Assembly: GCA_035541935.1 (NCBI GenBank)
Contig: DATKMJ010000037.1
Coordinates: 1 to 59,431 of the forward strand
Origin: Candidatus Binatia bacterium
Lineage (GTDB): Bacteria > Vulcanimicrobiota > Vulcanimicrobiia > Vulcanimicrobiales > Vulcanimicrobiaceae
Length of the DNA: 59,431 nucleotides
Reading direction: 5' to 3'
Under the pieces are notes generated by a model that saw only the letters and a program-made list of their open reading frames with translations, was not told the origin of the DNA and searched no databases. Positions within the stretch are counted from its first letter, which is position 1; each line of letters opens with the position of its first letter. This document shows, piece by piece, positions 1 to 59,431 of the stretch. A program made the position numbers and the translations under genes.

Positions 1-1202
1 TACGCGTAGGACTCCGGCACGTTGCCGCTTGTCACGGCTCCATGCCCCGGCGGAGGGCTGGGCAGCGTGAATGCGGCGTTGTTTCCCGGTTTGTCCACCT
101 CGATCAGGTTGCCGCTTGTGTCGTAGAGGTACTGGAGCGTAGCGTTGTCGGGCCGGGTGATGCTGGCGAGCTCGTTGATGGAGGTCCCGGGAATGGTTCC
201 GAACCGCATCGTCAGCGTATCGCCGTCGCTGTGGTTGACGTCGATCCTCGTCACGTTCTCCGACGTCGGTGGTTGCCCGGCTACGTACGAGTAGCCGAAG
301 GTGATGTAGTTGTTCTGATTGCGCGCAAGGATCTCCTGAAGATGGCCCTGCTTCGCTTGGGTCAGCCCTGAGCAACTGCCATTTCCGCTGCCGTACGTAT
401 GAAACCAATAGACCGTCCCGTTCGGCTTCGTCCACGCGTACGTGCAATCGGTCGCGTCGGTCGGAGCAAGCGTCGCGTAGATGCCGGCGCACGGAAGCCA
501 GTTCCCATGGCCATCCGAGGTATACGTGCACGCGGCGCCGTCGAGATCGTACACGGTGATCGTATTCGCAGTGGAGTTATAGACGATGTTCGCATCGTAG
601 TTATTCGTCCAGCGGTTACCAAAGATCGCCGGATTGCCGCCGTCGTCGCCGTTGTAATCATGCAGCGACTGCGAATTATACACGCGCTGAAACGCCAGGT
701 CGATCCCCTGCTCGGGGACATCCACGTCGAGCGCCGAGACCAGCCAGTTGCCGGTACCGACGTTGACCATCGCTTTTCCGATGCCGGGGATCGCGCGCTC
801 TTCATAGGTCCACCAATGCTCGACGCCGGTCCCGCTTGCCGATCCAGTAGCCGGCGCCATGATCGAGCGGCGCAGTGCAAGCGGGTCGGCCAGGTGATGG
901 CGCGGGTCGAGCGCGCTGCGGGCGGGCATCGTAGCCGCCTGGCGCACGCCCCGGCGAATCCTTGGACGCAGCGCGCGATGCGTGCTCATTAAGCGGGCCG
1001 CGTCGAGCGCCGGTTTGGGAAGGGTGATCGCGGGCTGTGCGGCGTGCATCGCAGCATAGCGATCGCCGCCACCGGTCAGGAGCGCGTAAAGCCGCAAGCT
1101 GGTGAGATTCGCCTGCCACGGCGCGCCGCCCGAGGCCAGCGCCGCTCCAGACGACTGACTGGCCATCGATATCAGGAGAACGGTTGCGAGAGAGCGCCCC
1201 AT
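1..1202 (-). CDS. RHS-repeat/DUF6531-type secreted surface protein, C-terminus beyond window
   Basis: Reading leftward from an ATG at 1202 there is an uninterrupted frame of 400 codons that leaves the window at base 1, so it has no visible stop. An excellent ribosome site (AAGAGGAGG) lies 6 bases upstream of the ATG. The first ~24 residues form a signal peptide (LATVLLISMASQ). After a low-complexity linker, residues ~125-220 match the entry domain of RHS proteins: VNVGTGNWLVS, then FQRVYNSQSLHDY and FGNRWTNNYDANI. Further on come YD-type elements such as LQYLYDTSGNLIEVD. RHS/YD proteins form large beta-cage shells and often carry a variable C-terminal toxin or adhesin; that end is not in view. 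The family call is firm, the specific function unknown. Confidence 0.85.
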   Translation of the reverse strand, partial: MGRSLATVLLISMASQSSGAALASGGAPWQANLTSLRLYALLTGGGDRYAAMHAAQPAITLPKPALDAARLMSTHRALRPRIRRGVRQAATMPARSALDPRHHLADPLALRRSIMAPATGSASGTGVEHWWTYEERAIPGIGKAMVNVGTGNWLVSALDVDVPEQGIDLAFQRVYNSQSLHDYNGDDGGNPAIFGNRWTNNYDANIVYNSTANTITVYDLDGAACTYTSDGHGNWLPCAGIYATLAPTDATDCTYAWTKPNGTVYWFHTYGSGNGSCSGLTQAKQGHLQEILARNQNNYITFGYSYVAGQPPTSENVTRIDVNHSDGDTLTMRFGTIPGTSINELASITRPDNATLQYLYDTSGNLIEVDKPGNNAAFTLPSPPPGHGAVTSGNVPESYA

Positions 1203-1625
1203 CCGGGTCCTCCTCTTGGCGCCGATCAGGGTTCGCAAGCGGCCTATGCCTGGACCTGGCTACTGCCATGCGACCCTCTGCCTTTCTTCGCGCAAAGAGG
1301 CGCCTTGTTCCCCCGAGTTGGGGTTCGTGGAGCGCGCCCAAAAAAACCGGGGGCGTTATCCGTAATCCGACCGTGCTCCACGGCCGGATTTCGACGGGGG
1401 CACTGGTTGTTTGCAAAGGAGCCACCTCAGGCATATACAGCGCCGGAATGGACTGCGCGACCATCCGCGAGCAGTTCGTTCCAAAACATCGCCCTTGTCA
1501 GCGTGGGCAAGAAGCGCCGGCGCGTTTCGGAGCGATCGAACGGAGATTAGATCGTGACAAGAGTGTGCCCGCAGCCGCCGGACCGGACGTTTAAGCCGGC
1601 CGGTTCTAAGGCGATAAATTGTGGC
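1203..1625. other. Non-coding leader of the RHS gene
   Basis: No convincing gene. On the minus strand this is the probable 5' leader and promoter region of the RHS-type gene. It contains an 8-bp inverted repeat (CGTGGAGC ... GCTCCACG, about 1328-1383) around a run of seven A/T bases, and a G/C-rich segment at 1264-1310 able to form hairpins. It does not match a riboswitch class I can name. Confidence 0.4.
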
Positions 1626-1799
1626 GCGGATTTGGGCGACGGACGCTGCTGCTGCCGCGGGGACTCCGACGCGAGCGCCATTGACAGGAGGTCATAATTT
1701 CCTCAGCAGGTGGCGCGAGCGCGGCGTAGCGGGCGCGGAACACGGATGTGGAGCGCCCAGCGACCCGAGGCAGCAGCAGCGTCCGTCGCCGAAATCGGC
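1626..1799. repeat. Long inverted repeat, possible MITE or giant hairpin
   Basis: A perfect 22-bp inverted repeat (1635-1656 against 1769-1790) extends outward with only single mismatches to about 31 bp (1626-1656 against 1769-1799) and inward by a further 4-bp match (1658-1661 with 1764-1767). The whole 174-bp element starts 5 bases after the stop of the WYL regulator. It could be a miniature inverted-repeat element without transposase, or a structured RNA or terminator at the end of the clpC operon. No clear target-site duplication was seen. Confidence 0.75.
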
Positions 1800-1804
1800 G
1801 TTGG

Positions 1805-2788
1805 TTACGCGTACTTAGCGGTGATCTCTTTGGCTAAAGCGGCGATGCGCGTGCGGGCTGCCGGCGGCGCGACGATTTCCGCTTGCGCGCCCCAGCCGAG
1901 GACCCAGCGCACGAGTTCGTCCACGTCGGCGACGCGGTACGCGATCTCGACCGTTCCGTCGTCGCGCTGCGCCACCTCGCGCTCGGCGACGACGCGCGCC
2001 GCGATCGCAGCCTTGGCGACGCGCGGAGCGAAGACGACGCGCACCTCGGTCGTCTCGTCGGCGTGCAGCACGCCGCTGATCGACGCGGCGGCGTACTGCT
2101 CGATGCTGAAGTCGGTGGGGCGGACGAAGGTCTGGGCGAGCACGCTGGGATCGCTGACGCTATCCACGGCGAACGTGCGCATCCCGCGCCGCGTCTGGTC
2201 GTGGGCGACGCAGTAAACGCGCCCGGCGCTGATGACGAAGCCGTACGGGTCCACGGTGCGCGTGCTGGCTTTGCCTTCCTTATCTAGGTAGGAGAACCGC
2301 ACGCTGCGCGAGGCGCGCTCGGCCGACGAGAGAAGGGCGAAGGCGCGCTCTCCGCGCTCGTCGAGCCTGGTCTCCGAGAGCCGGAACGCGACCGGAGAGG
2401 CGGCTTCGACGCGCGCGCGGGCGGTGCGCCCGGCGCTGTCGACGAGTTTCTCGGCGACCTCGTCGATCGAGGCGCCGATCGTCCCGCCGATGCTCGCGCC
2501 GAGCGAGCGCAGGGCGACGAGCCCGAAGAGCTCGCCCGCGTTGAGATCGAGACGCTTGAGACTGTAGCCTTCGGAGAAGCGATAGACGTTCGCGGCGCGG
2601 TCGAAGTAGAGTGGGAAGCCCGCGTTGGTCAGGATCGAGAGGTAGCGGCGCAGGCTGCGCGTGCTCGGGCGTTTGCCCTCTTCGGCGATGCGGTCCTTGA
2701 GGCTCTCGAAGGAGTGCCGCCCCTGATCGATTGCGTTGAGCAATCGCACGAGCAGAACGACCCTCGACTCTCCTTCCGCCGAGCTCAC
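1805..2788 (-). CDS. WYL-domain transcriptional regulator (YafY-like)
   Basis: 327 residues from a GTG at 2788 that overlaps the stop of the upstream gene (GTGA). An ATG at 2824 would add 12 residues, but the coupled GTG fits the compact packing. Residues ~1-60 look like a winged helix-turn-helix (RSLRRYLSILTNAGFP). The middle carries the WYL-type core (DPYGFVISAGRVYCVAHDQ), in which the W-Y-L triad reads V-Y-C. A C-terminal WCX-like part follows, including RWVLGWGAQAEIVAP. WYL proteins are usually DNA-binding regulators responding to nucleic-acid or nucleotide ligands, frequently in stress and defence settings. It is the last gene of the clpC operon; targets cannot be inferred. Confidence 0.85.
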   Translation of the reverse strand: MSSAEGESRVVLLVRLLNAIDQGRHSFESLKDRIAEEGKRPSTRSLRRYLSILTNAGFPLYFDRAANVYRFSEGYSLKRLDLNAGELFGLVALRSLGASIGGTIGASIDEVAEKLVDSAGRTARARVEAASPVAFRLSETRLDERGERAFALLSSAERASRSVRFSYLDKEGKASTRTVDPYGFVISAGRVYCVAHDQTRRGMRTFAVDSVSDPSVLAQTFVRPTDFSIEQYAAASISGVLHADETTEVRVVFAPRVAKAAIAARVVAEREVAQRDDGTVEIAYRVADVDELVRWVLGWGAQAEIVAPPAARTRIAALAKEITAKYA

Positions 2789-4170
2789 TGCGGCGCCGCC
2801 GTCGCCTCGGGTTTCGGGAAGCATCCGTCCGGCGCAGAGATCGGCGGAGCCGCCGGTTGCGGCGCGGTCGCGCTGACGCCGATCTCGGCGGGGAAGAACG
2901 AGCCGCCGTCGGTCATCGTCTGCACGACGGTACGATACGTCTGGCCGGGCGCCAGCTCGAACGATGCGATCTGATACGGTTGAGGGAGACGCACGCAGCC
3001 AACGTCGACGAGATTTCCGTCGATCAAGAAACTTCCCCGCGCCGGTCCCGCGAGCGGCTTGAAGTAGAGATAGGCCGGTGCGGGCGCGCTTCCCGGATTA
3101 TCGAGCGTGAGGTCGATCGCGTGGAGCACGCCGTAGTCGCCGTAGTCGTGTCCGGTCGCGGAGCGGTCGGCGTTCTGGGGCGTCGGCTCGGTATCGCCGA
3201 GCACGAGCGTCGCGTCGGAACCGCCGGCCGCGAACGTCAGCGCGTCCTTGCCGAAAGCGGCGATCTCGAAGACGCCGGTGCGATGATGCCCGTCGCCGGG
3301 AAGGACGGGGGCATCGAGGAACGTGCGCGGATCGGCGCCGGGCGAAAGGCTCATGACGGTAACGACGACCGGGCCGCCGGAGAGCACCTGGAGATCGACG
3401 GTTCCGGCGACGAGCTGACGCTGCATCATCGGCACCTCCGCGAGAAGGTACGGCTCGTCTTGCGGGAGCGTGACGACGACGCCCTCGCCGCGCGCCTTCG
3501 TCAGCAAGAAATTCTTCGTCAAGGCGTTGCCGACGCTCATCACGTCCATGTTCGGGCCGGCGACGGCGTCGACGAGCTGCACCGAGGTGGGATCCTGCGA
3601 GTTCCCCGAGATCGCGACGACGAGCCGGCGCGGATCGCCCGCGTCGTCGTGGTAGTAGTAGAGACGCGCCGGCACCGAGGAGCTCACGGTGCCGCGAAAG
3701 AGCACGCCGTCTTGCGTCAGGTGCTCGGGATCGTCGTCGTAGAAGAGCAGGCCGGGCACGAAGGGCGAGAGCGAAAGGTTCTGCACGTTGACCATCGTCG
3801 TTCCCGACTGATCGAAGTACGCAGGGTTCCCGCCGATCTGAACGGGCACCGCGATCTGCGCGCTCTCTCCCGGACGCAGCGGGAGCGGCGGCGGCGAGAC
3901 GGCGCCGATCGTGGTCTGCGCGCCGGGGGCCGCCTGCGTCAGCCGCGCTACCAGGTTGACGGCGCGCTGGGTCAGCCAAGCGGGATCTGCCGGATCGCCC
4001 GTGACCGTCAGCGTCGCCTGCGGGACGATCGTCCCCGCGTTAAAGGCGACTCGGATCGTCACGTCTGCCGTCGCGCCGTTCGCATCCACGATGTGGAGCA
4101 CGTCGTTGCCGGTCGCCTGCGACGCCGTGATCGTAACGTTCGTACCATCGGCGCTCGCGGTCGCGGTCAC
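2785..4170 (-). CDS. Secreted Ig-like protein of unknown function, start codon uncertain
   Basis: The first canonical start is a GTG at 4170 (461 residues), but this seems to fall inside a domain. The same frame stays open upstream to 4320, just after an in-frame stop inside the end of clpC. It reads LLLATLLAQAASLTVSPAG, a good signal peptide followed by a beta-rich domain that continues smoothly across the GTG. No ATG, GTG or TTG exists in that 150-base extension, so either a rare start (for example ACG at 4314) or a sequencing error is likely. The body is beta-rich (VTITASQATGNDVLHIVDAN) with a proline-rich, two-cysteine C-terminus. No family was recognised. It sits directly after clpC and overlaps the WYL gene by 4 bases. 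Confidence 0.65.
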   Translation of the reverse strand: MTATASADGTNVTITASQATGNDVLHIVDANGATADVTIRVAFNAGTIVPQATLTVTGDPADPAWLTQRAVNLVARLTQAAPGAQTTIGAVSPPPLPLRPGESAQIAVPVQIGGNPAYFDQSGTTMVNVQNLSLSPFVPGLLFYDDDPEHLTQDGVLFRGTVSSSVPARLYYYHDDAGDPRRLVVAISGNSQDPTSVQLVDAVAGPNMDVMSVGNALTKNFLLTKARGEGVVVTLPQDEPYLLAEVPMMQRQLVAGTVDLQVLSGGPVVVTVMSLSPGADPRTFLDAPVLPGDGHHRTGVFEIAAFGKDALTFAAGGSDATLVLGDTEPTPQNADRSATGHDYGDYGVLHAIDLTLDNPGSAPAPAYLYFKPLAGPARGSFLIDGNLVDVGCVRLPQPYQIASFELAPGQTYRTVVQTMTDGGSFFPAEIGVSATAPQPAAPPISAPDGCFPKPEATAAPQ

Positions 4171-4315
4171 GAGCTTACGGTCGAGCGTCGTCTGCAGCGG
4201 CGGGGCCGCGCCGCTGATGGTGATGACGCGCTGCTGCGCCGGATTGAGCTCGACGCCGGCGGGTGAGACCGTCAGCGAAGCCGCTTGCGCGAGTAGGGTC
4301 GCGAGGAGGAGCGTC

Positions 4316-6814
4316 TTAGGTCACGGCTGGTTCGGGCGAAGGCGCCGCGGGCGGTTCGACCGACGGAATCTTTGCGTACTTCAGTTTCTCGGGATCCTCC
4401 GGATCCACGTCGGCGAGAATGTGATCGCCCGAACCGAAGGCCCCCTTGAGCATCTCCTCGGCAAGTTCGTCCTCGACCATGCGTTGAATCGCGCGGCGCA
4501 GCGGACGCGCGCCGAACTGCGGGTCCCATCCCTTGCGCGCGAGCAGCACTTTCGCGGCATCGGTGATCTTCAGTTCCATCTCCTGGGCCCGGACCTCGCG
4601 AATGACCTTCTCCAGTTCGAGCGTGACGATCTCTTCGATCTGCTCGCGCGTCAACTGGTGGAAGACGATGACCTCGTCGACGCGATTGAGGAACTCCGGA
4701 CGGAAGGTCTGTTTCACTTCCTCGAGCACGCGGTTCTTCATCCGCTCGTACTGCTTGACTTCGTCCTCCGCCGATAGTTTCTGCGGCCGGAAACCGATGT
4801 CTGTCGTCGTCGTCATGCCGGTCGCTCCGACGTTGCTCGTCATGATGATGACGGAGTTCTTGAAGTCGACCTGCCGGCCCTGAGAATCGGTCAGGCGCCC
4901 GTCTTCGAGCACCTGGAGCAGCAGGTTGAAGACGTCCGGATGCGCCTTCTCGATCTCGTCGAGCAACACGACCGAGTACGGACGGCGGCGCACCGCCTCG
5001 GTCAGTTGGCCGCCCTCTTCGTAGCCGACGTATCCGGGAGGCGCTCCAACGAGCCTGCTCACCGAGTACTTCTCCATATACTCCGACATGTCGATCCGAA
5101 TCATGGACTCTTCGTCGTCGAAGAGGAATGCGGCGACGCTGCGCGCGACTTCGGTCTTCCCGACGCCGGTCGGCCCGAGGAAGATGAACGAACCGATCGG
5201 GCGGCTCGGGTTCTTGAGCCCGGCTCGAGAGCGGCGAATCGCTCGCGTGAGCACGTTGATCGCCTCTTCCTGACCGACCACGCGCTGATGGAGCAACTCG
5301 CCCATTTTCAACAGCTTCTCGGTCTCGGCTTGCGCCAGGCGACTGACGGGAATCTTCGTCCACGCGGCGACGATCTCGGCGACGTTCTCAGCGGTCACGC
5401 GCAGAATCCTATCGGTTTGCGCCTTGCGGTCGCGCCACTCTTGCTCGAGGTTTGCCTTCTCGAGGCGCAGTTTCTCCTCGCGGTCGCGGATCGTTGCCGC
5501 CTTGTCGAACTCTTGGCTCTTGACGACGGCCTCTTTCTCGGCGAGGAGCTTGCGCAACTCGGCGTCGGCCTCGCGAATCGCGGGAGGCGGCAACGTCGCC
5601 TGAAGGCGAACGCGCGAACTCGCCTCGTCGATGAGATCGACCGCCTTGTCGGGCAGGAAGCGATCGGTGATGTAGCGGTCGCTGAGCTTGGCGGCCGATG
5701 CCAGCGCGTCGTCGGTGATCTGCACCTTATGGTGCGCCTCGTAGCGATCGCGCAAGCCCTTGAGAATCTCGATCGTCTCCGCGACGGTCGGCTCGCCGAC
5801 CATCACCGGCTGGAAGCGGCGTTCGAGTGCCGAGTCCTTCTCGATGTGCTTGCGAAACTCGTTGAGGGTCGTGGCGCCGATGCACTGCAGCTCGCCGCGC
5901 GCGAGCGCGGGCTTGATGATGTTGCTCGCATCGATCGCGCCCTCGGCTGCGCCGGCGCCGACGAGCGTATGCAGCTCGTCGATGAAGAGGATGATCTCGC
6001 CGGCCGCGCCGCGGATCTCGTCCATGACGCGCTTCATCCGCTCTTCGAACTCGCCGCGGTACTTCGTGCCGGCGACGAGTCCGGCGAGATCGAGCGTGAT
6101 GACGCGACGGTCGCGCAGCGGCTCGGGGATGTCGCCCTTGATGACGCGCTGCGCCAGCCCTTCGGCGATCGCGGTCTTGCCGACCCCTGGCTCACCGATG
6201 AGCGCCGGATTGTTCTTGGTCCGGCGCGAGAGAATCTGTATGACGCGCTCGATCTCGGTATTGCGTCCGATAACCGGGTCGAGCTTGTTGTCGCGCGCCA
6301 ACTGGGTCAGATCGCGGCCGTAGGCATCGAGCGTCGGCGTCTTGCTCTTCCCCTTCGGGGTCGCCGGCTGACCTTCGGCGCCGAGCAACGACGTCGTCTG
6401 AACGCGAACCTTTGCGGGATCGACGCCGAGATTGGTTAGAACGCGGGCGGCGACGCCCTCGCCCTCGCGGATCAAGCCGAGAAGCAAGTGCTCGGTCCCG
6501 ATGTAGTTGTGGTTGAGCTGGCGCGCCTCTTCGAATGCGAGCTCGATCACGCGCTTCGCGCGCGGGGTGAAGACCATCTCCTGCTGCACGGTCTGACCGC
6601 CGCGTCCGACGATCGCCTCGACCTCTTGGCGAACCTTCGAGAGGTTGACGCCGAGCGACTCCAGGACTTTCGCAGCCAGGCTCTCGCCCTCGGAGATGAT
6701 GCCGAGGAGGATGTGCTCGGTTCCGATATAGTTGTTTCCGAGGCGCTGCGCCTCTTCCTGAGCCAGCACGATGCTGCGCCGCGCTCGCTCGGTGAAGGGC
6801 TCCCACATCGACAT
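4316..6814 (-). CDS. clpC: ATP-dependent Clp protease ATP-binding subunit ClpC
   Basis: 832 residues, the usual length. Two Clp-N repeats (about 1-145, each with YIGTEH and LLGLI/LLGII) are followed by AAA+ domain 1 (Walker A GEPGVGKT at 207-214, Walker B ILFIDE at 275-280). Next come a UVR-type coiled coil (~425-460) and AAA+ domain 2 (GPTGVGKT near 555, [14 protein letters not shown] downstream). ClpC unfolds proteins and feeds them to ClpP. The ATG at 6814 has AGGAGG 10 bases upstream; a second ATG two codons on is possible. It is the first gene of a three-gene minus-strand operon. No McsA, McsB or CtsR partner is adjacent. Confidence 0.97.
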
Positions 6815-6969
6815 CGCTCCGGCTCCTCCTTTCCTCTCTTTACAAGGCTCTAAACGCTTCTCGGCCCAGGAGCAGTTGCGCGTTCCTTTAGCGCGCCCGC
6901 CTGGGTTGCCTGCGCTCGGGACGACATCGAACGAGAGGGTTGCCCCTCACCGTGGGAAAGTCCTAGAAG

Positions 6970-7281
6970 ATGCCGACCGTCGAACAAGTCCGCGAAGCGC
7001 TCGTCGAAGTCAAAGACCCCGAGCTGAATCTGGGCATCCTCGAGCTGGGCTTGGTCTACGATATCGCGACCGAGGGCGAGAACGGCGAGAACGTCAACGT
7101 AACGATGACGCTGACGTCGCCGATGTGTCCGGTCGGGCCGCTCTTCAGGAAATCGGTCGTGGATCGCGTCCTCGCGATCGACGGCGTGAAGAGCGCCAAC
7201 GTCGAGATCACCTTCATGCCGCCGTGGGACCCCGCGACGATGGCCTCCGACGACGTCAAAGCAATGCTCGGTATCTGGTGA
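6970..7281 (+). CDS. DUF59/MIP18-family Fe-S cluster assembly protein (SufT/PaaD-like)
   Basis: 103 residues covering the whole DUF59 domain: an N-terminal VREALVEVKDPELNLGI segment, GLVYDI, and the conserved cysteine loop TLTSPMCPVGPLF. Members help mature iron-sulfur proteins (SufT, eukaryotic CIA2) or act as PaaD in phenylacetyl-CoA oxygenase; no phenylacetate genes are nearby, so the Fe-S role is more likely. It is divergent from clpC, separated by 155 bases containing a degenerate copy of the genome's TCAGGATGAC-type repeat. The ribosome site is weak (GGGAAAG about 9 bases upstream). Confidence 0.85.
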   Translation: MPTVEQVREALVEVKDPELNLGILELGLVYDIATEGENGENVNVTMTLTSPMCPVGPLFRKSVVDRVLAIDGVKSANVEITFMPPWDPATMASDDVKAMLGIW

Positions 7282-7461
7282 CTCTCTCGCTCTGACGCTT
7301 CGCGAATGCCGGGACTCGGACACGGTGCCTCGCAGACGCCCGTCGCTCACATCCTGTTCGCTCCTGCTCCGCCACTTTTTACGCTCGCCGCAACGAACGA
7401 GAGCCGGCGCTGACGTCATGCTGGGACTCGGACACGGATGACGAGCAGCCTCCAGCTTTTT

Positions 7462-7503
7462 CGGGTCAGCCACGGATGGCTGCTTCAAAGCTTGCTGACC
7501 CGA
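7462..7503. repeat. Nested inverted repeats in the 3' intergenic region
   Basis: CGGGTCAGC (7462-7470) pairs with GCTGACCCG (7494-7502), and an internal CAGCCA-CGGA-TGGCTG hairpin (7467-7482) competes for the same bases. The element lies between the convergent DUF59 and prolyl oligopeptidase genes. A T-run precedes it on the plus strand rather than following it, so it is not a standard intrinsic terminator on either strand. The rest of the 228-base gap holds two copies of a GGGACTCGGACACGG direct repeat (about 7312 and 7424). Confidence 0.55.
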
Positions 7504-7509
7504 GTGTTG

Positions 7510-9714
7510 CTAGTGCGATTCGTACAATGCGGGGCGCGGATAGATGCGCGTTGGGATCTGTGCGAAGGCAGGGTCGCCGCACTGCCAGAGCAAGAACGCA
7601 TACTCGTCGGTAAGCAGCTCCTCGCTCTGCGCGCGCGACGCGGCGAGAAAACCGTGGCCCGCATCGTAGTCGACGCGTAGGAGAATCGGACGCCCGCTCG
7701 TCGTCGCGAGCGAGAGGCGCGCGGCGAGCTTGGCGAGCTGCCACGACGCGACGCGCGGATCGTTATAGCCCGTAATCAGCATGACCGCGGGATAGGCCGT
7801 CCCCGGAACGACGTGCTCGTAGGTATCCATTGCATACAGCGCTTTGAAGCCGACCTCGTTCTTCACGCTGCCGAACTCGGGAATATTGGGGGGACCGTTC
7901 GGCGAGAACTCCATGCGCATCGGGTTGCTAACGCCGACGACGTCGAGCGCAGCGGCAAAGAGGTGCGGCTGACTCGTGATCGCGCGGCCGATCGTGATGC
8001 CGCCGGCGCTCGTCCCCTCTCCGGCGAGATGCGCGGGCGAGGTGTACTTATTCGCGATCAGCCACCGGGCGCAGCCGACGTAATCCTGCCACGTGTGCGG
8101 TTTCGTCGCGATCATGCCGGCGCGATGCCATCCCTCGCCGTACCAGCCGCCGCCGCGGACGTGACAGATCGCATAGACACCGCCGCGCTCCAGCCAGGCT
8201 ATGCGCGTCGCGCTGAACGAGGGCGCGAGCGTGATGCCGTAGGCGCCGTAGGCGTTCAGATACGTCGGATGTGAGCCGTCGAGTACGAGGTCTTTCCGGT
8301 ACAAGATCGAGAGCGGAACCATCGTGCCGTCGGCGCTGGGAGCCTGCACTTCGGACGACGCGTACGGCGACGTATCCACGTTGGCGAGCGCCTTGAGGTG
8401 CGTGTCGGTAACCGCGCCGTTTGCGTCGACGGCGAAATAGAGCAGCGAGTGCGTCCAGCCCGTTAAACTAAAGGTCGCTCCCGCGACGCGGGGGTCTGTC
8501 GTCATCGCGTTGACGGCGCCTCGATATGGCAGCGTTATCTCACTTGTCGCGCCGGGCGTCCCGTCGGCCGCGAGAGCGACTCTAGCGATCTTTCCGAACC
8601 CGCCGTCGCGCGAAAGGACGTAGAGCCCGTCCGCGGCGACGTCGACGTCCTGTACGATCTGCTTCCCGGCCGGGACGACGCTGCGCGCGCGCGCGAAGTC
8701 GGGCGCCGCAAGCGAGGTGGCGACGACCTTGAACGTCGGCGCGTCCTCGTGCGTGAGAAGGTAGATCGTCGAGCCTTTGAGATCGTAACCGACGACCGCA
8801 TCGGCGGTCGAGGCGATCGGCGTCCACGTTACGGCGGCCGAATCGATCGCGGAGGCCTTCGTCGCGTAGATCGCCATCTCGTTCTGCACCCCGTGGCGCA
8901 CGATGCCCAGCGTGTATGGGGAGACCGGCGAGCCGATGACGAGCGGAAAGTCCGTCGCCGCGAACGGCACCTTCGGATCGATGCCGTAACCAAAGATTGG
9001 GGGGTCCCGGTCGGGATCGCTGCCCAGCACGTGCAGGTACGCGACGGCGCGCGTCTCCTTATCGTTCGCAGATTCGCCGGGCTGCAGTTTCGGAAAGCGC
9101 ACGTAGTAGAACGAGTTGCCGTCGGGGCGCCAGCTCGTTACGCCGATGTAGTAGGCGCGGTCGATCGCGTCGGGCAAGACGCGCGCGCTCGCCGTCTCGA
9201 CGACGTGGATGACCGCGGCCTCGGAACCGCCCTCGGAGATGCCGTACGCGACGTAGCGCCCGTCCAGCGACGGCGTGAAGTAGTTGATCGTGTAGTGCGT
9301 GCCGGCCGACGCGAGGCTCTGCGGATCGACGAGCACGCGCTCGTCGCCGCCGGCAGCACCGCGCACGTAGAGCTTCGCGCCATTCGATCCGGGCTCGATC
9401 TTCAAGTAAAAGTAGTACGGACCGTCCGCCGTCACGCCCGAAACGATGCTCCCCGCGTTGTCGAGTTGCTCGATCCGCTCGAAGAGCGCGTCGCGCCCCG
9501 GCCCGAGAAGTCCGAGCACGGTGCGCGCGTAAGCGTTCTGATCCTTGAAGAAATTCGCGACGACGGGATTCTGCATATTCTCGAAGTAGCGGTACGGATC
9601 GGTGACCGACGTTCCATACGTCGTATCCGCGTACGGCCGCGTGCGCGGGACGGGCGGCGGCGTCGGGAACGCCTGCGTGGCCGCGAGAAGGGCGAGCGCA
9701 AGATATCGTGTCAC
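7510..9714 (-). CDS. Secreted prolyl oligopeptidase family serine peptidase (S9A)
   Basis: 734 residues with a short signal peptide ([14 protein letters not shown]). The N-terminal segment [12 protein letters not shown] is typical of S9A enzymes. A seven-bladed propeller region follows, then the alpha/beta-hydrolase catalytic domain. The catalytic triad is visible as Ser in GEGTSAGG (~568; usual motif GGSNGG), Asp in YNDPRV (~651) and His in DAGHG (~687). These enzymes cut short peptides after proline; export suggests scavenging of peptides in the periplasm or outside. Single-gene unit, convergent with the DUF59 gene. The Gly-Thr-Ser-Ala-Gly nucleophile elbow is a mild departure from the family norm. 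Confidence 0.93.
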
Positions 9715-9751
9715 GCGAACCCCCTTCCACGCCCCGATTCACCGGGCCCTG

Positions 9752-9814
9752 GTCCTTCGACTGCGCTCAGGATGACACGACGGGCTCGTCCTTCGACTGC
9801 GCTCAGGATGACAC
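9752..9814. repeat. Two tandem copies of a 27-bp interspersed repeat
   Basis: The same 27 bases (starting GTCCTTCGACTGCGC and ending AGGATGACAC) occur at 9752-9778 and 9788-9814. Each copy is partly palindromic (TCCT ... AGGA). Related longer copies lie at 58514-58625 and 59288-59399. In frame with the downstream gene they read SFDCAQDD, a typical spurious N-terminal extension, which is why the carboxyltransferase start was placed after them. Confidence 0.85.
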
Positions 9815-9842
9815 TGGGAGGGGCACGGCTAAGGCTGGGGTC

Positions 9843-11396
9843 GTGAAGTCCCGCAGCGAGAAGTACGCGGAGCTACGGGCGAAGCGCGAGCAGTCGCTGG
9901 TTCCAGCCGGCGCCGACGCCGTCGTCAAGCAGCACGAGCGCGGAAAACGAACCGCGCGCGAGCGCGTCGAGGCGTTGGTCGACGAGGGTTCCTTCGTCGA
10001 GTTCGATCGTTTCGTCGTGCACCGCACCAACGCGTTCGGTCTCGACGAGAAGGAGTTTCTGGGCGACGGCGTCGTCACCGGCCGCGCGACGATCGACGGT
10101 CGCCAGGTCTTTCTCTTCTCGCAGGATTTCACGGTGCTCGGCGGGTCGCTCGGCGAGGCCTTCGCCGAGAAGATCTGCAAGGTCATGGACCTCGCCGTGC
10201 GCACCGGATCGCCGCTGATCGGCATCAACGATTCGGGCGGCGCGCGCATTCAAGAGGGCGTCGTCTCGCTCGGCGGCTACGCCGAGATATTCTGGCGCAA
10301 CGTGCAGGCAAGCGGCGTCATCCCGCAGATCAGCCTGATCGCGGGCCCGTGCGCCGGCGGCGCCGTCTACTCGCCGGCGATCACCGACTTCGTCTTGATG
10401 ACCGAGAAGATCTCGCAGATGTTCATCACCGGGCCGGAGATCATCAAAACGGTGACCGGCGAGGAAGTCTCGTTCGAGGAGCTCGGCGGCGCGACGACGC
10501 ACGCGACGCGCAGCGGCGTCGCCCATCTCGTCGCGAGCGACGAGGATCATCTCGTCGATATAACGCGCGCCCTCTTCTCCTTCATTCCGCAGAGCAACCG
10601 CGAAGCGCCGCCCTCCTTCGATTGCGACGACGATCCGCAGCGCGAGGTCGAGTCGCTCGACGAGCTCGTGCCCGACGCTCCGAATAAACCGTACGACATG
10701 CACGCCGTCGTGGACGCGGTGGTGGATTACGGCGACTTCCTCGAAATCCAGCCGCTCTACGCGCCGAACGTCATCTGCGGCTTCGGCCGCGTCGACGGCC
10801 GCACGGTCGGCATCGTCGGCAATCAGCCGAACGTGCTCGCCGGCGTGCTCGACACGCGATCCTCCGTGAAGGCCGCGCGCTTCGTCCGCTTCTGCGACGC
10901 CTTCAACATCCCGCTCGTCACCTTCGTCGACGTTCCCGGCTTCCTACCCGGCACCGATCAAGAGTACGGCGGCATCATCTTGCACGGCGCGAAACTGCTC
11001 TACGCCTTCGCCGAAGCGACGGTGCCGAAGATCACGGTCATCACGCGCAAGGCGTACGGCGGCGCCTACGACGTTATGGCGAGCAAACACATCCGCGCCG
11101 ACGTCAACCTCGCCTGGCCGACCGCCGAGATCGCCGTCATGGGCGCCGAGGGAGCGGTAAAGACGATCTTCCGGCGCGAGTTGGCGTCGGCGAAGAACGA
11201 AGCCGCGAAGATGCAAGAACTGATCGATGAATATACCGAACGCTTCGCCAACCCGTATATCGCCGCGCAGCGAGGCTACGTGGACGACGTGATCGAAGCT
11301 CGCCGCACGCGCGGAGCGATTGCAACCGCGCTCGAGATGCTGCGCGAGAAGCGGGTGACGCGTCCCGATCGCAAGCACGGCAACATCCCGCTATGA
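9843..11396 (+). CDS. pccB: Propionyl/acyl-CoA carboxylase, carboxyltransferase (beta) subunit
   Basis: 517 residues from the GTG at 9843; an upstream ATG at 9708 would translate the SFDCAQDD repeats and is rejected. The chain begins [16 protein letters not shown] and carries the two crotonase-fold halves typical of the family. The first oxyanion hole is at [10 protein letters not shown] and [11 protein letters not shown]; the second includes [17 protein letters not shown] and [12 protein letters not shown]. It moves the carboxyl group from biotin to the acyl-CoA. First gene of an operon with FabI, biotin carboxylase-BCCP, mutase and epimerase, so propionyl-CoA is the likely substrate rather than acetyl-CoA. 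Confidence 0.93.
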
Positions 11397-11418
11397 GCCC
11401 GAGAGGAAACCGCTGACT

Positions 11419-12234
11419 GTGAAACTGTTGGATGGCAAGCGCGCGCTGGTCACCGGCGTCGCGAACCGCTGGTCGATCGCCACGGGCGTCGCGCGCCGGC
11501 TCCACGAGCACGGCGCCGCGATCGTGCTGACGTATCAAGGCGAGCGCGTCCAGGACGAGGTCGAGAGGCTCGCTGCCGAGCTGGGCGGGGCGCCGGTGCT
11601 CGAGTGCGACGTCTCCAGCGACGCGTCGCTCGCCGCGATGCGCGCTGCGCTGGCCGCGCTGGGTCCGCTCGACGTGCTCGTGCACTCGATCGCCTTCGCC
11701 AACAAGGAAGACCTGGCCGGAAAGGTCTTCGACACGTCGCGCCCCGGCTTCGCGCTCGCGCTCGACGTCTCGGCCTACTCGCTGATCGCGCTCGTGAGCG
11801 CGCTGCGCGACTCTTTCAACGAAGGCGCTTCGATCATGGCGCTCACGTATCTCGGCGCGACGCAGATCGTGCCGAACTACAACCTCATGGGCATCGCCAA
11901 AGCAGCGCTCGAGGCGACCGTGCGATACGTCGCCTTCGATTTGGGCGATCGCGGCATTCGGGTCAACGCGATATCGGCGGGACCGATCAAGACCGCGAGC
12001 TCGCGTCAAGTCGGCGGCTTCTCGAAGATCCTCGACGTCGTGCCGCGCGTCGCGCCGCTACGCCGCAACGTTACGGCCGACGACGTTGGGAACATGGCCG
12101 TCTTCCTCGCCTCGGACCTTTCGACGGCGGTGACGGCCGACGTGCACTTCGTGGACGCGGGCTACCACGCGATGGGGATGTACCCGCCGTTGCCCTCCGA
12201 CACCGCCCAGGGTGACAAAGGCAATCGTAATTAA
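11419..12234 (+). CDS. fabI: Enoyl-[acyl-carrier-protein] reductase FabI
   Basis: 271 residues from GTG at 11419. Short-chain dehydrogenase fold with the FabI-specific cofactor loop GVANRWSIATGVA and the catalytic Tyr-Lys pair with six residues between (YNLMGIAK), then GIRVNAISAGPIKT. It performs the last reduction of each fatty-acid elongation round using NAD(P)H and is the target of triclosan and isoniazid-type drugs. Its position inside a methylmalonyl-CoA operon, 22 bases after the carboxyltransferase and overlapping the biotin carboxylase by 23 bases, is unusual; it may link carboxylated acyl-CoA flow to (branched) fatty-acid synthesis, which is inference. Confidence 0.95.
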   Translation: MKLLDGKRALVTGVANRWSIATGVARRLHEHGAAIVLTYQGERVQDEVERLAAELGGAPVLECDVSSDASLAAMRAALAALGPLDVLVHSIAFANKEDLAGKVFDTSRPGFALALDVSAYSLIALVSALRDSFNEGASIMALTYLGATQIVPNYNLMGIAKAALEATVRYVAFDLGDRGIRVNAISAGPIKTASSRQVGGFSKILDVVPRVAPLRRNVTADDVGNMAVFLASDLSTAVTADVHFVDAGYHAMGMYPPLPSDTAQGDKGNRN

Positions 12235-13882
12235 GAAAATTCTCGTCGCGAACCGCGGCGAGATCGCGGTGCGCGTCATCCGCACGGCGCGCGAGATGGG
12301 GATCGCCACCGTCGCCGTCTACTCCGAGGTCGACCGCGGCGCGCTCCACGTACAGCTCGCGGATGAGTCCTATCCGCTCGGGCCGCCCGCTCCGTCGCTG
12401 AGCTATCTCGACGCCGAGAAACTGATCGGCGTCGCACGCTCCGCAGGTGCCGACGCGGTACATCCGGGCTACGGCTTTCTAGCGGAGAACGCCGGCTTCG
12501 CGCGGCGCGTCGTCGCGGAAGGCTTGACGTGGATCGGCCCGCACGCGGATGCAATCGATGCGATGGGCGACAAGCTGCGCGCGCGGCGCGCGATGCACGA
12601 GGCCGGCGTGCCGCTCGTCCCCGGTGCGGTCGATCCGCTCGCGGACGTCGCCGCGGCGCAAGAGGCGGCGTGGCGATACGGTCTGCCGCTCGCGCTCAAG
12701 GCCGCCGCCGGCGGCGGGGGCAAGGGCCTCAAAGTCGCCCGCTCGCACGACGAGATCGCGTCGGCCTTCGAGACGGCGCGGCGAGAGGCCGAGGCATATT
12801 TCAAAGACGCGACCATCTACGCCGAGCGCTATCTCGAGAACCCCAAGCACGTCGAGTTACAGCTGCTCGCCGACAAACACGGCAACGTCGTTCACGTCGG
12901 AGAGCGCGACTGCTCGCTGCAACGCCGCCATCAAAAGCTCTGGGAGGAGGCGCCGGCCGCAATTGCCGCGAGCGTGCGCGAAGCGATGCGCGAGGCGGGC
13001 GCGCGCGCCGCACAGGCGATCCGGTACGACTCGGTCGGTACGATCGAGTTCCTCGTCGCCGGCGACGCCTTTTACTTTCTCGAGATGAACACGCGCATTC
13101 AAGTCGAGCACACCGTCACCGAAGCGATCTCGGGGCTCGATCTGATCCGCGAGCAGATACGCGTCGCCGCCGGCGAGCCGCTCGGTTACGCGCAGGGCGC
13201 GATCTCGTTTCGCGGCTGCGCGATCGAGGCCCGCGTCAACGCCGAAGATCCGGCGCAGGAGTTCCGCCCGGCTCCCGGCGCGATAACGGAGTATCGCGAG
13301 CCCGGCGGGCTCGGCATCCGCATCGACTCCGCGGCGTTTGCCGGATGGACGATCCCGGCCCAATACGATTCGCTGATCGCAAAGCTCGTCGTCTGGGCGC
13401 CCGATCGCGCCGGCGCGATCGCACGTCTCCGGCGCGCGATCGACGAGTACGTCGTCGAGGGCGTACCGACGACGCTTCCGCTGCTGCGCGCGCTCTGCGA
13501 CCACGGCGCCGTGCGGGACGGATCCTACGGCACGGCGACGCTCGAAGCGTTCGCGCGCGCGTGGGAGCCTCCGCAACGGGACGGGCGCGCGCCGCGGCGC
13601 GCTCCCCCGGTGGGACGCCGGACGGCGCCGCGTCTCGGATCGCTGCGCGGAGGCGGGGCCGCGACGACCGGAAACAGCATCGTTTCGCCAATGCACGGCC
13701 TCGTCGTCGAGATGCGCGTCGCGAAGGGCGATGCGGTAGCCGAAGGCGACATCGTCGCGGTCATCGAGGCGATGAAGATGATGAACGAGATTCGCGCGCA
13801 TCGGGGCGGCGCCGTTCGCGCCGTCGTCGCGGGTCCCGGATCGAGCGTCGAGCGCGGCACGCCGCTGGTCACCTTAGAATGA
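12212..13882 (+). CDS. pccA: Acyl-CoA carboxylase alpha chain: biotin carboxylase plus biotin carrier domain
   Basis: 556 residues from a GTG at 12212. Biotin carboxylase domain: [19 protein letters not shown], the glycine loop [26 protein letters not shown] and the carboxylase C-terminal domain to ~450. A proline/arginine-rich linker leads to a lipoyl-type biotin carrier with EAMKMMNE; the first lysine (~522) is the biotinylation site. It carboxylates biotin with ATP and bicarbonate and hands it to the beta subunit. Shorter than proteobacterial PccA (about 660 residues) because the BT linking domain is missing, so it resembles archaeal/actinobacterial-style alpha chains. Overlaps fabI and, by ATGA, the mutase gene. 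Confidence 0.93.
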
Positions 13883-15450
13883 GGGACGTCAACGACTCCG
13901 GCATCCCGATCCGGCCCGTCTACGACGAGGTCGAGGGGGCGCACGATCTCGGCGAACCCGGAGCGTTTCCCTACGGACGCGGCATCCGAAAGGATATGTA
14001 CCGCGGGCGTCTCTGGACGATGCGGCAGTACGCCGGCTTCGGAACGGCCGCGGTTTCGAACGCGCGCTACCGTTATCTCTTGGAGCGCGGCCAGACCGGC
14101 CTCTCCGTCGCGTTCGACCTGCCGACGCAACTCGGCCTCGACTCCGATGCGCCGCAGGCTCGCGGGGAGGTCGGGAAAGTCGGCGTCGCGATCGACACGA
14201 TCGCCGACATGGAGACGCTCTTGCACGGGGTCCCGCTCGACCGCGTCACGGTCTCGATGACGATCAACGCACCGGCGTCGATCCTGCTGGCGCTGCTGCT
14301 CGCGGTCGCGCGCCGTCGCGGCATCCCGTTCGAGAGGCTCGGCGGCACCGTGCAGAACGACGTGCTCAAAGAGTACGTCGCGCGCGGCACCTACATCTAT
14401 CCGCCGGGGCCCTCGATGCGGCTCGTCACCGACGTCATGGCGTATTGCGCTCGAGAGGTTCCGCAGTGGAACGCGATCTCGATCTCGGGCTACCACATCC
14501 GCGAGGCCGGAGCGACCGCGGTCGAAGAGATCGCGTTCACGCTCTCCAACGGCAAGGCGTATCTGCGCGCGGCGCGCGACGCCGGGATTGCGCTCGACGA
14601 AGTCGCACCCCGCATCTCATTCTTCTGGAACGCGCACAACGATTTTTTCGAAGAGATCGCCAAGTTTCGCGCGGCGCGCTATCTTTGGGCGCACATCACG
14701 CGCGATGAATTCGGCTGCCGCGATCCGCGCTCGCAGATGCTTCGCTTCCACGCGCAGACGGGCGGCTCGACGCTCACCGCGCAAGAACCGGAGAACAACG
14801 TCGTTCGCGTGACGATCCAGGCGCTGGCGGCGGTCCTGGGCGGAACGCAATCGCTGCACACGAACGGAAAAGACGAAGCGCTCGCGCTGCCGACGGCCGA
14901 GAGCGCGAAGGTCGCGTTGCGGACGCAGCAGATCATCGCGTACGAATCGGGCGTCGCCGACGTCGTGGACCCGATCGCGGGATCGTACTACGTCGAGTCG
15001 TTGACGAACGAGTTGATCGGCCGGGCGCGCGCCGGCATCGAAGAGATCGACGCAATGGGCGGCAGCATCGCAGCGATCGAGAGCGGCTGGATGCAGGCTC
15101 GCATCGCCGATTCGGCCTACATCGCCCAACAGGCCGTCGAGCGCGGCGAGCGCGTCGTCGTCGGCGTCAACCGATTTGCGGAGAGCGAGGCGGGCGGCGA
15201 GATCGCGTTGCAACGAATAGACGAGCGCGTCGAGCGCGAGCAGGTCGAGCGCCTGGCCGCGTTTCGAGCCGGCCGCGATCGCTCGGCGATCGAGACGCAT
15301 CTCGCGCGGATCCGCTCCGCGGCGGGCGGTACGGAAAATCTCATGCCGCTGTTCGTCGACGCGGTCGATGCCGGCGTAACGCTCGGCGAGATCTGCGACG
15401 TGCTGCGCGACGTCTTCGGCACCTACCGTTCGAGAGAGGTGGTCGGTTAG
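13879..15450 (+). CDS. Methylmalonyl-CoA mutase, catalytic (alpha/large) subunit without B12 domain
   Basis: 523 residues starting at the ATG overlapping the previous stop (ATGA); an apparent much longer frame is only the shadow of the biotin carboxylase. The TIM-barrel mutase domain is complete: [67 protein letters not shown] and [18 protein letters not shown]. It lacks the cobalamin-binding domain (DXHXXG), as in split-type enzymes where a ~140-residue partner carries B12. That partner and the chaperone MeaB are not in the window. Converts (R)-methylmalonyl-CoA to succinyl-CoA; isobutyryl-CoA mutase is a possible alternative, less likely with an epimerase next door. Confidence 0.9.
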
Positions 15451-15842
15451 TGGAGATCGATCACGTCGCCGTCGTCGTCAAGGATCTGGAGGCCACGCTG
15501 CGTCTCTACACGCGCACCCTCGGCTTCAAGGAAGTCTACCGCGAGGTGATCTACGACCAAGGCGTCGAGGCGGTCGGCCTGCAAGCCGGCGACGCCTTCG
15601 TCGAACTGCTGCTGCCGCTCGACGAGGCTTCGCCGATCGCGCGTTACCGCGGCGACGCACCGAGCAGGCTGCACCACACGGCCTACCGCGTGCCGGACAT
15701 CGAGGCCGCGCTCGCAAAGCTGCGCTCGCAAGGCGTGCGCCTCATCGACGAGCGGCCGCGCAAAGGTGCACACGGTAGCTTGATTGCTTTCCTCCACCCG
15801 AAGGCGACGGACGGCGTACTCATCGAACTCGTCCAGCGTTGA
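15450..15842 (+). CDS. mce: Methylmalonyl-CoA epimerase
   Basis: 130 residues from a GTG that shares its G with the mutase stop. Two vicinal-oxygen-chelate beta-alpha repeats are visible: IDHVAVVVKDLEATLRLY near the start and LHHTAYRVPDIEAALAKL in the second half, with metal ligands H5-type, H in LHHTAY and the closing Glu in GVLIELVQ. It interconverts (S)- and (R)-methylmalonyl-CoA and supplies the mutase encoded just upstream. Length and motifs are typical. Confidence 0.93.
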   Translation: MEIDHVAVVVKDLEATLRLYTRTLGFKEVYREVIYDQGVEAVGLQAGDAFVELLLPLDEASPIARYRGDAPSRLHHTAYRVPDIEAALAKLRSQGVRLIDERPRKGAHGSLIAFLHPKATDGVLIELVQR

Positions 15843-16609
15843 TTTCGGGAATCCTCGATCGGCGCCGCCGCGCGCTGTTCTGGTCTACGATCGCATCGGC
15901 GGCCTTCCATATCACCTTCCTGACGCTCCTCTTCTACGCCGTGGCGCGTATCTTCGTTCCGCGCGGCACGCCCGAGGTCGTCATGCAGCGCACGGTGGTC
16001 ACGATTCAAACTGCGGCGCCGTCGACGCCGGCGCCGCAGCGCATCTCGCACCCGATCCATCAGCACGAGTCGTCGCCCGCGACGACGCCGCGCCACGAGC
16101 TAGTAAAGGAGGTCGTCGCGCAGGCTTCGCCCGAGCCGCCCCTGCACCGCGTCGTGGTTCCTTCGAGACTCGAGCGCGACGAAGCGGGCTTCGCGAAAGA
16201 AGTCGCGCAGCTCAACGCGCAGAACGACCCGCACGCGATTCCGACGATCGATCCCGCCTCGCGCGAGTCCACGAGCAAGACGTACGCGTTTCAGATCCCA
16301 TCGTCGCTGCGCGGCCAGACCGACGGAAACGGCATCATCACGCCGGTGCAGAGCTGGCACGATGCCGGCCGCGACTGCTACTACGGGCGCTACGAGTACA
16401 CGTATCCGGACGGGGCGACGGAGAGCGGAAACATCGTCTGGCCGTTCTGCTTCGAACCCGGATCGGATCCGTTCAAGCAGCCGCCGCACCCAATTCCGTT
16501 TCCCTTGCCGCCGATCGGCTTTCGATTGCCCTCGGACGCCTCGCTGCCGCCGATCGAGAAGAACGTCTACGAGCAGTGGGCCGGCAGCAACGGCGTCTCA
16601 GCGCCGTAG
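15839..16609 (+). CDS. Membrane-anchored periplasmic protein, TonB-N-like, unknown function
   Basis: 256 residues from a TTG overlapping the epimerase stop (TTGA). Residues ~10-38 are one transmembrane helix (FWSTIASAAFHITFLTLLF). A periplasmic linker rich in Pro, Thr and His follows, then a small globular domain with two cysteines (AGRDCYYGRYEYTYPDG ... VWPFCFEPG) and a proline-rich tail. The topology resembles TonB or energy-transducing proteins, but the C-terminal TonB fold was not recognised. Being translationally linked to mce may be only positional. Its last 12 bases overlap the convergent MarC gene. Confidence 0.7.
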   Translation: MISGILDRRRRALFWSTIASAAFHITFLTLLFYAVARIFVPRGTPEVVMQRTVVTIQTAAPSTPAPQRISHPIHQHESSPATTPRHELVKEVVAQASPEPPLHRVVVPSRLERDEAGFAKEVAQLNAQNDPHAIPTIDPASRESTSKTYAFQIPSSLRGQTDGNGIITPVQSWHDAGRDCYYGRYEYTYPDGATESGNIVWPFCFEPGSDPFKQPPHPIPFPLPPIGFRLPSDASLPPIEKNVYEQWAGSNGVSAP

Positions 16610-17230
16610 CAACGGCGTCGCTCCGAGCCCGTTGAGCACGAACTGCACGGCCAACGCGGCCAGAATGATGCCGAGCAGACGGCTGATGACGTGAATTCCG
16701 GTCGTCCCGATCACGCGCTGCAGGAGCGACGATCCGCGCATGCAGAGCCACGTCACGAAGAGCGCGGTCGCGTACGCCGCCGCGACGACGACGAGTTCGA
16801 GGCGATCCCCGTGCGAGAGATTCACGAGTAGCAGCACGGTCGCGATCGTTCCGGGACCTGCGATCATCGGGACCGCGAGCGGAAAGACCGCCGGGTTCTC
16901 TCCCGCGGCCGCCTCGCGTTCTTCGGCTTCGGTGCTCTTGGCTCGCGTTGGCCGCGCGAAGAGCATGTCGATCGCGATCAGGAAGAGCAGAATGCCGCCG
17001 GCGATCATGAAGGCCGGCAGCGTGATGCCGAGGTAATCGAGGATGACGCGGCCGACGACGCCCATGAAGACGATGACGCCGGTCGCGACCAGGACCGCCT
17101 GATCTATGATCTGATTCCGGCGCTGCGGCGAGACGCGCGCCGTCGTCCCGAGCGTCATCGGAATCATGCCGATCGGGTCGATGATCGTGAATGCGGTCGC
17201 GAATGCGGTGGCGACGAACCGGACGTCCAT
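16598..17230 (-). CDS. MarC family integral membrane protein
   Basis: 210 residues with about six transmembrane helices. The family signatures are present: FTIIDPIGMIPMTLGTT near the start, AFMIAGGILLFLIAIDM, and the central PLAVPMIAGPGTIATVLLL. Members (MarC, and archaeal SnatA) are proposed small neutral amino-acid transporters; the old antibiotic-resistance link of MarC is not supported by later work. Single gene, convergent with the preceding operon and divergent from the 2-hydroxyacid oxidase. Confidence 0.9.
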   Translation of the reverse strand: MDVRFVATAFATAFTIIDPIGMIPMTLGTTARVSPQRRNQIIDQAVLVATGVIVFMGVVGRVILDYLGITLPAFMIAGGILLFLIAIDMLFARPTRAKSTEAEEREAAAGENPAVFPLAVPMIAGPGTIATVLLLVNLSHGDRLELVVVAAAYATALFVTWLCMRGSSLLQRVIGTTGIHVISRLLGIILAALAVQFVLNGLGATPLLRR

Positions 17231-17251
17231 GCTGCGACAGGGTATCGTTTA

Positions 17252-18421
17252 ATGAAGGCAAACGTCAAGCGCGTGAACCGCGCGGTCAACGTCGCCGACC
17301 TGCGCCGGCTCGCCGAGCGGCGGCTTCCGCGCGTCGTCTTCGATTATATCGACGGGGGCGCCGACGGCGAGGCGACGATGCGCGAGAACTGCCGGGTATT
17401 CGAACGCGTGACGTTCCAGCCGCGCAACGCCGTGGCGAACGCAGCCTGCAACCTCCGCACGACGGTCCTGGGTACGCAACTCGAGCTGCCCTTCTTGCTC
17501 GCCCCCGTCGGCAGCAGCCGGCTCTTCTATCCGCGCGGCGAGTGCGCCGTCGCGGCGCAAGCCGCGGCCGCGGGAACGGCGTACGTCCTCTCGACGCTCT
17601 CGGGCTGCCGTCTCGAGGAGGTCCGGGCCGCGTCGAGCGGACCGCTCTGGTATCAACTCTATTTGATCGGCGGACGCGACGTCGCGAGCGCGGCGATCGC
17701 CCGCGCGCGCGACGCCGGCTATCGTGCGCTCGCCGTCACGATCGACACCGCCGTGTCCGGGCAGCGCGAACGCGACGTTCGCAACGGAGCGAAAGAGCTT
17801 TTGAGCGGAACGCTTTCCGAGAGGCTGCCCTACGTGGCGCAGATCGCCGCTCGCCCGCGATGGCTCTTCGGTTTCTTGCAAGACGGCGGTTTGATGAGTT
17901 TTCCCAACGTCGTAATTGACGGGAAGCCCATGCCGTACGCGGACGTCGGCGCGGCGCTCGAACGCTCGACGGTCTCCTGGAGCGATCTCGGCTGGATTCG
18001 CGAGATTTGGCGCGGTCCGATCGTGATCAAGGGCGTGATGACGCCGCACGACGCGCGGCTCGCCGTCGAGGCGGGAGCCGACGCGATCGTCGTCTCGAAC
18101 CACGGCGGGCGTCAGCTCGACGGCGTCGCGTCGACGCTGCGCGCGCTCCCCGCCATCGTTGCGGCCGCGGGCGGACGGACGGAGATTCTCCTCGACGGAG
18201 GGATTCGGCGCGGAAGCGACGTCGTGAAGGCGCTCTGCCTCGGCGCTCGCGCGGTGCTGATCGGCCGTGCCTACGCCTACGGTCTCGGCGCCGCGGGAGG
18301 CGCCGGCGTCGCCCGAGCCATCGAGATCCTGCGCGAGGGCATCGTGCGGACGCTCCGGTTGATCGGCTGTCACGACGTCGGCGCACTCGACGCGTCGTAC
18401 GTCGAGTACGAGCGCTTGTAA
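17252..18421 (+). CDS. FMN-dependent alpha-hydroxy-acid oxidase/dehydrogenase (LldD-like)
   Basis: 389 residues with the full TIM barrel of the family: RRLPRVVFDYIDGGADGE, the FMN segment LAPVGSSRLFYP, WYQLYLIGGRD, IVIKGVMTPHDARLA and the catalytic base motif SNHGGRQLDG, then DGGIRRGSDVVKAL. These enzymes oxidise L-lactate, glycolate, mandelate or similar acids to 2-oxo acids using FMN, passing electrons to quinone, cytochrome or oxygen. Substrate cannot be told from the sequence; no lactate permease or glycolate operon is adjacent. Appears monocistronic. Confidence 0.92.
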   Translation: MKANVKRVNRAVNVADLRRLAERRLPRVVFDYIDGGADGEATMRENCRVFERVTFQPRNAVANAACNLRTTVLGTQLELPFLLAPVGSSRLFYPRGECAVAAQAAAAGTAYVLSTLSGCRLEEVRAASSGPLWYQLYLIGGRDVASAAIARARDAGYRALAVTIDTAVSGQRERDVRNGAKELLSGTLSERLPYVAQIAARPRWLFGFLQDGGLMSFPNVVIDGKPMPYADVGAALERSTVSWSDLGWIREIWRGPIVIKGVMTPHDARLAVEAGADAIVVSNHGGRQLDGVASTLRALPAIVAAAGGRTEILLDGGIRRGSDVVKALCLGARAVLIGRAYAYGLGAAGGAGVARAIEILREGIVRTLRLIGCHDVGALDASYVEYERL

Positions 18422-18518
18422 CCAGCTCGGTTTAGGTGGGGGAGCGAGCCGGCGCTTCCCGAATCTCGAGGCTCTGGGATTTCCCCTCGTTCCGGTTACC
18501 GCTAAGGAGGCTTATCAA

Positions 18519-19610
18519 ATGCGATCGTTCTCGACGGCCGCGTGCGCTCTCGTCGCCGCGGCTCTACTCGCCGGCTGCTCCGGAAACACGTCCCAAATGA
18601 CGCCGGCGGGGCCAAGCACCGTCGGCCAGCTATCGAAGAGCTCGCACCACCACAATCAAAGACCGCACTGGACCTACCCGGCAAACCTGTGGGACAACCG
18701 GGACGCGGTCGTTCCGAGCTATCGAGAGCGGCTCAATTCGCTTCGCTATAACGGCGGCGCGACCGGCGGTATCTACGTCAACCAGTTCTATGGAACGGCA
18801 ATCAACGGCTACGAGCACAAGAACACGGCGAACAACCCGCCGATCTGCACGGTTTCGACCGGCGCCGTCGACATCAACGGAATCTCCGTTGACGGCAAAG
18901 GGAACCTCATCACGCCGTACGGCGAAGGCTACACCGGTTACGGAAGCATCGTCGTCTGGCAGGGACCCGGGATGTGCGGAACGATGCTCGGAAGCGTCAC
19001 CGACACGTACGGACAGCCCTCCGATGCGTACAGTTTCGATGCGCAGAACGGGACGATCGTCGTCGCGAACATCTTCGACACCGGCGGCGCGGCCGGCAGC
19101 GTCTCGGTCTGCACGCTCTCAGGCGGCTGCACCGCGAATCTCACCAACGCGGGGATGTACAAAGTCGCCGGCGTCGCGATGGACAAGAAGGGCAACTGCT
19201 GGGCTTCGGCCGAGGACTACTCGGCAACCGCGACCCTGACGTACTTCGCGGGCTGCACCGGATCCGGCGAAGCGGCAACGGGGTTCATGAACCTTGACTA
19301 CGGCGGCCTCGACTTCGATAAGAACGGCAATCTCCTCTCGGTCGACAAGACGGGGCAACAGCTGTGGGTCTACTCGGGATGCAACCCGAAGTGCACCGTC
19401 GTCGGCGGCCCGTTCCCGCTCGAGGGCGAGTCGGTATTCGGGGCGGTGAACAAACAGTCCATGGCGTTCGTCGCCGGCGACACCGGAAACGGAACGGCCG
19501 ACGTCTACTACTACAGTCCCACCTCGCTGACGTACTGGTACAGCATCAGCAACGGCCTGACCGCGAGCGAGACGGTCGAAGGCGTGGATTACAACCCGAG
19601 CTCGAAGTAA
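18519..19610 (+). CDS. Lipoprotein with beta-propeller-like body, paralogue A
   Basis: 363 residues beginning with a lipoprotein signal (ALVAAALLAGC, lipobox LAGC) and a strong AAGGAGG site. The mature part has repeated short units such as GGIYVNQFYG, SVDGKGNLITP, VAMDKKGNCWAS and DFDKNGNLLSV, which look like NHL/SMP-30-type propeller blades, plus conserved cysteine pairs (e.g. CTLSGGCTANLTN). A close paralogue lies at 21339-22415, and the two flank the Cyc2-like/CuA pair. Function unknown; surface-attached or periplasmic binding protein is the best guess. Followed by a strong terminator. Confidence 0.8.
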   Translation: MRSFSTAACALVAAALLAGCSGNTSQMTPAGPSTVGQLSKSSHHHNQRPHWTYPANLWDNRDAVVPSYRERLNSLRYNGGATGGIYVNQFYGTAINGYEHKNTANNPPICTVSTGAVDINGISVDGKGNLITPYGEGYTGYGSIVVWQGPGMCGTMLGSVTDTYGQPSDAYSFDAQNGTIVVANIFDTGGAAGSVSVCTLSGGCTANLTNAGMYKVAGVAMDKKGNCWASAEDYSATATLTYFAGCTGSGEAATGFMNLDYGGLDFDKNGNLLSVDKTGQQLWVYSGCNPKCTVVGGPFPLEGESVFGAVNKQSMAFVAGDTGNGTADVYYYSPTSLTYWYSISNGLTASETVEGVDYNPSSK

Positions 19611-19637
19611 GACGGCTCCAGCGTCCCTTGCCTACGA

Positions 19638-19667
19638 CGGGGTGTCCGGTTCTCACCGGGCACCCCG
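19638..19667 (+). terminator. Intrinsic terminator after lipoprotein A
   Basis: CGGGGTGTCCGGT pairs with ACCGGGCACCCCG around a TCTC loop, followed by TTACTTTA. It lies between the convergent lipoprotein gene and the Cyc2-like gene and may serve both strands. Confidence 0.8.
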
Positions 19668-20816
19668 TTACTTTACGCTGCTAAAGGGCGTCGTCCACCA
19701 GATCATGCCGGCCCAACCCGGCTTGTTGTACGACGAGAAGTACTCCTCGACGTAGACGCGCAGAAAGCGCGCGACCGGATAGTTGACGTCGATGTTTGCG
19801 GTTTGATTCAGCGCCCCCAGCGAGTTCGTCCACTCTTTCCGAAACGAGAGGAGTCCCTCGTTGAAGATCGGTTGGTAGAGCTCGAGCGTCTGCGCGGTGC
19901 TCGGCGTCGGGCCGATCGGCGCGAGCGCTCCGTTCGGCGACGTGTTGAAGCCCGGATTCGCATCGTGGGCCATCTGGTAGATAGCGAGAATGCCGGGTAC
20001 GCCGTTCGAGGGGTCGCGTTCGACGTACGGCGCAAACGCCCAGTACTGATCGGTGCCGCCTTCGGTCAAGGGCCACGAGCCGCGCGCGCCGTAGACACCC
20101 GCTTCGACCGGATACTGCGGGTTCGCATACGCGAGCTTGTATTGGAACGTGTGGTCGGTCTCGGCAAAATCGCTGCTCGCGCCCCATTGCGATACGACCG
20201 TTCCGCCCTCGTACATGTAACCCGCTTCGAGATCGAGGCTCCCTTTGATGTAATCGATCTTCGTACCCCAGCGATTGGCATCGAGTTCGTACGGGTGCTC
20301 GCCGACGACGATCTCCGGCGTCGTAAAGCCGGCCAGATCCATCCATTGGCTGTACGGAGAGGGAGCCGGCGCTTCGATGAGCCCGACGAAGAGATGACCG
20401 TCGCGATGGAACAAATTGTTATACGTCGCCCAGAAGGTGTCGAGGTCGCCGGCTTGATTGTTCTGCAAGATCCATTGCTGAAAGTGGTAGGTGACGTCGT
20501 CGCCCAGGTAGCCGACGGCGTGGATCGCCATGTTGCCGGCGGCCCAGCGGGGCGCGCCGTTCACGTCGTAGTTCACGCTCTGATCCCACCAGATCGGCAG
20601 CGCGCGTCTGAGCACGTGCGGATCGAGCGATGCGTAGCCGGTGCGCTGCACGTAACGGCCGTAGGTGTTGAGTGCGGGGACCTGCGTGTGGCAAACGTTG
20701 CATTTCACGCCATACGCTTGGGCGAAGACCGGCATCGCAACGGCGGTGCCGGGCCAGGCCGCCGCGAACGCGATCGCCGCCGTCGCGACGGACGCACGGA
20801 TCCCGCGCGGACTCAC
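19668..20816 (-). CDS. Cyc2-like fused monohaem cytochrome c - outer-membrane porin
   Basis: 382 residues: signal peptide to ~27, one haem c site CNVCH (C39, C42, H43), and then ~330 residues of alternating, aromatic-rich beta strands ending like a barrel. The N-terminus MPVFAQAYGVKCNVCH ... PALNTYGR closely follows the Cyc2 signature (A-x-P-x-FA ... G-x-x-C-x-x-CH ... P-x-L-x-x-x-G-R). Cyc2 is the outer-membrane iron oxidase of Acidithiobacillus and Zetaproteobacteria. It overlaps a CuA-type cupredoxin gene by 4 bases, as expected for an electron conduit. Fe(II) oxidation is an inference; other extracellular donors or acceptors are possible. A paralogue is at 50664-51779. Confidence 0.75.
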   Translation of the reverse strand: MSPRGIRASVATAAIAFAAAWPGTAVAMPVFAQAYGVKCNVCHTQVPALNTYGRYVQRTGYASLDPHVLRRALPIWWDQSVNYDVNGAPRWAAGNMAIHAVGYLGDDVTYHFQQWILQNNQAGDLDTFWATYNNLFHRDGHLFVGLIEAPAPSPYSQWMDLAGFTTPEIVVGEHPYELDANRWGTKIDYIKGSLDLEAGYMYEGGTVVSQWGASSDFAETDHTFQYKLAYANPQYPVEAGVYGARGSWPLTEGGTDQYWAFAPYVERDPSNGVPGILAIYQMAHDANPGFNTSPNGALAPIGPTPSTAQTLELYQPIFNEGLLSFRKEWTNSLGALNQTANIDVNYPVARFLRVYVEEYFSSYNKPGWAGMIWWTTPFSSVK

Positions 20817-21166
20817 GGCACGACGTTCACGGTCAAGGTCATATTGGCGTGGCCGGCGCCGCAGACGACCGCGCAGTGGAGCACGTAGGTACCGGCCTTC
20901 TTCGGCGTGACGTTCACGCTCGTGAACGAACCGGGGGTGATTGTCGTTAGAGGTATGCCTAAGTCGTCGGATTGGAGGCCGTGGACGCCTTCGCTCGACG
21001 TCAGGCGCAGCGTCGTCTGTTGGCCGACGTGCAACTCGATCGTCGACGGCGTGAACTTCCAGTTTGACGCGACGATATCGATGCTCGGATGAGCGGTCAG
21101 CGGGGCGGGAATCGTTAGGATTGCGATGGCGAGCGCGATCGTCGAGATCGGCAAATGGCTCTTCAT
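20813..21166 (-). CDS. Periplasmic CuA-type cupredoxin (cytochrome oxidase subunit II-like domain)
   Basis: 117 residues: signal peptide (~1-25) and a single cupredoxin domain. All CuA ligands are present: H62 in GVHGL and C98, C102, H106, M109 in CAVVCGAGHANM (C-x3-C-x3-H-x2-M). There is no transmembrane hairpin, so it is not a complete oxidase subunit II but a soluble binuclear-copper electron carrier. It is the first gene of a two-gene unit with the Cyc2-like protein, overlapping it by ATGA. By analogy with rusticyanin, it may receive electrons from the Cyc2-like protein; that pairing is inferred. Confidence 0.88.
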   Translation of the reverse strand: MKSHLPISTIALAIAILTIPAPLTAHPSIDIVASNWKFTPSTIELHVGQQTTLRLTSSEGVHGLQSDDLGIPLTTITPGSFTSVNVTPKKAGTYVLHCAVVCGAGHANMTLTVNVVP

Positions 21167-21338
21167 AATTCGAGGCTAGCCGCGGGGGGTGAATATGCTG
21201 AGAACGCCTTCTTGGAATCTTCCCGGGCGCGCGCCCCCTTGGGCCGCCAAGATGGGGGAGCGACCCTTCTCCCGCCGAACTACCCCGGGACCCGGGGGAT
21301 CCCCGGCAACATTTCAGCTACTGCTAAGGAGAGACTCT

Positions 21339-22415
21339 ATGCGATTGCTATCAACAGCGCTGTGCACGACAGCCGCTGTGGCGCTCCTCGCGGGCTGCTC
21401 CGGGAATATGACCGGGACGACCCCTGGGACTGGCAGCACCGGGACACAATCTCAGTTTTCGAGTCATGGAAAGCATATACCGCACTGGTCGTATCCCGCG
21501 ACCGTCGTTCCTCAAGGGATGGCGCCGATCGGCATGCAGTCCATCAGAACTCGCCCGGAAATCAAAAAGAAGCATTCCTCTACCGGCGGGATCTACGTGA
21601 GCCAATTCTATGCGGGTCTCATCAACGGCTACCCGCACAAGAACACGTCGAACGGCCCGCCCACGTGCAGCCTCACGGCGAGCTATCCGAATAACATCGC
21701 CACCGACATGGTCGGTAATCTGATCGATCCCGACGGCGGCAGCCGTTCGGTCATCGTCTACAGCGGCCCGGGCATGTGCGGTTCCGAGCTCGGATCGTTC
21801 TCCGACTCATACGGCCAGCCGTCCGACGCGGCCAGCAGCAATGCTTCGACCGGAACGATCGCCGTCGGAAACATCTTCGACAACAGCGACGCTCCCGGCA
21901 GCATCTCGGTCTGCACGCTCGCAGGCGGCTGCACGGCCAACCTGACGAACCCGAACATGTACGAAGTCGCCGGCGTTGCCATGGACAAGAGCGGCAACTG
22001 CTGGGCTTCGGCCGTTACCTCCGGCGGCACCGCGACCCTCACGTACTTCGCGGGTTGCACCGGCGCCGGTGAAGCGGCGACCGGGTACCTCAACAGTTCG
22101 TACGGCGGCCTCGATATCGACAACAACGGCAACCTGGTCTCGATCAGCTACTCCTCCAGCCAGGTCTACGTGTACTCGGGCTGCAACCCGGGGTGCACCG
22201 TTGTGGGCGGTCCGTTCACGCTCCAAGGCGAGGCGGTCTTCGGCCACCTGAACCGTCAGTCGATGACGTACTGCACCGGCGACTTCCTCAACGGAGAAGC
22301 CGACGTCTACTACTATAGCCCGACGTCGTTGACGTACTGGTACAGCTTCAATAACGGAATGGATGCCAGCGACGACGTGGAAGGCTGCGCGTACAATCCA
22401 GCCTCGAAGCAATAA
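21339..22415 (+). CDS. Lipoprotein with beta-propeller-like body, paralogue B
   Basis: 358 residues from the ATG at 21339 (AAGGAGA 7 bases upstream); an upstream start at 21189 would translate the leader and is rejected. Lipobox LLAGC, then the same order of units as the 18519 gene: GGIYVSQFYAGLINGYPHKN, CTLAGGCTANLTN, VAMDKSGNCWAS, DIDNNGNLVSI and YYYSPTSLTYWYS. The two proteins are similar along the full length, so they arose by duplication. The leader of each gene carries a similar GGGGGAGCGA element. Function unknown. Confidence 0.8.
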   Translation: MRLLSTALCTTAAVALLAGCSGNMTGTTPGTGSTGTQSQFSSHGKHIPHWSYPATVVPQGMAPIGMQSIRTRPEIKKKHSSTGGIYVSQFYAGLINGYPHKNTSNGPPTCSLTASYPNNIATDMVGNLIDPDGGSRSVIVYSGPGMCGSELGSFSDSYGQPSDAASSNASTGTIAVGNIFDNSDAPGSISVCTLAGGCTANLTNPNMYEVAGVAMDKSGNCWASAVTSGGTATLTYFAGCTGAGEAATGYLNSSYGGLDIDNNGNLVSISYSSSQVYVYSGCNPGCTVVGGPFTLQGEAVFGHLNRQSMTYCTGDFLNGEADVYYYSPTSLTYWYSFNNGMDASDDVEGCAYNPASKQ

Positions 22416-22444
22416 CGCCTAACATCCCAACGGGGAGTAAACGG

Positions 22445-22480
22445 CAGGGTGACCGGGAGACCGGTCACCCTGTTTCGTTT
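22445..22480 (+). terminator. Intrinsic terminator after lipoprotein B
   Basis: A perfect 12-bp stem (CAGGGTGACCGG with CCGGTCACCCTG, GAGA loop, 22445-22472) is followed by TTTCGTTT. It separates the lipoprotein from the convergent peptidoglycan-recycling operon. Confidence 0.88.
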
Positions 22481-22491
22481 GCGACCCTCTC

Positions 22492-24003
22492 TCAGATGTT
22501 CGGCGCGAGCCCGGCCTCGATGCCCGCTTCGAAGGTCCGGTTCCACGGAAGATCGATCGTCATCGCGGCGATGTGATAGCCGGGGTCGAGCTGCGGCAGA
22601 ATCGCTCCGGCGTACTCCCAGAGCAGCGCGCTCTCGCGCCGCTCGAGCGACGCCGCAACCTCCGGCGCGAGCAGCGTATGATCCGTAATTCCTTGCGCGG
22701 CGAGCGTCGCGTTGAGATCGGGGCGCACTACGTCGTGAAACGCATAGTCGTCGAGGAAGCGGACGAACGTGAACGTGCGGTGGGCGAGCGCGTCGTAGGT
22801 CCGCATGCGGCGTCCGGCGCCCGCGGCAATCGCTTCGGCCAGAGCGCAGCCTACCGTGTTCGCGTTGGTGTTCCACGATGCATACGCATCGAGACGCGCG
22901 GCGAGCCCTGAGGATAGAATGCTCCTGGCGAAGGCCGCCTGATCGCCGTACGACGTCAGATACGAGAGATCGGCGAGCGCGACGGAGCGGCCGGCGGCCG
23001 CGTCGCCTGCCATCGCCGCTGCGAACGCGTCGTCTCGATCCGCGCTCGTCTTTGGAATCCGCACGTAGAGCACGATCTCCGGCGCGCCGTCGTCGCGCAC
23101 GCCGCCGCATAATCGGATCAGCGCATCTATCGCGGTCGAAACGGGCGCGTACTCGATCGGATCCTGATACGACGCCCCGTCGGGCGTGGAGTATCGCACG
23201 GCGACGCGAGGTTGCCACGCCGCAGAGCGCGCGATCGCACGCGCGACCAGCGCCATCCCCAGCTCGTCGGCGCCGGGCTCGATGGAGGCGCGCTCGGTGA
23301 GGTTTTGCGCGGAGAGCTCGGCCTGCAAGAGCGCGACCTCCCGCACGTGCAGGCCGGCCGGTCCGGCGTCGTCCTGGCCGAGAACCAGCCGGTCGATCGT
23401 GCCTGCGGCGGTCATTTTCAGCAGGAGCCGGTCGACGGCCACGTCGCGGGCCCGCGTGGCGAGGTATGCCTCGAGCGTCGCGGGACCGATCGCCTGCGCG
23501 AGTTGCTGCGCGCGCGCCGCTTCGCTCGGAAGCGGGGGATCGTGCAAGCCGGCATACTCTTGCAGGTACGTCCAAGCCGGATACGCGGCGAAGAACGGCG
23601 TCCCCGCCGGAACGCCGGTTGGGGCGAGGCGCATGATCGTCCCGAAGGTGCCGATCCACGCCTTCGGACGCCGCGCGCGCAGATGTTCGATCTCGCGCAG
23701 GCGCGAGTACGCGTCGGCGTACGAGACGCCCGGGACGCGCGACGCGATCAAGCCGCCGTACGCGAGCATGTCGGACGAGATGACGAACGCATCGCTGCGC
23801 GCGTGCGCCGCTTCTCGATTGAGCCACGCAATCAAGGCATCGGATCGTCCGGGATCGAGCCCGCGGCCGAGCAGTCGAGGCGGCGGAGCGTCGACGGCGA
23901 CGCCGGCGATTCGGCCGAGCATCACCGGCAGTTGCGCCGTCACCGGCCGATCGTCGAGCGGAAGAAAGACGATCGTCGCAAGAAAGAGCGCGAGCAACGG
24001 CAT
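22492..24003 (-). CDS. DUF4127 family protein
   Basis: 503 residues. The family's opening FLPLDDRPV, SSDMLAYGGLIASR and GQDDAGPAGLHVRE motifs are clear, along with LSYLTSYGDQAAF and ASWNTNANTVG. A short hydrophobic N-terminus (LLALFLATIVFLPL) could be a signal peptide or simply the first strand of the domain. No biochemical function is established for the family that I know of. It is the last gene of the peptidoglycan-recycling operon, with its ATG sharing a base with the murQ stop, so a role in handling muropeptide sugars is suggested by context. The Asp-rich motifs hint at metal or sugar binding. Confidence 0.88.
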   Translation of the reverse strand: MPLLALFLATIVFLPLDDRPVTAQLPVMLGRIAGVAVDAPPPRLLGRGLDPGRSDALIAWLNREAAHARSDAFVISSDMLAYGGLIASRVPGVSYADAYSRLREIEHLRARRPKAWIGTFGTIMRLAPTGVPAGTPFFAAYPAWTYLQEYAGLHDPPLPSEAARAQQLAQAIGPATLEAYLATRARDVAVDRLLLKMTAAGTIDRLVLGQDDAGPAGLHVREVALLQAELSAQNLTERASIEPGADELGMALVARAIARSAAWQPRVAVRYSTPDGASYQDPIEYAPVSTAIDALIRLCGGVRDDGAPEIVLYVRIPKTSADRDDAFAAAMAGDAAAGRSVALADLSYLTSYGDQAAFARSILSSGLAARLDAYASWNTNANTVGCALAEAIAAGAGRRMRTYDALAHRTFTFVRFLDDYAFHDVVRPDLNATLAAQGITDHTLLAPEVAASLERRESALLWEYAGAILPQLDPGYHIAAMTIDLPWNRTFEAGIEAGLAPNI

Positions 24004-24896
24004 CAGAGCAGCCGTCGAAGGACGCCGCCATGGCGTTCGAGCAGCGCGCGCGCTTCCGTCGCATCGAGCCCGCGCCGTTCCATGACGATCGCAACCTTGA
24101 CGCCGCCACCGGCCGCGTCGAGCAGTTCGCGGGCGCGGCGCTCGTCGACTCCCGCGATCGTTCGAACGAGGCGCAGCGCGCGCCCGCGCAGTTTCTCGTT
24201 CTCGGCGACGAGATCCACCATGAAGTTATCGTAGACCTTGCCGAGACGGATCATGATCGCGGTCGAGAGAGCGTTGAGCGCGACCTTCTGCGCCGTACCG
24301 GCCTTCAGGCGCGTCGAGCCCGTCAGCGCTTCCGCACCCGTATCGAGAACGACTCGATCTCCAGCGGCACGCGCGAGCGAGGAGCCGGCCGCGGAGGTTA
24401 TCGCGAGGGTATACGCGCCGGCGGCGCGGGCTCGCACGACCGCTCCCACGACGAACGCCGCCTCGCCGCTCGCGGAGATCCCGACAACGGCGTCGCACGG
24501 CGCACACCGGTCCATCGCCGCGCCGCCCGCCGCTGCATCGTCTTCGGCGCCTTCGACGGCGCGCGTCAGCGCCTCGGTCCCTCCGGCGACGTGCGCGCAC
24601 ACGAGATCGGGCGGCGTTCCGAACGTCGGCGGCATCTCCGCCGCATCGAGCGCGGCGATGCGCCCGCTGCTCCCGGCGCCGACGTAGTGCAGTCTACCGC
24701 CGCGCTCGAGCCGTCGCGCGATCTCGTCAACGGCGCGCGCGAGCGCCTCGTTCTGCGCGAGCACCGCTTCGACCGCGTCGCGCTGCTCGGCAACGAGGAG
24801 TTCGACGAGCGCGGGCGTGCTCAACAGGTCGAGCCCGGCGCTGCGTTCGCTGCGCGCCTCGGTCGGCGGAAGATCGCTCACGTCCGAGCACCGCAT
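24003..24896 (-). CDS. murQ: N-acetylmuramic acid 6-phosphate etherase MurQ
   Basis: 297 residues with the SIS-domain features of MurQ: YVGAGSSGRIAALDAAE, AGGTEALTRAVEGAEDD, GISASGEAAFV and TGSTRLKAGTAQK, followed by the C-terminal helical part. It removes the lactyl group of MurNAc-6-phosphate to give GlcNAc-6-phosphate. Its substrate is supplied by AnmK, whose gene is immediately upstream and overlaps by 19 bases. Typical length and complete active-site motifs. Confidence 0.96.
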   Translation of the reverse strand: MRCSDVSDLPPTEARSERSAGLDLLSTPALVELLVAEQRDAVEAVLAQNEALARAVDEIARRLERGGRLHYVGAGSSGRIAALDAAEMPPTFGTPPDLVCAHVAGGTEALTRAVEGAEDDAAAGGAAMDRCAPCDAVVGISASGEAAFVVGAVVRARAAGAYTLAITSAAGSSLARAAGDRVVLDTGAEALTGSTRLKAGTAQKVALNALSTAIMIRLGKVYDNFMVDLVAENEKLRGRALRLVRTIAGVDERRARELLDAAGGGVKVAIVMERRGLDATEARALLERHGGVLRRLL

Positions 24897-26032
24897 TCGC
24901 CCGCGACTTTCGCGAGCAGGTCGCGCAATCGGCGCGGCGCGATCGCGCCGAGCACGACGCCGCGACTCGCTCCGGTCGCCGCGGGCACGTTGGCGATGCG
25001 CTCGCGCAACGTCTCGTATCCGAGAACCGCGAACGCAATCGCCTCTTTCGCATCAGCCGCAATCCCCATCGCATCCGACGTTTCGACGCGCGCGCCGCCC
25101 AAGCGTGCGCCGATCCGCGCCAAGAGCGAGCGATTTCGCGCGCCGCCCCCCGAGGCGACGACGAGCGCGCCGGAAAAGCCCGCGCCGGCGATCGCTTGCG
25201 CCGCCGACGCCGCGGTCAGCTCGGTCAGCGTCGCCGCGCCGTCTTCGAGCGAGAGCGCGGCGAGCGCGTCGCGATGGAGCGCAAGAAATTGCGCGCCGAA
25301 ACGCTCGCGTCCGGTCGTCTTCGGCGGCGCAGACGCGAAGTACGGATCGGAGAGCATCGCGGAGAGCAGCGCCGCGTTCACGCGCCCGCCGGCGGCGAGC
25401 GCGCCGTCCCGGTCGAAACCTCGCTCGCCGCCGGTGCGCTCGCGGACGAAAGCATCGAGAAGCATGTTGCCGGGGCCGGTGTCGAAAGCGATCGTCTCGC
25501 TCGCGGCGGCGCCTCGCCGCAACAGCGAGACGTTTGCGATTCCCCCCAGGTTGAGAGCGACCCGGTCTTCTGCTTCGCTTCCCAAGAGCAGCGCGTCAAC
25601 GTAGGCGACGAGCGGCGCCCCTTCCCCGCCCGCCGCGCAATCGGCGCTGCGGAAATCGTAGCAGACCGTCGCATCGAGCGCCTCTCGGATCGCGAACGGA
25701 TCGCCGGCCTGCAACGTCACGTGCGCGGCGCCGTCGTGCCAGAGCGTCTGGCCGTGCGACGCTACGTAGCCGAGAGCCTCGCCGCCGGCGACGCCGCGCG
25801 CGGAATCGGCGAAGGCGAGACCGAGCCGGCGGTGAAGCCTCGCGACCGCGGCGACGCTCCCGGCGTTCGGGGGCAGCGCCGCCGCCAGGTCGTCGCGCAG
25901 ATCGTCGTCGAACGGCCGCGTCTCAAAGCGCAGCAGCTCGATCGCGTAGCCGGAGGCGCGCGGTGCGATCTCAACGAGAGCCGCATCGACTCCGTCGAGC
26001 GACGTTCCACTCATTACGCCGACGGCGCGCAT
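24878..26032 (-). CDS. anmK: Anhydro-N-acetylmuramic acid kinase AnmK
   Basis: 384 residues from the ATG at 26032, which overlaps the upstream stop (TGATG); a longer frame to 26218 is only a shadow. ASKHA-kinase motifs: VGVMSGTSLDGVDAALVE, SHGQTLWHDG, LNLGGIANVSLL, DTGPGNMLLDAF and ASGGGARNRSLL. It opens the 1,6-anhydro ring of anhMurNAc and phosphorylates it to MurNAc-6-phosphate, the MurQ substrate. Anhydro sugars arise from lytic transglycosylases, so the cell recycles its own wall. Confidence 0.96.
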   Translation of the reverse strand: MRAVGVMSGTSLDGVDAALVEIAPRASGYAIELLRFETRPFDDDLRDDLAAALPPNAGSVAAVARLHRRLGLAFADSARGVAGGEALGYVASHGQTLWHDGAAHVTLQAGDPFAIREALDATVCYDFRSADCAAGGEGAPLVAYVDALLLGSEAEDRVALNLGGIANVSLLRRGAAASETIAFDTGPGNMLLDAFVRERTGGERGFDRDGALAAGGRVNAALLSAMLSDPYFASAPPKTTGRERFGAQFLALHRDALAALSLEDGAATLTELTAASAAQAIAGAGFSGALVVASGGGARNRSLLARIGARLGGARVETSDAMGIAADAKEAIAFAVLGYETLRERIANVPAATGASRGVVLGAIAPRRLRDLLAKVAGECGART

Positions 26033-27051
26033 CAGGCGCCATGCTCGGCGACGATCGCATCGTAGAATCGCGCTCGCAGATCCCGGATGTCGTTGCGGCC
26101 GAAGTAGACGGCGTTGGTCAGCAGCACGCCTTGAAGGTCGCGCGCGGGGTCGGCCCAGACGCTCGTGCCGACGAAGCCGGTATGGCCGAACGTCGCGGCG
26201 TCCATATGCGCGCCGCACGAATTCTCATCGCTCGTCTTCAACGCCCAGCCGAGACCACGCCGCAGGACGGGATCGTAGGCTCGTTCCGTGACGGCCTCGC
26301 GCACGAGCCGTTCGCCGATCGCGTACCGGCCGCGACCGTGCAGCGTCCCGAGGTAGATCTCGGTCAGCGCGCCGACGTCCGCCGCGGTACCGAAGAGGCC
26401 CGCGTGCCCCGCGACGCCGCCCATGAGGTGCGCCTTCTCATCGTGAACGAAGCCTTGCACGCGACCGCGCCAGCCATCGTCTTCGGTCGCGGGAATCTGC
26501 GAGCGCAGCGTCGCGGCCGGACGGTAACGGACCGAAGACGGGAATCTCTGCGCGACCAGAGCGGCGAGAGAACGGCCGGCCGTACGCTCGAGGACTGTGC
26601 CGAGCGCGATGAATCCAAGATCGCTATAGATAACACGTTCGCCCGGCCGCGCGAGCAGCGGCGCGCGCAGCGCGAACGACTCGACGTTCTCGTCGAGAAT
26701 CGCGCGATAATCGGCGCCCGAGTTCATGCCCGACGTGTGCGAGAGGAGCATGCGCGCGGTGATCGCGGCGTGCGGCGTGCCGATCCATTCGGGAAGGGCG
26801 CCGGTCAACGGCGCGTCCAGTTCCAAGCGACCGGCGGCGACGAGCTCGAGCACGAGCGTCGAAACGAAGAGCTTCGTCAGCGATGCGAGATCGAAGAGCG
26901 TGTCCGCGAAGACGGGACGCGCGCGTTCGTCGTCGCGAGTCGCGCCGTAGGCCCGTTCGAAAACCGGCCGGCCGCGACGCTCGACGCGCGCCACCGCCGC
27001 GGTGAACTCCGTTCCGCATGCCTCGCGCAATACGCGATCCGCGCTCTTCAC
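26032..27051 (-). CDS. Serine hydrolase of the beta-lactamase class C family (S12)
   Basis: 339 residues. The active-site motif SLTK (S-x-x-K) is present after DTLFDLA, the second motif is YSD (YERVIYSDLGF region; usual Y-x-N), and the third is HTG in FGHTGFVGTS. No signal peptide, so it acts in the cytoplasm. Such enzymes next to NagZ and AnmK in recycling operons are likely to act on muropeptides or D-amino-acid amides rather than antibiotics. GTGA/ATGA-type overlaps link it to both neighbours, nagZ and anmK. The exact substrate is unknown. Confidence 0.88.
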   Translation of the reverse strand: MKSADRVLREACGTEFTAAVARVERRGRPVFERAYGATRDDERARPVFADTLFDLASLTKLFVSTLVLELVAAGRLELDAPLTGALPEWIGTPHAAITARMLLSHTSGMNSGADYRAILDENVESFALRAPLLARPGERVIYSDLGFIALGTVLERTAGRSLAALVAQRFPSSVRYRPAATLRSQIPATEDDGWRGRVQGFVHDEKAHLMGGVAGHAGLFGTAADVGALTEIYLGTLHGRGRYAIGERLVREAVTERAYDPVLRRGLGWALKTSDENSCGAHMDAATFGHTGFVGTSVWADPARDLQGVLLTNAVYFGRNDIRDLRARFYDAIVAEHGA

Positions 27052-28457
27052 GAGGGTCCGGTGCTGAAGATCGCGTCGGCGAGGCCGCCGATCGAGGCGG
27101 CGTCGTCGCCGTAGACGAGCAGCAGATGGCGCGCTCGCGTGAAGACGGGCGCGCCGGCGCGCTCGAACGCGACGACGACCGCGTCGGGATACGCATCGAG
27201 GATCCGCGCGATCGCGCCGGCTCGTGCCGGATGACGATCCGCTCCCCGCGCGAGAACGAGCGGACGGCGTCCGCTCCGCTCGATTCGCGCGAGCGCGGCA
27301 TCCGTCTCCTCCGGAGCGGGATCGCCGGCCGCAACGACCTCGTCGAGCGCCGGCGCCTCTCGGCGGAGCGCGGTCGCGCCGCCGAACGCAACGGCGATCG
27401 CCGCAACCGGATCGGCGTGCGGCACGCCGCGCAGCGTCGTGACTGCGCGCCTGCCGATCTCGCGGCCGATTCCCGGATGAGGCGCGAACTCGCCGAGCGC
27501 GATCGGCATCGCTCCGGCGTCACGCAACCGCGCGACGCGCGCGTACGCCTCTTGCAGCCGTTCGAGCGGAACGCGTCCCGCCTCGACCGCCGCTTCGATT
27601 GCGGCGACGGCCGCGAGCGCGCGCTCGGGATCGTGGCTGAAGACGAGCAGATCGGCCCCAGCCGCCAGCGCGTCGACCGCGCCGGAGTCGCGCGCTGCCG
27701 CCTGCATCTCGAGACAATCGGTAACGAGGGCGCCGCGAAAGCCGAGCTCGCCGCGCAATAGATCGCCGGCGATCCGGCGCGAAAACGTTGCCGGGCGCTC
27801 CGAATCGAATGCCGTGACGAGCACGTGCGCGCTCATCATCGCCGGCGCATCCGATGCGACCGCGGCGAACGGCACGAGATCGCGCGCGAGCAGCGTCGCA
27901 GCGCCGGCCTCGATCACGGGCAGCGCGTCGTGCGAATCGACGGCGGTCGCTCCATGCCCGGGAAAGTGCTTGTAGCATGGGAGCACGCCGCCGCTGCGCA
28001 GGCCGCTTCCGAATGCGGCGCCGAGCATCGCCACGAGATGCGGATCGGATCCGAAGCAGCGATTGCCCATCACGACGCTCTCCGGCTCGAGCGCGAGATC
28101 GAGCACCGGCGCGAAGTCCAGCGTGCAGCCCGCGCGCCGCAGATCGAAGGCGATTTGCTCGCCGGCGCGCCGAGCGAGGCCGGCATCGCCGGTCGCGCCG
28201 AGCGCCATCATCGGCGGGATCGCTTCGACGCCTCGACGGAGGCGGGCGACGCGGCCGCCTTCTTGATCGATCGCGATCAGCACGTTCCCCCCGTGGCGCT
28301 CTCGCAGTTCGTCGGTCAGCGCGCGTATCTCGCCGATCGTCGCGTCATCGCGGTTAAAGAGCAGGTAGCCGCCCACGCGCGGGAGCCGATCGTCGATCGC
28401 CGTGGCGTCGATGCCGGCCATGACGACGCCGCGTGCGAGATCGCCGGCCGCGCTCAC
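27048..28457 (-). CDS. nagZ: Beta-N-acetylglucosaminidase NagZ (GH3)
   Basis: 469 residues. The GH3 NagZ catalytic signature KHFPGHG (163-169) with D174 and H176 (DSHDALP) and the nucleophile D247 in LVTDCLEMQA are present, plus AIDQEGGRVARL near residue 62. NagZ cleaves GlcNAc from GlcNAc-anhMurNAc-peptides in the cytoplasm. A C-terminal extension of ~130 residues (from ~335) beyond the catalytic barrel resembles the small accessory domain of Bacillus-type enzymes. No signal peptide is seen, consistent with cytoplasmic recycling. Translationally coupled to the ABC ATPase and serine hydrolase genes. Confidence 0.93.
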   Translation of the reverse strand: MSAAGDLARGVVMAGIDATAIDDRLPRVGGYLLFNRDDATIGEIRALTDELRERHGGNVLIAIDQEGGRVARLRRGVEAIPPMMALGATGDAGLARRAGEQIAFDLRRAGCTLDFAPVLDLALEPESVVMGNRCFGSDPHLVAMLGAAFGSGLRSGGVLPCYKHFPGHGATAVDSHDALPVIEAGAATLLARDLVPFAAVASDAPAMMSAHVLVTAFDSERPATFSRRIAGDLLRGELGFRGALVTDCLEMQAAARDSGAVDALAAGADLLVFSHDPERALAAVAAIEAAVEAGRVPLERLQEAYARVARLRDAGAMPIALGEFAPHPGIGREIGRRAVTTLRGVPHADPVAAIAVAFGGATALRREAPALDEVVAAGDPAPEETDAALARIERSGRRPLVLARGADRHPARAGAIARILDAYPDAVVVAFERAGAPVFTRARHLLLVYGDDAASIGGLADAIFSTGPS

Positions 28458-29419
28458 GCGATCGCCTTTCCCGTCGAGCGATCGAAGCGCCGCAACGCTT
28501 CGAGCGGAAGGTCGAGCGTCACCGAGTCGCCGGCGCGCGCGTCGAGCCCGGCGGCCACGCGGACCGCGAGCGTCCCGCGCGCAGTCGCAACGTCGAGATA
28601 TGCGTCGGCTCCGGCGCTCTCGCGCCGGGTAACGCTTCCGGCGAGCACGCCGTCGGGAGCGACGCGGACGCGCTCGGGGCGGATGCCGACGATCGCGCCA
28701 TCGTGCTCGAAGAGATTCATCGGGCGCTCGCCCAGAGAGCGCGCGACGGCGAGGGTGCCGGGCCGGTCGTAGACGCGCTGCGGATCGCCGGCGTCTTCGA
28801 TGCGCCCGTCGATCATCACAGCGAGCGTGTTTCCGACGCTCATCGCCTCGACGTGGTCGTGCGTGACGTAGAGGATCGGGCCTCCGAAGCGCTGGCGGAC
28901 GCCGATCACCTCGTCGCGCACGGAGCGGCGCAGCGAGGGGTCCACGTGCGCGAGCGGCTCGTCGAGCAGCAGCGCAGCGGGGTCGGAGAGCAGCGCGCGC
29001 GCGATGGAGACGCGCTGACGCTCGCCGCCGGAGAGCCGGCGAGGCCGCCGATCGAGATGGACCGCGACGTGGAACGCGACCGCGGTCTCCTCGACGCGCG
29101 GCTCGTCGCGGCCGCGGCGCAGCGCGAAGCGAAGGTTGTCGCGTACGGTCATGTTCGCGAAGAGCGCGTCGTCTTGAAAGACGAGCGCGATCCGGCGATC
29201 CTGCGGCGGCGTGGCGGAGATCGAGACGCCGTCTATGCGAACGTCGCCGGAGTTCGGCCGCAGCAAGCCGGCGATCACGCGCAGGAGCGTGCTCTTTCCC
29301 GCGCCGGAGGGACCGACGACCGCGAGGGTCTCTCCGTCGGGCACCTCGATCGAAACGCCGTCGAGCGAGCGATGCGCTGCGTCGGGAAACGATACGACGA
29401 GCGCGTCGGTCGAGAGCAC
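28454..29419 (-). CDS. ABC transporter ATP-binding protein, MalK/UgpC-like
   Basis: 321 residues: Walker A GPSGAGKS (36-43), Q-loop VFQDD (~80), signature LSGGERQRVSIARAL (~128), Walker B LLLDEPLAHVDP, switch His in THDHVEAMS, and a C-terminal TOBE-type regulatory domain (GIRPERVRVAP). This architecture is typical of sugar-import ATPases that can serve several permeases. No permease or binding-protein gene is nearby, so its membrane partners are elsewhere. Overlap with nagZ suggests it energises uptake of muropeptide-derived or related sugars, which is inferred. Confidence 0.9.
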   Translation of the reverse strand: MLSTDALVVSFPDAAHRSLDGVSIEVPDGETLAVVGPSGAGKSTLLRVIAGLLRPNSGDVRIDGVSISATPPQDRRIALVFQDDALFANMTVRDNLRFALRRGRDEPRVEETAVAFHVAVHLDRRPRRLSGGERQRVSIARALLSDPAALLLDEPLAHVDPSLRRSVRDEVIGVRQRFGGPILYVTHDHVEAMSVGNTLAVMIDGRIEDAGDPQRVYDRPGTLAVARSLGERPMNLFEHDGAIVGIRPERVRVAPDGVLAGSVTRRESAGADAYLDVATARGTLAVRVAAGLDARAGDSVTLDLPLEALRRFDRSTGKAIA

Positions 29420-29420
29420 G

Positions 29421-29720
29421 TTACTCCGATCCGGCGACGACGCGGCGATACTCGTCGCGCGCGACCGGGTCCCCCGCGCGCGCTCGGATCACGACGTCGC
29501 GCAAGCGCCCGACGGTCCCGTCATCCGCCTTCTTTCCGGCGAGCACGAGGCGCAACGCGACGAGCGCGAGATCCGGCGTGCGAGCTCGAAGCCGCTCGAT
29601 CCCTTCGTAGAAGGGCGCGGCGCCGCCGGCGGGCCGGCGCGCCGCGAGCAACGCCTGCACGAGTTCCGCTTTCGAAGGCGAGCCGTCGAGAAGATAGCCG
29701 TCGAGTAACTCGAACTCCAT
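29421..29720 (-). CDS. Small hypothetical protein heading the recycling operon
   Basis: 99 residues, mostly helical, without recognised domain, signal or membrane segment (MEFELLDGYLLDG, then KAELVQALLAARRP and the C-terminal RLRDVVIRARAGDP). It ends one base before the ABC ATPase start, so it is the first gene of the operon. Its ATG is only 5 bases from the divergent aspartyl-protease ATG (29726), so the promoter must lie inside that neighbouring gene or the start is misjudged. Confidence 0.6.
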   Translation of the reverse strand: MEFELLDGYLLDGSPSKAELVQALLAARRPAGGAAPFYEGIERLRARTPDLALVALRLVLAGKKADDGTVGRLRDVVIRARAGDPVARDEYRRVVAGSE

Positions 29721-29725
29721 TGCCG

Positions 29726-31183
29726 ATGGGTTTCGCCGCGCGGACCGGTTTGCTCTTCGCGCTCGCTTTGGGCACGCTCGGAGCGAACGGGAACGACAAC
29801 GACGTCGTTCGCCTGCTCGAGCGAATGCGAGCGGCCGCGGGACCGGTCTGGCAGAGCCATCTGGTCTCCGTCTCGAGGCTGACGCTCGGCGGCGCGCAGA
29901 ACGTCGTCTCGAGCGACAGCGCCGGCCTGCGCATCACCGTGCGTCACTGCACCGGCGAGCTCTGTAACGGGACGTACTTCGACGGCGACCATCTCTACTC
30001 GGTCGGCATCAACGGAACGACGCTGGCGCAGTCGCTCGAACCCGAACCTTTCCTGCGCGCGCTCCGTCTCGTCGCCTCGCTCTCGTTCCTCTCGCCGAGC
30101 TTCCTCTCTCACGGCGGCCGCTTGGGCGACGCCTCGACCGCGACGTTCGCCGGCAAGGCCTATCGCACGATCGTCGTCGGCGATACGAAGTCGGTACCGT
30201 TGCGTCTCTACGTCGACGAGCAGAGCGCCCTCGTCCGCGTCGCTCGCGAGGTCAACGGCAACGAAACGTTCGAATATCGTAACTACCGGCGCGTCGGAGG
30301 ATTCACGCTGCCGTTCGAAGTGCTCCACGACGGTCAACTCTTCGAGCGCTACGACGACCGCGCCGCCGTCTCGTCCGCGTTCGCCCCGCCGCACGGCCTG
30401 CTGCCGAGCTTTCGCGGCCCGCCGGCGCCCGTTCCGACCGACCCGAAGTCGGTCACCCCGATCGTGGATTGCAGCGTCGCCGGCGTCGCGTCGCGATGCC
30501 TCGTGGACTCCGGCAACTCGGGCCTCTCGATAAGTTCGGAGTTGGCGAGCCGGCTCGGCGCCGCGGTCGTCGGCAACTATGAGGTGCGCGGGCTCGGCGG
30601 CTACGCCACGCAGGTCGTGCGCGCGGGGCCGCTGCGCGTCGGAAACGCCACGTACGGCGACGCCTATTACTTCGTTCTCAACGACCTGCGGCGCTACGGC
30701 TACGACGTCGTTCTCGGCGCCGACGTTCTCGCCGCAACGGTCGTTCAGATCGACTCGGAGGCGCACTCGATCCGCTTGGGTGCCGCGCCGCTGCGCAACG
30801 CGATCGCCCTCCCGCTCTCCTTCCGGAACTTCATTCCGGTCGCCAGCGTCGGGCTCGGCACCGTCGACGCGGCGCTCGCGGTGGACACGGGCGACGAATC
30901 GAACATCAATCTCTCGTACGATTTCTATCAGAAGCACCCGGGGCTCTTCACCGTCACGCAGCGCAGCTTCGTCGGCGGCATCGGCGGGAGCAGCGTCGAG
31001 TTGATCGGTGAGATTCCCGCAGTGGGGCTCGGCGGCTACCGCACCGGCCCGCAACGCATCGGAACGACCCAGACGCTGGCGGGAACCGCCTCCGGACATC
31101 TCGGCGCCGCGTTTTTGCAGCAGTTCCTCGTGCAGCTCGATTACGCCGCCGCCGAATTGCGGTTGGTGCCGCGAGGCCCCTGA
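29726..31183 (+). CDS. Secreted retropepsin-like aspartyl protease, two-domain
   Basis: 485 residues from ATG 29726; the much longer frame upstream is a shadow. Signal peptide LLFALALGTLGANG. Residues ~25-235 form an outer-membrane-lipoprotein-carrier-like beta domain (LYVDEQSALVRVAREVNG). Two aspartyl-protease lobes follow, each with the D-[ST]-G motif: VDSGNSGLSIS (Asp 261) and VDTGDESNINLS (Asp 387), each with a hydrophobic-hydrophobic-Gly partner (VVLGADVL, GHLGAAFL). A pepsin-like two-lobe architecture in one chain. Stop and TonB-receptor start overlap (TGATG), implying joint expression; it might process receptor-bound peptides. Confidence 0.83.
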   Translation: MGFAARTGLLFALALGTLGANGNDNDVVRLLERMRAAAGPVWQSHLVSVSRLTLGGAQNVVSSDSAGLRITVRHCTGELCNGTYFDGDHLYSVGINGTTLAQSLEPEPFLRALRLVASLSFLSPSFLSHGGRLGDASTATFAGKAYRTIVVGDTKSVPLRLYVDEQSALVRVAREVNGNETFEYRNYRRVGGFTLPFEVLHDGQLFERYDDRAAVSSAFAPPHGLLPSFRGPPAPVPTDPKSVTPIVDCSVAGVASRCLVDSGNSGLSISSELASRLGAAVVGNYEVRGLGGYATQVVRAGPLRVGNATYGDAYYFVLNDLRRYGYDVVLGADVLAATVVQIDSEAHSIRLGAAPLRNAIALPLSFRNFIPVASVGLGTVDAALAVDTGDESNINLSYDFYQKHPGLFTVTQRSFVGGIGGSSVELIGEIPAVGLGGYRTGPQRIGTTQTLAGTASGHLGAAFLQQFLVQLDYAAAELRLVPRGP

Positions 31184-33885
31184 TGCGCGCGGCCGCGATT
31201 GCGTTCGTCGCCGGCGCGGTCGCGTGCGGCGCCTTCGCGCGCGCTTCGGAGTTGACGACCGGCTCGATTCAAGGCAGCGTTCGCGACGTCCACGGCGCTC
31301 CGATTGCGGGAGCGGCGATCGCGGCGCGCGCGCCCTCGGGACGGTACGATGCGACGACCGACGGCGCCGGGCGTTTCGTCATCCTCGGCGTCGTTCCGGA
31401 CACGTACGCCGTTCGGGCCGAAGCGAGAGGTTATCAACCGGGCAGCGAGGTTGCGATCGTGCTGCCGGGCGAGCGCGAAGAGATCTCGTTCACGCTGCAG
31501 ACGCGACTAAAAGAGATCGCGCGGGTCGAGGCCAAGGGCGAGGCCTTTCCCGTCGGCGCGACGAGCGATACGTTTGCCGTAACCGGGAGCACCGCGAGAG
31601 CGACGTATCCCACCGAATCGTCCTCGGGACTCGCGAACTACACGCAAGGATCGGTACAAGGCGCGATCGCCAACGTACCGGGCGTGCAACTCGATACGTT
31701 CGCGAACGTCATCGTGCGCGGCGGCAAGGTGCAGGACACCGGCTTCAACTACGATTCGGTTCCGATTCCGCAAGGGCTGATCGCGGAACCGGGCGGGAAC
31801 ATCGTCGGAGCGCAACTCGGCACGACCGGCGTCGCCGCAACGACGCTGACGCTGAGCGGCTTCACCGATTCGAGCCAAAACGCGCTCGGCGGCGTCGTCA
31901 ACGAGATCCCGGCGATCGGAACCTTTCCCGCGCGCGGAACGTTCGAACTCGCCGCGGGTCTCGGCGCGCAATACGGCGAGACGCAGGCGAGCGAACAGTG
32001 GGCGACGCCGGACTTGCGTTGGCGCTACGCCCTCGCGGTCGGCGCGAGCAGCGGCTACTTTCCGTACGGCGACGGCGTCACGTTCTACCCCTCGGAGATG
32101 GGAACGTACGGGCTCGCGCTCCAGACCCGCGCGCAATCGTCGTGGTCGGCCAACGTCCACTTTCAGCCGGAGCAGCGCGACGACTTCTCGGCGACGTTCC
32201 TCTCCGGCGTCGCGACGTACGACCAATACGATACGCCGTACGCCGGCGAGAAATGGGCGACGTTCGACTCGACCTCGACTTCGTTTCCTGGCCAGCCCTC
32301 AGACCCCAACGCACAGGTAGATACGCCGTCGCGTGCGCGCGGCACCTATCTCGTCGCGAAGCTCCAGTGGCTCCACAACTGGCAGCATTCGCTCGGACGC
32401 GCCTACGTCTACCGCTCGCAGATCGGCGCCACGGCAAACGGGCCGTTCTGGGACGATCTCTCCTTCCCCGACGGCGTGATCTCGCTCTGGTCGCAGCAGA
32501 ATCAGCGGCAGGACGGCGTCGGCTACGATTTCGACGATCGAGCCGGAGAGAAGCACGACCTACGCGCCGGGGCGCAGTACTCGGTCAACGTCAGTTCGCT
32601 CGATCAGCTCGTGCCGACCGCGGACGAGCTCGTGACCTCGAATCCGCGCCTCAATCAGTATCTCGTCTACCTCGGCGACACGTGGTCGATCGACGACCGG
32701 CTGAACGCGAACGCGACGCTGCGGTACGTCGGCGAGCACGTCCTCACCGGCACCGGATTCGCCTACGGCGTCGGCGCGATCGATCCGCATCTCGCGATCG
32801 CGTACGACCTTCCGGCGCAGAGCGCGCTGCGCGCGACCTTCGATCACACCTCGGTCGCGCCGCTCCCGCTCGAGGTGCAGCGCACCGATTCGACCGCGCC
32901 GGCGGCGCCGGTCGTGCTCGCTCCGGAGACCGCCGACGACTACAGCATCTCGTACGAGCGCGGCGGCCCGACGCAGGTTCGCCTGACGTACTATGCCGAG
33001 CTCGAAAAGAACCGGATCGACGTTCTGCCGGTTAACTTTCGCGCGAACCCGGAGAATCCAAATGCGGTCGGCGTCCCGACGAACGCGGGTATGCTGCGAT
33101 CGCACGGCGTCGAGCTCTTCGTCAAGCACGGCGGCCTGCAGTTCAACGCGAACTACGGCCGAACGTTCACGTCGAGCGTCGATCAGTTCGCCTATAACGA
33201 TCTCAATCCGGCGGCGATTCTAGCCGGGCATCTCTACCCGGCGGGTTACGTTCCCGACTTCACCGCCACGCTCGCGTACGAGATCGATCTCGCGCGCGGC
33301 AAGGTCCGCGTGACGCCGTTCCTCTCGTACGAGAGCGGCTATCCGTACGGCAACGGCACGATGGTCTGGATTCCCAACCCGAAGACGGGCGCGCCCGAAC
33401 TCGTTCCGAACGATAACTACGTCAATCCCGGCTACAATTATTACTTTCTGCGCAACCCGGGGCTTCCGTTCAACGCCGCTACGAATCCGTACGTCGCCTC
33501 GCTGGGAACCGGCGAGGGCGCCGATCCCAACACGTTGCGCACGCCGGCGCAGACGCTGACTTCAATCCACGTGGAAGCGGATCTCGCGCCGCGCGTGACG
33601 GCGATCTTCGACGTTACGAATCTCTTTGCGGTCGCGTCGCCGACCCAACTCCAAGGAAATCCGTATCTCATCGGACCGCCGGGGTACGCCGGCGGCAACC
33701 TCAACTACGAGCGCGCCTACGGTGCGCAGTACTGCAAGGGCTGCCTCTACACGCTCGGAAACGGGATCCCGACGAACGACGGACGCACCCAGGTCGTACC
33801 GTGGGACTACGGAACGAGCGGGTACGTCCCGATGGCGTATCCGATGGGGCGCACCGCGCAGGTGCGCCTGCGCTACCGGCTATAG
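31183..33885 (+). CDS. TonB-dependent receptor with N-terminal carboxypeptidase-regulatory-like domain
   Basis: 900 residues. Signal peptide (1-22), then an Ig-like CarboxypepD_reg domain (~28-100: GSIQGSVRDVHGAPIAGAAI, GRFVILGVVPDTYAVRAEA). A plug-like region (~140-230: VQGAIANVPGVQLDTFANVIVRGGKV) and a long beta-barrel ending in aromatic-basic VRLRYRL complete it. This arrangement (OmpA-related/Oar type) is common in Acidobacteria and relatives and in SusC-like glycan or peptide importers. The ligand is unknown. It is coupled to the aspartyl protease and proves an outer membrane. The last 6 bases overlap a convergent gene. Confidence 0.88.
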   Translation: MRAAAIAFVAGAVACGAFARASELTTGSIQGSVRDVHGAPIAGAAIAARAPSGRYDATTDGAGRFVILGVVPDTYAVRAEARGYQPGSEVAIVLPGEREEISFTLQTRLKEIARVEAKGEAFPVGATSDTFAVTGSTARATYPTESSSGLANYTQGSVQGAIANVPGVQLDTFANVIVRGGKVQDTGFNYDSVPIPQGLIAEPGGNIVGAQLGTTGVAATTLTLSGFTDSSQNALGGVVNEIPAIGTFPARGTFELAAGLGAQYGETQASEQWATPDLRWRYALAVGASSGYFPYGDGVTFYPSEMGTYGLALQTRAQSSWSANVHFQPEQRDDFSATFLSGVATYDQYDTPYAGEKWATFDSTSTSFPGQPSDPNAQVDTPSRARGTYLVAKLQWLHNWQHSLGRAYVYRSQIGATANGPFWDDLSFPDGVISLWSQQNQRQDGVGYDFDDRAGEKHDLRAGAQYSVNVSSLDQLVPTADELVTSNPRLNQYLVYLGDTWSIDDRLNANATLRYVGEHVLTGTGFAYGVGAIDPHLAIAYDLPAQSALRATFDHTSVAPLPLEVQRTDSTAPAAPVVLAPETADDYSISYERGGPTQVRLTYYAELEKNRIDVLPVNFRANPENPNAVGVPTNAGMLRSHGVELFVKHGGLQFNANYGRTFTSSVDQFAYNDLNPAAILAGHLYPAGYVPDFTATLAYEIDLARGKVRVTPFLSYESGYPYGNGTMVWIPNPKTGAPELVPNDNYVNPGYNYYFLRNPGLPFNAATNPYVASLGTGEGADPNTLRTPAQTLTSIHVEADLAPRVTAIFDVTNLFAVASPTQLQGNPYLIGPPGYAGGNLNYERAYGAQYCKGCLYTLGNGIPTNDGRTQVVPWDYGTSGYVPMAYPMGRTAQVRLRYRL

Positions 33886-34671
33886 ATCGAGATACGTAAA
33901 CTGCCCGGCATCGATGCTGCCGTTTCTCGTCGTCAACGTCACGTCGACCGAGCCCGACCCTGAGGGAGTCGTCGCGGTCACCTGCGCGTCGGAGTCGGTG
34001 GTGAAATTTAACGCGGCGTTCGATCCGAACCGCACGCCCGTCGTGCCGCCGAGTCCGATCCCGGCGATCGTAACGCGTTGTCCCGGCGCTCCCGCCGGCG
34101 GGCTCAACGCGACGACGATCGGCGGCGGCAGAGCGTGCGTCCCGGCCGGAGCCGGCGCGTGCGACGCAGCCGCCGCGGGCGCTCCGGAAGCCGCCGAGGG
34201 CGCCGCCGCGACGTTGCCCGGCATCATGATCACGTCGGCAACCCGCTTGATCAGGCTGCGGAAGACGTCCTCGCGATATCCAACGACGAACGCTATCAGG
34301 TAGAAGAGCAGGTTCGTCGGCGTAGCGGCGGTCGGATTGGGGATCTGCGAGCCGACGCCGAGGATCGCGGCCTGAAAGATCAGCCAGGAGATGATCGCGA
34401 GGCTGACGCCGACGAGCGGCCGCGTGAAGTGCCAGAGATTCCAGCTTGGGTCCCAGTCCTGACGATGGTCGAACGCGCCCGAGAGCGAGATGATCACCGA
34501 ACCGAGAGCGCCGAACCAGAGGACGCCGATCGGAAGCGGGGCGAGCCTCTCCCACGTCGTTCGAGCCCAGTTGGTCGGATCGAAAATATAGTAGAGCGCG
34601 AGCCCGAAGAGCGCGATCAGATAGATCACCTCGACGAGCACGACGAATCCGCGCGAACCGGTGAATTTCAT
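33880..34671 (-). CDS. Membrane protein with C-terminal IPT/TIG domain, unknown function
   Basis: 263 residues. Three to four transmembrane helices lie in the first ~140 residues (VVLVEVIYLIALFGLALYYI, ALGSVIISLSG, VSLAIISWLIFQAAILGVG, LLFYLIAFVVGYRED). An Ala/Pro linker follows, then an IPT/TIG immunoglobulin-like domain (~185-263: VVALSPPAGAPGQRVTIAGIGLG ... VTATTPSGSG read in pieces). Similar membrane+IPT proteins occur in many uncharacterised bacteria. Single gene, convergent with the TonB receptor. No function can be assigned. Confidence 0.75.
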   Translation of the reverse strand: MKFTGSRGFVVLVEVIYLIALFGLALYYIFDPTNWARTTWERLAPLPIGVLWFGALGSVIISLSGAFDHRQDWDPSWNLWHFTRPLVGVSLAIISWLIFQAAILGVGSQIPNPTAATPTNLLFYLIAFVVGYREDVFRSLIKRVADVIMMPGNVAAAPSAASGAPAAAASHAPAPAGTHALPPPIVVALSPPAGAPGQRVTIAGIGLGGTTGVRFGSNAALNFTTDSDAQVTATTPSGSGSVDVTLTTRNGSIDAGQFTYLDL

Positions 34672-34745
34672 CTGAAGTTTTTTGGGCGCCGGCTCGCCAT
34701 TTCCCGCCTGAAGGAATCGCCGCCGGGCCGGGGCAAGCGGCCGCG

Positions 34746-35366
34746 ATGAAACTATCCACGTTTACGGCGCTCGGCGCCCTCGTTGCGCTGCAGGCGCAAG
34801 CCGCCTCGCCGGCGCCCTCGCTCGATCTTCTGCGCCGGGCGGCAAACCCGAATCCGACGCTCAATTCGTACACGGCATCGGCATCGCTCTCGGCGGTACT
34901 GCACGCCGTCATTCCGGTCCGCAAGAACCTCACCGGCACCGTCTACTATCTGCGGCCGAAACGCAAGATTGAGTTTCAGAATCTCTCGGGACCTTTGAGC
35001 CGCTTCAAAGACCTCGCGTCAACGACGCCGACCTACGACGAAGCGACGGCGCAGTACGCGATTACCCCGCTGGAGGACGACGGCACGGTCTCGACCTACC
35101 AGCTCGTACCGAAGAATACCGGCAGCCGCGTCAAGAGCCTGACCGTCACCGTCAACGATCAGTCGGCGCTCGTCTCGCACGCGCAGTGGGCGTACACGAA
35201 CGGCGGCAGCCTCAGCTTCGACCAGAGTTACTCGCCCGTCGGCAGTTATCGTCTCCCGTCGACGGCCGTGATCGCGGCGCGATTCCCCGGCTATAGCGTC
35301 GATGGAACGATGACGTTTTCGAACTACAAGCCGAACGCGCCGGTCTCGGCCGGCGTCTTTCAGTGA
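34746..35366 (+). CDS. LolA-like periplasmic protein, paralogue 1
   Basis: 206 residues: signal peptide (TFTALGALVALQAQAA) and a beta-rich domain with LolA/LolB-like features: NSYTASASLSAVLH, the basic strand VYYLRPKRKIEFQN, and a C-terminal VDGTMTFSNYKPN strand. LolA carries lipoproteins across the periplasm; many family members bind other lipids. It shares its C-terminal pattern (ARFPGY ... TMTFSNY) with the 56896-57549 protein. The stop overlaps the cytochrome c gene start. Specific role unknown. Confidence 0.7.
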   Translation: MKLSTFTALGALVALQAQAASPAPSLDLLRRAANPNPTLNSYTASASLSAVLHAVIPVRKNLTGTVYYLRPKRKIEFQNLSGPLSRFKDLASTTPTYDEATAQYAITPLEDDGTVSTYQLVPKNTGSRVKSLTVTVNDQSALVSHAQWAYTNGGSLSFDQSYSPVGSYRLPSTAVIAARFPGYSVDGTMTFSNYKPNAPVSAGVFQ

Positions 35367-35767
35367 ACGATCGCGGGGTGCGTCTTCTTCTGCTCGGCGC
35401 GATCGCAACGCTCGTCGCGACCGCATGCTCGAAAGGCTCGAGCGGCCCCGGCGACGGATCGAAGATCTATGTGGCAAACTGCGCGAGCTGCCATCAAGTT
35501 GACGGAAAGGGAGTCGCGGGCACCTTTCCGCCGTTGGCCGGAAACCCGATCGTCACAGGTAATCCGGCGAACCTCATCCGGATCGTGAAATACGGACTGA
35601 CGGGACCGGTCGTCGTCGAGGGCAAGCGCTTCGACGGAATGATGCCGGCGTGGCATCCGCAGCTCTCCGACGACGATCTGGCCGCGGTGCTTACGTACGT
35701 CCGCTCGGCGTGGGGCGCGAAGGCCGGCGCGGTCACTGCCGCGGACGTCGCCGCCGTGTCGAAGTAG
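35363..35767 (+). CDS. Monohaem cytochrome c lipoprotein
   Basis: 134 residues from a GTG overlapping the previous stop. Lipobox TAC at ~22 (Cys 22), then a class I cytochrome c domain: haem site CASCH (C40, C43, H44) followed by GKGVAGTFPPLAGNP, and the axial methionine in FDGMMPAWHPQLSDDDLAAVLTYV read as two motifs (GMMPAW, LSDDDLAAVLTYV). Membrane-tethered electron carrier of the periplasm, of the type that feeds oxidases or alcohol/sugar dehydrogenases. Its donors and acceptors are not next to it. Confidence 0.9.
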   Translation: MNDRGVRLLLLGAIATLVATACSKGSSGPGDGSKIYVANCASCHQVDGKGVAGTFPPLAGNPIVTGNPANLIRIVKYGLTGPVVVEGKRFDGMMPAWHPQLSDDDLAAVLTYVRSAWGAKAGAVTAADVAAVSK

Positions 35768-35769
35768 GC

Positions 35770-36471
35770 GTGCGGCCCGCGTTTCTCTTCGTTCACGGTT
35801 GGCAAGGCGATAAGTCCGTTTGGGACGGCGTCATCGCGGCGCTTGGGCCCGGCGCGGATTGCGTCGCCGTGGATCTGCGCGGCAGCGGCGCTTCGCCACG
35901 GCCCGGCCCGTACAATCTCGAGCAGTTCGCGGCCGATCTGCGCGAGACGGTCGAGTCGCTCGGGATCGCGCCCGTCGTCGTCGTCGGTCACTCGATGGGT
36001 GCGACGGTCGCCTTGCGGTTCGCGCTCGATTCACCCGAGCTGACGCACGGTCTCGTCTTGATCGCCCCCGTCCCCGCGAGCGGCGGCGGTTACTCGGCAA
36101 AGGGCGAGGCCTATCTGCGCGCGACCGCCGGCGATCCGGCCGCAGCGAGAAGTTGGCTCGCGCGCACGCTGCGCGATCCCGGAGCGAACGGAACGCTCGA
36201 CCGCCTCTGCGCGGCCGCCGCGCGTACGCAGCGCGAGGCCGCGTTGGAATCGTTCGAATCCTGGGCGCACGCCGACTTCGCCGAGCAAACGCGCGAGCTC
36301 GCCGTGCCCGCGCTCGTGATCGCACCCGAGCACGATCTGCCGCAGAGCGCCGAGGAGCGCGTGGCGGCGCTGCTTCCCAACGCGCGTTTCGTCGTGCTTC
36401 CCGACGCGGCGCACTACGCGATCGTCGAACTCCCGCACGAGATCGCGGATCTGATTCGCCAGTTCAGATGA
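35770..36471 (+). CDS. Alpha/beta hydrolase
   Basis: 233 residues from GTG 35770, two bases after the cytochrome stop; a longer start at 35650 falls inside the cytochrome gene and is rejected. Typical fold markers: FLFVHGWQGDKSVWD (oxyanion loop), VDLRGSGASPRP, nucleophile elbow VGHSMGATVAL, acid in IAPEHDLP and His in DAAHYAIVE. Cytoplasmic esterase/peptidase-like enzyme; substrate unknown. Convergent with the hyf-like operon, overlapping its last 8 bases. Confidence 0.88.
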   Translation: MRPAFLFVHGWQGDKSVWDGVIAALGPGADCVAVDLRGSGASPRPGPYNLEQFAADLRETVESLGIAPVVVVGHSMGATVALRFALDSPELTHGLVLIAPVPASGGGYSAKGEAYLRATAGDPAAARSWLARTLRDPGANGTLDRLCAAAARTQREAALESFESWAHADFAEQTRELAVPALVIAPEHDLPQSAEERVAALLPNARFVVLPDAAHYAIVELPHEIADLIRQFR

Positions 36472-38599
36472 ACATGACGATGACGAGCGCGACGATCAGG
36501 GTGAGGAGAGCGTAGGCGACGTAGGCGGAGAGCCGCCCGTGGTGCATCTTCGCAAAGAACGAGGCGGCGGCCAACGCCGCGCGCGTCAGCGGAATGTTCG
36601 AGATGCGGTCGGCAAGAAAAACGTCGTCGCGGCTGCGCCGAATTGCCGATCTAAAGTGCTGGTGGATCGTCTCGCGTTCGTCTTCGACCTCCGTCGGGTT
36701 AAAGATCGCATCGAAGATGACGCGCACCGGATTCGAGAAACCCGTGGCGGTATACGTCATCTCGGATAGGAGCGGCGAGAGGCCGCCCGACCACGGCGCG
36801 ATTCGAATCGCTTTCGCGCCCCGACCTATCAGACGCACGACGCCATAGGTGAGGAGCAACAACACGCCGATGAGAACGGCCATATATGTCGTCGACATCG
36901 CGAAGACGACGGGATTGGTCGGACCGCCGCGGAGCATGACGACCCAGCCGCGTCCCGGGAGCCCGGCACCGATCTGCGCTCCCAATGCGTGAAACGCCCT
37001 AACGAATTCGTCGGATAGCGGATTGGGGCCCGCGTGCGGCGTGAAGAACGGGGGAACGAGCGCGGCCGCGACCGCGGACGGACCGAAGATGTCGCTCGCG
37101 CCGCGACCGATCGCGGGAAGCACGTAGGTAGGCAAAACGCCAAGCAGTAGGCACTCTAATGCGAGGATGGCCATCCCCAGCCGCATCGTGCGAGAGGCTT
37201 CCGGGACGTGCGGCAACGGCGTACGCGAACGGCCCAAAAACGTCATGCCGAAGACCTTCACGAAGCACGTAACCGCGAGCGCGGCGGTCAAGGCTAGCGC
37301 CGCGCCGCTCAGCGCGAAGGCGACGCGTAGCCCAAGCGGCGACAGCTCGACGCTCCGGAGCAGCGCTTGAAACGTCAGCCACTCGCTGACGAATCCGTTG
37401 AGCGGCGGGATCGCGGCGATCGCGAGAACGCCAACAAAGAAGAGCGCTGCCGTCACGGGCAGCACGCGGATGACTCCGCCAAGGCGATTCATCGACCGCG
37501 TACCGAGCCGCGCATCAACCGTTGCGGCGCCGAGGAACAGCAGGGCTTTGTAGACGGAGTGGTTGGCTAGGTGATAGACGGCGGCCGCAAACCCGATTGC
37601 CGCAAGGAGGCTTCGATGTTCCGCCTCGAACACGAACGCCACTCCCAGCGCCGTCACGACGATCCCGAGGTTTTCGATCGAACTATATGCCAGCGTCGCC
37701 TTGAGGTCGTCTTCGATCGTCGCGTATAAGATGCCGATCAAAGCCGAGGCCGCACCGATGAAGAGCACGACGACGCCCTCCGCCTCGTAGCGCACCGGGG
37801 CGAGTTGCAGATTGACGAGGACGATGCCATAGATTCCCAAGTTGAGTATAACGCCGGAAAGCAGCGCGGAGACGTTGCCCGGAGCGACCGGGTGCGCCCG
37901 CGGCAGCCATGAGTTCACCGGCAGCAGTCCCGCCTTTACGCCGAAGCCGAAGAACGAGAGGATAAAGACCGCCCAACGCGCGCCGGCCGAGAGGGGCGAG
38001 CCTGCAGCGCTAAAAAGCAACGATGCCGCAGAGGCGTGCGTCATGAGCACGGCGACGATCGCGGCGATCGTACCCGCTTCGCTCGCCGCCAGCATGATGA
38101 ACGCGGCTCTCGCGTTTCGTTCGCGCTCCCACTCGTATGCGACGAGAACCGAGGCGGCAATCGCGACGATCTCCCACACGATGAAAAACGAGACGACGTC
38201 CCGGCAGACGAAGATCGCCAGGACCGCCGCCAACAGAACGCAATACCAGGCGACGAAGGTTCGCAGGGAATGCCCGGCTGCGTATCTCTCTAGATAGCGC
38301 ACGGCGTAAAGTGACGTTGGAATATAAACGAGCGCGGCGATCGCCGCGAAGAGTTCGCCGAGTCGAGTCGTACCGACGGCCATTGGGCCGAGCACGGGCA
38401 GCGACCACAGCAGACGCTCTCCGCTTCCGCCGCCGATCAATGCCATAACGGCCGCGCAGAGGGAGAGCGCCGCCGCGATGCAGCCAGAAAGCGCGAGCAA
38501 CACCGGAGCTCGACGCTCCGGCACGAGCGGAGCCGCGACGGCTCCGGCAATCGCCACGGCAATCGCGATCCCGGTCAGAACGAGCGAAGCGTCGTTCAC
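36464..38599 (-). CDS. hyfB: Hydrogenase-4 subunit B-like / NuoL-type ion-pumping subunit
   Basis: 711 residues from a GTG at 38599 that overlaps the upstream stop (GTGA). About 16 transmembrane helices with antiporter-module residues: a helix Glu in FIVWEIVAIAASVLVAYEW, Lys in GVKAGLLPVNSWLPRAHP, and a helix-breaking segment in ESHS-like HLANHSVYKALLFLG. It matches HyfB/HycC, which pump protons or sodium in formate hydrogenlyase and related complexes. It is the last gene of a six-gene operon headed by a fluoride riboswitch. A long C-terminal tail with RETIHQHFRSAIRR faces the cytoplasm. Confidence 0.92.
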   Translation of the reverse strand: MNDASLVLTGIAIAVAIAGAVAAPLVPERRAPVLLALSGCIAAALSLCAAVMALIGGGSGERLLWSLPVLGPMAVGTTRLGELFAAIAALVYIPTSLYAVRYLERYAAGHSLRTFVAWYCVLLAAVLAIFVCRDVVSFFIVWEIVAIAASVLVAYEWERERNARAAFIMLAASEAGTIAAIVAVLMTHASAASLLFSAAGSPLSAGARWAVFILSFFGFGVKAGLLPVNSWLPRAHPVAPGNVSALLSGVILNLGIYGIVLVNLQLAPVRYEAEGVVVLFIGAASALIGILYATIEDDLKATLAYSSIENLGIVVTALGVAFVFEAEHRSLLAAIGFAAAVYHLANHSVYKALLFLGAATVDARLGTRSMNRLGGVIRVLPVTAALFFVGVLAIAAIPPLNGFVSEWLTFQALLRSVELSPLGLRVAFALSGAALALTAALAVTCFVKVFGMTFLGRSRTPLPHVPEASRTMRLGMAILALECLLLGVLPTYVLPAIGRGASDIFGPSAVAAALVPPFFTPHAGPNPLSDEFVRAFHALGAQIGAGLPGRGWVVMLRGGPTNPVVFAMSTTYMAVLIGVLLLLTYGVVRLIGRGAKAIRIAPWSGGLSPLLSEMTYTATGFSNPVRVIFDAIFNPTEVEDERETIHQHFRSAIRRSRDDVFLADRISNIPLTRAALAAASFFAKMHHGRLSAYVAYALLTLIVALVIVMFI

Positions 38600-39300
38600 G
38601 GCCACTCTTCCTGCCCGCAGACTCTCCGCAGCGCCGCGACGATGGCAAGCGGCGGCGGAGGACAGCCGGGGACGACCAAATCGACGGGCACGGCGCTCTT
38701 CGCCCCGGCCCCGCACATCACCGACGGGCCGAAGATGCCGCCGCTTGCAGCGCACGCACCGGCGGCCACCACTCGCTTGGGAGCCGGCATGGCTTCGTAT
38801 GCGATCTTGAGCGGCTCGAGCATCTGGCGCGTAACCGGACCGACGACGAGCAGGACGTCCGCCTGACGCGGCGTCGGCGTGATGAAGATCCCAAAGCGGT
38901 GCAGGTTATACGACGGCCCGTTGATCTGCGCAAGCTCGTTGAGACACGCGCCGCAATCGCCGGCATCCACGATGCGAACGTGAATCGAACGGCCGAATCG
39001 TGCGCCCAGCGGACCCTGCGTTCCGCCCGTGCCGTGCGCGTGGAGTGCGTCGCGGCGCCAGGCCGCAACGTTCTTGCAGCGCATGCACGCCACGCACCGA
39101 TCCTCGTCCACCTCGACGACGTTCCCATTCTTTTCGAGCGCCGAGGTCGGGCAGAGCGCGATCGCCTCCAACGCCTCGACGTCCCCTGGAAATGTGGTCG
39201 GCGCGGGCATTCCCGGCGAGAGAGCCGTATCGAGGTCGCCCGGCCCCGGCAGCCTCTCGGTAAGGGTCCCCGCACGCAAGCCTCGTAGGAACCAATTCAC
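38596..39300 (-). CDS. hyfI: NuoB/HyfI-type Fe-S small subunit with fused ferredoxin motif
   Basis: 234 residues from the GTG at 39300 overlapping the upstream stop. Residues ~45-80 make a single [4Fe-4S] ferredoxin site (C50 in ALCPTSAL with C69, C72, C75 in RCVACMRC), which replaces a separate HyfH/NuoI protein. The NuoB-like domain keeps all four ligands of the proximal cluster: C116 and C119 (DCGACLNE), C183 (GACAASGG), C213 (VPGCPPPP). It would pass electrons to or from the large subunit. No other ferredoxin subunit or formate dehydrogenase is in the operon, so the electron donor is unknown. Confidence 0.92.
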   Translation of the reverse strand: MNWFLRGLRAGTLTERLPGPGDLDTALSPGMPAPTTFPGDVEALEAIALCPTSALEKNGNVVEVDEDRCVACMRCKNVAAWRRDALHAHGTGGTQGPLGARFGRSIHVRIVDAGDCGACLNELAQINGPSYNLHRFGIFITPTPRQADVLLVVGPVTRQMLEPLKIAYEAMPAPKRVVAAGACAASGGIFGPSVMCGAGAKSAVPVDLVVPGCPPPPLAIVAALRRVCGQEEWP

Positions 39301-40859
39301 CGGTCGTTCTCCGCCACCGAAAGATCGAGCGTAGCCAAAACAATCGGAAAATCCTGAAAAGCAAAGCCCTCGGTCGCGACGTGAAAGCCGTGCCAATTAC
39401 GGAACGACGGCGGTGTCGTTCGATAGCGCACGACGGCCCCGCGCTCGTCCAACTCGACCCACTGTATCGAGGCGCCCCGGGGCGCCTCGGTCCATCCGAG
39501 AGCCGCTCCGCGTCGCATCTGCGGCTCCGCACGAACGGGTCCGCTCGGCAAGTTTTGCGCGAGCGTCTCGAGTATCCGAAGCGACTGCTCGATCTCCCCG
39601 AAGAGCACGCGCAATCGAGCGTAGCCGTCGCCCTCTCGTTCGATGGGAACGTCGAACGCAACGTTCGGATAAGGCTCGTACGGCTGGACGACGCGCATGT
39701 CGGCGGCCACGCCGCCCGCTCTCGCGAATGGCCCGACGAGCTCGAACTCGCGCACCGCGCGCTCGTCTACGATGCCGACGCGTTCGATGCGATCCAAGAA
39801 GCTGCTCGTGTTTTCCAGAGCCGCGCGCATCGCGGCGATCTTGCCGTAGAGCGAGCGAACGGTGGCGGCAGCGCTGCGTACGTCGCGATCGTCGAGGTCG
39901 CCACGGAGTCCGCCGATCGCCAGCACGCCGAAGAGGTAGCGATGACCGCAGAGTTCGCCGGCGACCCGCAGGAGCCGTTCCTCTATCCACAACGCTTGGC
40001 TCGCCGCAACGGTCAGCGAGGTCGACGCGCATATCTCGCGCACAGACGTCGCGTGATGGCGGATCCGCTCCAACTCGGCGCAAAAGCCCCGCAACCAGTG
40101 GGCGCGCCGCGGGGGCTCTACGCCAATCGCTCGCTCGACCGCGCGACAGTATGCCAACCCGTTTCCGATCGCGCTCGTCCCGGCCGTGCGTTCCGCCAAG
40201 AGGAGCACGTCTTCGGCCTTGCAGCCTTCGGCGAGTTTTTCGATGGCGCGATACTTGTAGAATAGCCGGGGAACGGCGCGCACGACGTCTTCGCCGACGG
40301 TTTCCAGCAAGAAGAGCGCCGACTCGGCCTCGCCGGAGTAGATCGGTCCGACCGGCATGACGAAGGCTCCCTCTTCTTCAAGGACTCGCCTCGGTCGCCA
40401 ATCGCGACGCTCCTCTGCGATCTCGTCGCTCGCCTGCACCGTCGATCGCATTAGGCCGACGTTCTCGGCCCACTGATTGTCGTGCAGAACGAAATCCCCC
40501 AGTCTCGGGTGCTGGGCGAACCGCACAGAGAAGAGATCCTCTATCTCGCGTTCGAACCAATCGGCCGCGATCGCGACCGGCGTGATGCTCGGCAGCGTGC
40601 GCTCGACCGGATCGATCGGCGTGACCGCCTGCAGCCAGCCTGGATGGCGCGTCGAATAGAAACAGTAGCGCAGCGTCAAGAGGCCGCCGCTTTCGGAAGC
40701 AACGATCGTGCCGAGCCGCCAATCCCATGCGCGGAGCGTCGCCGCGACGTCGCGCAATTCGCGCGCGGGAACGACGCCCACGATGCCGTCTTCGCTGATG
40801 ATCCACTCGATCGACGGCAGCCGCGTCCGCAGCGCTTGGAACGATTGCGCCAGCATCAT
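39297..40859 (-). CDS. hyfG: Hydrogenase large subunit-like NuoC/NuoD fusion lacking Ni-binding cysteines
   Basis: 520 residues from ATG 40859. Residues ~1-130 are the 30-kDa (NuoC) part with WFEREIEDLFSVRFAQHPRL; the rest is the 49-kDa part (FYKYRAIEKLAEG, ERIRHHATSV). In [NiFe] hydrogenases the first Ni site reads R-x-C-G-x-C; here the aligned stretch is AERTAGTSAIG (225-229 without Cys). The C-terminal D-P-C-x-x-C is also gone (the end reads VLATLDLSVAENDR). So no Ni-Fe centre can form. It belongs with the energy-converting hydrogenase-related (Ehr) or complex-I-like proteins. The catalytic reaction is unknown; quinone or another carrier may bind instead. Confidence 0.9.
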   Translation of the reverse strand: MMLAQSFQALRTRLPSIEWIISEDGIVGVVPARELRDVAATLRAWDWRLGTIVASESGGLLTLRYCFYSTRHPGWLQAVTPIDPVERTLPSITPVAIAADWFEREIEDLFSVRFAQHPRLGDFVLHDNQWAENVGLMRSTVQASDEIAEERRDWRPRRVLEEEGAFVMPVGPIYSGEAESALFLLETVGEDVVRAVPRLFYKYRAIEKLAEGCKAEDVLLLAERTAGTSAIGNGLAYCRAVERAIGVEPPRRAHWLRGFCAELERIRHHATSVREICASTSLTVAASQALWIEERLLRVAGELCGHRYLFGVLAIGGLRGDLDDRDVRSAAATVRSLYGKIAAMRAALENTSSFLDRIERVGIVDERAVREFELVGPFARAGGVAADMRVVQPYEPYPNVAFDVPIEREGDGYARLRVLFGEIEQSLRILETLAQNLPSGPVRAEPQMRRGAALGWTEAPRGASIQWVELDERGAVVRYRTTPPSFRNWHGFHVATEGFAFQDFPIVLATLDLSVAENDR

Positions 40860-42289
40860 GCCCCCAAAATACGCGCTGCGCTCTCGAGCAGACGGCCGAG
40901 ATCGGCGGGTATCCAGAGGCCTAGAACGACGACGGGAACCGCCGCAAGAACGATCGCCAACGCACACGCGGCCGGCATTCGCGGGTGAAGGCGTTGCGCT
41001 TCGGGCCTCCCGGAGATCATCTGCGTCACGTGCCAGAGAACGCCGAAGAACGCGAGCACGAGGAACGCCGCCAAAATTGCGACGAGTGCATATGCGTGGG
41101 CGGCGATGCCGGCGCGGAGTATCGCGAGCTCGCTGAGGAAGGCCGCGAACGGCGGCGCGCCGCCGATCGCCAGACCCCCAAAGAGCAGGGCGAGCGCCGC
41201 GCCCCTGCTGATGCCGAGCAGGCCACGGACTGCGGAGATTTCGCGCGTGCCGGTCACAAGCAGCGTCGCGCCCGCAGCGTAAAAGCAGAACGATTTCGTG
41301 ACCGTGTGCGCGAGCATCTGCCAAAGCGCCGCGACGTCGCCCGCCGGCGTGAAGATGCTCGCGGCCGCGAGAATGATGCCCATGTGCTCGACGGTCGAAA
41401 AGGCGAACAGCCGCTTATAATCGTGGGTCCGCACGATGAGGACCGCGGCGACGACGACGGAGAGCAGACCGAATACCGCAAACCACGTGCCGACGTGCAG
41501 CGCTGCATCGGTCGCGTAGACGCCCCGCAGCCGCAGGAGCACGTAGAGGACGACGCTCGTCTCCACGCCCGAAAGCATGGCACAGACCGGCGACGGAGCT
41601 TGACTGTGCGCGTCGGGCAGCCAAGTGTGCAGCGGGACAAAGCCAATCTTAACGCCATAGCCGACGAGGAGCAGGACGAACGACACGGCGAGCAAGGCCG
41701 GCGGCATCCGCGAGGCGCCGTCGCGAAGGCCGCTCCAGGTGAAATCCGTGCTGCCGCCCGAGTGGAGCGCCCAGAAGAGCGTGAGCACGCCCAGCACGGC
41801 GATCGTCGCGCCGAGCAGCGTCAAGACCATGTATTTCCACGCGGCTTCGATCGCTTCGCTCGTCAGCGAATAGCTGACCAGCAAAACCGAGAGCAGCGTC
41901 GTCAGCTCCACGAAAATCCATACCAGGCCTACTTCGGCGAGCAGCGGGATGCAGAGCATGGAAAACGCGAACAGGTTGAAGTTCGCATAGTAAAGCCGCG
42001 CGCGCTGCGGCCGCCGTTCGCTTTTCAGGTATCCCCACGAAAAGAGCGACGCCGTGAAGTAGACCAGGGCGATCAGCGTCAGGAGCAAGGCCCCGAAAGA
42101 GTCCAGCTCGATCCAATGCTTGATGACGAGCAGCTCGCCGCTGCCGTGCGCGGAGGCGACCGCGATGAAGCAGAGCGCGAGCGTAGCCGCTGCGGCGGCG
42201 AGCGTGGCGATCGGCGCCGAGCGATCGCTGCGAGGGATGGCCGGCCACAGCGCGGCGACGAGCGCGACGACCGGAACGTAGACGATCAC
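40856..42289 (-). CDS. hyfF: HyfF/NuoN-like ion-pumping membrane subunit
   Basis: 477 residues, about 14 transmembrane helices. Antiporter-module markers: Glu in WIFVELTTLLSVLLVSYS and Lys in GYGVKIGFVPLHTWLPDAH, plus YKRLFAFSTVEHMGII. Second of two Mrp-type pumping modules of the complex, so two ion paths are expected together with HyfB. ATGA/GTGA overlaps join it to its neighbours on both sides. Confidence 0.92.
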   Translation of the reverse strand: MIVYVPVVALVAALWPAIPRSDRSAPIATLAAAAATLALCFIAVASAHGSGELLVIKHWIELDSFGALLLTLIALVYFTASLFSWGYLKSERRPQRARLYYANFNLFAFSMLCIPLLAEVGLVWIFVELTTLLSVLLVSYSLTSEAIEAAWKYMVLTLLGATIAVLGVLTLFWALHSGGSTDFTWSGLRDGASRMPPALLAVSFVLLLVGYGVKIGFVPLHTWLPDAHSQAPSPVCAMLSGVETSVVLYVLLRLRGVYATDAALHVGTWFAVFGLLSVVVAAVLIVRTHDYKRLFAFSTVEHMGIILAAASIFTPAGDVAALWQMLAHTVTKSFCFYAAGATLLVTGTREISAVRGLLGISRGAALALLFGGLAIGGAPPFAAFLSELAILRAGIAAHAYALVAILAAFLVLAFFGVLWHVTQMISGRPEAQRLHPRMPAACALAIVLAAVPVVVLGLWIPADLGRLLESAARILGA

Positions 42290-42954
42290 GGCGCCCTCTC
42301 GCGAAGCGCGGAGAGGGCGCCGACCTCCGTCGTGCCGATCTGTCGATACGCGATCCGAGTGAGCAGGCCTACGATGAAGGCCAGCAGGGGCACGTCGAAC
42401 GCGATCGCGAGCTCGGCGATCAGGGGGAAATCCGGCGCGATGGCGATGCCGGCTAAGAACGCCCCGTTCTCCATCGCAAGAATCCCGAGCAGTTGCGGCA
42501 CGGCCTCGGTGCGAACCGCTAAGAGCAGCAACCCGACCAAGAGCCCCGCGAATCCCATCGCGAGATTCCCCGAAGACAGGCTCGGGGCCGAGCGCGCGAG
42601 GTGTTGCGCGAAGGCGTAACCCACCAGCGTGAGCGCGAGCGAGAGCAGGAGCGCCGCGGGAACGTCGATTGCCTGCGAGAGCTCGCGCCTACGGTGCACC
42701 TCGGCCGGGACAAGCGAGCGGATCAGCCACGGAATTACGATCACCTTGCTGGCGATCGTCACGCACCCGAGTGCGATCAGATGCCACGAGAGCGGCGACG
42801 CGCCGAGCAGAAACGCCGAAGCCGCCAGTAAGAGCGATTGAAGGATGAAGAGCTGCATGCACGCGCCGATCTGCCGTATTACGACCATCGAGATCGCTGC
42901 GAGTATGAAGAGGCCGAGAACCAAAGCGTTGAGCTCGGTCAGAATCGCGCTCAC
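42286..42954 (-). CDS. hyfE: Hydrogenase-4 subunit E-like membrane protein
   Basis: 222 residues from a GTG at 42954 that overlaps the hyfC stop. Six to seven transmembrane helices (LNALVLGLFILAAISMVVI, LQSLLLAASAFLLGAS, LAMENGAFLAGIA, FDVPLLAFIVGLLTRIAY). HyfE-type proteins fuse a NuoK-like portion with extra helices and sit between the HyfC anchor and the pumping subunits. NuoK-type Glu residues are visible (ELNAL, MENGAF). Confidence 0.88.
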   Translation of the reverse strand: MSAILTELNALVLGLFILAAISMVVIRQIGACMQLFILQSLLLAASAFLLGASPLSWHLIALGCVTIASKVIVIPWLIRSLVPAEVHRRRELSQAIDVPAALLLSLALTLVGYAFAQHLARSAPSLSSGNLAMGFAGLLVGLLLLAVRTEAVPQLLGILAMENGAFLAGIAIAPDFPLIAELAIAFDVPLLAFIVGLLTRIAYRQIGTTEVGALSALRERAP

Positions 42955-43901
42955 AGGTGCAGCAATTGCGTGATCATAGCCGTAACCGACACGACGAACG
43001 CTCCCCCAAGGAACTCGGAGATTCGAAAAAGTCGCAACTTCGAATACGAGGACTCGACCACGACGATCGCCACGATCAACGCGACGATCTTGAGCGAGAC
43101 GGCCCCCGCGGCGAGCGCCACGGCCGGCACGGAGCCGTCGCCGGCGAGGCCCCACGGCGTCGTCAAGACGTTCAAGAAGACGATTGCCAATACCGTAAAC
43201 TTCATGTAGCCGCCGTACTTGATGAGCGCAAACGAGCGACCGGAAAATTCCAAGGCCTTCGACTCGTCGATCATCGCCAACTCGAAATGCCCGCTCGGGT
43301 TGTCCACCGGGATACGTCCCGTCTCCGCCAGGATGATCATGAAGAAGGCGATCATCAGCAAGATGTGCGACGGCGCGAAGAAGTTGGCGATCGGATGCAC
43401 CCAATGCTGTTGAACGATGTACGGAATCGTGGAGTTAGCTACGAACGAGACCGTGAAAAGCGCGACGATGATGACGGGTTCTGCCAGAAACCCGACCATG
43501 CGCGTGCGGCTCGCGCCCATCGTCCCGTACGGGTTCTCCCCGTCGATCGCGGCGAGCGTGAAGAAAAAACCCGAGACGGCGAAGATGAACCCAGCCGCGA
43601 GCATATCGCCGGCAAACGCGAGGAAGAGCGGGAAGCTCGTCAGCACGGGGATCAGCATCGTGATGAGGAGCGGCACGACGAAGACGAGGTAGGGCGCCGT
43701 CCGGAAGATCCAACTGCTGCCCTCGGGGACCCGTTCGTCTTTACCGAAAAGTTTGCGGAGGTCGCGATAGGGCTGGAAGATGCTTGGGCCGCGCTTCGAC
43801 TGCACGAGTTCCTTACAGCGAGCTAGGAGCCCGGCAAAGAGGGGCGATAGCGCGAGAACGAACGCTAGCTGCGCGAGGTTGAGGGCGACGGCTTCGGGCA
43901 T
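42951..43901 (-). CDS. hyfC: HyfC/NuoH-like membrane anchor subunit
   Basis: 316 residues, about eight transmembrane helices. NuoH-type motifs: RCKELVQSKRGPSIFQPYRD in the first cytoplasmic loop (quinone-channel region) and AETGRIPVDNPSGHFELAMI. It anchors the soluble Fe-S arm to the membrane. First gene of the operon; its ATG at 43901 has the site GGAG (43913-43910) 8 bases upstream, which can be hidden by pairing with the 3' strand of the upstream fluoride aptamer, so translation of the operon start should be fluoride-dependent. Confidence 0.93.
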   Translation of the reverse strand: MPEAVALNLAQLAFVLALSPLFAGLLARCKELVQSKRGPSIFQPYRDLRKLFGKDERVPEGSSWIFRTAPYLVFVVPLLITMLIPVLTSFPLFLAFAGDMLAAGFIFAVSGFFFTLAAIDGENPYGTMGASRTRMVGFLAEPVIIVALFTVSFVANSTIPYIVQQHWVHPIANFFAPSHILLMIAFFMIILAETGRIPVDNPSGHFELAMIDESKALEFSGRSFALIKYGGYMKFTVLAIVFLNVLTTPWGLAGDGSVPAVALAAGAVSLKIVALIVAIVVVESSYSKLRLFRISEFLGGAFVVSVTAMITQLLHL

Positions 43902-43907
43902 CGTGAG

Positions 43908-43939
43908 GGCTCCGTACTCAAGGTTTGTGAGTAGGAGCC
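43908..43939 (-). promoter_or_regulatory. Riboswitch expression platform: SD-hiding hairpin upstream of hyfC
   Basis: On the minus strand GGCTCC (43939-43934) and ACTCA next to it can pair with TGAGT and GGAGCC (43920-43908), giving a 6+5 bp hairpin that buries the Shine-Dalgarno GGAG (43913-43910). The same GGCTCC is the 3' strand of the aptamer closing stem, so the two structures exclude each other. Fluoride binding should free the ribosome site. Confidence 0.75.
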
Positions 43940-43981
43940 ATCATCCCAAAGCGGGCCCTCGCGAGCTCCATCGCGTCCGTG
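43934..43981 (-). ncRNA. Fluoride riboswitch (crcB motif) controlling the hyf-like operon
   Basis: Reading the minus strand: CGCGATGGAGCTCGCG forms the paired core with GATGGAG; then come CCCGC-TTT-GGG (small stem) and ATGATGGCTCC closing the long stem (GGAGC with GCTCC), followed by TAC. This order matches the fluoride riboswitch consensus (GGCGATGG ... CGCC ... AACCGC ... CTGATG ... CTCCT). Published surveys of this RNA class report formate-hydrogenlyase-type genes among its targets, which agrees with the operon here. Confidence 0.82.
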
Positions 43982-43988
43982 TAACGCG

Positions 43989-44018
43989 AGTATACCGGAG
44001 CCGGCTGCCGAGAGGCAA
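43989..44018 (-). promoter_or_regulatory. Sigma-70-type promoter of the hyf-like operon
   Basis: On the minus strand TTGCCT (44018-44013) and TATACT (43994-43989) are separated by 18 bases. A start around 43982 would put the fluoride aptamer at the very 5' end of the transcript, as expected for a riboswitch leader. Confidence 0.65.
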
Positions 44019-44030
44019 GAAGGATTAGCT

Positions 44031-44729
44031 TTGCCCGCTGTCAAGGGTTCGGCCGTGCGACGCGGCGACGACGGATTTGCGACGACGATAGCAATGCTCT
44101 CTCGCGACCGACCCGTGCGCAAAGCGTTGAAGCGCGCCGCCGGATCCCCATTCGTCACTGCCGACGTGACGGCTTTGCTGCTCGGCCACGATCTGTGGTT
44201 TGCTCCGCTGGCGGGCTTTCGCGACCAGTTGATACGGACCGGAGAGCGCCCGCACCTATGGACGTTCGACCTCGGCCCTTCCGGCTCGTGGGACTCGACG
44301 CGGTGGCGCGCGCTTTCGCCAGATGCCCGGGTTCTTCGAGCGCGGACCGGAGCCGTCGATCGTCGCGTCCGCGGGCTGCCGACGGCTAACGCCCTTCAGA
44401 TCGACCCGCGACTCTTTGTGAATGCGTTGAGCGAACTTGCCCAAGCCGGGCTGTACGATGAATCGGTGAAACTCTTCGCGCCGGTCGGCTCCGTCGCCGC
44501 GTTGCACACCGATCTCTCCCTCGTTCAGATACTCGCGCACTGGCTCGTCATGCTGCGTCATCGCGAGCGGGTGCTTGCGGATCGCCACGCTACGGGACTT
44601 GAGGTTCATGGCTATGCGGAAGCGTGCTCGCGCTGTCGCGAACGCTGGGGGCTTCGGCCGTTCGAACCGCGTTGGGCACCGCCGTTCCATCCGGGCTGCC
44701 GATGCTTCGCGCAGCCTCGATTCGCGTAG
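44031..44729 (+). CDS. Hypothetical protein with C-terminal Cys/His zinc-like motif
   Basis: 232 residues from a TTG at 44031 preceded at 6 bases by AAGAAGGA. No signal or membrane segment. The C-terminus has ACSRCRERWG and then PPFHPGCRCF, a C-x2-C ... H-x2-C-x-C pattern like the tail of phage head-morphogenesis (Mu F/SPP1 gp7) proteins, where the motif reads HPxCRC; the rest does not look phage-like. It lies alone between two fluoride-riboswitch operons, divergent from hyfC. The 3' end overlaps the convergent 44590-45243 gene by 140 bases, so one of the two 3' ends may be wrong. Confidence 0.55.
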   Translation: MPAVKGSAVRRGDDGFATTIAMLSRDRPVRKALKRAAGSPFVTADVTALLLGHDLWFAPLAGFRDQLIRTGERPHLWTFDLGPSGSWDSTRWRALSPDARVLRARTGAVDRRVRGLPTANALQIDPRLFVNALSELAQAGLYDESVKLFAPVGSVAALHTDLSLVQILAHWLVMLRHRERVLADRHATGLEVHGYAEACSRCRERWGLRPFEPRWAPPFHPGCRCFAQPRFA

Positions 44730-45243
44730 CCGAGGCGCCGAGACGAAAAGCGATCGAAGCGCGAGCTAGACGTACCGCCCCTCGTTGAATAACCGCGCGG
44801 CACGCCCTCTCGATCGCACCTTGCAGCGAGCCGGAGAGCCGCGACTCCAGCTCAGCCATCCAGCGATCGGCGGCGTGGGTCTCGGGGGCCATCTCGGGCA
44901 CGATCGAACGTTCGTTCTCGCAAAGGATGCGCGGCAGAGCGATTCTTCGAACGCCGCGAGACCGCACGTGCCTCTCGGCTGCGGCGAGCGCTTCCGCGTA
45001 GATCGCGAATCGCGCGCGAAAGCGCACGTTTGCGTTAGCGAACGCGCGCTTCACGCAGATAGCGGCGATCGCGTCGGCCCGTTCTTTCGCCGGCCTCGGA
45101 CACGCCTCAATGGCACGGCGGGCCTTGCGCAAATGGCTTTCGAGCAACCCCCGAAGTGCCGCGACGTCCTCGCGGCAACCGGACTCGAGAAGCGCTCTCG
45201 CGTCTGCCTCCCGGCGACGGACGGCATGCAGTTCGTCCAGCAC
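44590..45243 (-). CDS. Helical hypothetical protein, second gene of a fluoride-riboswitch operon
   Basis: 217 residues from a GTG at 45243, three bases after the stop of the coiled-coil gene. Ala/Arg/Glu-rich helices dominate (LRGLLESHLRKARRAIE, RFAIYAEALAAAERHV, WMAELESRLSGSLQGAIER). Residues after ~170 are low complexity and overlap the convergent gene, so the native end may be earlier in function. No known domain. Its pairing with a coiled-coil protein opposite a dynamin-like GTPase suggests a membrane-associated or scaffolding partner; this is inference. Confidence 0.6.
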   Translation of the reverse strand: MLDELHAVRRREADARALLESGCREDVAALRGLLESHLRKARRAIEACPRPAKERADAIAAICVKRAFANANVRFRARFAIYAEALAAAERHVRSRGVRRIALPRILCENERSIVPEMAPETHAADRWMAELESRLSGSLQGAIERACRAVIQRGAVRLARASIAFRLGASATRIEAARSIGSPDGTAVPNAVRTAEAPSVRDSASTLPHSHEPQVP

Positions 45244-45246
45244 GGA

Positions 45247-45609
45247 TTACGAGGGCGTCGTAACGATCGGTTCCGTGTCGAAAAGCAGATCCTCGACCTG
45301 CTCGTGCTTCTGCAAACGCACTTTGAGCTCCGCGATCCTCGCCTGTAAGAGCCTCGCCCGGTCCAGGATGATCTCGCGATCCGCGAAGGCGCCGGCATTA
45401 CGCATTCGCTCGATCTTTAGATTGCGCATCGACTCTTGCAGTTCGAAGTGTTCCGAGGCATATTGCCGTTCGAGGTCGTACATGCGCCCGCTGCGCGCCT
45501 TCAACGTCTCGTTCAACGAGCGCACGCGCTCCTCGAGCTCGTTGCAGCGGCGTGCGAGCTCTTCTGCCAGTCGATCGTCCTGCTTCGATTTTGTCCGCCG
45601 TCCGATCAC
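45247..45609 (-). CDS. Coiled-coil protein under fluoride riboswitch control
   Basis: 120 residues from a GTG at 45609. After a basic N-terminus (IGRRTKSKQDDR) nearly the whole chain has heptad character: LAEELARRCNELEERVRSL, LERQYASEHFELQESM, LLQARIAELKVRLQKHEQ. No signal or membrane helix. GAGAGG-type ribosome site 8 bases upstream lies inside a short hairpin (CTCCT with AGGAG, 45636-45621) that competes with the aptamer stem. First gene of a two-gene unit transcribed away from the Nudix-dynamin-CrcB operon. Likely a structural or adaptor protein; function unknown. Confidence 0.7.
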   Translation of the reverse strand: MIGRRTKSKQDDRLAEELARRCNELEERVRSLNETLKARSGRMYDLERQYASEHFELQESMRNLKIERMRNAGAFADREIILDRARLLQARIAELKVRLQKHEQVEDLLFDTEPIVTTPS

Positions 45610-45628
45610 GAGTACTGCCTCTCCTCCG

Positions 45629-45682
45629 GAAAGGAGCCATCAGCCATGTAGGCGGTTAATCGGCGAGCTCCATCGCCGCCGA
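45629..45682 (-). ncRNA. Fluoride riboswitch (crcB motif), leftward copy of a divergent pair
   Basis: On the minus strand the core reads GGCGATGGAGCTCGCC, then GATTAACCGCC, a short loop, and GGCTGATGGCTCCTTTC. This fits the fluoride riboswitch consensus at every conserved block (GGCGATGG, TCGCC, AACCGC, CTGATG, CTCCT). The closing strand GGCTCCTT can alternatively pair with AGGAG of the ribosome site of the coiled-coil gene, giving translational control. It forms a 15-bp inverted repeat with the rightward copy at 45729-45780. Confidence 0.88.
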
Positions 45683-45728
45683 TTCCTTTGAAGGATCGGA
45701 ACGCGGCTCCTGCGAAGTGTCTTGCAGT

Positions 45729-45780
45729 AAGGCGATGGAGCGCCGCCTTCGACCGCCGCTCGCCGGCTGATGGCTCCTTC
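45729..45780 (+). ncRNA. Fluoride riboswitch (crcB motif), rightward copy of a divergent pair
   Basis: The plus strand reads GGCGATGGAGCGCCGCC, then CGACCGCC, a loop, and GGCTGATGGCTCCTTCTC. The conserved blocks are as in the leftward copy with small changes in the paired parts. It precedes the Nudix - dynamin - DUF190 - CrcB operon, whose last gene is the fluoride channel, the classical target of this RNA. Only 46 bases lie between the two aptamers, and no convincing promoter for either direction was recognised there. Confidence 0.85.
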
Positions 45781-45811
45781 TCGATGAAGTCTATTGAGAG
45801 GAGCATTTTTT
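45773..45811 (+). terminator. Riboswitch-controlled terminator/SD-hiding hairpin
   Basis: GCTCCTTCTC (45773-45782) pairs with GAGAGGAGC (45796-45804) with one bulged T, followed by a run of six T (45806-45811). The left arm is also the closing strand of the fluoride aptamer, so ligand binding should prevent the terminator. The right arm is the ribosome site of the Nudix gene, so both transcription and translation could be switched. Confidence 0.78.
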
Positions 45812-46277
45812 GAATCATTATTTGGTCCGAGTCAGCGCGGCGATCCTCCGTCCCCGCGACGAGGTGCTGGCGCTTCGGCAACTGGATCGCGGTCTCGAAC
45901 GAATAGCTCTCCCCGGCGGGACTGCCGATCTCAACGAATCGCTCGAAGAAGCGCTCGTGCGCGAAGTTCGCGAGGAGACCGGTTGCGAGGTCCTTCCCAG
46001 CGACATCGCGTGCGTCGCAGAAGGCTATAACGACCGCTGGTCGCAGCCGACCCTCGATGTGTGCTTCTATGCTCGGATGCAGGGGCGCGTGCAGGCGCCC
46101 GAGCGGCTCGGCGAATACATCGTCGGCATCGAGTGGATGGCTTTGGACGACCCCTCGCTCCTAACGTTCGTTCCGCACGTCGCGGGCTTCAAATGCAGCC
46201 GCCGGGGTCGATACGTCGACGAGACTGGGGCGTTTCGACGCAAGAAGGCGGCATGGAATCTCAACGGTCCATCGTGA
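45810..46277 (+). CDS. Nudix hydrolase, fluoride-riboswitch operon
   Basis: 155 residues from a TTG at 45810, placed 6 bases after GAGAGGAG; no better start exists. The Nudix box is complete: G-x5-E-x7-REVREETG within GGTADLNESLEEAL and VREVREETGCEV. A C-terminal part includes EWMALDDPSLLTF and a basic tail. Nudix enzymes cleave nucleoside diphosphates linked to another group (damaged nucleotides, NADH, ADP-ribose, dinucleoside polyphosphates). In fluoride stress it might remove nucleotide-fluoride by-products or signalling dinucleotides, which is speculation. Its end overlaps the GTPase gene by 25 bases. Confidence 0.88.
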   Translation: MNHYLVRVSAAILRPRDEVLALRQLDRGLERIALPGGTADLNESLEEALVREVREETGCEVLPSDIACVAEGYNDRWSQPTLDVCFYARMQGRVQAPERLGEYIVGIEWMALDDPSLLTFVPHVAGFKCSRRGRYVDETGAFRRKKAAWNLNGPS

Positions 46278-47971
46278 TAGAGGACGCGATAGCGCGAACT
46301 CGCGCGCTGGCGCGCCTTCTAGAAGACGAGACGACGGAAAGGCTCGCGCGCGAGCTTGGCGATCAAGTTCCGACCGGGGAAATAAACCTGCTCGTCGTCG
46401 GTCAGTTCAAACGCGGGAAGAGCTCGCTCATCAACGCACTGTTGGGCGACGACGTCATGCCGACCGGGGCCCTGCCGCTCACCGGTGTAGTAAGCTGCAT
46501 TCGCTACGGGAACGAACGGCGGATCGATGTCTCCTTCCGGCATCGCGAGGGTCTCACCATCCCGGTCGACGAGTTGCCGCTCTACGTGACCGAACGCTAC
46601 AATCCGGCCAATCGGCTCGGCGTGGACCGCGTTGAAGTGACGTGGCCTGCGGAGGCGATCCGCGGCGTCGTGCTCTTCGACACCCCCGGCATTGGCTCGA
46701 CGCACGCGCACAACACCGCGATCGCTCGTGCGGCGTTGCCGCGGGCCGACGCGGCCATCCTCGTCGTCGGACCGGAGCCGCCGATCGGAGCCGCGGAGCT
46801 GCAGTACGCGCGCGAAGTCGTTGAGTCGTCCGAACGTCTCTTCGTGGTTTTGAACAAGAGCGACATCGCGGGAAGCGCCCTCTCCGAAATCCTCAAGTTT
46901 ACGGACGAGGCGCTCGACCAAATCGCCGGCGCTCGCGGCGTCGATATCGCGCTCTTGAGCGCGACCGTCGCTCGCGACGCCCAGCGACGCGGCGAACGCG
47001 ATCCGGCATTCGCCGCATTCGTCGAATCGCTGCGAAGCTTCGTCGAGCAGCACGGCGAGGCGACGCGCACGCGCTCGATCCGGCGGCGAGTGACGGCGCT
47101 GCTGCAACGGCTCGACGCCCTGCTCGCGATGCGTGCCGCAGCGCTCGCTTTACCTATCGCCGATCGCGCAAAGCGAAAGGCCTCCGTCGAACGGGTCTTC
47201 GAGGCGCTCGGCGATCGCGCACGGTCGCTCGAACTGATGGTCGACGACGACGTGCGTCGATTGCGGCTCTCGCTCGAAGAAGCGATGGACGGATTTCACG
47301 ACCGCGACGAGCCGGCGTTCCGGGCGCTCGGGGCAGAACTTGCCCGAGAAAGCTCGGCCGAGCGTCGCGGCGCCGCGTTGGAGCAAGCTGTGAACGAGCG
47401 CGCGTCCGCCTGGCGGACGGATGCGGTACGCCAAGCCTCCCACCAAATAGAAGCGGATTCGGCGAAGTACGGGCGCCTTCTCGGGGAGATCGAAGCGTCC
47501 GCGATAGAGGCCGGCTGTCGGCTGCTCGACGTTGACGCCGCGAAGCCGGTAGCTCGCACGATTGAATTCGAACCGGCGCGGATCGGCCCGGCCGCATCGC
47601 TGACGCCGACGACGGGACTCGAGCTGCTCGGCGCTCTCGCGACCGATCTCTTACCACGCGGATTGCGCGAACCGCTTCTACGGCGTCGCTACAATCGGAT
47701 ACTCTCGCGCGAACTCGACGCGCTCCGAGGCAAGCTCCGTTACGGCATTGGGCACGATCTAGAGCCCTGGAGGCGGTCTGCGCACGGAACGATCTCGTCG
47801 TCGATGGAGGCAGCCCGGCGCGCCGTTTTAGGGGCTTTCGAAGAGTTGGCCGACGAGGCGAGCGACGCCGGCGCGCGAGAGTTGGGCCGCGTGCAGAGCC
47901 TGCGGGAAGAGCTGCGCGTGCTGCACGCAAATCTGGCGGACTCGGAGTTGCCCGTCGCGTCGGCAATGTAG
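46253..47971 (+). CDS. Bacterial dynamin-like GTPase
   Basis: 572 residues from ATG 46253 (AAGAAGGCGG upstream), overlapping the Nudix gene. GTPase motifs: G1 GQFKRGKSS (50-58), G2-type Thr in ALPLTGVV, G3 DTPG (143-146), G4 NKSD (201-204). The G1 form with Gln-Phe-Lys is the dynamin-family signature. The rest (~270-572) is helical: long stretches such as RVFEALGDRARSLELMVDD and RVQSLREELRVLHANL, with a hydrophobic patch GLELLGALATDLLP (~525) that could insert in membrane. Such proteins tubulate or repair membranes. Location between a fluoride riboswitch and CrcB suggests a membrane-protection role in fluoride stress. Confidence 0.88.
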   Translation: MESQRSIVIEDAIARTRALARLLEDETTERLARELGDQVPTGEINLLVVGQFKRGKSSLINALLGDDVMPTGALPLTGVVSCIRYGNERRIDVSFRHREGLTIPVDELPLYVTERYNPANRLGVDRVEVTWPAEAIRGVVLFDTPGIGSTHAHNTAIARAALPRADAAILVVGPEPPIGAAELQYAREVVESSERLFVVLNKSDIAGSALSEILKFTDEALDQIAGARGVDIALLSATVARDAQRRGERDPAFAAFVESLRSFVEQHGEATRTRSIRRRVTALLQRLDALLAMRAAALALPIADRAKRKASVERVFEALGDRARSLELMVDDDVRRLRLSLEEAMDGFHDRDEPAFRALGAELARESSAERRGAALEQAVNERASAWRTDAVRQASHQIEADSAKYGRLLGEIEASAIEAGCRLLDVDAAKPVARTIEFEPARIGPAASLTPTTGLELLGALATDLLPRGLREPLLRRRYNRILSRELDALRGKLRYGIGHDLEPWRRSAHGTISSSMEAARRAVLGAFEELADEASDAGARELGRVQSLREELRVLHANLADSELPVASAM

Positions 47972-48044
47972 GCTTACGCTGACGGGCGCCGAGGAAACTC
48001 CTCACGTCGGTTCGTACGCTCTACTTCGTCATGGACGAGAACGC

Positions 48045-48386
48045 ATGAAGCTCGAAGGGTCGGGGAAGCTGCTTCGGATCTTCGTTGGCGAGAGCGATCG
48101 CTGGGGCTATCAGCCCCTCTACACCGCTATCGTCGAGGCCGCGCGCGCGGCGGGCATCGGGGGCGCGACCGTCTTTAAAGGAATCGAGGGCTACGGCGGC
48201 CATTCCGTCGTGCACGCAGCCCGCGTCTTCGACCTCTCATCGGACTTGCCGATCCTGATCGAGATCGTCGACGTGGAAGAACGAATCCGCGCTTTCTTGC
48301 CTCAGCTCGACAAAATGGTCACCGAGGGCATGGTAACGCTCGAAACCGTGGAGGTCATTGCCTATCGCCTCGGTTCACCCAAGTAG
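48045..48386 (+). CDS. DUF190 family protein, CrcB-associated
   Basis: 113 residues, a ferredoxin-like PII-type fold: KLLRIFVGESDRWGYQPLY, IVEAARAAGIGGATVFKGI, GYGGHSVVHAARVF and LPILIEIVDVEERI. DUF190 proteins are found next to or fused with CrcB fluoride channels and are assumed to regulate them or bind a nucleotide. Two bases separate it from crcB. A 73-base gap precedes it, holding a small hairpin (GAGGA-AAC-TCCTC) but no second fluoride aptamer. Confidence 0.9.
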   Translation: MKLEGSGKLLRIFVGESDRWGYQPLYTAIVEAARAAGIGGATVFKGIEGYGGHSVVHAARVFDLSSDLPILIEIVDVEERIRAFLPQLDKMVTEGMVTLETVEVIAYRLGSPK

Positions 48387-48388
48387 CC

Positions 48389-48790
48389 GTGAATCCGACC
48401 CTCTTATCGTTCGCAGCCGTTGGACTCGGCGCGGGCTGTGGCGGCATGTGCCGTTATGCGCTGACGCTGCTCGTTGTCGGAAAGTTCGGACCCGGCTTGC
48501 CAATCGCGACCCTCTTCATTAACCTGTCCGGATCGTTTCTCATCGGACTGCTCAGCGAGTTGGCTCAAACTCGCGCAGTCGGCATTGACCCCCTTCTGCG
48601 CATCGGACTCACGACCGGCGTCCTCGGCGGATACACGACGTTCTCCAGCTTTGCCTTCGAGACGCTCACACTCGGGGGCGAGCGGGAATGGCGACTCGCT
48701 TTAACCTACGCCGTATGCAGCGTCGTATTCGGTGTCGCACTCTGCTACGCGGGGATGGTCCTGGCGCGCGTCATGGTGAGATCGGCCTAG
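48389..48790 (+). CDS. crcB: Fluoride ion channel CrcB/Fluc
   Basis: 133 residues from a GTG, four transmembrane helices. Fluc signatures: AGCGGMCRYALT, FINLSGSFLIGLL (N-x-x-G-S-F type), and GGYTTFSSFAFET, the break in helix 3 that holds the structural Na+ and lines the pore. It works as an antiparallel dual-topology dimer to export fluoride down its gradient. Only one copy is seen, as in homodimeric forms. Last gene of the riboswitch operon; its 3' end overlaps the convergent OFA transporter by 4 bases. Confidence 0.95.
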   Translation: MNPTLLSFAAVGLGAGCGGMCRYALTLLVVGKFGPGLPIATLFINLSGSFLIGLLSELAQTRAVGIDPLLRIGLTTGVLGGYTTFSSFAFETLTLGGEREWRLALTYAVCSVVFGVALCYAGMVLARVMVRSA

Positions 48791-50055
48791 CGACTCGCTC
48801 GCCGCGCGAGCAGCGGCACGGCGGCGGTCGCGAACAGAAGCGCCGCGGCCGGCGCGAGCCACGCCGTCACCGAGCCCGTCGTCTCCTCGTAGCGCGCCGC
48901 CGTCAGCGGACCGAGGATCCCCGCGACGGCGGCCGCCGTGATGATGAACGAGTAGTCCTCGCCGAGGTAGCGCGTGCCGAAGAGATCGGCCATCACCGCC
49001 GGCGCGATGCCGAAGATGCCGCCGAAGCAGAGCATCGCCACGACGAAGACGACCGGCACCCAAACGCCGCCCTGCATGCGCGCCATGAAGAAAAACGCGA
49101 CGGCTTGCAGCGCGAAGCAGAGCGCGAGCGACGCGGGCCGGCCGATGAAATCCGAGAGCCACGCCCAGAGAAACCGGCCGACGCCGTTTGCCGCCGAAAG
49201 GCCGCCGAAGACGATCGTCGCGGCGGCGGCCGTCAACCCGCTGACCTTCGCGTAAATGGGCACGGCGTTACTGAAGAGCGCGAGGCCGCAGGTCGCGTTG
49301 ACGAAGATGACCGTCCACATCATATAGAACGCGCGCGTACGCAGCATCTCTTCCGGCGTGAAATCGCATTCCATGGCAAGCTTCGAGGCCGCTTTTGCAA
49401 CGCTGAATCCCGCCGGCGGCGCGTGAATCAACAGCGCGCTCGCGACTCCGATCGCCAAGAAGACGACGCCCGACCAGGTGAAAACGTGCGCGATCACCGC
49501 GACGTCGGCCGGCGATGCGAACGCCGTCGCGTGACCCGTCACCATCGCATCGGCACGATCGGCCACGCTCCGAAACGAACGCAGCGATCCGACGATCAGG
49601 TTGAATCCCACCGATCCCAACCCGTATCCGGCGAGAATGACGCCGTTGGCGAGGCCGCGCTCCTCGGGAAACCACTTCGTGATCGTCGCGCCGGGCACGA
49701 CGTAGATCATGCCGCAGCCGATTCCACCGATCGCGCCGTACGTGAGATAGAGCCACCAGAGTCCAAACCGCGCGAGTCCGAGCCCCGCGAGCAGGCTGCC
49801 CGCACCCCACATCACCGCGCCGGCGACGGCGACGCCGCGCGGGCCGAAACGATCGTGCGCGAAGCCGCCCGCGACGGCGCCGACCGCGAAGAAGACGATG
49901 ACGAGTGAGAATACGAGCGCGACTTCGACGCTCGACCATCCGAAGAACGCGACGAGCGGGCGCGTATAGAGACTCCACGAGAAGATCGTGCCCGCGACCG
50001 ACATCACAACGAATCCGGCGGCGAGGACGATCCAGCGCTCGAAAGGCCGTACCAC
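48787..50055 (-). CDS. MFS transporter, oxalate/formate antiporter (OFA) family
   Basis: 422 residues, 12 transmembrane helices. OFA-type features: FSWSLYTRPLVAFFGWS in helix 1, AHDRFGPRGVAVAG in the first MFS loop, GIGCGMIYVVPGATITKWFPEERGLANGV read as two parts (GCGMIYVVPG, KWFPEERGLANG). The WFP-x-x-RGLANG motif is diagnostic of the family. Members carry oxalate/formate or other monocarboxylates; many remain unassigned. Monocistronic. A link to the formate-hydrogenlyase-like operon nearby is tempting but unproven. Confidence 0.88.
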   Translation of the reverse strand: MVRPFERWIVLAAGFVVMSVAGTIFSWSLYTRPLVAFFGWSSVEVALVFSLVIVFFAVGAVAGGFAHDRFGPRGVAVAGAVMWGAGSLLAGLGLARFGLWWLYLTYGAIGGIGCGMIYVVPGATITKWFPEERGLANGVILAGYGLGSVGFNLIVGSLRSFRSVADRADAMVTGHATAFASPADVAVIAHVFTWSGVVFLAIGVASALLIHAPPAGFSVAKAASKLAMECDFTPEEMLRTRAFYMMWTVIFVNATCGLALFSNAVPIYAKVSGLTAAAATIVFGGLSAANGVGRFLWAWLSDFIGRPASLALCFALQAVAFFFMARMQGGVWVPVVFVVAMLCFGGIFGIAPAVMADLFGTRYLGEDYSFIITAAAVAGILGPLTAARYEETTGSVTAWLAPAAALLFATAAVPLLARRASR

Positions 50056-50139
50056 GTTGCTACGTCTGTATCACGAACGAACCGTGCTTGCAAGGCGCCC
50101 GGGAAGGGCGCGCCGGTTCGCCGACAAAGACGAACGGCA

Positions 50140-50511
50140 ATGACCGATCTTGCGTCGCGCGCCTGCGTTCCATGCCGCGGCGGCGTGCCGCCGCTCGACG
50201 ACGCGCAGATCGCGCCGCTCCTCGCGCAGCTCGACGAAGGCTGGAACGTCGTCGAGCGTCCCGGCCCGAAGGGCGCCATCGTGAAGCTTCTCGAGCGCAC
50301 GTATCGCTTCTCGGACTTTGCCGGTGCCATGCGCGCTGCGGTTCGCGTCGGCGAGATGGCTGAGGAGCAGCAGCATCATCCCGATCTCCACCTCTCGTGG
50401 GGACGGCTCGGCGTCGAGATTTGGACGCACAAGATCGGCGGGTTGACCGAGAGCGATTTTATCTTCGCGGCCAAGTGCGATGCCCTGATTCCCCGCGATC
50501 AACCCGTCTAG
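50140..50511 (+). CDS. phhB: Pterin-4-alpha-carbinolamine dehydratase
   Basis: 123 residues. N-terminal CVPCRGGVPPLDDAQI, then DEGWNVVERPGPKGA and the active-site block EMAEEQQHHPDLHLSWG with the three-histidine region and VEIWTHKIGGLTESD. The enzyme dehydrates 4a-hydroxytetrahydrobiopterin, recycling the cofactor of aromatic amino-acid hydroxylases; it also occurs with molybdopterin genes. No hydroxylase is nearby. Single gene. Confidence 0.93.
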   Translation: MTDLASRACVPCRGGVPPLDDAQIAPLLAQLDEGWNVVERPGPKGAIVKLLERTYRFSDFAGAMRAAVRVGEMAEEQQHHPDLHLSWGRLGVEIWTHKIGGLTESDFIFAAKCDALIPRDQPV

Positions 50512-50663
50512 CGGCCCCCGAAAAGAGGGGACCGACTACACCGATCCCCTCCCTCGCTCCACGGTGCCCTGGCGGCCCCGTATAGCCCCGCGAAAATTCA
50601 ACGGCCGACTCCCTAAGGCATCCCGAAAGGAGTTATTAGGCTACCCTAAGTATGCTCTGAGGC

Positions 50664-51779
50664 GTGCATAAATGGGGGCTCGGAATCGGCTCGCTCCTCC
50701 TCTGGCTGGCACTTCCGGCGGCCGCTCCGGCGATTCCGCTCTTTGCGCACCAATATGGGGTCACGTGCGAGAAGTGCCACTCGGTGATCCCGCATCTCAA
50801 TGAGTTCGGGGCCGCCTTCCTCGTCAACGGGGAGCGCTTCCCGGGCGTCTCGTCCGGACCGGCGATTCCGTTCTCGGCAAAGGCCAATCTCGTGGATTCG
50901 AGCGAGTATCAGGGCGAGGGTCCCGACGGCCAAGGGCTTCCGAAGGCGATCGTCGACGAGATCGAACTCTTCTCGTCCGCGACGATAGGCTCGCGAGCGA
51001 ATTACTTCGTCGAGCAGTACGTCGTGGACGGCGGCGAGCCGGGCCTCTTACGCGACGCGTGGATCAGCGATCGCGTCAATCCGTGGGATGCGAAGATTCC
51101 CGTCTATCTACAGGGCGGCCAGTTCACGCTGCCCCTGCCCGTCGATCCCGAAACCTTTCGCGACACCTATCAGAGTTATACGCCGTACGAGTTGAGCGTC
51201 GGAGCGAATCCCTTTACGTTCTTCGATCCCGCCATGGGGATGCGGCTCGGCATCGGCGACGGGCTGCGCGGCGTGAGCGGACAAATTTTTGCAGGCCCTG
51301 GTTACACGCGGCAGAGCGGGCTGCCGGCGACCGGCGTCGACACCGAGCTCTATCTTCAAGACGCGATCGGTCCCTTCACGCTCAGCACGTGGCGGTACGA
51401 CGGTTTGCGTCCGGTCGCCGGCGGGCCCGGCGATCGTTTCGATCGCTTGGGCTTCGGGTTCACGTACGGACAGTGGGCGCGCTTCTCGAGCGAGTTCGTG
51501 ATCATCAACGGGTGGGATTCGAACTGCGGAACGCCGGGGCTCGTCGGCTGCAGATCGAGCGGCGGTTTCGAGCAGTTGCGCTACGCCTTCAACCGCAGGC
51601 TCTTCGCCGAAGCGCGATACGAGGGAACCTACGACCCGGTCAACGGATTTACGCGCGACGGCGTGGTACTGATGGGCTACGGTCCGACCGAGAATACCCG
51701 CGTGACGATCGAGGACGTGATCTCACATACGCCGCAGACGATGAACACGATGAACGCTCAGTTCACGATCGCGTACTGA
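50664..51779 (+). CDS. Cyc2-like fused monohaem cytochrome c - porin, second copy
   Basis: 371 residues from GTG 50664. Signal peptide (LLLWLALPAAAPA), then IPLFAHQYGVTCEKCH (C35, C38, H39) and PHLNEFG, again the Cyc2-type N-terminus. The remainder is a beta-barrel with many aromatic strand ends (ANYFVEQYVVDGG, FSSEFVIINGWD, NRRLFAEARYEG) and ends in FTIAY. It differs clearly from the 19668 copy in the barrel, so the pair is old. TGATG overlap joins it to a YceI gene rather than to a cupredoxin. Upstream 152 bases hold an AGGGGA/TCCCCT hairpin and no gene. Confidence 0.72.
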   Translation: MHKWGLGIGSLLLWLALPAAAPAIPLFAHQYGVTCEKCHSVIPHLNEFGAAFLVNGERFPGVSSGPAIPFSAKANLVDSSEYQGEGPDGQGLPKAIVDEIELFSSATIGSRANYFVEQYVVDGGEPGLLRDAWISDRVNPWDAKIPVYLQGGQFTLPLPVDPETFRDTYQSYTPYELSVGANPFTFFDPAMGMRLGIGDGLRGVSGQIFAGPGYTRQSGLPATGVDTELYLQDAIGPFTLSTWRYDGLRPVAGGPGDRFDRLGFGFTYGQWARFSSEFVIINGWDSNCGTPGLVGCRSSGGFEQLRYAFNRRLFAEARYEGTYDPVNGFTRDGVVLMGYGPTENTRVTIEDVISHTPQTMNTMNAQFTIAY

Positions 51780-52324
51780 TGCGCGCGCGATTCGGACCAA
51801 TTCTCCTTCTCGCGTGCGCGCTCGCCGGCGCGGCGCCGGCGCCGCGCGCGATCGACGCCTGGAGATCGAGCGCGCAGTTCAGCGTCTCGCACGTTTGGGT
51901 CGAACGAGTGAAGGGAACGGTGCCGATTCTAAGCGGCTCGGTCGAGTTGGCGCCCGGTTCGGAGATCCCGACGAGCGCAGCCGCCGTGCTCGACGCGACG
52001 CGCATCAAGACCGACGAGCCCGATCGCGATCGCGCGCTCGAGTCGCCGGACTTCTTCGACGTCAAGAACTTTCCAACGTGGACCTTCGCCAGCACGAAGA
52101 TCGTGCCGAAGAACGAGACCGCGTTCGAGATGGACGGCGACCTAACGATCCACGGCGTAACGCAACCCGAGGTGCTGAACGTCACCGTCGGGGGAACGCC
52201 GGAGCATCCCGAGTATCGCGCGACCGCCGAAATCGACCGTCACGCTTTCAAGATGAGCGTGACGCGGCTCGACCCGACAATCGGCGACACCGTCGACATC
52301 GCCCTCGATATCGTCCTCCGGTAG
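51779..52324 (+). CDS. YceI family periplasmic protein
   Basis: 181 residues from the ATG overlapping the preceding stop; the much longer upstream frame is a shadow. Signal peptide LLLACALAGAAPAPRA. YceI lipocalin-like barrel motifs: SAQFSVSHVWVERVKGTV, IKTDEPDRDRALESPDFFD, FPTWTFASTKI, GDLTIHGVTQPEVLNV and DRHAFKMSVTRLDPTIGDTV. YceI proteins bind long isoprenoids such as polyprenyl-quinone precursors and sit beside cytochromes. With the Cyc2-like gene this suggests a lipid or quinone carrier serving the outer-membrane electron path; the link is inferred. Confidence 0.9.
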   Translation: MRARFGPILLLACALAGAAPAPRAIDAWRSSAQFSVSHVWVERVKGTVPILSGSVELAPGSEIPTSAAAVLDATRIKTDEPDRDRALESPDFFDVKNFPTWTFASTKIVPKNETAFEMDGDLTIHGVTQPEVLNVTVGGTPEHPEYRATAEIDRHAFKMSVTRLDPTIGDTVDIALDIVLR

Positions 52325-52332
52325 CGCCGCCG

Positions 52333-53475
52333 CTAGAGCGCGCCGCACTTTGGGATGCGAGCGCCGTGAGGCGGGACGTACGGATCGCGCGGTGAGTACA
52401 TCTCCCGGTCGGGGCGACGTCCGTCGACGGTAACCGAATACGTCGGCTCCTCGCCGCACCACGTCCTGAAGTCGAACCGCTCTCCCTGACGGCTGAGCTT
52501 CGTCACCGTCAACTCGCCCGAGACGAAGGGCGATCCCGGCGCGATCGCTTCGGCCGGACCCCCGCGAATCAGAAACGCCGATCCGCCGCTGCCTTGCAGC
52601 AGCAGCGTTCCGATCCCGTTCTTGTCTATCGCGATTCCGCTGGCCTCATCGACGCCGATGCCGAGAACCCGTTGCGATCGGCGCCGCACCCGTCCGTCGG
52701 CGATCTGACGCGCCATGAAGACGGCCGTGCGGCCGAAACGATCGCGCGTGACGAAGTGCATGTCGGTGATCGCGTCCGCAAGCGGCGGAAACCGCAGAAA
52801 ATTATACGTGAAACTGATCAGATGCTCGTACGGATTCGCGACGGCGTTGCGCGAGGTCGTGTCGCGGCGGCGGTCCTGGCGCGCGTCGAAGACATCGTGG
52901 CCGAGAATCGCTTCGCCCGCGCTCGTTCCGCCGACGGCGCCGCCGCGCTCGTAGAGGCGCTGCACGGCTTCTTGAATCGGCGTCGCCTTCCAGATGACGT
53001 AATCGGCTTGATCGCCGCCGGCAAAGAAGACGACCGAGGAATGTTCCACAATCGCGGCGGCGCGGCTGATGGTCGCGGCCGACGAGCACGTCGGCAGGAG
53101 CAGCGTGCGAACCGAGTGATAGGGCGCGAGGCGATAAATATAGCGGTCGTAGTCGTCGTTCCCGGTCGCGCGGAGCACGACGAGATCGCCGCCGCGCCGC
53201 GACGGCGAGCCGACGACGGTATCGTGCATCCAGACGAACTCGCTCTTGACGTCGAGCCCGCCGCCGCCGAGCACGAGCCCCGGTCCGTGCAGTGCGATGC
53301 GCTGCGGGTGCGGCGCGCCGATCGGCTTGTAGAAGATCGGATGGCACTCGCCCGGCCGCGCCGCTTCGACCGCGGGCGCCTGCGGAGCGACGCGCAACGC
53401 CGGAGCCGCGCAGCCGGCGATCAGCGCGGCGCAGAGCGCGCCCGCAAGACCCGATCTCCAGCCGATGACCCGCAT
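52333..53475 (-). CDS. Cyanophycinase-like peptidase S51 lipoprotein
   Basis: 380 residues from ATG 53475 (GGAG 4 bases upstream); a longer start at 53538 only precedes the lipobox signal (LCAALIAGC). Peptidase S51 features: VFFAGGDQADYVIWK and the nucleophile motif GGTSAGEAILG, then MHFVTRDRFGR. Unlike cytoplasmic cyanophycinase it is exported and lipid-anchored. Many exported S51 proteins have unknown substrates; beta-aspartyl peptides are a guess. Divergent from the phospholipase D-like gene with 39 bases between. Confidence 0.83.
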   Translation of the reverse strand: MRVIGWRSGLAGALCAALIAGCAAPALRVAPQAPAVEAARPGECHPIFYKPIGAPHPQRIALHGPGLVLGGGGLDVKSEFVWMHDTVVGSPSRRGGDLVVLRATGNDDYDRYIYRLAPYHSVRTLLLPTCSSAATISRAAAIVEHSSVVFFAGGDQADYVIWKATPIQEAVQRLYERGGAVGGTSAGEAILGHDVFDARQDRRRDTTSRNAVANPYEHLISFTYNFLRFPPLADAITDMHFVTRDRFGRTAVFMARQIADGRVRRRSQRVLGIGVDEASGIAIDKNGIGTLLLQGSGGSAFLIRGGPAEAIAPGSPFVSGELTVTKLSRQGERFDFRTWCGEEPTYSVTVDGRRPDREMYSPRDPYVPPHGARIPKCGAL

Positions 53476-53514
53476 GATGCTCCGTGTTAAGATGAACTCG
53501 AGGAGAAACCTACC

Positions 53515-55443
53515 ATGAGCTTTGTCAAGGCGACGCAAGGTGGGCTTTCGATAACCGCCTACCGAGGCGACTTCAAGACCCTCCTGGCCTTCGATCTGGC
53601 CGGCTCCGACGTCAAGAACCTCGCCGGCTTCACGATCGCGGCGCAGCCCCAGGGCGCGGCCGCGTACTATCTCCTAAACGACCTGCAGTTTCAGACGCCC
53701 GGCAAACACGCGCAGGATCCGACCGAGCCGCCGAACTCCTCGATCAACGCGCCGTTTCAGAAGCTTCGCTGGGTGCACGTCCCCGGGATGTTCCATCAAG
53801 GCCTCGCGCCCGCGATCGGACCCTACACATATACCGTGACGCCGCGATACTTCGACGAGAACCAATCGCTCGAACCAATGGATTCGTCCCTGGCCGGGCA
53901 GGTTACGCTCCAAGTCGCTCCGTTCTCGAAGGGAAAGATCGAGGTCGGGTTCACGCGCGGCTTCACGCAGTCGCAGGCGTTCGTCCACCACTTCGGCCTC
54001 AAAGCCCTGATCCAACCGCCCGCCAAGGGGCGCCCGTTGATCTTCGATACAAAGGCCGTCTCAGGCAAGAACGCCGCCGGGCAGACGTTTACGTATGCCG
54101 ATGAGTATCGGTGGCTCGGCTTCACCGCGCGCGAGAAGATCTTCGCGTTGCTCCAAGAGGTGACCGATAATAAGAATCTGACGCTCGACGTCTTCGCCTA
54201 CGATCTCACCGAGCCCGACATCATGCAGTCGCTGATCGACCTCGGCAAAGACGGGCGCGTTCGGATCGTCCTCGATAACGCCAGCCTGCATCACGATGCG
54301 AGGAACGACAAGCCCGAAGACCGGTTCGAACAGGCCTTTCGCAAAGCCGCCGGCGGCGCGAAGGCGCCGATACGACGCGGACATTTCAAGCGCTACTCGC
54401 ACGACAAGGTGCTCGTCGTATCGTCCAATGGCCAGCCGCAGAAGGTGCTCACCGGATCGACGAATTTCTCCGTCACCGGACTCTACGTGAACTCAAACCA
54501 CGTCCTCGTCTTCAACGATCCGGCGGTCGCAGCGACGTACGAGAACGTCTTCCAGATGGCGTGGGAGGGCGGCGTCGCGCAAGCCGCCGCGGTCTCATCG
54601 CCCGAGGATACACAGAGCTTCCGGCTCTCGTCCGCAGGCGTGCCGCCGGCGGACGTCACGTTCGCGCCGCACTCGCCCGCTTTTGCCAACGGGCTGCTCG
54701 ACGTCGTCGCGGACCGCGTCAAGAGCGAGGGGGCGGTGACGTCGGGACAAGGCTCGGTGCTCTTTGCGGTCATGGGGATCAAAGACGGAAACAGCCCGGT
54801 CTACGACGTGCTGCGCGCCATTCACAAGAATCAGAAAATCTTCAGCTACGGCATCTCGGACGACCCGGGCGGCATCGCGCTCTACAAGCCCGGCTCGAAG
54901 AGCGGCGTGCTCGTCACCGGCAAGCCGGTCGACACCGTACTTCCGCCTCCGTTCAACCAGGTGCCGAACATCGGCGGGATCGGCCATCAAGTGCACCACA
55001 AGTTCGTCGTCTGCGCATTCAACAATGCCAACGCGTTCGTCGTCTGCGGCTCGTCGAATCTTGCAAGCGGCGGGGAAGCGAGCAACGGCGACAATCTGCT
55101 GCAGATCTACGACCAAGACGTCGCGACGGTCTTTGCGATCGAGGCGCTCGCCCTCGTCGACCACTTTCAGTTCCTCAATCGCTGCCAGTCCGGTACGCGG
55201 TCGCGTTCCAAGCAACCGCCGGCGGACACGCGCCAGCGCGCGCTCGACGTCGCGTGGTACCTCTCGCCGACCGACGCCTGGGTTGCGGCGTACTACAAGG
55301 CCGATGACCTACACTACGTCGATCGCGTGCTCTTCTCGGGAGGCTCGACCGGGTCGGCCGTCGTTCCGCCGCCGTGGAGGCCGCCCACCGCGCCCAAGAG
55401 CGGCACGCGTAAGAAGGCAAAGCGTAAGAAGGCGAGAGCCTAG
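53515..55443 (+). CDS. Phospholipase D-like protein with two HKD motifs
   Basis: 642 residues, GAGGAG site 9 bases upstream. Two PLD half-sites: H296-D297-K298 in RYSHDKVLVVSS with TGSTNFS, and H494-H495-K496 in QVHHKFVVCAF with GSSNLASGGE. The Asp of HxKxxxxD is not at the canonical spacing in either half. No signal peptide; residues 1-200 form a beta-rich domain and the C-terminus is a lysine/arginine tail (KKAKRKKARA), which may bind nucleic acid or phospholipid. Substrate could be phospholipid, DNA or RNA. Convergent with a lipoprotein gene. Confidence 0.85.
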   Translation: MSFVKATQGGLSITAYRGDFKTLLAFDLAGSDVKNLAGFTIAAQPQGAAAYYLLNDLQFQTPGKHAQDPTEPPNSSINAPFQKLRWVHVPGMFHQGLAPAIGPYTYTVTPRYFDENQSLEPMDSSLAGQVTLQVAPFSKGKIEVGFTRGFTQSQAFVHHFGLKALIQPPAKGRPLIFDTKAVSGKNAAGQTFTYADEYRWLGFTAREKIFALLQEVTDNKNLTLDVFAYDLTEPDIMQSLIDLGKDGRVRIVLDNASLHHDARNDKPEDRFEQAFRKAAGGAKAPIRRGHFKRYSHDKVLVVSSNGQPQKVLTGSTNFSVTGLYVNSNHVLVFNDPAVAATYENVFQMAWEGGVAQAAAVSSPEDTQSFRLSSAGVPPADVTFAPHSPAFANGLLDVVADRVKSEGAVTSGQGSVLFAVMGIKDGNSPVYDVLRAIHKNQKIFSYGISDDPGGIALYKPGSKSGVLVTGKPVDTVLPPPFNQVPNIGGIGHQVHHKFVVCAFNNANAFVVCGSSNLASGGEASNGDNLLQIYDQDVATVFAIEALALVDHFQFLNRCQSGTRSRSKQPPADTRQRALDVAWYLSPTDAWVAAYYKADDLHYVDRVLFSGGSTGSAVVPPPWRPPTAPKSGTRKKAKRKKARA

Positions 55444-55458
55444 GCCGCGAGCGCGGCG

Positions 55459-56430
55459 TCAGTTGCCGCGCGAGACCGTGAAGCTGTTGAAGTATCCGTC
55501 GATCTTCACTTTAGCCGAGCCTTCGGGCTCGCCTCCCTTCGGATACTCCCAGAAGTCGAGCAAACCCGAATGCGGTCCCGGCGCGATGAGCGTGTCGCCT
55601 TCGATCTGGTCAGGCAGACCGTGACGCGGCACTTCCTTCGTGCGCCGCTCGAGAGTGCTGATCTGCACGACTTTGCCCCTCGCCGCTCCTTGCGGCTTTA
55701 TCACGTAGACGAATTGCTGCTCTCCTCGCGCCTGCGCGGTGACGACGAGCGTTCCTCGATTCCACTGAGCGTTACCGGCCCATGGAACGTTGCGATCCAG
55801 GTTGAGGTACTGAATCGCGCTGCCCGGGTGATGGTCGAGAACCGCAACCGTCTGGCCCGTCGGCCAGGGCGTGACGAGGTAGAGTCTACCGTTGGCGCCG
55901 TATGCGCCGGCCGAGAATGGTCCGCCGTTGTAGAGCGTCGGTGAACCGCGCCCGTGGTGATAGAGCGCCAGTGTCGGCGAGTTCGTGTCGGTTATGACGG
56001 CGAGGTCGCCGGATGACGAATTGACGGCGCAGTTCCGTATGCCGGAGGGCGCCTTGAGCACTCGGTTCGGGTTCGTCTCGCCGTGCCTGAAAACGAAGAC
56101 GTGCGACTGCGTGTGCTGCGGAACGCTCCCCTGGTCGACGACGTAGACGTTTCCGGCCTCGTCGCTGCAGACGCCCCGCAACGCCGCGGGCGAGAACCCC
56201 CCGATCGTATCGATCAGCTTGATCTTTGGATAGGTCAGCACGTAGACGAAACTGTGATTGCTGCTGACGGCGTACATGAGATCGCCCGTCGTGGCCGGCG
56301 CCCGGCTCTGGCGCGTCGCCCCAGGAACCTCGGGCGGCAGGCCATGCTGGGCCGTTGGAACTCCGCAGCCTGCAAGCGTCGCCGCAGCGGCGATGCCGAT
56401 CAAATGACGATGAAGGGTCGGGGTTCTCAT
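55459..56430 (-). CDS. Lipoprotein with beta-propeller-like repeats
   Basis: 323 residues from ATG 56430 (GGGAGGGA upstream). Lipobox TLAGC after IGIAAAA. Repeats such as FVYVLTYPKIKLIDTIGGF, CSDEAGNVYVVDQG, GDLAVITDTNSPTLALY and QFVYVIKPQG suggest NHL-type blades. The general plan resembles the 18519 and 21339 lipoproteins, but the sequences are not close. Function unknown. Its stop is 15 bases from the phospholipase D-like stop with only a small CCGC/GCGG hairpin between. Confidence 0.75.
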   Translation of the reverse strand: MRTPTLHRHLIGIAAAATLAGCGVPTAQHGLPPEVPGATRQSRAPATTGDLMYAVSSNHSFVYVLTYPKIKLIDTIGGFSPAALRGVCSDEAGNVYVVDQGSVPQHTQSHVFVFRHGETNPNRVLKAPSGIRNCAVNSSSGDLAVITDTNSPTLALYHHGRGSPTLYNGGPFSAGAYGANGRLYLVTPWPTGQTVAVLDHHPGSAIQYLNLDRNVPWAGNAQWNRGTLVVTAQARGEQQFVYVIKPQGAARGKVVQISTLERRTKEVPRHGLPDQIEGDTLIAPGPHSGLLDFWEYPKGGEPEGSAKVKIDGYFNSFTVSRGN

Positions 56431-56501
56431 CGGCGTCCCTCCCAAATTCAACGGGCCCGTACGGCAACGTTCGACGCGAGGGCCGTCGCCCCCGCGCCCG
56501 A

Positions 56502-56789
56502 TTAGACGGCGAGCTGCTTATCCAGGACGAAGATCTGGACCGTGTCCTGCATGAGGCCGTCGCCCTCCATCGCCTCGGCGGTCTCGGGAAGCTCGATCGC
56601 CGCCATGAACTTCGCCACGTCGCCGGTTTCGAAGCACGTTCCGATATAGTTGTCTTCGCCGAATCCATAGCCGATCGGCGTCGTGATCCCGTACGCGCTC
56701 CTGAAGAAATCGGCGTGCGTGCGGAACCCGGCCTCCCATTTTGCTTGATCTTCGCACTGCGCGGTAATCAAAATCGTTGCCATCGTCAT
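56502..56789 (-). CDS. Small ferredoxin-like/ABM-type protein of unknown function
   Basis: 95 residues from ATG 56789 with GAGGAG 6 bases upstream; the frame continues to 56939 without support. One compact domain: ATILITAQCEDQAKWEAGF, HADFFRSAYGI, DNYIGTCFETGDVAKFMAAI and the C-terminal VQIFVLDKQLAV. The pattern of a strand, two helices and a long amphipathic helix is that of dimeric alpha-beta barrel proteins (antibiotic-biosynthesis monooxygenase fold). No catalytic residues can be named. Confidence 0.7.
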   Translation of the reverse strand: MTMATILITAQCEDQAKWEAGFRTHADFFRSAYGITTPIGYGFGEDNYIGTCFETGDVAKFMAAIELPETAEAMEGDGLMQDTVQIFVLDKQLAV

Positions 56790-56895
56790 TATCTCCTCGA
56801 ATCGGCAGGTTGAGCCGCGTGATTCCCGCACGCCCGCGCCGCGGCCTCCGCCGGGGAGTAGGCGGCGGAGCCGAGAAACGCCAACACCCCAGCGA

Positions 56896-57549
56896 ATGAA
56901 CACTGCTTTCGCCATCACGCTCGTTGCAGTTGCAGCCACACCGGCTGCCGTGGGAACCCCTACGCCGATCCCCGATGCCGCGACGATCCTGCAGCGCAGC
57001 GAACGCGCGTGGCACGGGCTCGCCTCGTATCAGGTTCCCGTGACGATCAACGGCAGCGTGCGCGTCAGCATCATCTCGCTTCCCGTCCGGATGACGGGCA
57101 CGCAGTATTATGAAGCGCCCGATCGTCAGGCGCTGCACCTGAACAACCCGCCGAGGCTCGCCGCGGGGCTCGGCAACACGCTCTCAACGATGGGCACGCC
57201 GCAGACGTGGCTGCAAGACTACGCGATCGCGGCGCCGACGACGCAGCCGCATGGTAGCCACACCGCCTACGTGCTCGTCGGCACTCCAAAGCGGGAGAGC
57301 CGCGTGAAGACGATGACGATCTGGGTGAGCGCGACGACCTACGCGCTCGAATCCGTCATCTTCGCATATACGAACGGCGCGAGACTTCAGGTGACGTTCG
57401 TCCACCATCCGGGAATCACGCAATACCACCTTCCGCGAACCGCGAACATCACCGCGAACTTCCCGAGTTACCGGGGCAACGCCACGATCACGTACGGCGC
57501 CTACGTTCTCAATCAGCCGATCCCGCAGTCCGTCTTTGGGCAGCATTAA
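56896..57549 (+). CDS. LolA-like periplasmic protein, paralogue 2
   Basis: 217 residues: signal peptide FAITLVAVAATPAAVG, then a LolA/LolB-like domain with AWHGLASYQVPVTINGSV, TGTQYYEAPDRQALHLNN, MTIWVSATTYALESVIFAY and the C-terminal NATITYGAYVLNQP strand. It shares layout and C-terminal pattern with the 34746-35366 protein. Divergent from the small ABM-type gene; a GC-rich hairpin (CCTCCGCC ... GGCGGCGG) lies between them. Likely binds a lipid or lipoprotein; unproven. Confidence 0.68.
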   Translation: MNTAFAITLVAVAATPAAVGTPTPIPDAATILQRSERAWHGLASYQVPVTINGSVRVSIISLPVRMTGTQYYEAPDRQALHLNNPPRLAAGLGNTLSTMGTPQTWLQDYAIAAPTTQPHGSHTAYVLVGTPKRESRVKTMTIWVSATTYALESVIFAYTNGARLQVTFVHHPGITQYHLPRTANITANFPSYRGNATITYGAYVLNQPIPQSVFGQH

Positions 57550-57622
57550 TTATCCCTCGTCCTACATCGATCTGCACGTTCGCCGTGCCCTCCCGCCGCG
57601 ATCCGGTTCCAACGTCGCACCC

Positions 57623-57640
57623 GATGCATAGCAATGCATC
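57623..57640. repeat. Perfect 7-bp hairpin
   Basis: GATGCAT-AGCA-ATGCATC in the 127-base gap between the LolA-like gene and the convergent small gene. No T-run follows on either strand, so a terminator role is doubtful. Confidence 0.4.
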
Positions 57641-57676
57641 CAAATGAACCCTCCCGGCTACGGTTTGGCTACGAAA

Positions 57677-58114
57677 CTAGAAGTAATCGACGGGCGGGAG
57701 TCCTTCGCGCTCTCGCCACGCTTTGTGCGACTCGATCGCCGTAGCGTGTAATGCTTTGTACTCCTCTGGCGTAGGTTCAGCGTAGTCCATCGGAAACCCG
57801 GGAAGCGGCCGCGGTCGAATGGGCACGCGAACATTGCCCTTCTCGATTCGCTCTACTCGCACGTACTTGCTGGCGTTTGCGTCCCAGCAGTATCCGTGGC
57901 AGCCGCTCTTCCACTCATTGAACCCAACGACGCTCTTGACGAAGGCGAGCGCGCCGCAGGACTTCCCCGTCATCGGCGCCGTGAACTCGACCTCCGGAAA
58001 CTCGGCGCGGATGATGCGGGCGCATTCCTCCCAGCCTCGACGTTCGGTCAGGCGCAGGTGAAGTGCGCGCGACCTTGCGCCCTGCCGTTGTTCCGTTGTC
58101 ATCGATCGGCGCAT
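57677..58114 (-). CDS. Hypothetical protein, second gene of a small two-gene unit
   Basis: 145 residues if begun at ATG 58114 (a second ATG is four codons later). Basic N-terminus followed by a compact domain: LTERRGWEECARIIRAEFPE, FTAPMTGKSCGALAFVKS, GFNEWKSGCHGYCWD and a proline-rich tail (PIRPRPLPGFPMDYAEP). Four cysteines, two close together (GCHGYC), could bind metal. No family recognised. It starts 13 bases after the upstream gene, so the two are cotranscribed. Confidence 0.6.
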   Translation of the reverse strand: MRRSMTTEQRQGARSRALHLRLTERRGWEECARIIRAEFPEVEFTAPMTGKSCGALAFVKSVVGFNEWKSGCHGYCWDANASKYVRVERIEKGNVRVPIRPRPLPGFPMDYAEPTPEEYKALHATAIESHKAWREREGLPPVDYF

Positions 58115-58127
58115 ATCCGGCGCCACG

Positions 58128-58400
58128 CTATCCGACGGTGGTTTCCGACACGTGCTCCCCGGCGAGCATCTCCTCGAAGATGGACTCCTCGTGCGGTTCG
58201 AGATGCCGCTCATACGGCGGATTGGGCGCAGTGTGGAGCTGCTCATTCGGTCGCGTGACCGCTTTGAGGTCGGCGATATGGTCCTCGCGCGTTCCTGAAG
58301 CGCTTGCAATCGCTTTGAGCGCCTCCTCCGTAACGCCTAGGGCCAGCGCTTGCTTTTGAAGTGCCGCGATTTCTTGGTCGGTGTCGCTTAGCTTCCTCAT
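58128..58400 (-). CDS. Small acidic helical protein, first gene of a two-gene unit
   Basis: 90 residues from ATG 58400 with AAAGGAG 5 bases upstream and a TATAAT box just before. The first half is helical (LSDTDQEIAALQKQALALG, EEALKAIASASG), the second polar and acidic (LEPHEESIFEEMLAGE). Small acidic plus larger basic partner is an arrangement seen in toxin-antitoxin and nucleoid-associated pairs, but no known family fits, so that is only a possibility. Confidence 0.6.
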   Translation of the reverse strand: MRKLSDTDQEIAALQKQALALGVTEEALKAIASASGTREDHIADLKAVTRPNEQLHTAPNPPYERHLEPHEESIFEEMLAGEHVSETTVG

Positions 58401-58420
58401 CTTTGCTCCTTTCCACGTCC

Positions 58421-58426
58421 ATTATA
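58421..58426 (-). promoter_or_regulatory. Perfect -10 box of the small two-gene unit
   Basis: TATAAT on the minus strand, 20 bases upstream of the ATG at 58400. Transcription would start near 58414, giving a very short leader that begins just before the AAAGGAG ribosome site. No good -35 box was seen. Confidence 0.6.
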
Positions 58427-58513
58427 CTACCGTTCCCGCGTCGCTCGCGGCGCGTGTGCTCGTTCTGGGGCACCGAGCGGCTCGGTCATTCGAAGATCGG
58501 CGTGACCTTCACT

Positions 58514-58625
58514 CTCCGGATGTTGGCCCTTCGACTGCGCCGCTTCGCGGCGCGCTCAGGGTGACACATGGTCGCGCGCATCCTGCGCTCGCTCAGGATG
58601 ACGGTTCGAGTCTAGGTAAGTGACG
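58514..58625. repeat. 112-bp interspersed repeat, copy 1
   Basis: Identical to 59288-59399 apart from two substitutions near the right end. Contains two palindromic cores of the CCTTCGACTGCGC ... TCAGGGTGAC and TCCTGCGCTCGCTCAGGA type, related to the tandem copies at 9752-9814. The two copies flank the lipoprotein gene in direct orientation. Confidence 0.9.
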
Positions 58626-58635
58626 GCTCGCTCGT

Positions 58636-59157
58636 CTAGCGCATCAGCTGGAACAGCGGCGCCCCGTCCTTGATGACCTTCAGCGTCGGCGATCCCGTCT
58701 TCGTTCCGAGATGAAAGGTCAAGTCCACCGAGCCCTTGACCGGGCCGAACGTCTTGCAGGTCGCGAATGCCTCGCTGCCCGTGCCTTCCATCGTTCCCGT
58801 AATGGGATGCTTGCCTTTGATTAGGAATGTCTCAGCGAAGGTCCAGAACGATACTCCGCTGACGTTGACGAAGTTCCACCCTCCCGAGACCGAGAACTTT
58901 CCGCGATAGCGGCCCTTGGCCTTTCCTTTCGCGGTGAACTGCGCCGAGCCCGAACCGCTCACGCAGGAGAGCGTCTTGACGGCCGTCTTCTTGGTCGTCA
59001 ACGTTTCGAAGGGTTTCTTCTTCGCATCAGTGTCGCCGTTCATTTGCGCGCCGGTTGTCTGCGCACCGAAAGGTGCAAAGACCGGAGGCGTCGTGCTCGA
59101 GCAGCCCACCAACCCTGCGAGCACGCTAGCGAGACAAAGCCCGTAACGAGATTTCAT
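58636..59157 (-). CDS. Small lipoprotein of unknown function
   Basis: 173 residues from ATG 59157 (GGAAGGGA upstream); the frame to 59355 translates the repeat and is rejected. Lipobox LVGC after LCLASVLAG. Mature part: a Thr/Lys-rich stretch, then a single beta-rich domain (GSAQFTAKGKAKGRYRG, GTMEGTGSEAFATC, VDLTFHLGTKTGSP) with two cysteines. No known domain. It is framed by direct 112-bp repeats, which might make it prone to loss or duplication. Confidence 0.72.
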   Translation of the reverse strand: MKSRYGLCLASVLAGLVGCSSTTPPVFAPFGAQTTGAQMNGDTDAKKKPFETLTTKKTAVKTLSCVSGSGSAQFTAKGKAKGRYRGKFSVSGGWNFVNVSGVSFWTFAETFLIKGKHPITGTMEGTGSEAFATCKTFGPVKGSVDLTFHLGTKTGSPTLKVIKDGAPLFQLMR

Positions 59158-59254
59158 CGCAGTCCCTTCCTCGCGAGCGGCGCGATCACCCGTTCCCAAA
59201 ATCTCGAGCAGCAGCCCGATGTAGTCCGGCTCGCCCGCGGGCTCCGCGAACGAA

Positions 59255-59281
59255 GAAAACCCCGATACGATCGGGGTTTTC
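59255..59281. terminator. Perfect 12-bp hairpin with T/A-rich ends, bidirectional terminator-like
   Basis: GAAAACCCCGAT (59255-59266) pairs with ATCGGGGTTTTC (59270-59281) around ACG. The stem ends in TTTT on both strands, as in a bidirectional intrinsic terminator. It lies upstream of the lipoprotein start, so it probably ends a transcript from beyond the right edge. Confidence 0.7.
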
Positions 59282-59287
59282 AAATGG

Positions 59288-59399
59288 CTCCGGATGTTGG
59301 CCCTTCGACTGCGCCGCTTCGCGGCGCGCTCAGGGTGACACATGGTCGCGCGCATCCTGCGCTCGCTCAGGATGACGGTTCGAGTCCAAGTAAGTGACG
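59288..59399. repeat. 112-bp interspersed repeat, copy 2
   Basis: Second copy of the 58514-58625 repeat, same orientation, two mismatches. The segment GGTTCGAGTCC near its right end looks like a tRNA T-arm, but no tRNA surrounds it. Confidence 0.9.
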
Positions 59400-59431
59400 A
59401 AGACCACCCCGTCGTGGGGTGGTCTTCGTCA
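59395..59431. terminator. Perfect 16-bp hairpin at the right edge
   Basis: TGACGAAGACCACCCC (59395-59410) pairs with its exact complement at 59416-59431 around a GTCGT loop. The window ends here, so any following T-run is out of view; it is probably the terminator of a neighbouring gene. Confidence 0.6.

Follow-up and report, generated by a model that had tools for sequence, protein, structure and literature searches.

Why should a fluoride riboswitch precede an operon resembling complex I and hydrogenase-4? The question is raised by a stretch of 59,431 nucleotides (contig DATKMJ010000037.1 of Candidatus Binatia bacterium, hereafter the window), in which the minus-strand operon hyfC-E-F-G-I-B, running from 43901 to 36464, stands behind a putative fluoride aptamer (Table 1). 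Publications since 2010 count formate-hydrogenlyase genes among the target classes of the crcB motif (PMC2864571; PMC11139923), a listing to which the first-pass annotation of this DNA had pointed. In the literature searched, no physiological explanation for this association was found, and nothing relevant was found on the fluoride riboswitch in connection with Hyf, hydrogenase or complex I. We consider it about 60% probable that the operon encodes a fluoride-switched complex of the Ehr type (energy-converting-hydrogenase-related), namely a redox-coupled ion pump by which cells would regain the membrane potential and pH needed by the fluoride channel CrcB.

Table 1. Coordinates of the operon, its leader and the adjoining fluoride-related genes in the window
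Feature	Position	Strand	Evidence and remarks
HyfB-like antiporter-type subunit	36464-38599	-	PF00361, E=5.5e-45; start uncertain
HyfI/NuoB-like small subunit	38596-39315	-	PF01058, E=1.6e-25; start uncertain
HyfG-like large subunit (30 kDa + 49 kDa)	39297-40862	-	PF00329, PF00346
HyfF-like antiporter-type subunit	40856-42289	-	PF00361, E=3e-46; E133, K219, K337, E392 conserved
HyfE-like membrane subunit	42286-42951	-	no Pfam match; same place, conserved in 74 aligned loci; start inferred by homology
HyfC/NuoH-like membrane subunit	42951-43901	-	PF00146, E=1.1e-33
Expression-platform hairpin, GGCUCCUACUC...GAGUAcGGAGCC	43908-43939	-	-17.9 kcal/mol, z=-6.0
Putative fluoride aptamer, RF01734 type	43925-43984	-	29.2 bits, E=4.1e-6 genome-wide
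Sigma-70-like promoter, TTGCCT-18-TATACT	43989-44018	-	9/12 matches; 3' end ~5 nt before the aptamer
Small coiled-coil-like ORF	45247-45609	-	headed by the second aptamer
Second fluoride aptamer	45624-45686	-	46.7 bits
Third fluoride aptamer	45722-45786	+	41.8 bits; heads Nudix, dynamin-like GTPase, DUF190 and CrcB
Nudix	45810-46277	+	PF00293
Dynamin-family GTPase	46253-47971	+	PF00350
DUF190	48045-48386	+	PF02641
CrcB fluoride channel	48389-48790	+	PF02537

The aptamer and its expression platform

An Infernal search of the 2.41-Mb genome with the fluoride riboswitch model (crcB motif, RF01734) gave exactly three matches, all inside the window. The two stronger ones were the only ones returned by cmscan at the gathering threshold, while the match before hyfC, where the first-pass annotation had placed an aptamer at 43934-43981 on the minus strand, lies below the gathering score of 34 bits and was omitted. 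This cut-off is a curation threshold and no biological feature, and the low score is consistent with a changed P2, which reads GCCC/GGGA where the family has a G-C-closed stem, a variant common to the relatives of this locus. A covariance model built for the phylum, with the window aptamer itself included, gives 54.2 bits. In other respects the element resembles its class: P1 and the pseudoknot, the latter formed by GGAGC (43965-43969) with GCUCC (43934-43938), are paired, the conserved AUG and GAUG elements are present, and the element is part of the 5' leader that precedes the first of the fluoride-related genes, with a platform hairpin competing with the pseudoknot. Judged by these features, the assignment as a putative fluoride aptamer holds.

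The promoter reported directly upstream was recovered as the only sigma-70-like site in 43850-44100 (shuffle mean 0.0). The platform hairpin has an 11-bp stem with one bulge, and 0 of 200 shuffles were as low in energy; its 5' arm is GGCUCC, i.e., the 3' pseudoknot strand of the aptamer, and its 3' arm contains the Shine-Dalgarno GGAG (43910-43913), 8 nt ahead of the hyfC ATG. The earlier suggestion that this strand can swap to bury the hyfC ribosome site is thus structurally right. An intrinsic-terminator switch was rejected for the window, as no T-run is present; no terminator was found between the aptamer and hyfC, and control of hyfC in the window is therefore probably translational. In this the window hairpin, which hides a ribosome site and does not end in a T-run, differs from the RF01734 riboswitch. 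Hairpins reusing the pseudoknot strand recur among relatives, and many of them, including those of the loci L087 and L091 and of many cross-phylum relatives, carry T-runs as terminators. Bulged hairpins are undercounted when a single ungapped helix is scanned for, the window's own scoring only 6 bp in such a scan.

The computed fold, together with what is known of the class, suggests the following switch. Without fluoride, the aptamer's 3' strand GGCUCC would pair with GGAGCC and hide the hyfC Shine-Dalgarno, and with fluoride, the pseudoknot would hold that strand, leaving the ribosome site free and allowing the hyfCEFGIB messenger to be translated.

A complex without the NiFe site

The operon products are, in order, NuoH-like, HyfE-like, antiporter-like, 30- plus 49-kDa, 20-kDa and antiporter-like subunits. 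The description of the operon headed by the aptamer as complex-I/hydrogenase-4-like, borne out by Pfam matches on the minus strand, stands for its subunit make-up and finds no support as regards a hydrogenase-4-like function. In the alignment, the large subunit lacks the NiFe CxxC motifs, with AGTS for CGIC and DLSVAE for DPCYSC, and all four NiFe cysteines are absent from 81 of 81 aligned large subunits (the window and 80 relatives of the clade that we name type A), in which LSVAENDR is a conserved motif at the former DPCxxC position. HypD (PF01924) was not found in the window's own genome, which is 98.95% complete, and 22 of the 50 other type-A genomes also lack it; the recurrent neighbours showed no formate dehydrogenase. 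On the NiFe ligands and HypD, the label of formate hydrogenlyase or hydrogenase-4 was rejected, although these enzymes (Hyc, Hyf) share subunit homology with the complex and the formate-hydrogenlyase subunit HycE (7z0s_E, 2.9e-53) is the best match to its large subunit among solved structures.

A further difference from Hyc and Hyf is that the HyfI/NuoB-like subunit is fused to a one-cluster ferredoxin-like domain. The cysteines of this domain are strongly conserved (C60, C79 and C85 in 79 of 79 loci, C82 in 78 of 79), and the N2-type cysteines C126, C129 and C193 are kept in nearly all loci, while the fourth is substituted in more than half of the family. Among the membrane subunits, the HyfB-like one has the conserved residues E148, K227, K305, H352, K356 and E411. 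The combination of group-4-like large and small subunits with NuoH-like and antiporter-like membrane subunits, and without NiFe ligands, is that of EhrA/C/L/S of Geobacter and of Ehr of comammox Nitrospira and Margulisbacteria (PMC6349859, PMC7894505, PMC10284858), and Ehr complexes, for example that of comammox Nitrospira (PMC10284858), have been described as having an unknown function. We assign the complex to the Ehr type by its subunit set and the loss of NiFe ligands, our tree being one of the sampled loci.

Coupling of aptamer and complex across phyla

Loci were fetched from more than 10 phyla. In the tree of this sample, type A forms one clade (support 100) and groups with a sister clade, named type B (97). 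A simple pattern scan missed most aptamers in the relatives, and a covariance model was used instead. An upstream aptamer was found in 68 of the 69 type-A loci that could be tested, on the same strand and less than 600 nt before hyfC in 61, and 0.8-3.4 kb upstream in 7 of the remaining 8. The pseudoknot covaries across relatives: its pairs are kept in 97% of cells, with at least five compensating forms, against 84% (maximum 87%) in shuffles. Type B is also aptamer-associated, and the association is absent from the 10 NiFe-bearing and 28 other NiFe-less relatives sampled. This membership of a clade with a fluoride riboswitch distinguishes the window complex from published Ehr; the other NiFe-less group sampled, ending in NCSYSGNDL, is without the riboswitch. 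Three loci (L108, L121, L129) have the order aptamer-CrcB-DUF190-hyfC, in one operon with the fluoride channel, and four (L109, L123, L128, L137) have aptamer-dynamin-hyfC. Neither the NiFe-less identity of these targets nor the clade-wide coupling was found in the literature searched, the gene lists of Baker et al. (2012) being outside its scope.

Since the NiFe site is lost and the pairing with the aptamer recurs in more than 10 phyla, the complex probably helps cells to survive fluoride and not to make hydrogen. Type A is rare, found in 1 of 200 sampled Pseudomonadota (that one being the sample's centre), which suggests that it is one solution to fluoride among several. Viral contigs gave no matches to the large subunit, and a plasmid search (246 records) gave only distant relatives (<60% identity).

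Proposed ion pumping and the alternatives

Fluoride acidifies cells, and Fluc uses the membrane potential (PMC11139923). The large subunit is of the HycE/NuoD type and unable to hold NiFe, the small subunit combines a fused ferredoxin-type cluster with an N2-like site, and Lys/Glu are intact in both antiporter-type subunits; the predicted complex would most likely couple electron flow from a carrier to H+ export (or Na+ exchange). Both the membrane potential and the internal pH, which HF entry dissipates and on which CrcB (Fluc) depends for fluoride expulsion, would thereby be re-established. Restoration of potential or pH, as guessed in the first-pass annotation, is still the leading idea, to which the CrcB-shared operons and the conserved antiporter residues add indirect support.

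Counted against this are the replacement of the fourth N2-type cysteine and the Tyr/Phe that these large subunits have at the usual position of the complex-I quinone histidine, a change with which redox coupling may have gone. An Mrp-like cation/proton antiporter without redox activity, its soluble arm a structural relic and its induction by fluoride like that of NhaA-type antiporters, would fit the altered quinone position, the missing NiFe site and the conserved antiporter Lys/Glu, and Na+/H+ antiporters are common targets of fluoride switches (PMC11139923). However, a relic would not need the ferredoxin-domain and three N2-type cysteines that nearly all loci keep, and we regard this reading as rather unlikely. 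Less probable still is a redox enzyme that has taken a new substrate at the former NiFe/quinone site and replaces or bypasses a fluoride-poisoned energy step (enolase, ATPase), ion movement not being its aim. The conserved LSVAENDR motif would suit such an enzyme, as would the enolase, MutS-like, dynamin and metallophosphatase genes contained in type-A islands, which suggest that the islands also repair fluoride-sensitive functions; yet no partner enzyme recurs adjacent to the operon, and the ion-translocating subunits are still intact. The sub-threshold Rfam score would agree with a degenerate aptamer before a constitutive hyf operon, but in relatives this aptamer variant occupies the corresponding position, with the covarying pseudoknot and matching hairpins, which makes a relic very improbable. 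That fluoride induces a genuine hydrogenase-4 or formate hydrogenlyase, which would de-acidify the cell by turning protons into H2, has in its favour the HycE relationship, the same subunit set and the name given to the target in the literature, but is hardly credible, as it is already contradicted by the missing ligands, by the lack of HypD in the genome and of formate dehydrogenase among recurrent neighbours, and by the lack of a nearby aptamer in relatives with a NiFe site, both from Pseudomonadota and from the phylum of the window.

For the reading as a fluoride-switched ion pump, the clade-wide and clade-specific coupling and the operons shared with the fluoride channel tie together two puzzles, namely the function of Ehr and the link of the fluoride riboswitch with formate hydrogenlyase. 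More broadly, and at somewhat less than even odds, we tentatively propose that a distinct and widespread NiFe-less, complex-I-like clade may have become a pump dedicated to fluoride defence, which energises CrcB as its partner, and may be the source of the "formate hydrogenlyase" targets listed since 2010. Through the coupling, the addition of fluoride offers a direct, inducible assay for the function of this orphan branch among the complex-I relatives.

The predicted fluoride switch ahead of hyfC

The window's genome (2.41 Mb, 98.95% complete), which has its closest named relatives among records of Candidatus Eremiobacterota, contains three matches to the Rfam fluoride riboswitch model RF01734, all less than 2 kb apart, and two of these, which diverge, exceed the Rfam gathering cut-off of 34 bits. 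The remaining match lies under that cut-off, before hyfC, where the first-pass annotation had read a fluoride aptamer, and its P2 is a variant form common to close relatives. The predicted TTGCCT-18-TATACT is present as a promoter-like sequence with its 3' end about 5 bases ahead of the aptamer, whose pseudoknot pairs GGAGC with GCUCC. The proposed strand swap that hides the hyfC ribosome site was also recovered, as an alternative pairing of GGCUCCUACUC with GAGUAcGGAGCC (-17.9 kcal/mol, z=-6.0, fold against shuffles) buries the GGAG eight bases upstream of the hyfC ATG. The switch lacks a T-run in this window and is therefore read as translational; relatives (L087, L091 and many more loci) form hairpins with T-runs from the same strand. 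Judged by their folds, members seem to use the same strand exchange either for transcription termination or for ribosome-site hiding, and in this organism the switch would respond to fluoride.

Features of the fluoride islands (window coordinates unless another locus is named)
Feature	Coordinates	Strand	Remarks
hyfC aptamer	43925-43984	-	RF01734, 29.2 bits, E=4.1e-6
Small subunit gene	38596-39315		HyfI-type
Second fluoride aptamer	45624-45686	-	heads small coiled-coil-like ORF
Third-listed fluoride aptamer	45722-45786	+	heads Nudix, dynamin-family GTPase, DUF190, CrcB series
Divergent aptamer pair	45624-45786		spacing ~36 bases, opposite operons downstream
Dynamin-family GTPase	46253-47971		under fluoride aptamer
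Enolase, locus L144	2197-3483		behind or beside fluoride aptamer
Enolase, locus L116	4180-5445		behind or beside fluoride aptamer

A complex that has lost the NiFe site

Pfam and homology return the subunit order anticipated behind the aptamer, HyfC(NuoH)-HyfE-HyfF-HyfG-HyfI-HyfB. Among solved structures, HycE from the formate hydrogenlyase of E. coli is the best match to HyfG. HycE carries CGIC and DPCYSC, whereas the window's HyfG has AGTS and DLSVAE at these places; the HycE motifs are kept in 0 of 81 aligned large subunits. HypD was not found in the 98.95% complete genome, and is also missing from 22 of 50 other genomes of type A, the NiFe-less clade to which this operon belongs. Because the NiFe motifs are lost throughout and the genome is without HypD, identity as a NiFe hydrogenase is rejected. 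The hydrogenase label should be replaced by that of a NiFe-less complex of the energy-converting-hydrogenase-related (Ehr) type, the published description of which fits the window's complex (PMC6349859).

In the small subunit, the fused ferredoxin-like motif (C60, C79, C82, C85) and three N2-type cysteines are nearly invariant, and the fourth N2-type cysteine, C223, is frequently replaced, usually where a cysteine stands 17 residues earlier. The frequent substitutes across this family are Asn, His and Gln, and they mostly accompany Cys at position 206, a pattern that may represent a ligand shift. Lysines and glutamates are retained in both antiporter-type subunits, and the large subunit has Tyr or Phe at what we take to be the position of the complex-I quinone histidine. 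With cysteines and antiporter residues conserved, ion movement and electron transfer by the complex both look possible.

Spread and specificity of the coupling

Approximately 85,000 species genomes were scanned with the window-type large subunit, and the best 80 of 195 confirmed loci, which span more than 10 phyla, were taken. A covariance model trained on 31 aptamers from the organism's own phylum (all target kinds, the window's aptamer included) placed a same-strand aptamer within 600 nt of hyfC in 61 of the 69 loci whose contig includes the hyfC start, and 0.8-3.4 kb upstream in seven more. Among these seven, operons are shared with CrcB, the fluoride channel, in the order aptamer-CrcB-DUF190-hyfC (L108, L121, L129); the order aptamer-dynamin-hyfC also occurs (L109, L123, L128, L137). 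In the remaining locus, L127, a hyfB-like gene immediately precedes hyfC near a contig end. The dynamin-family GTPase is found in 23 of 81 related loci, 11 times directly after an aptamer, and enolase in nine loci; the placing of enolase genes behind or beside fluoride aptamers (L144, L116) is as expected of a fluoride-sensitive enzyme. The pseudoknots of hyfC aptamers covary (GGAGU/ACUCC, GGAGC/GCUCC, GGGGU/ACCCC, GGCAU/AUGCC, GAGGC/GCCUC), and pairing reaches 97% versus 84% in shuffles, which ignore kinship, yet the forms occur in several phyla. Some coupled loci are MAG contigs and organism names are record titles, such as Nitrospira japonica for L140, a type-A locus with an aptamer.

The coupling is clade-wide and clade-specific. 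Type B, the sister NiFe-less clade, has the aptamer nearby, and in the own phylum none was found near operons with the RxCGxC motif. Type-B loci of this phylum stand behind fluoride aptamers (L063, L085, L088, L101, L102 and others), and some genomes hold both types (G048, G033, G082, G084). Among 200 sampled Pseudomonadota genomes, the sole type-A member was the sample's centre, and comparison of contig coordinates in 42 of them placed no aptamer near other Hyf-like large-subunit genes; three of the loci examined there carry DPCYSC and no aptamer, and the remainder end NCSYSG-like and are NiFe-less. In a maximum-likelihood tree, made by a quick method and with some long branches, type A forms one clade (support 100), types A and B fall on one side of a branch (support 97), and the NiFe-bearing group is weakly joined; a single origin of the fluoride link in the A+B ancestor fits this tree, the rooting of which is insecure.

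Fluoride and the proposed role of the complex

The association of the crcB motif with formate-hydrogenlyase genes, which the first-pass annotation had pointed to, has been known since 2010 (PMC2864571), and a 2024 review gives the same target as hydrogenlyase (PMC11139923). A tie between NiFe loss and fluoride was not found in the literature searched, which left out the key 2012 paper; the function of Ehr complexes in comammox Nitrospira has been called unknown (PMC10284858). HF entry acidifies the cell, Fluc export is driven by membrane potential, and Na+/H+ antiporters are among the commonest fluoride-switch targets (PMC11139923). The link between the aptamer and the hyf operon is real and wider than had been supposed, and we infer that the complex would act as a pump supporting fluoride expulsion.
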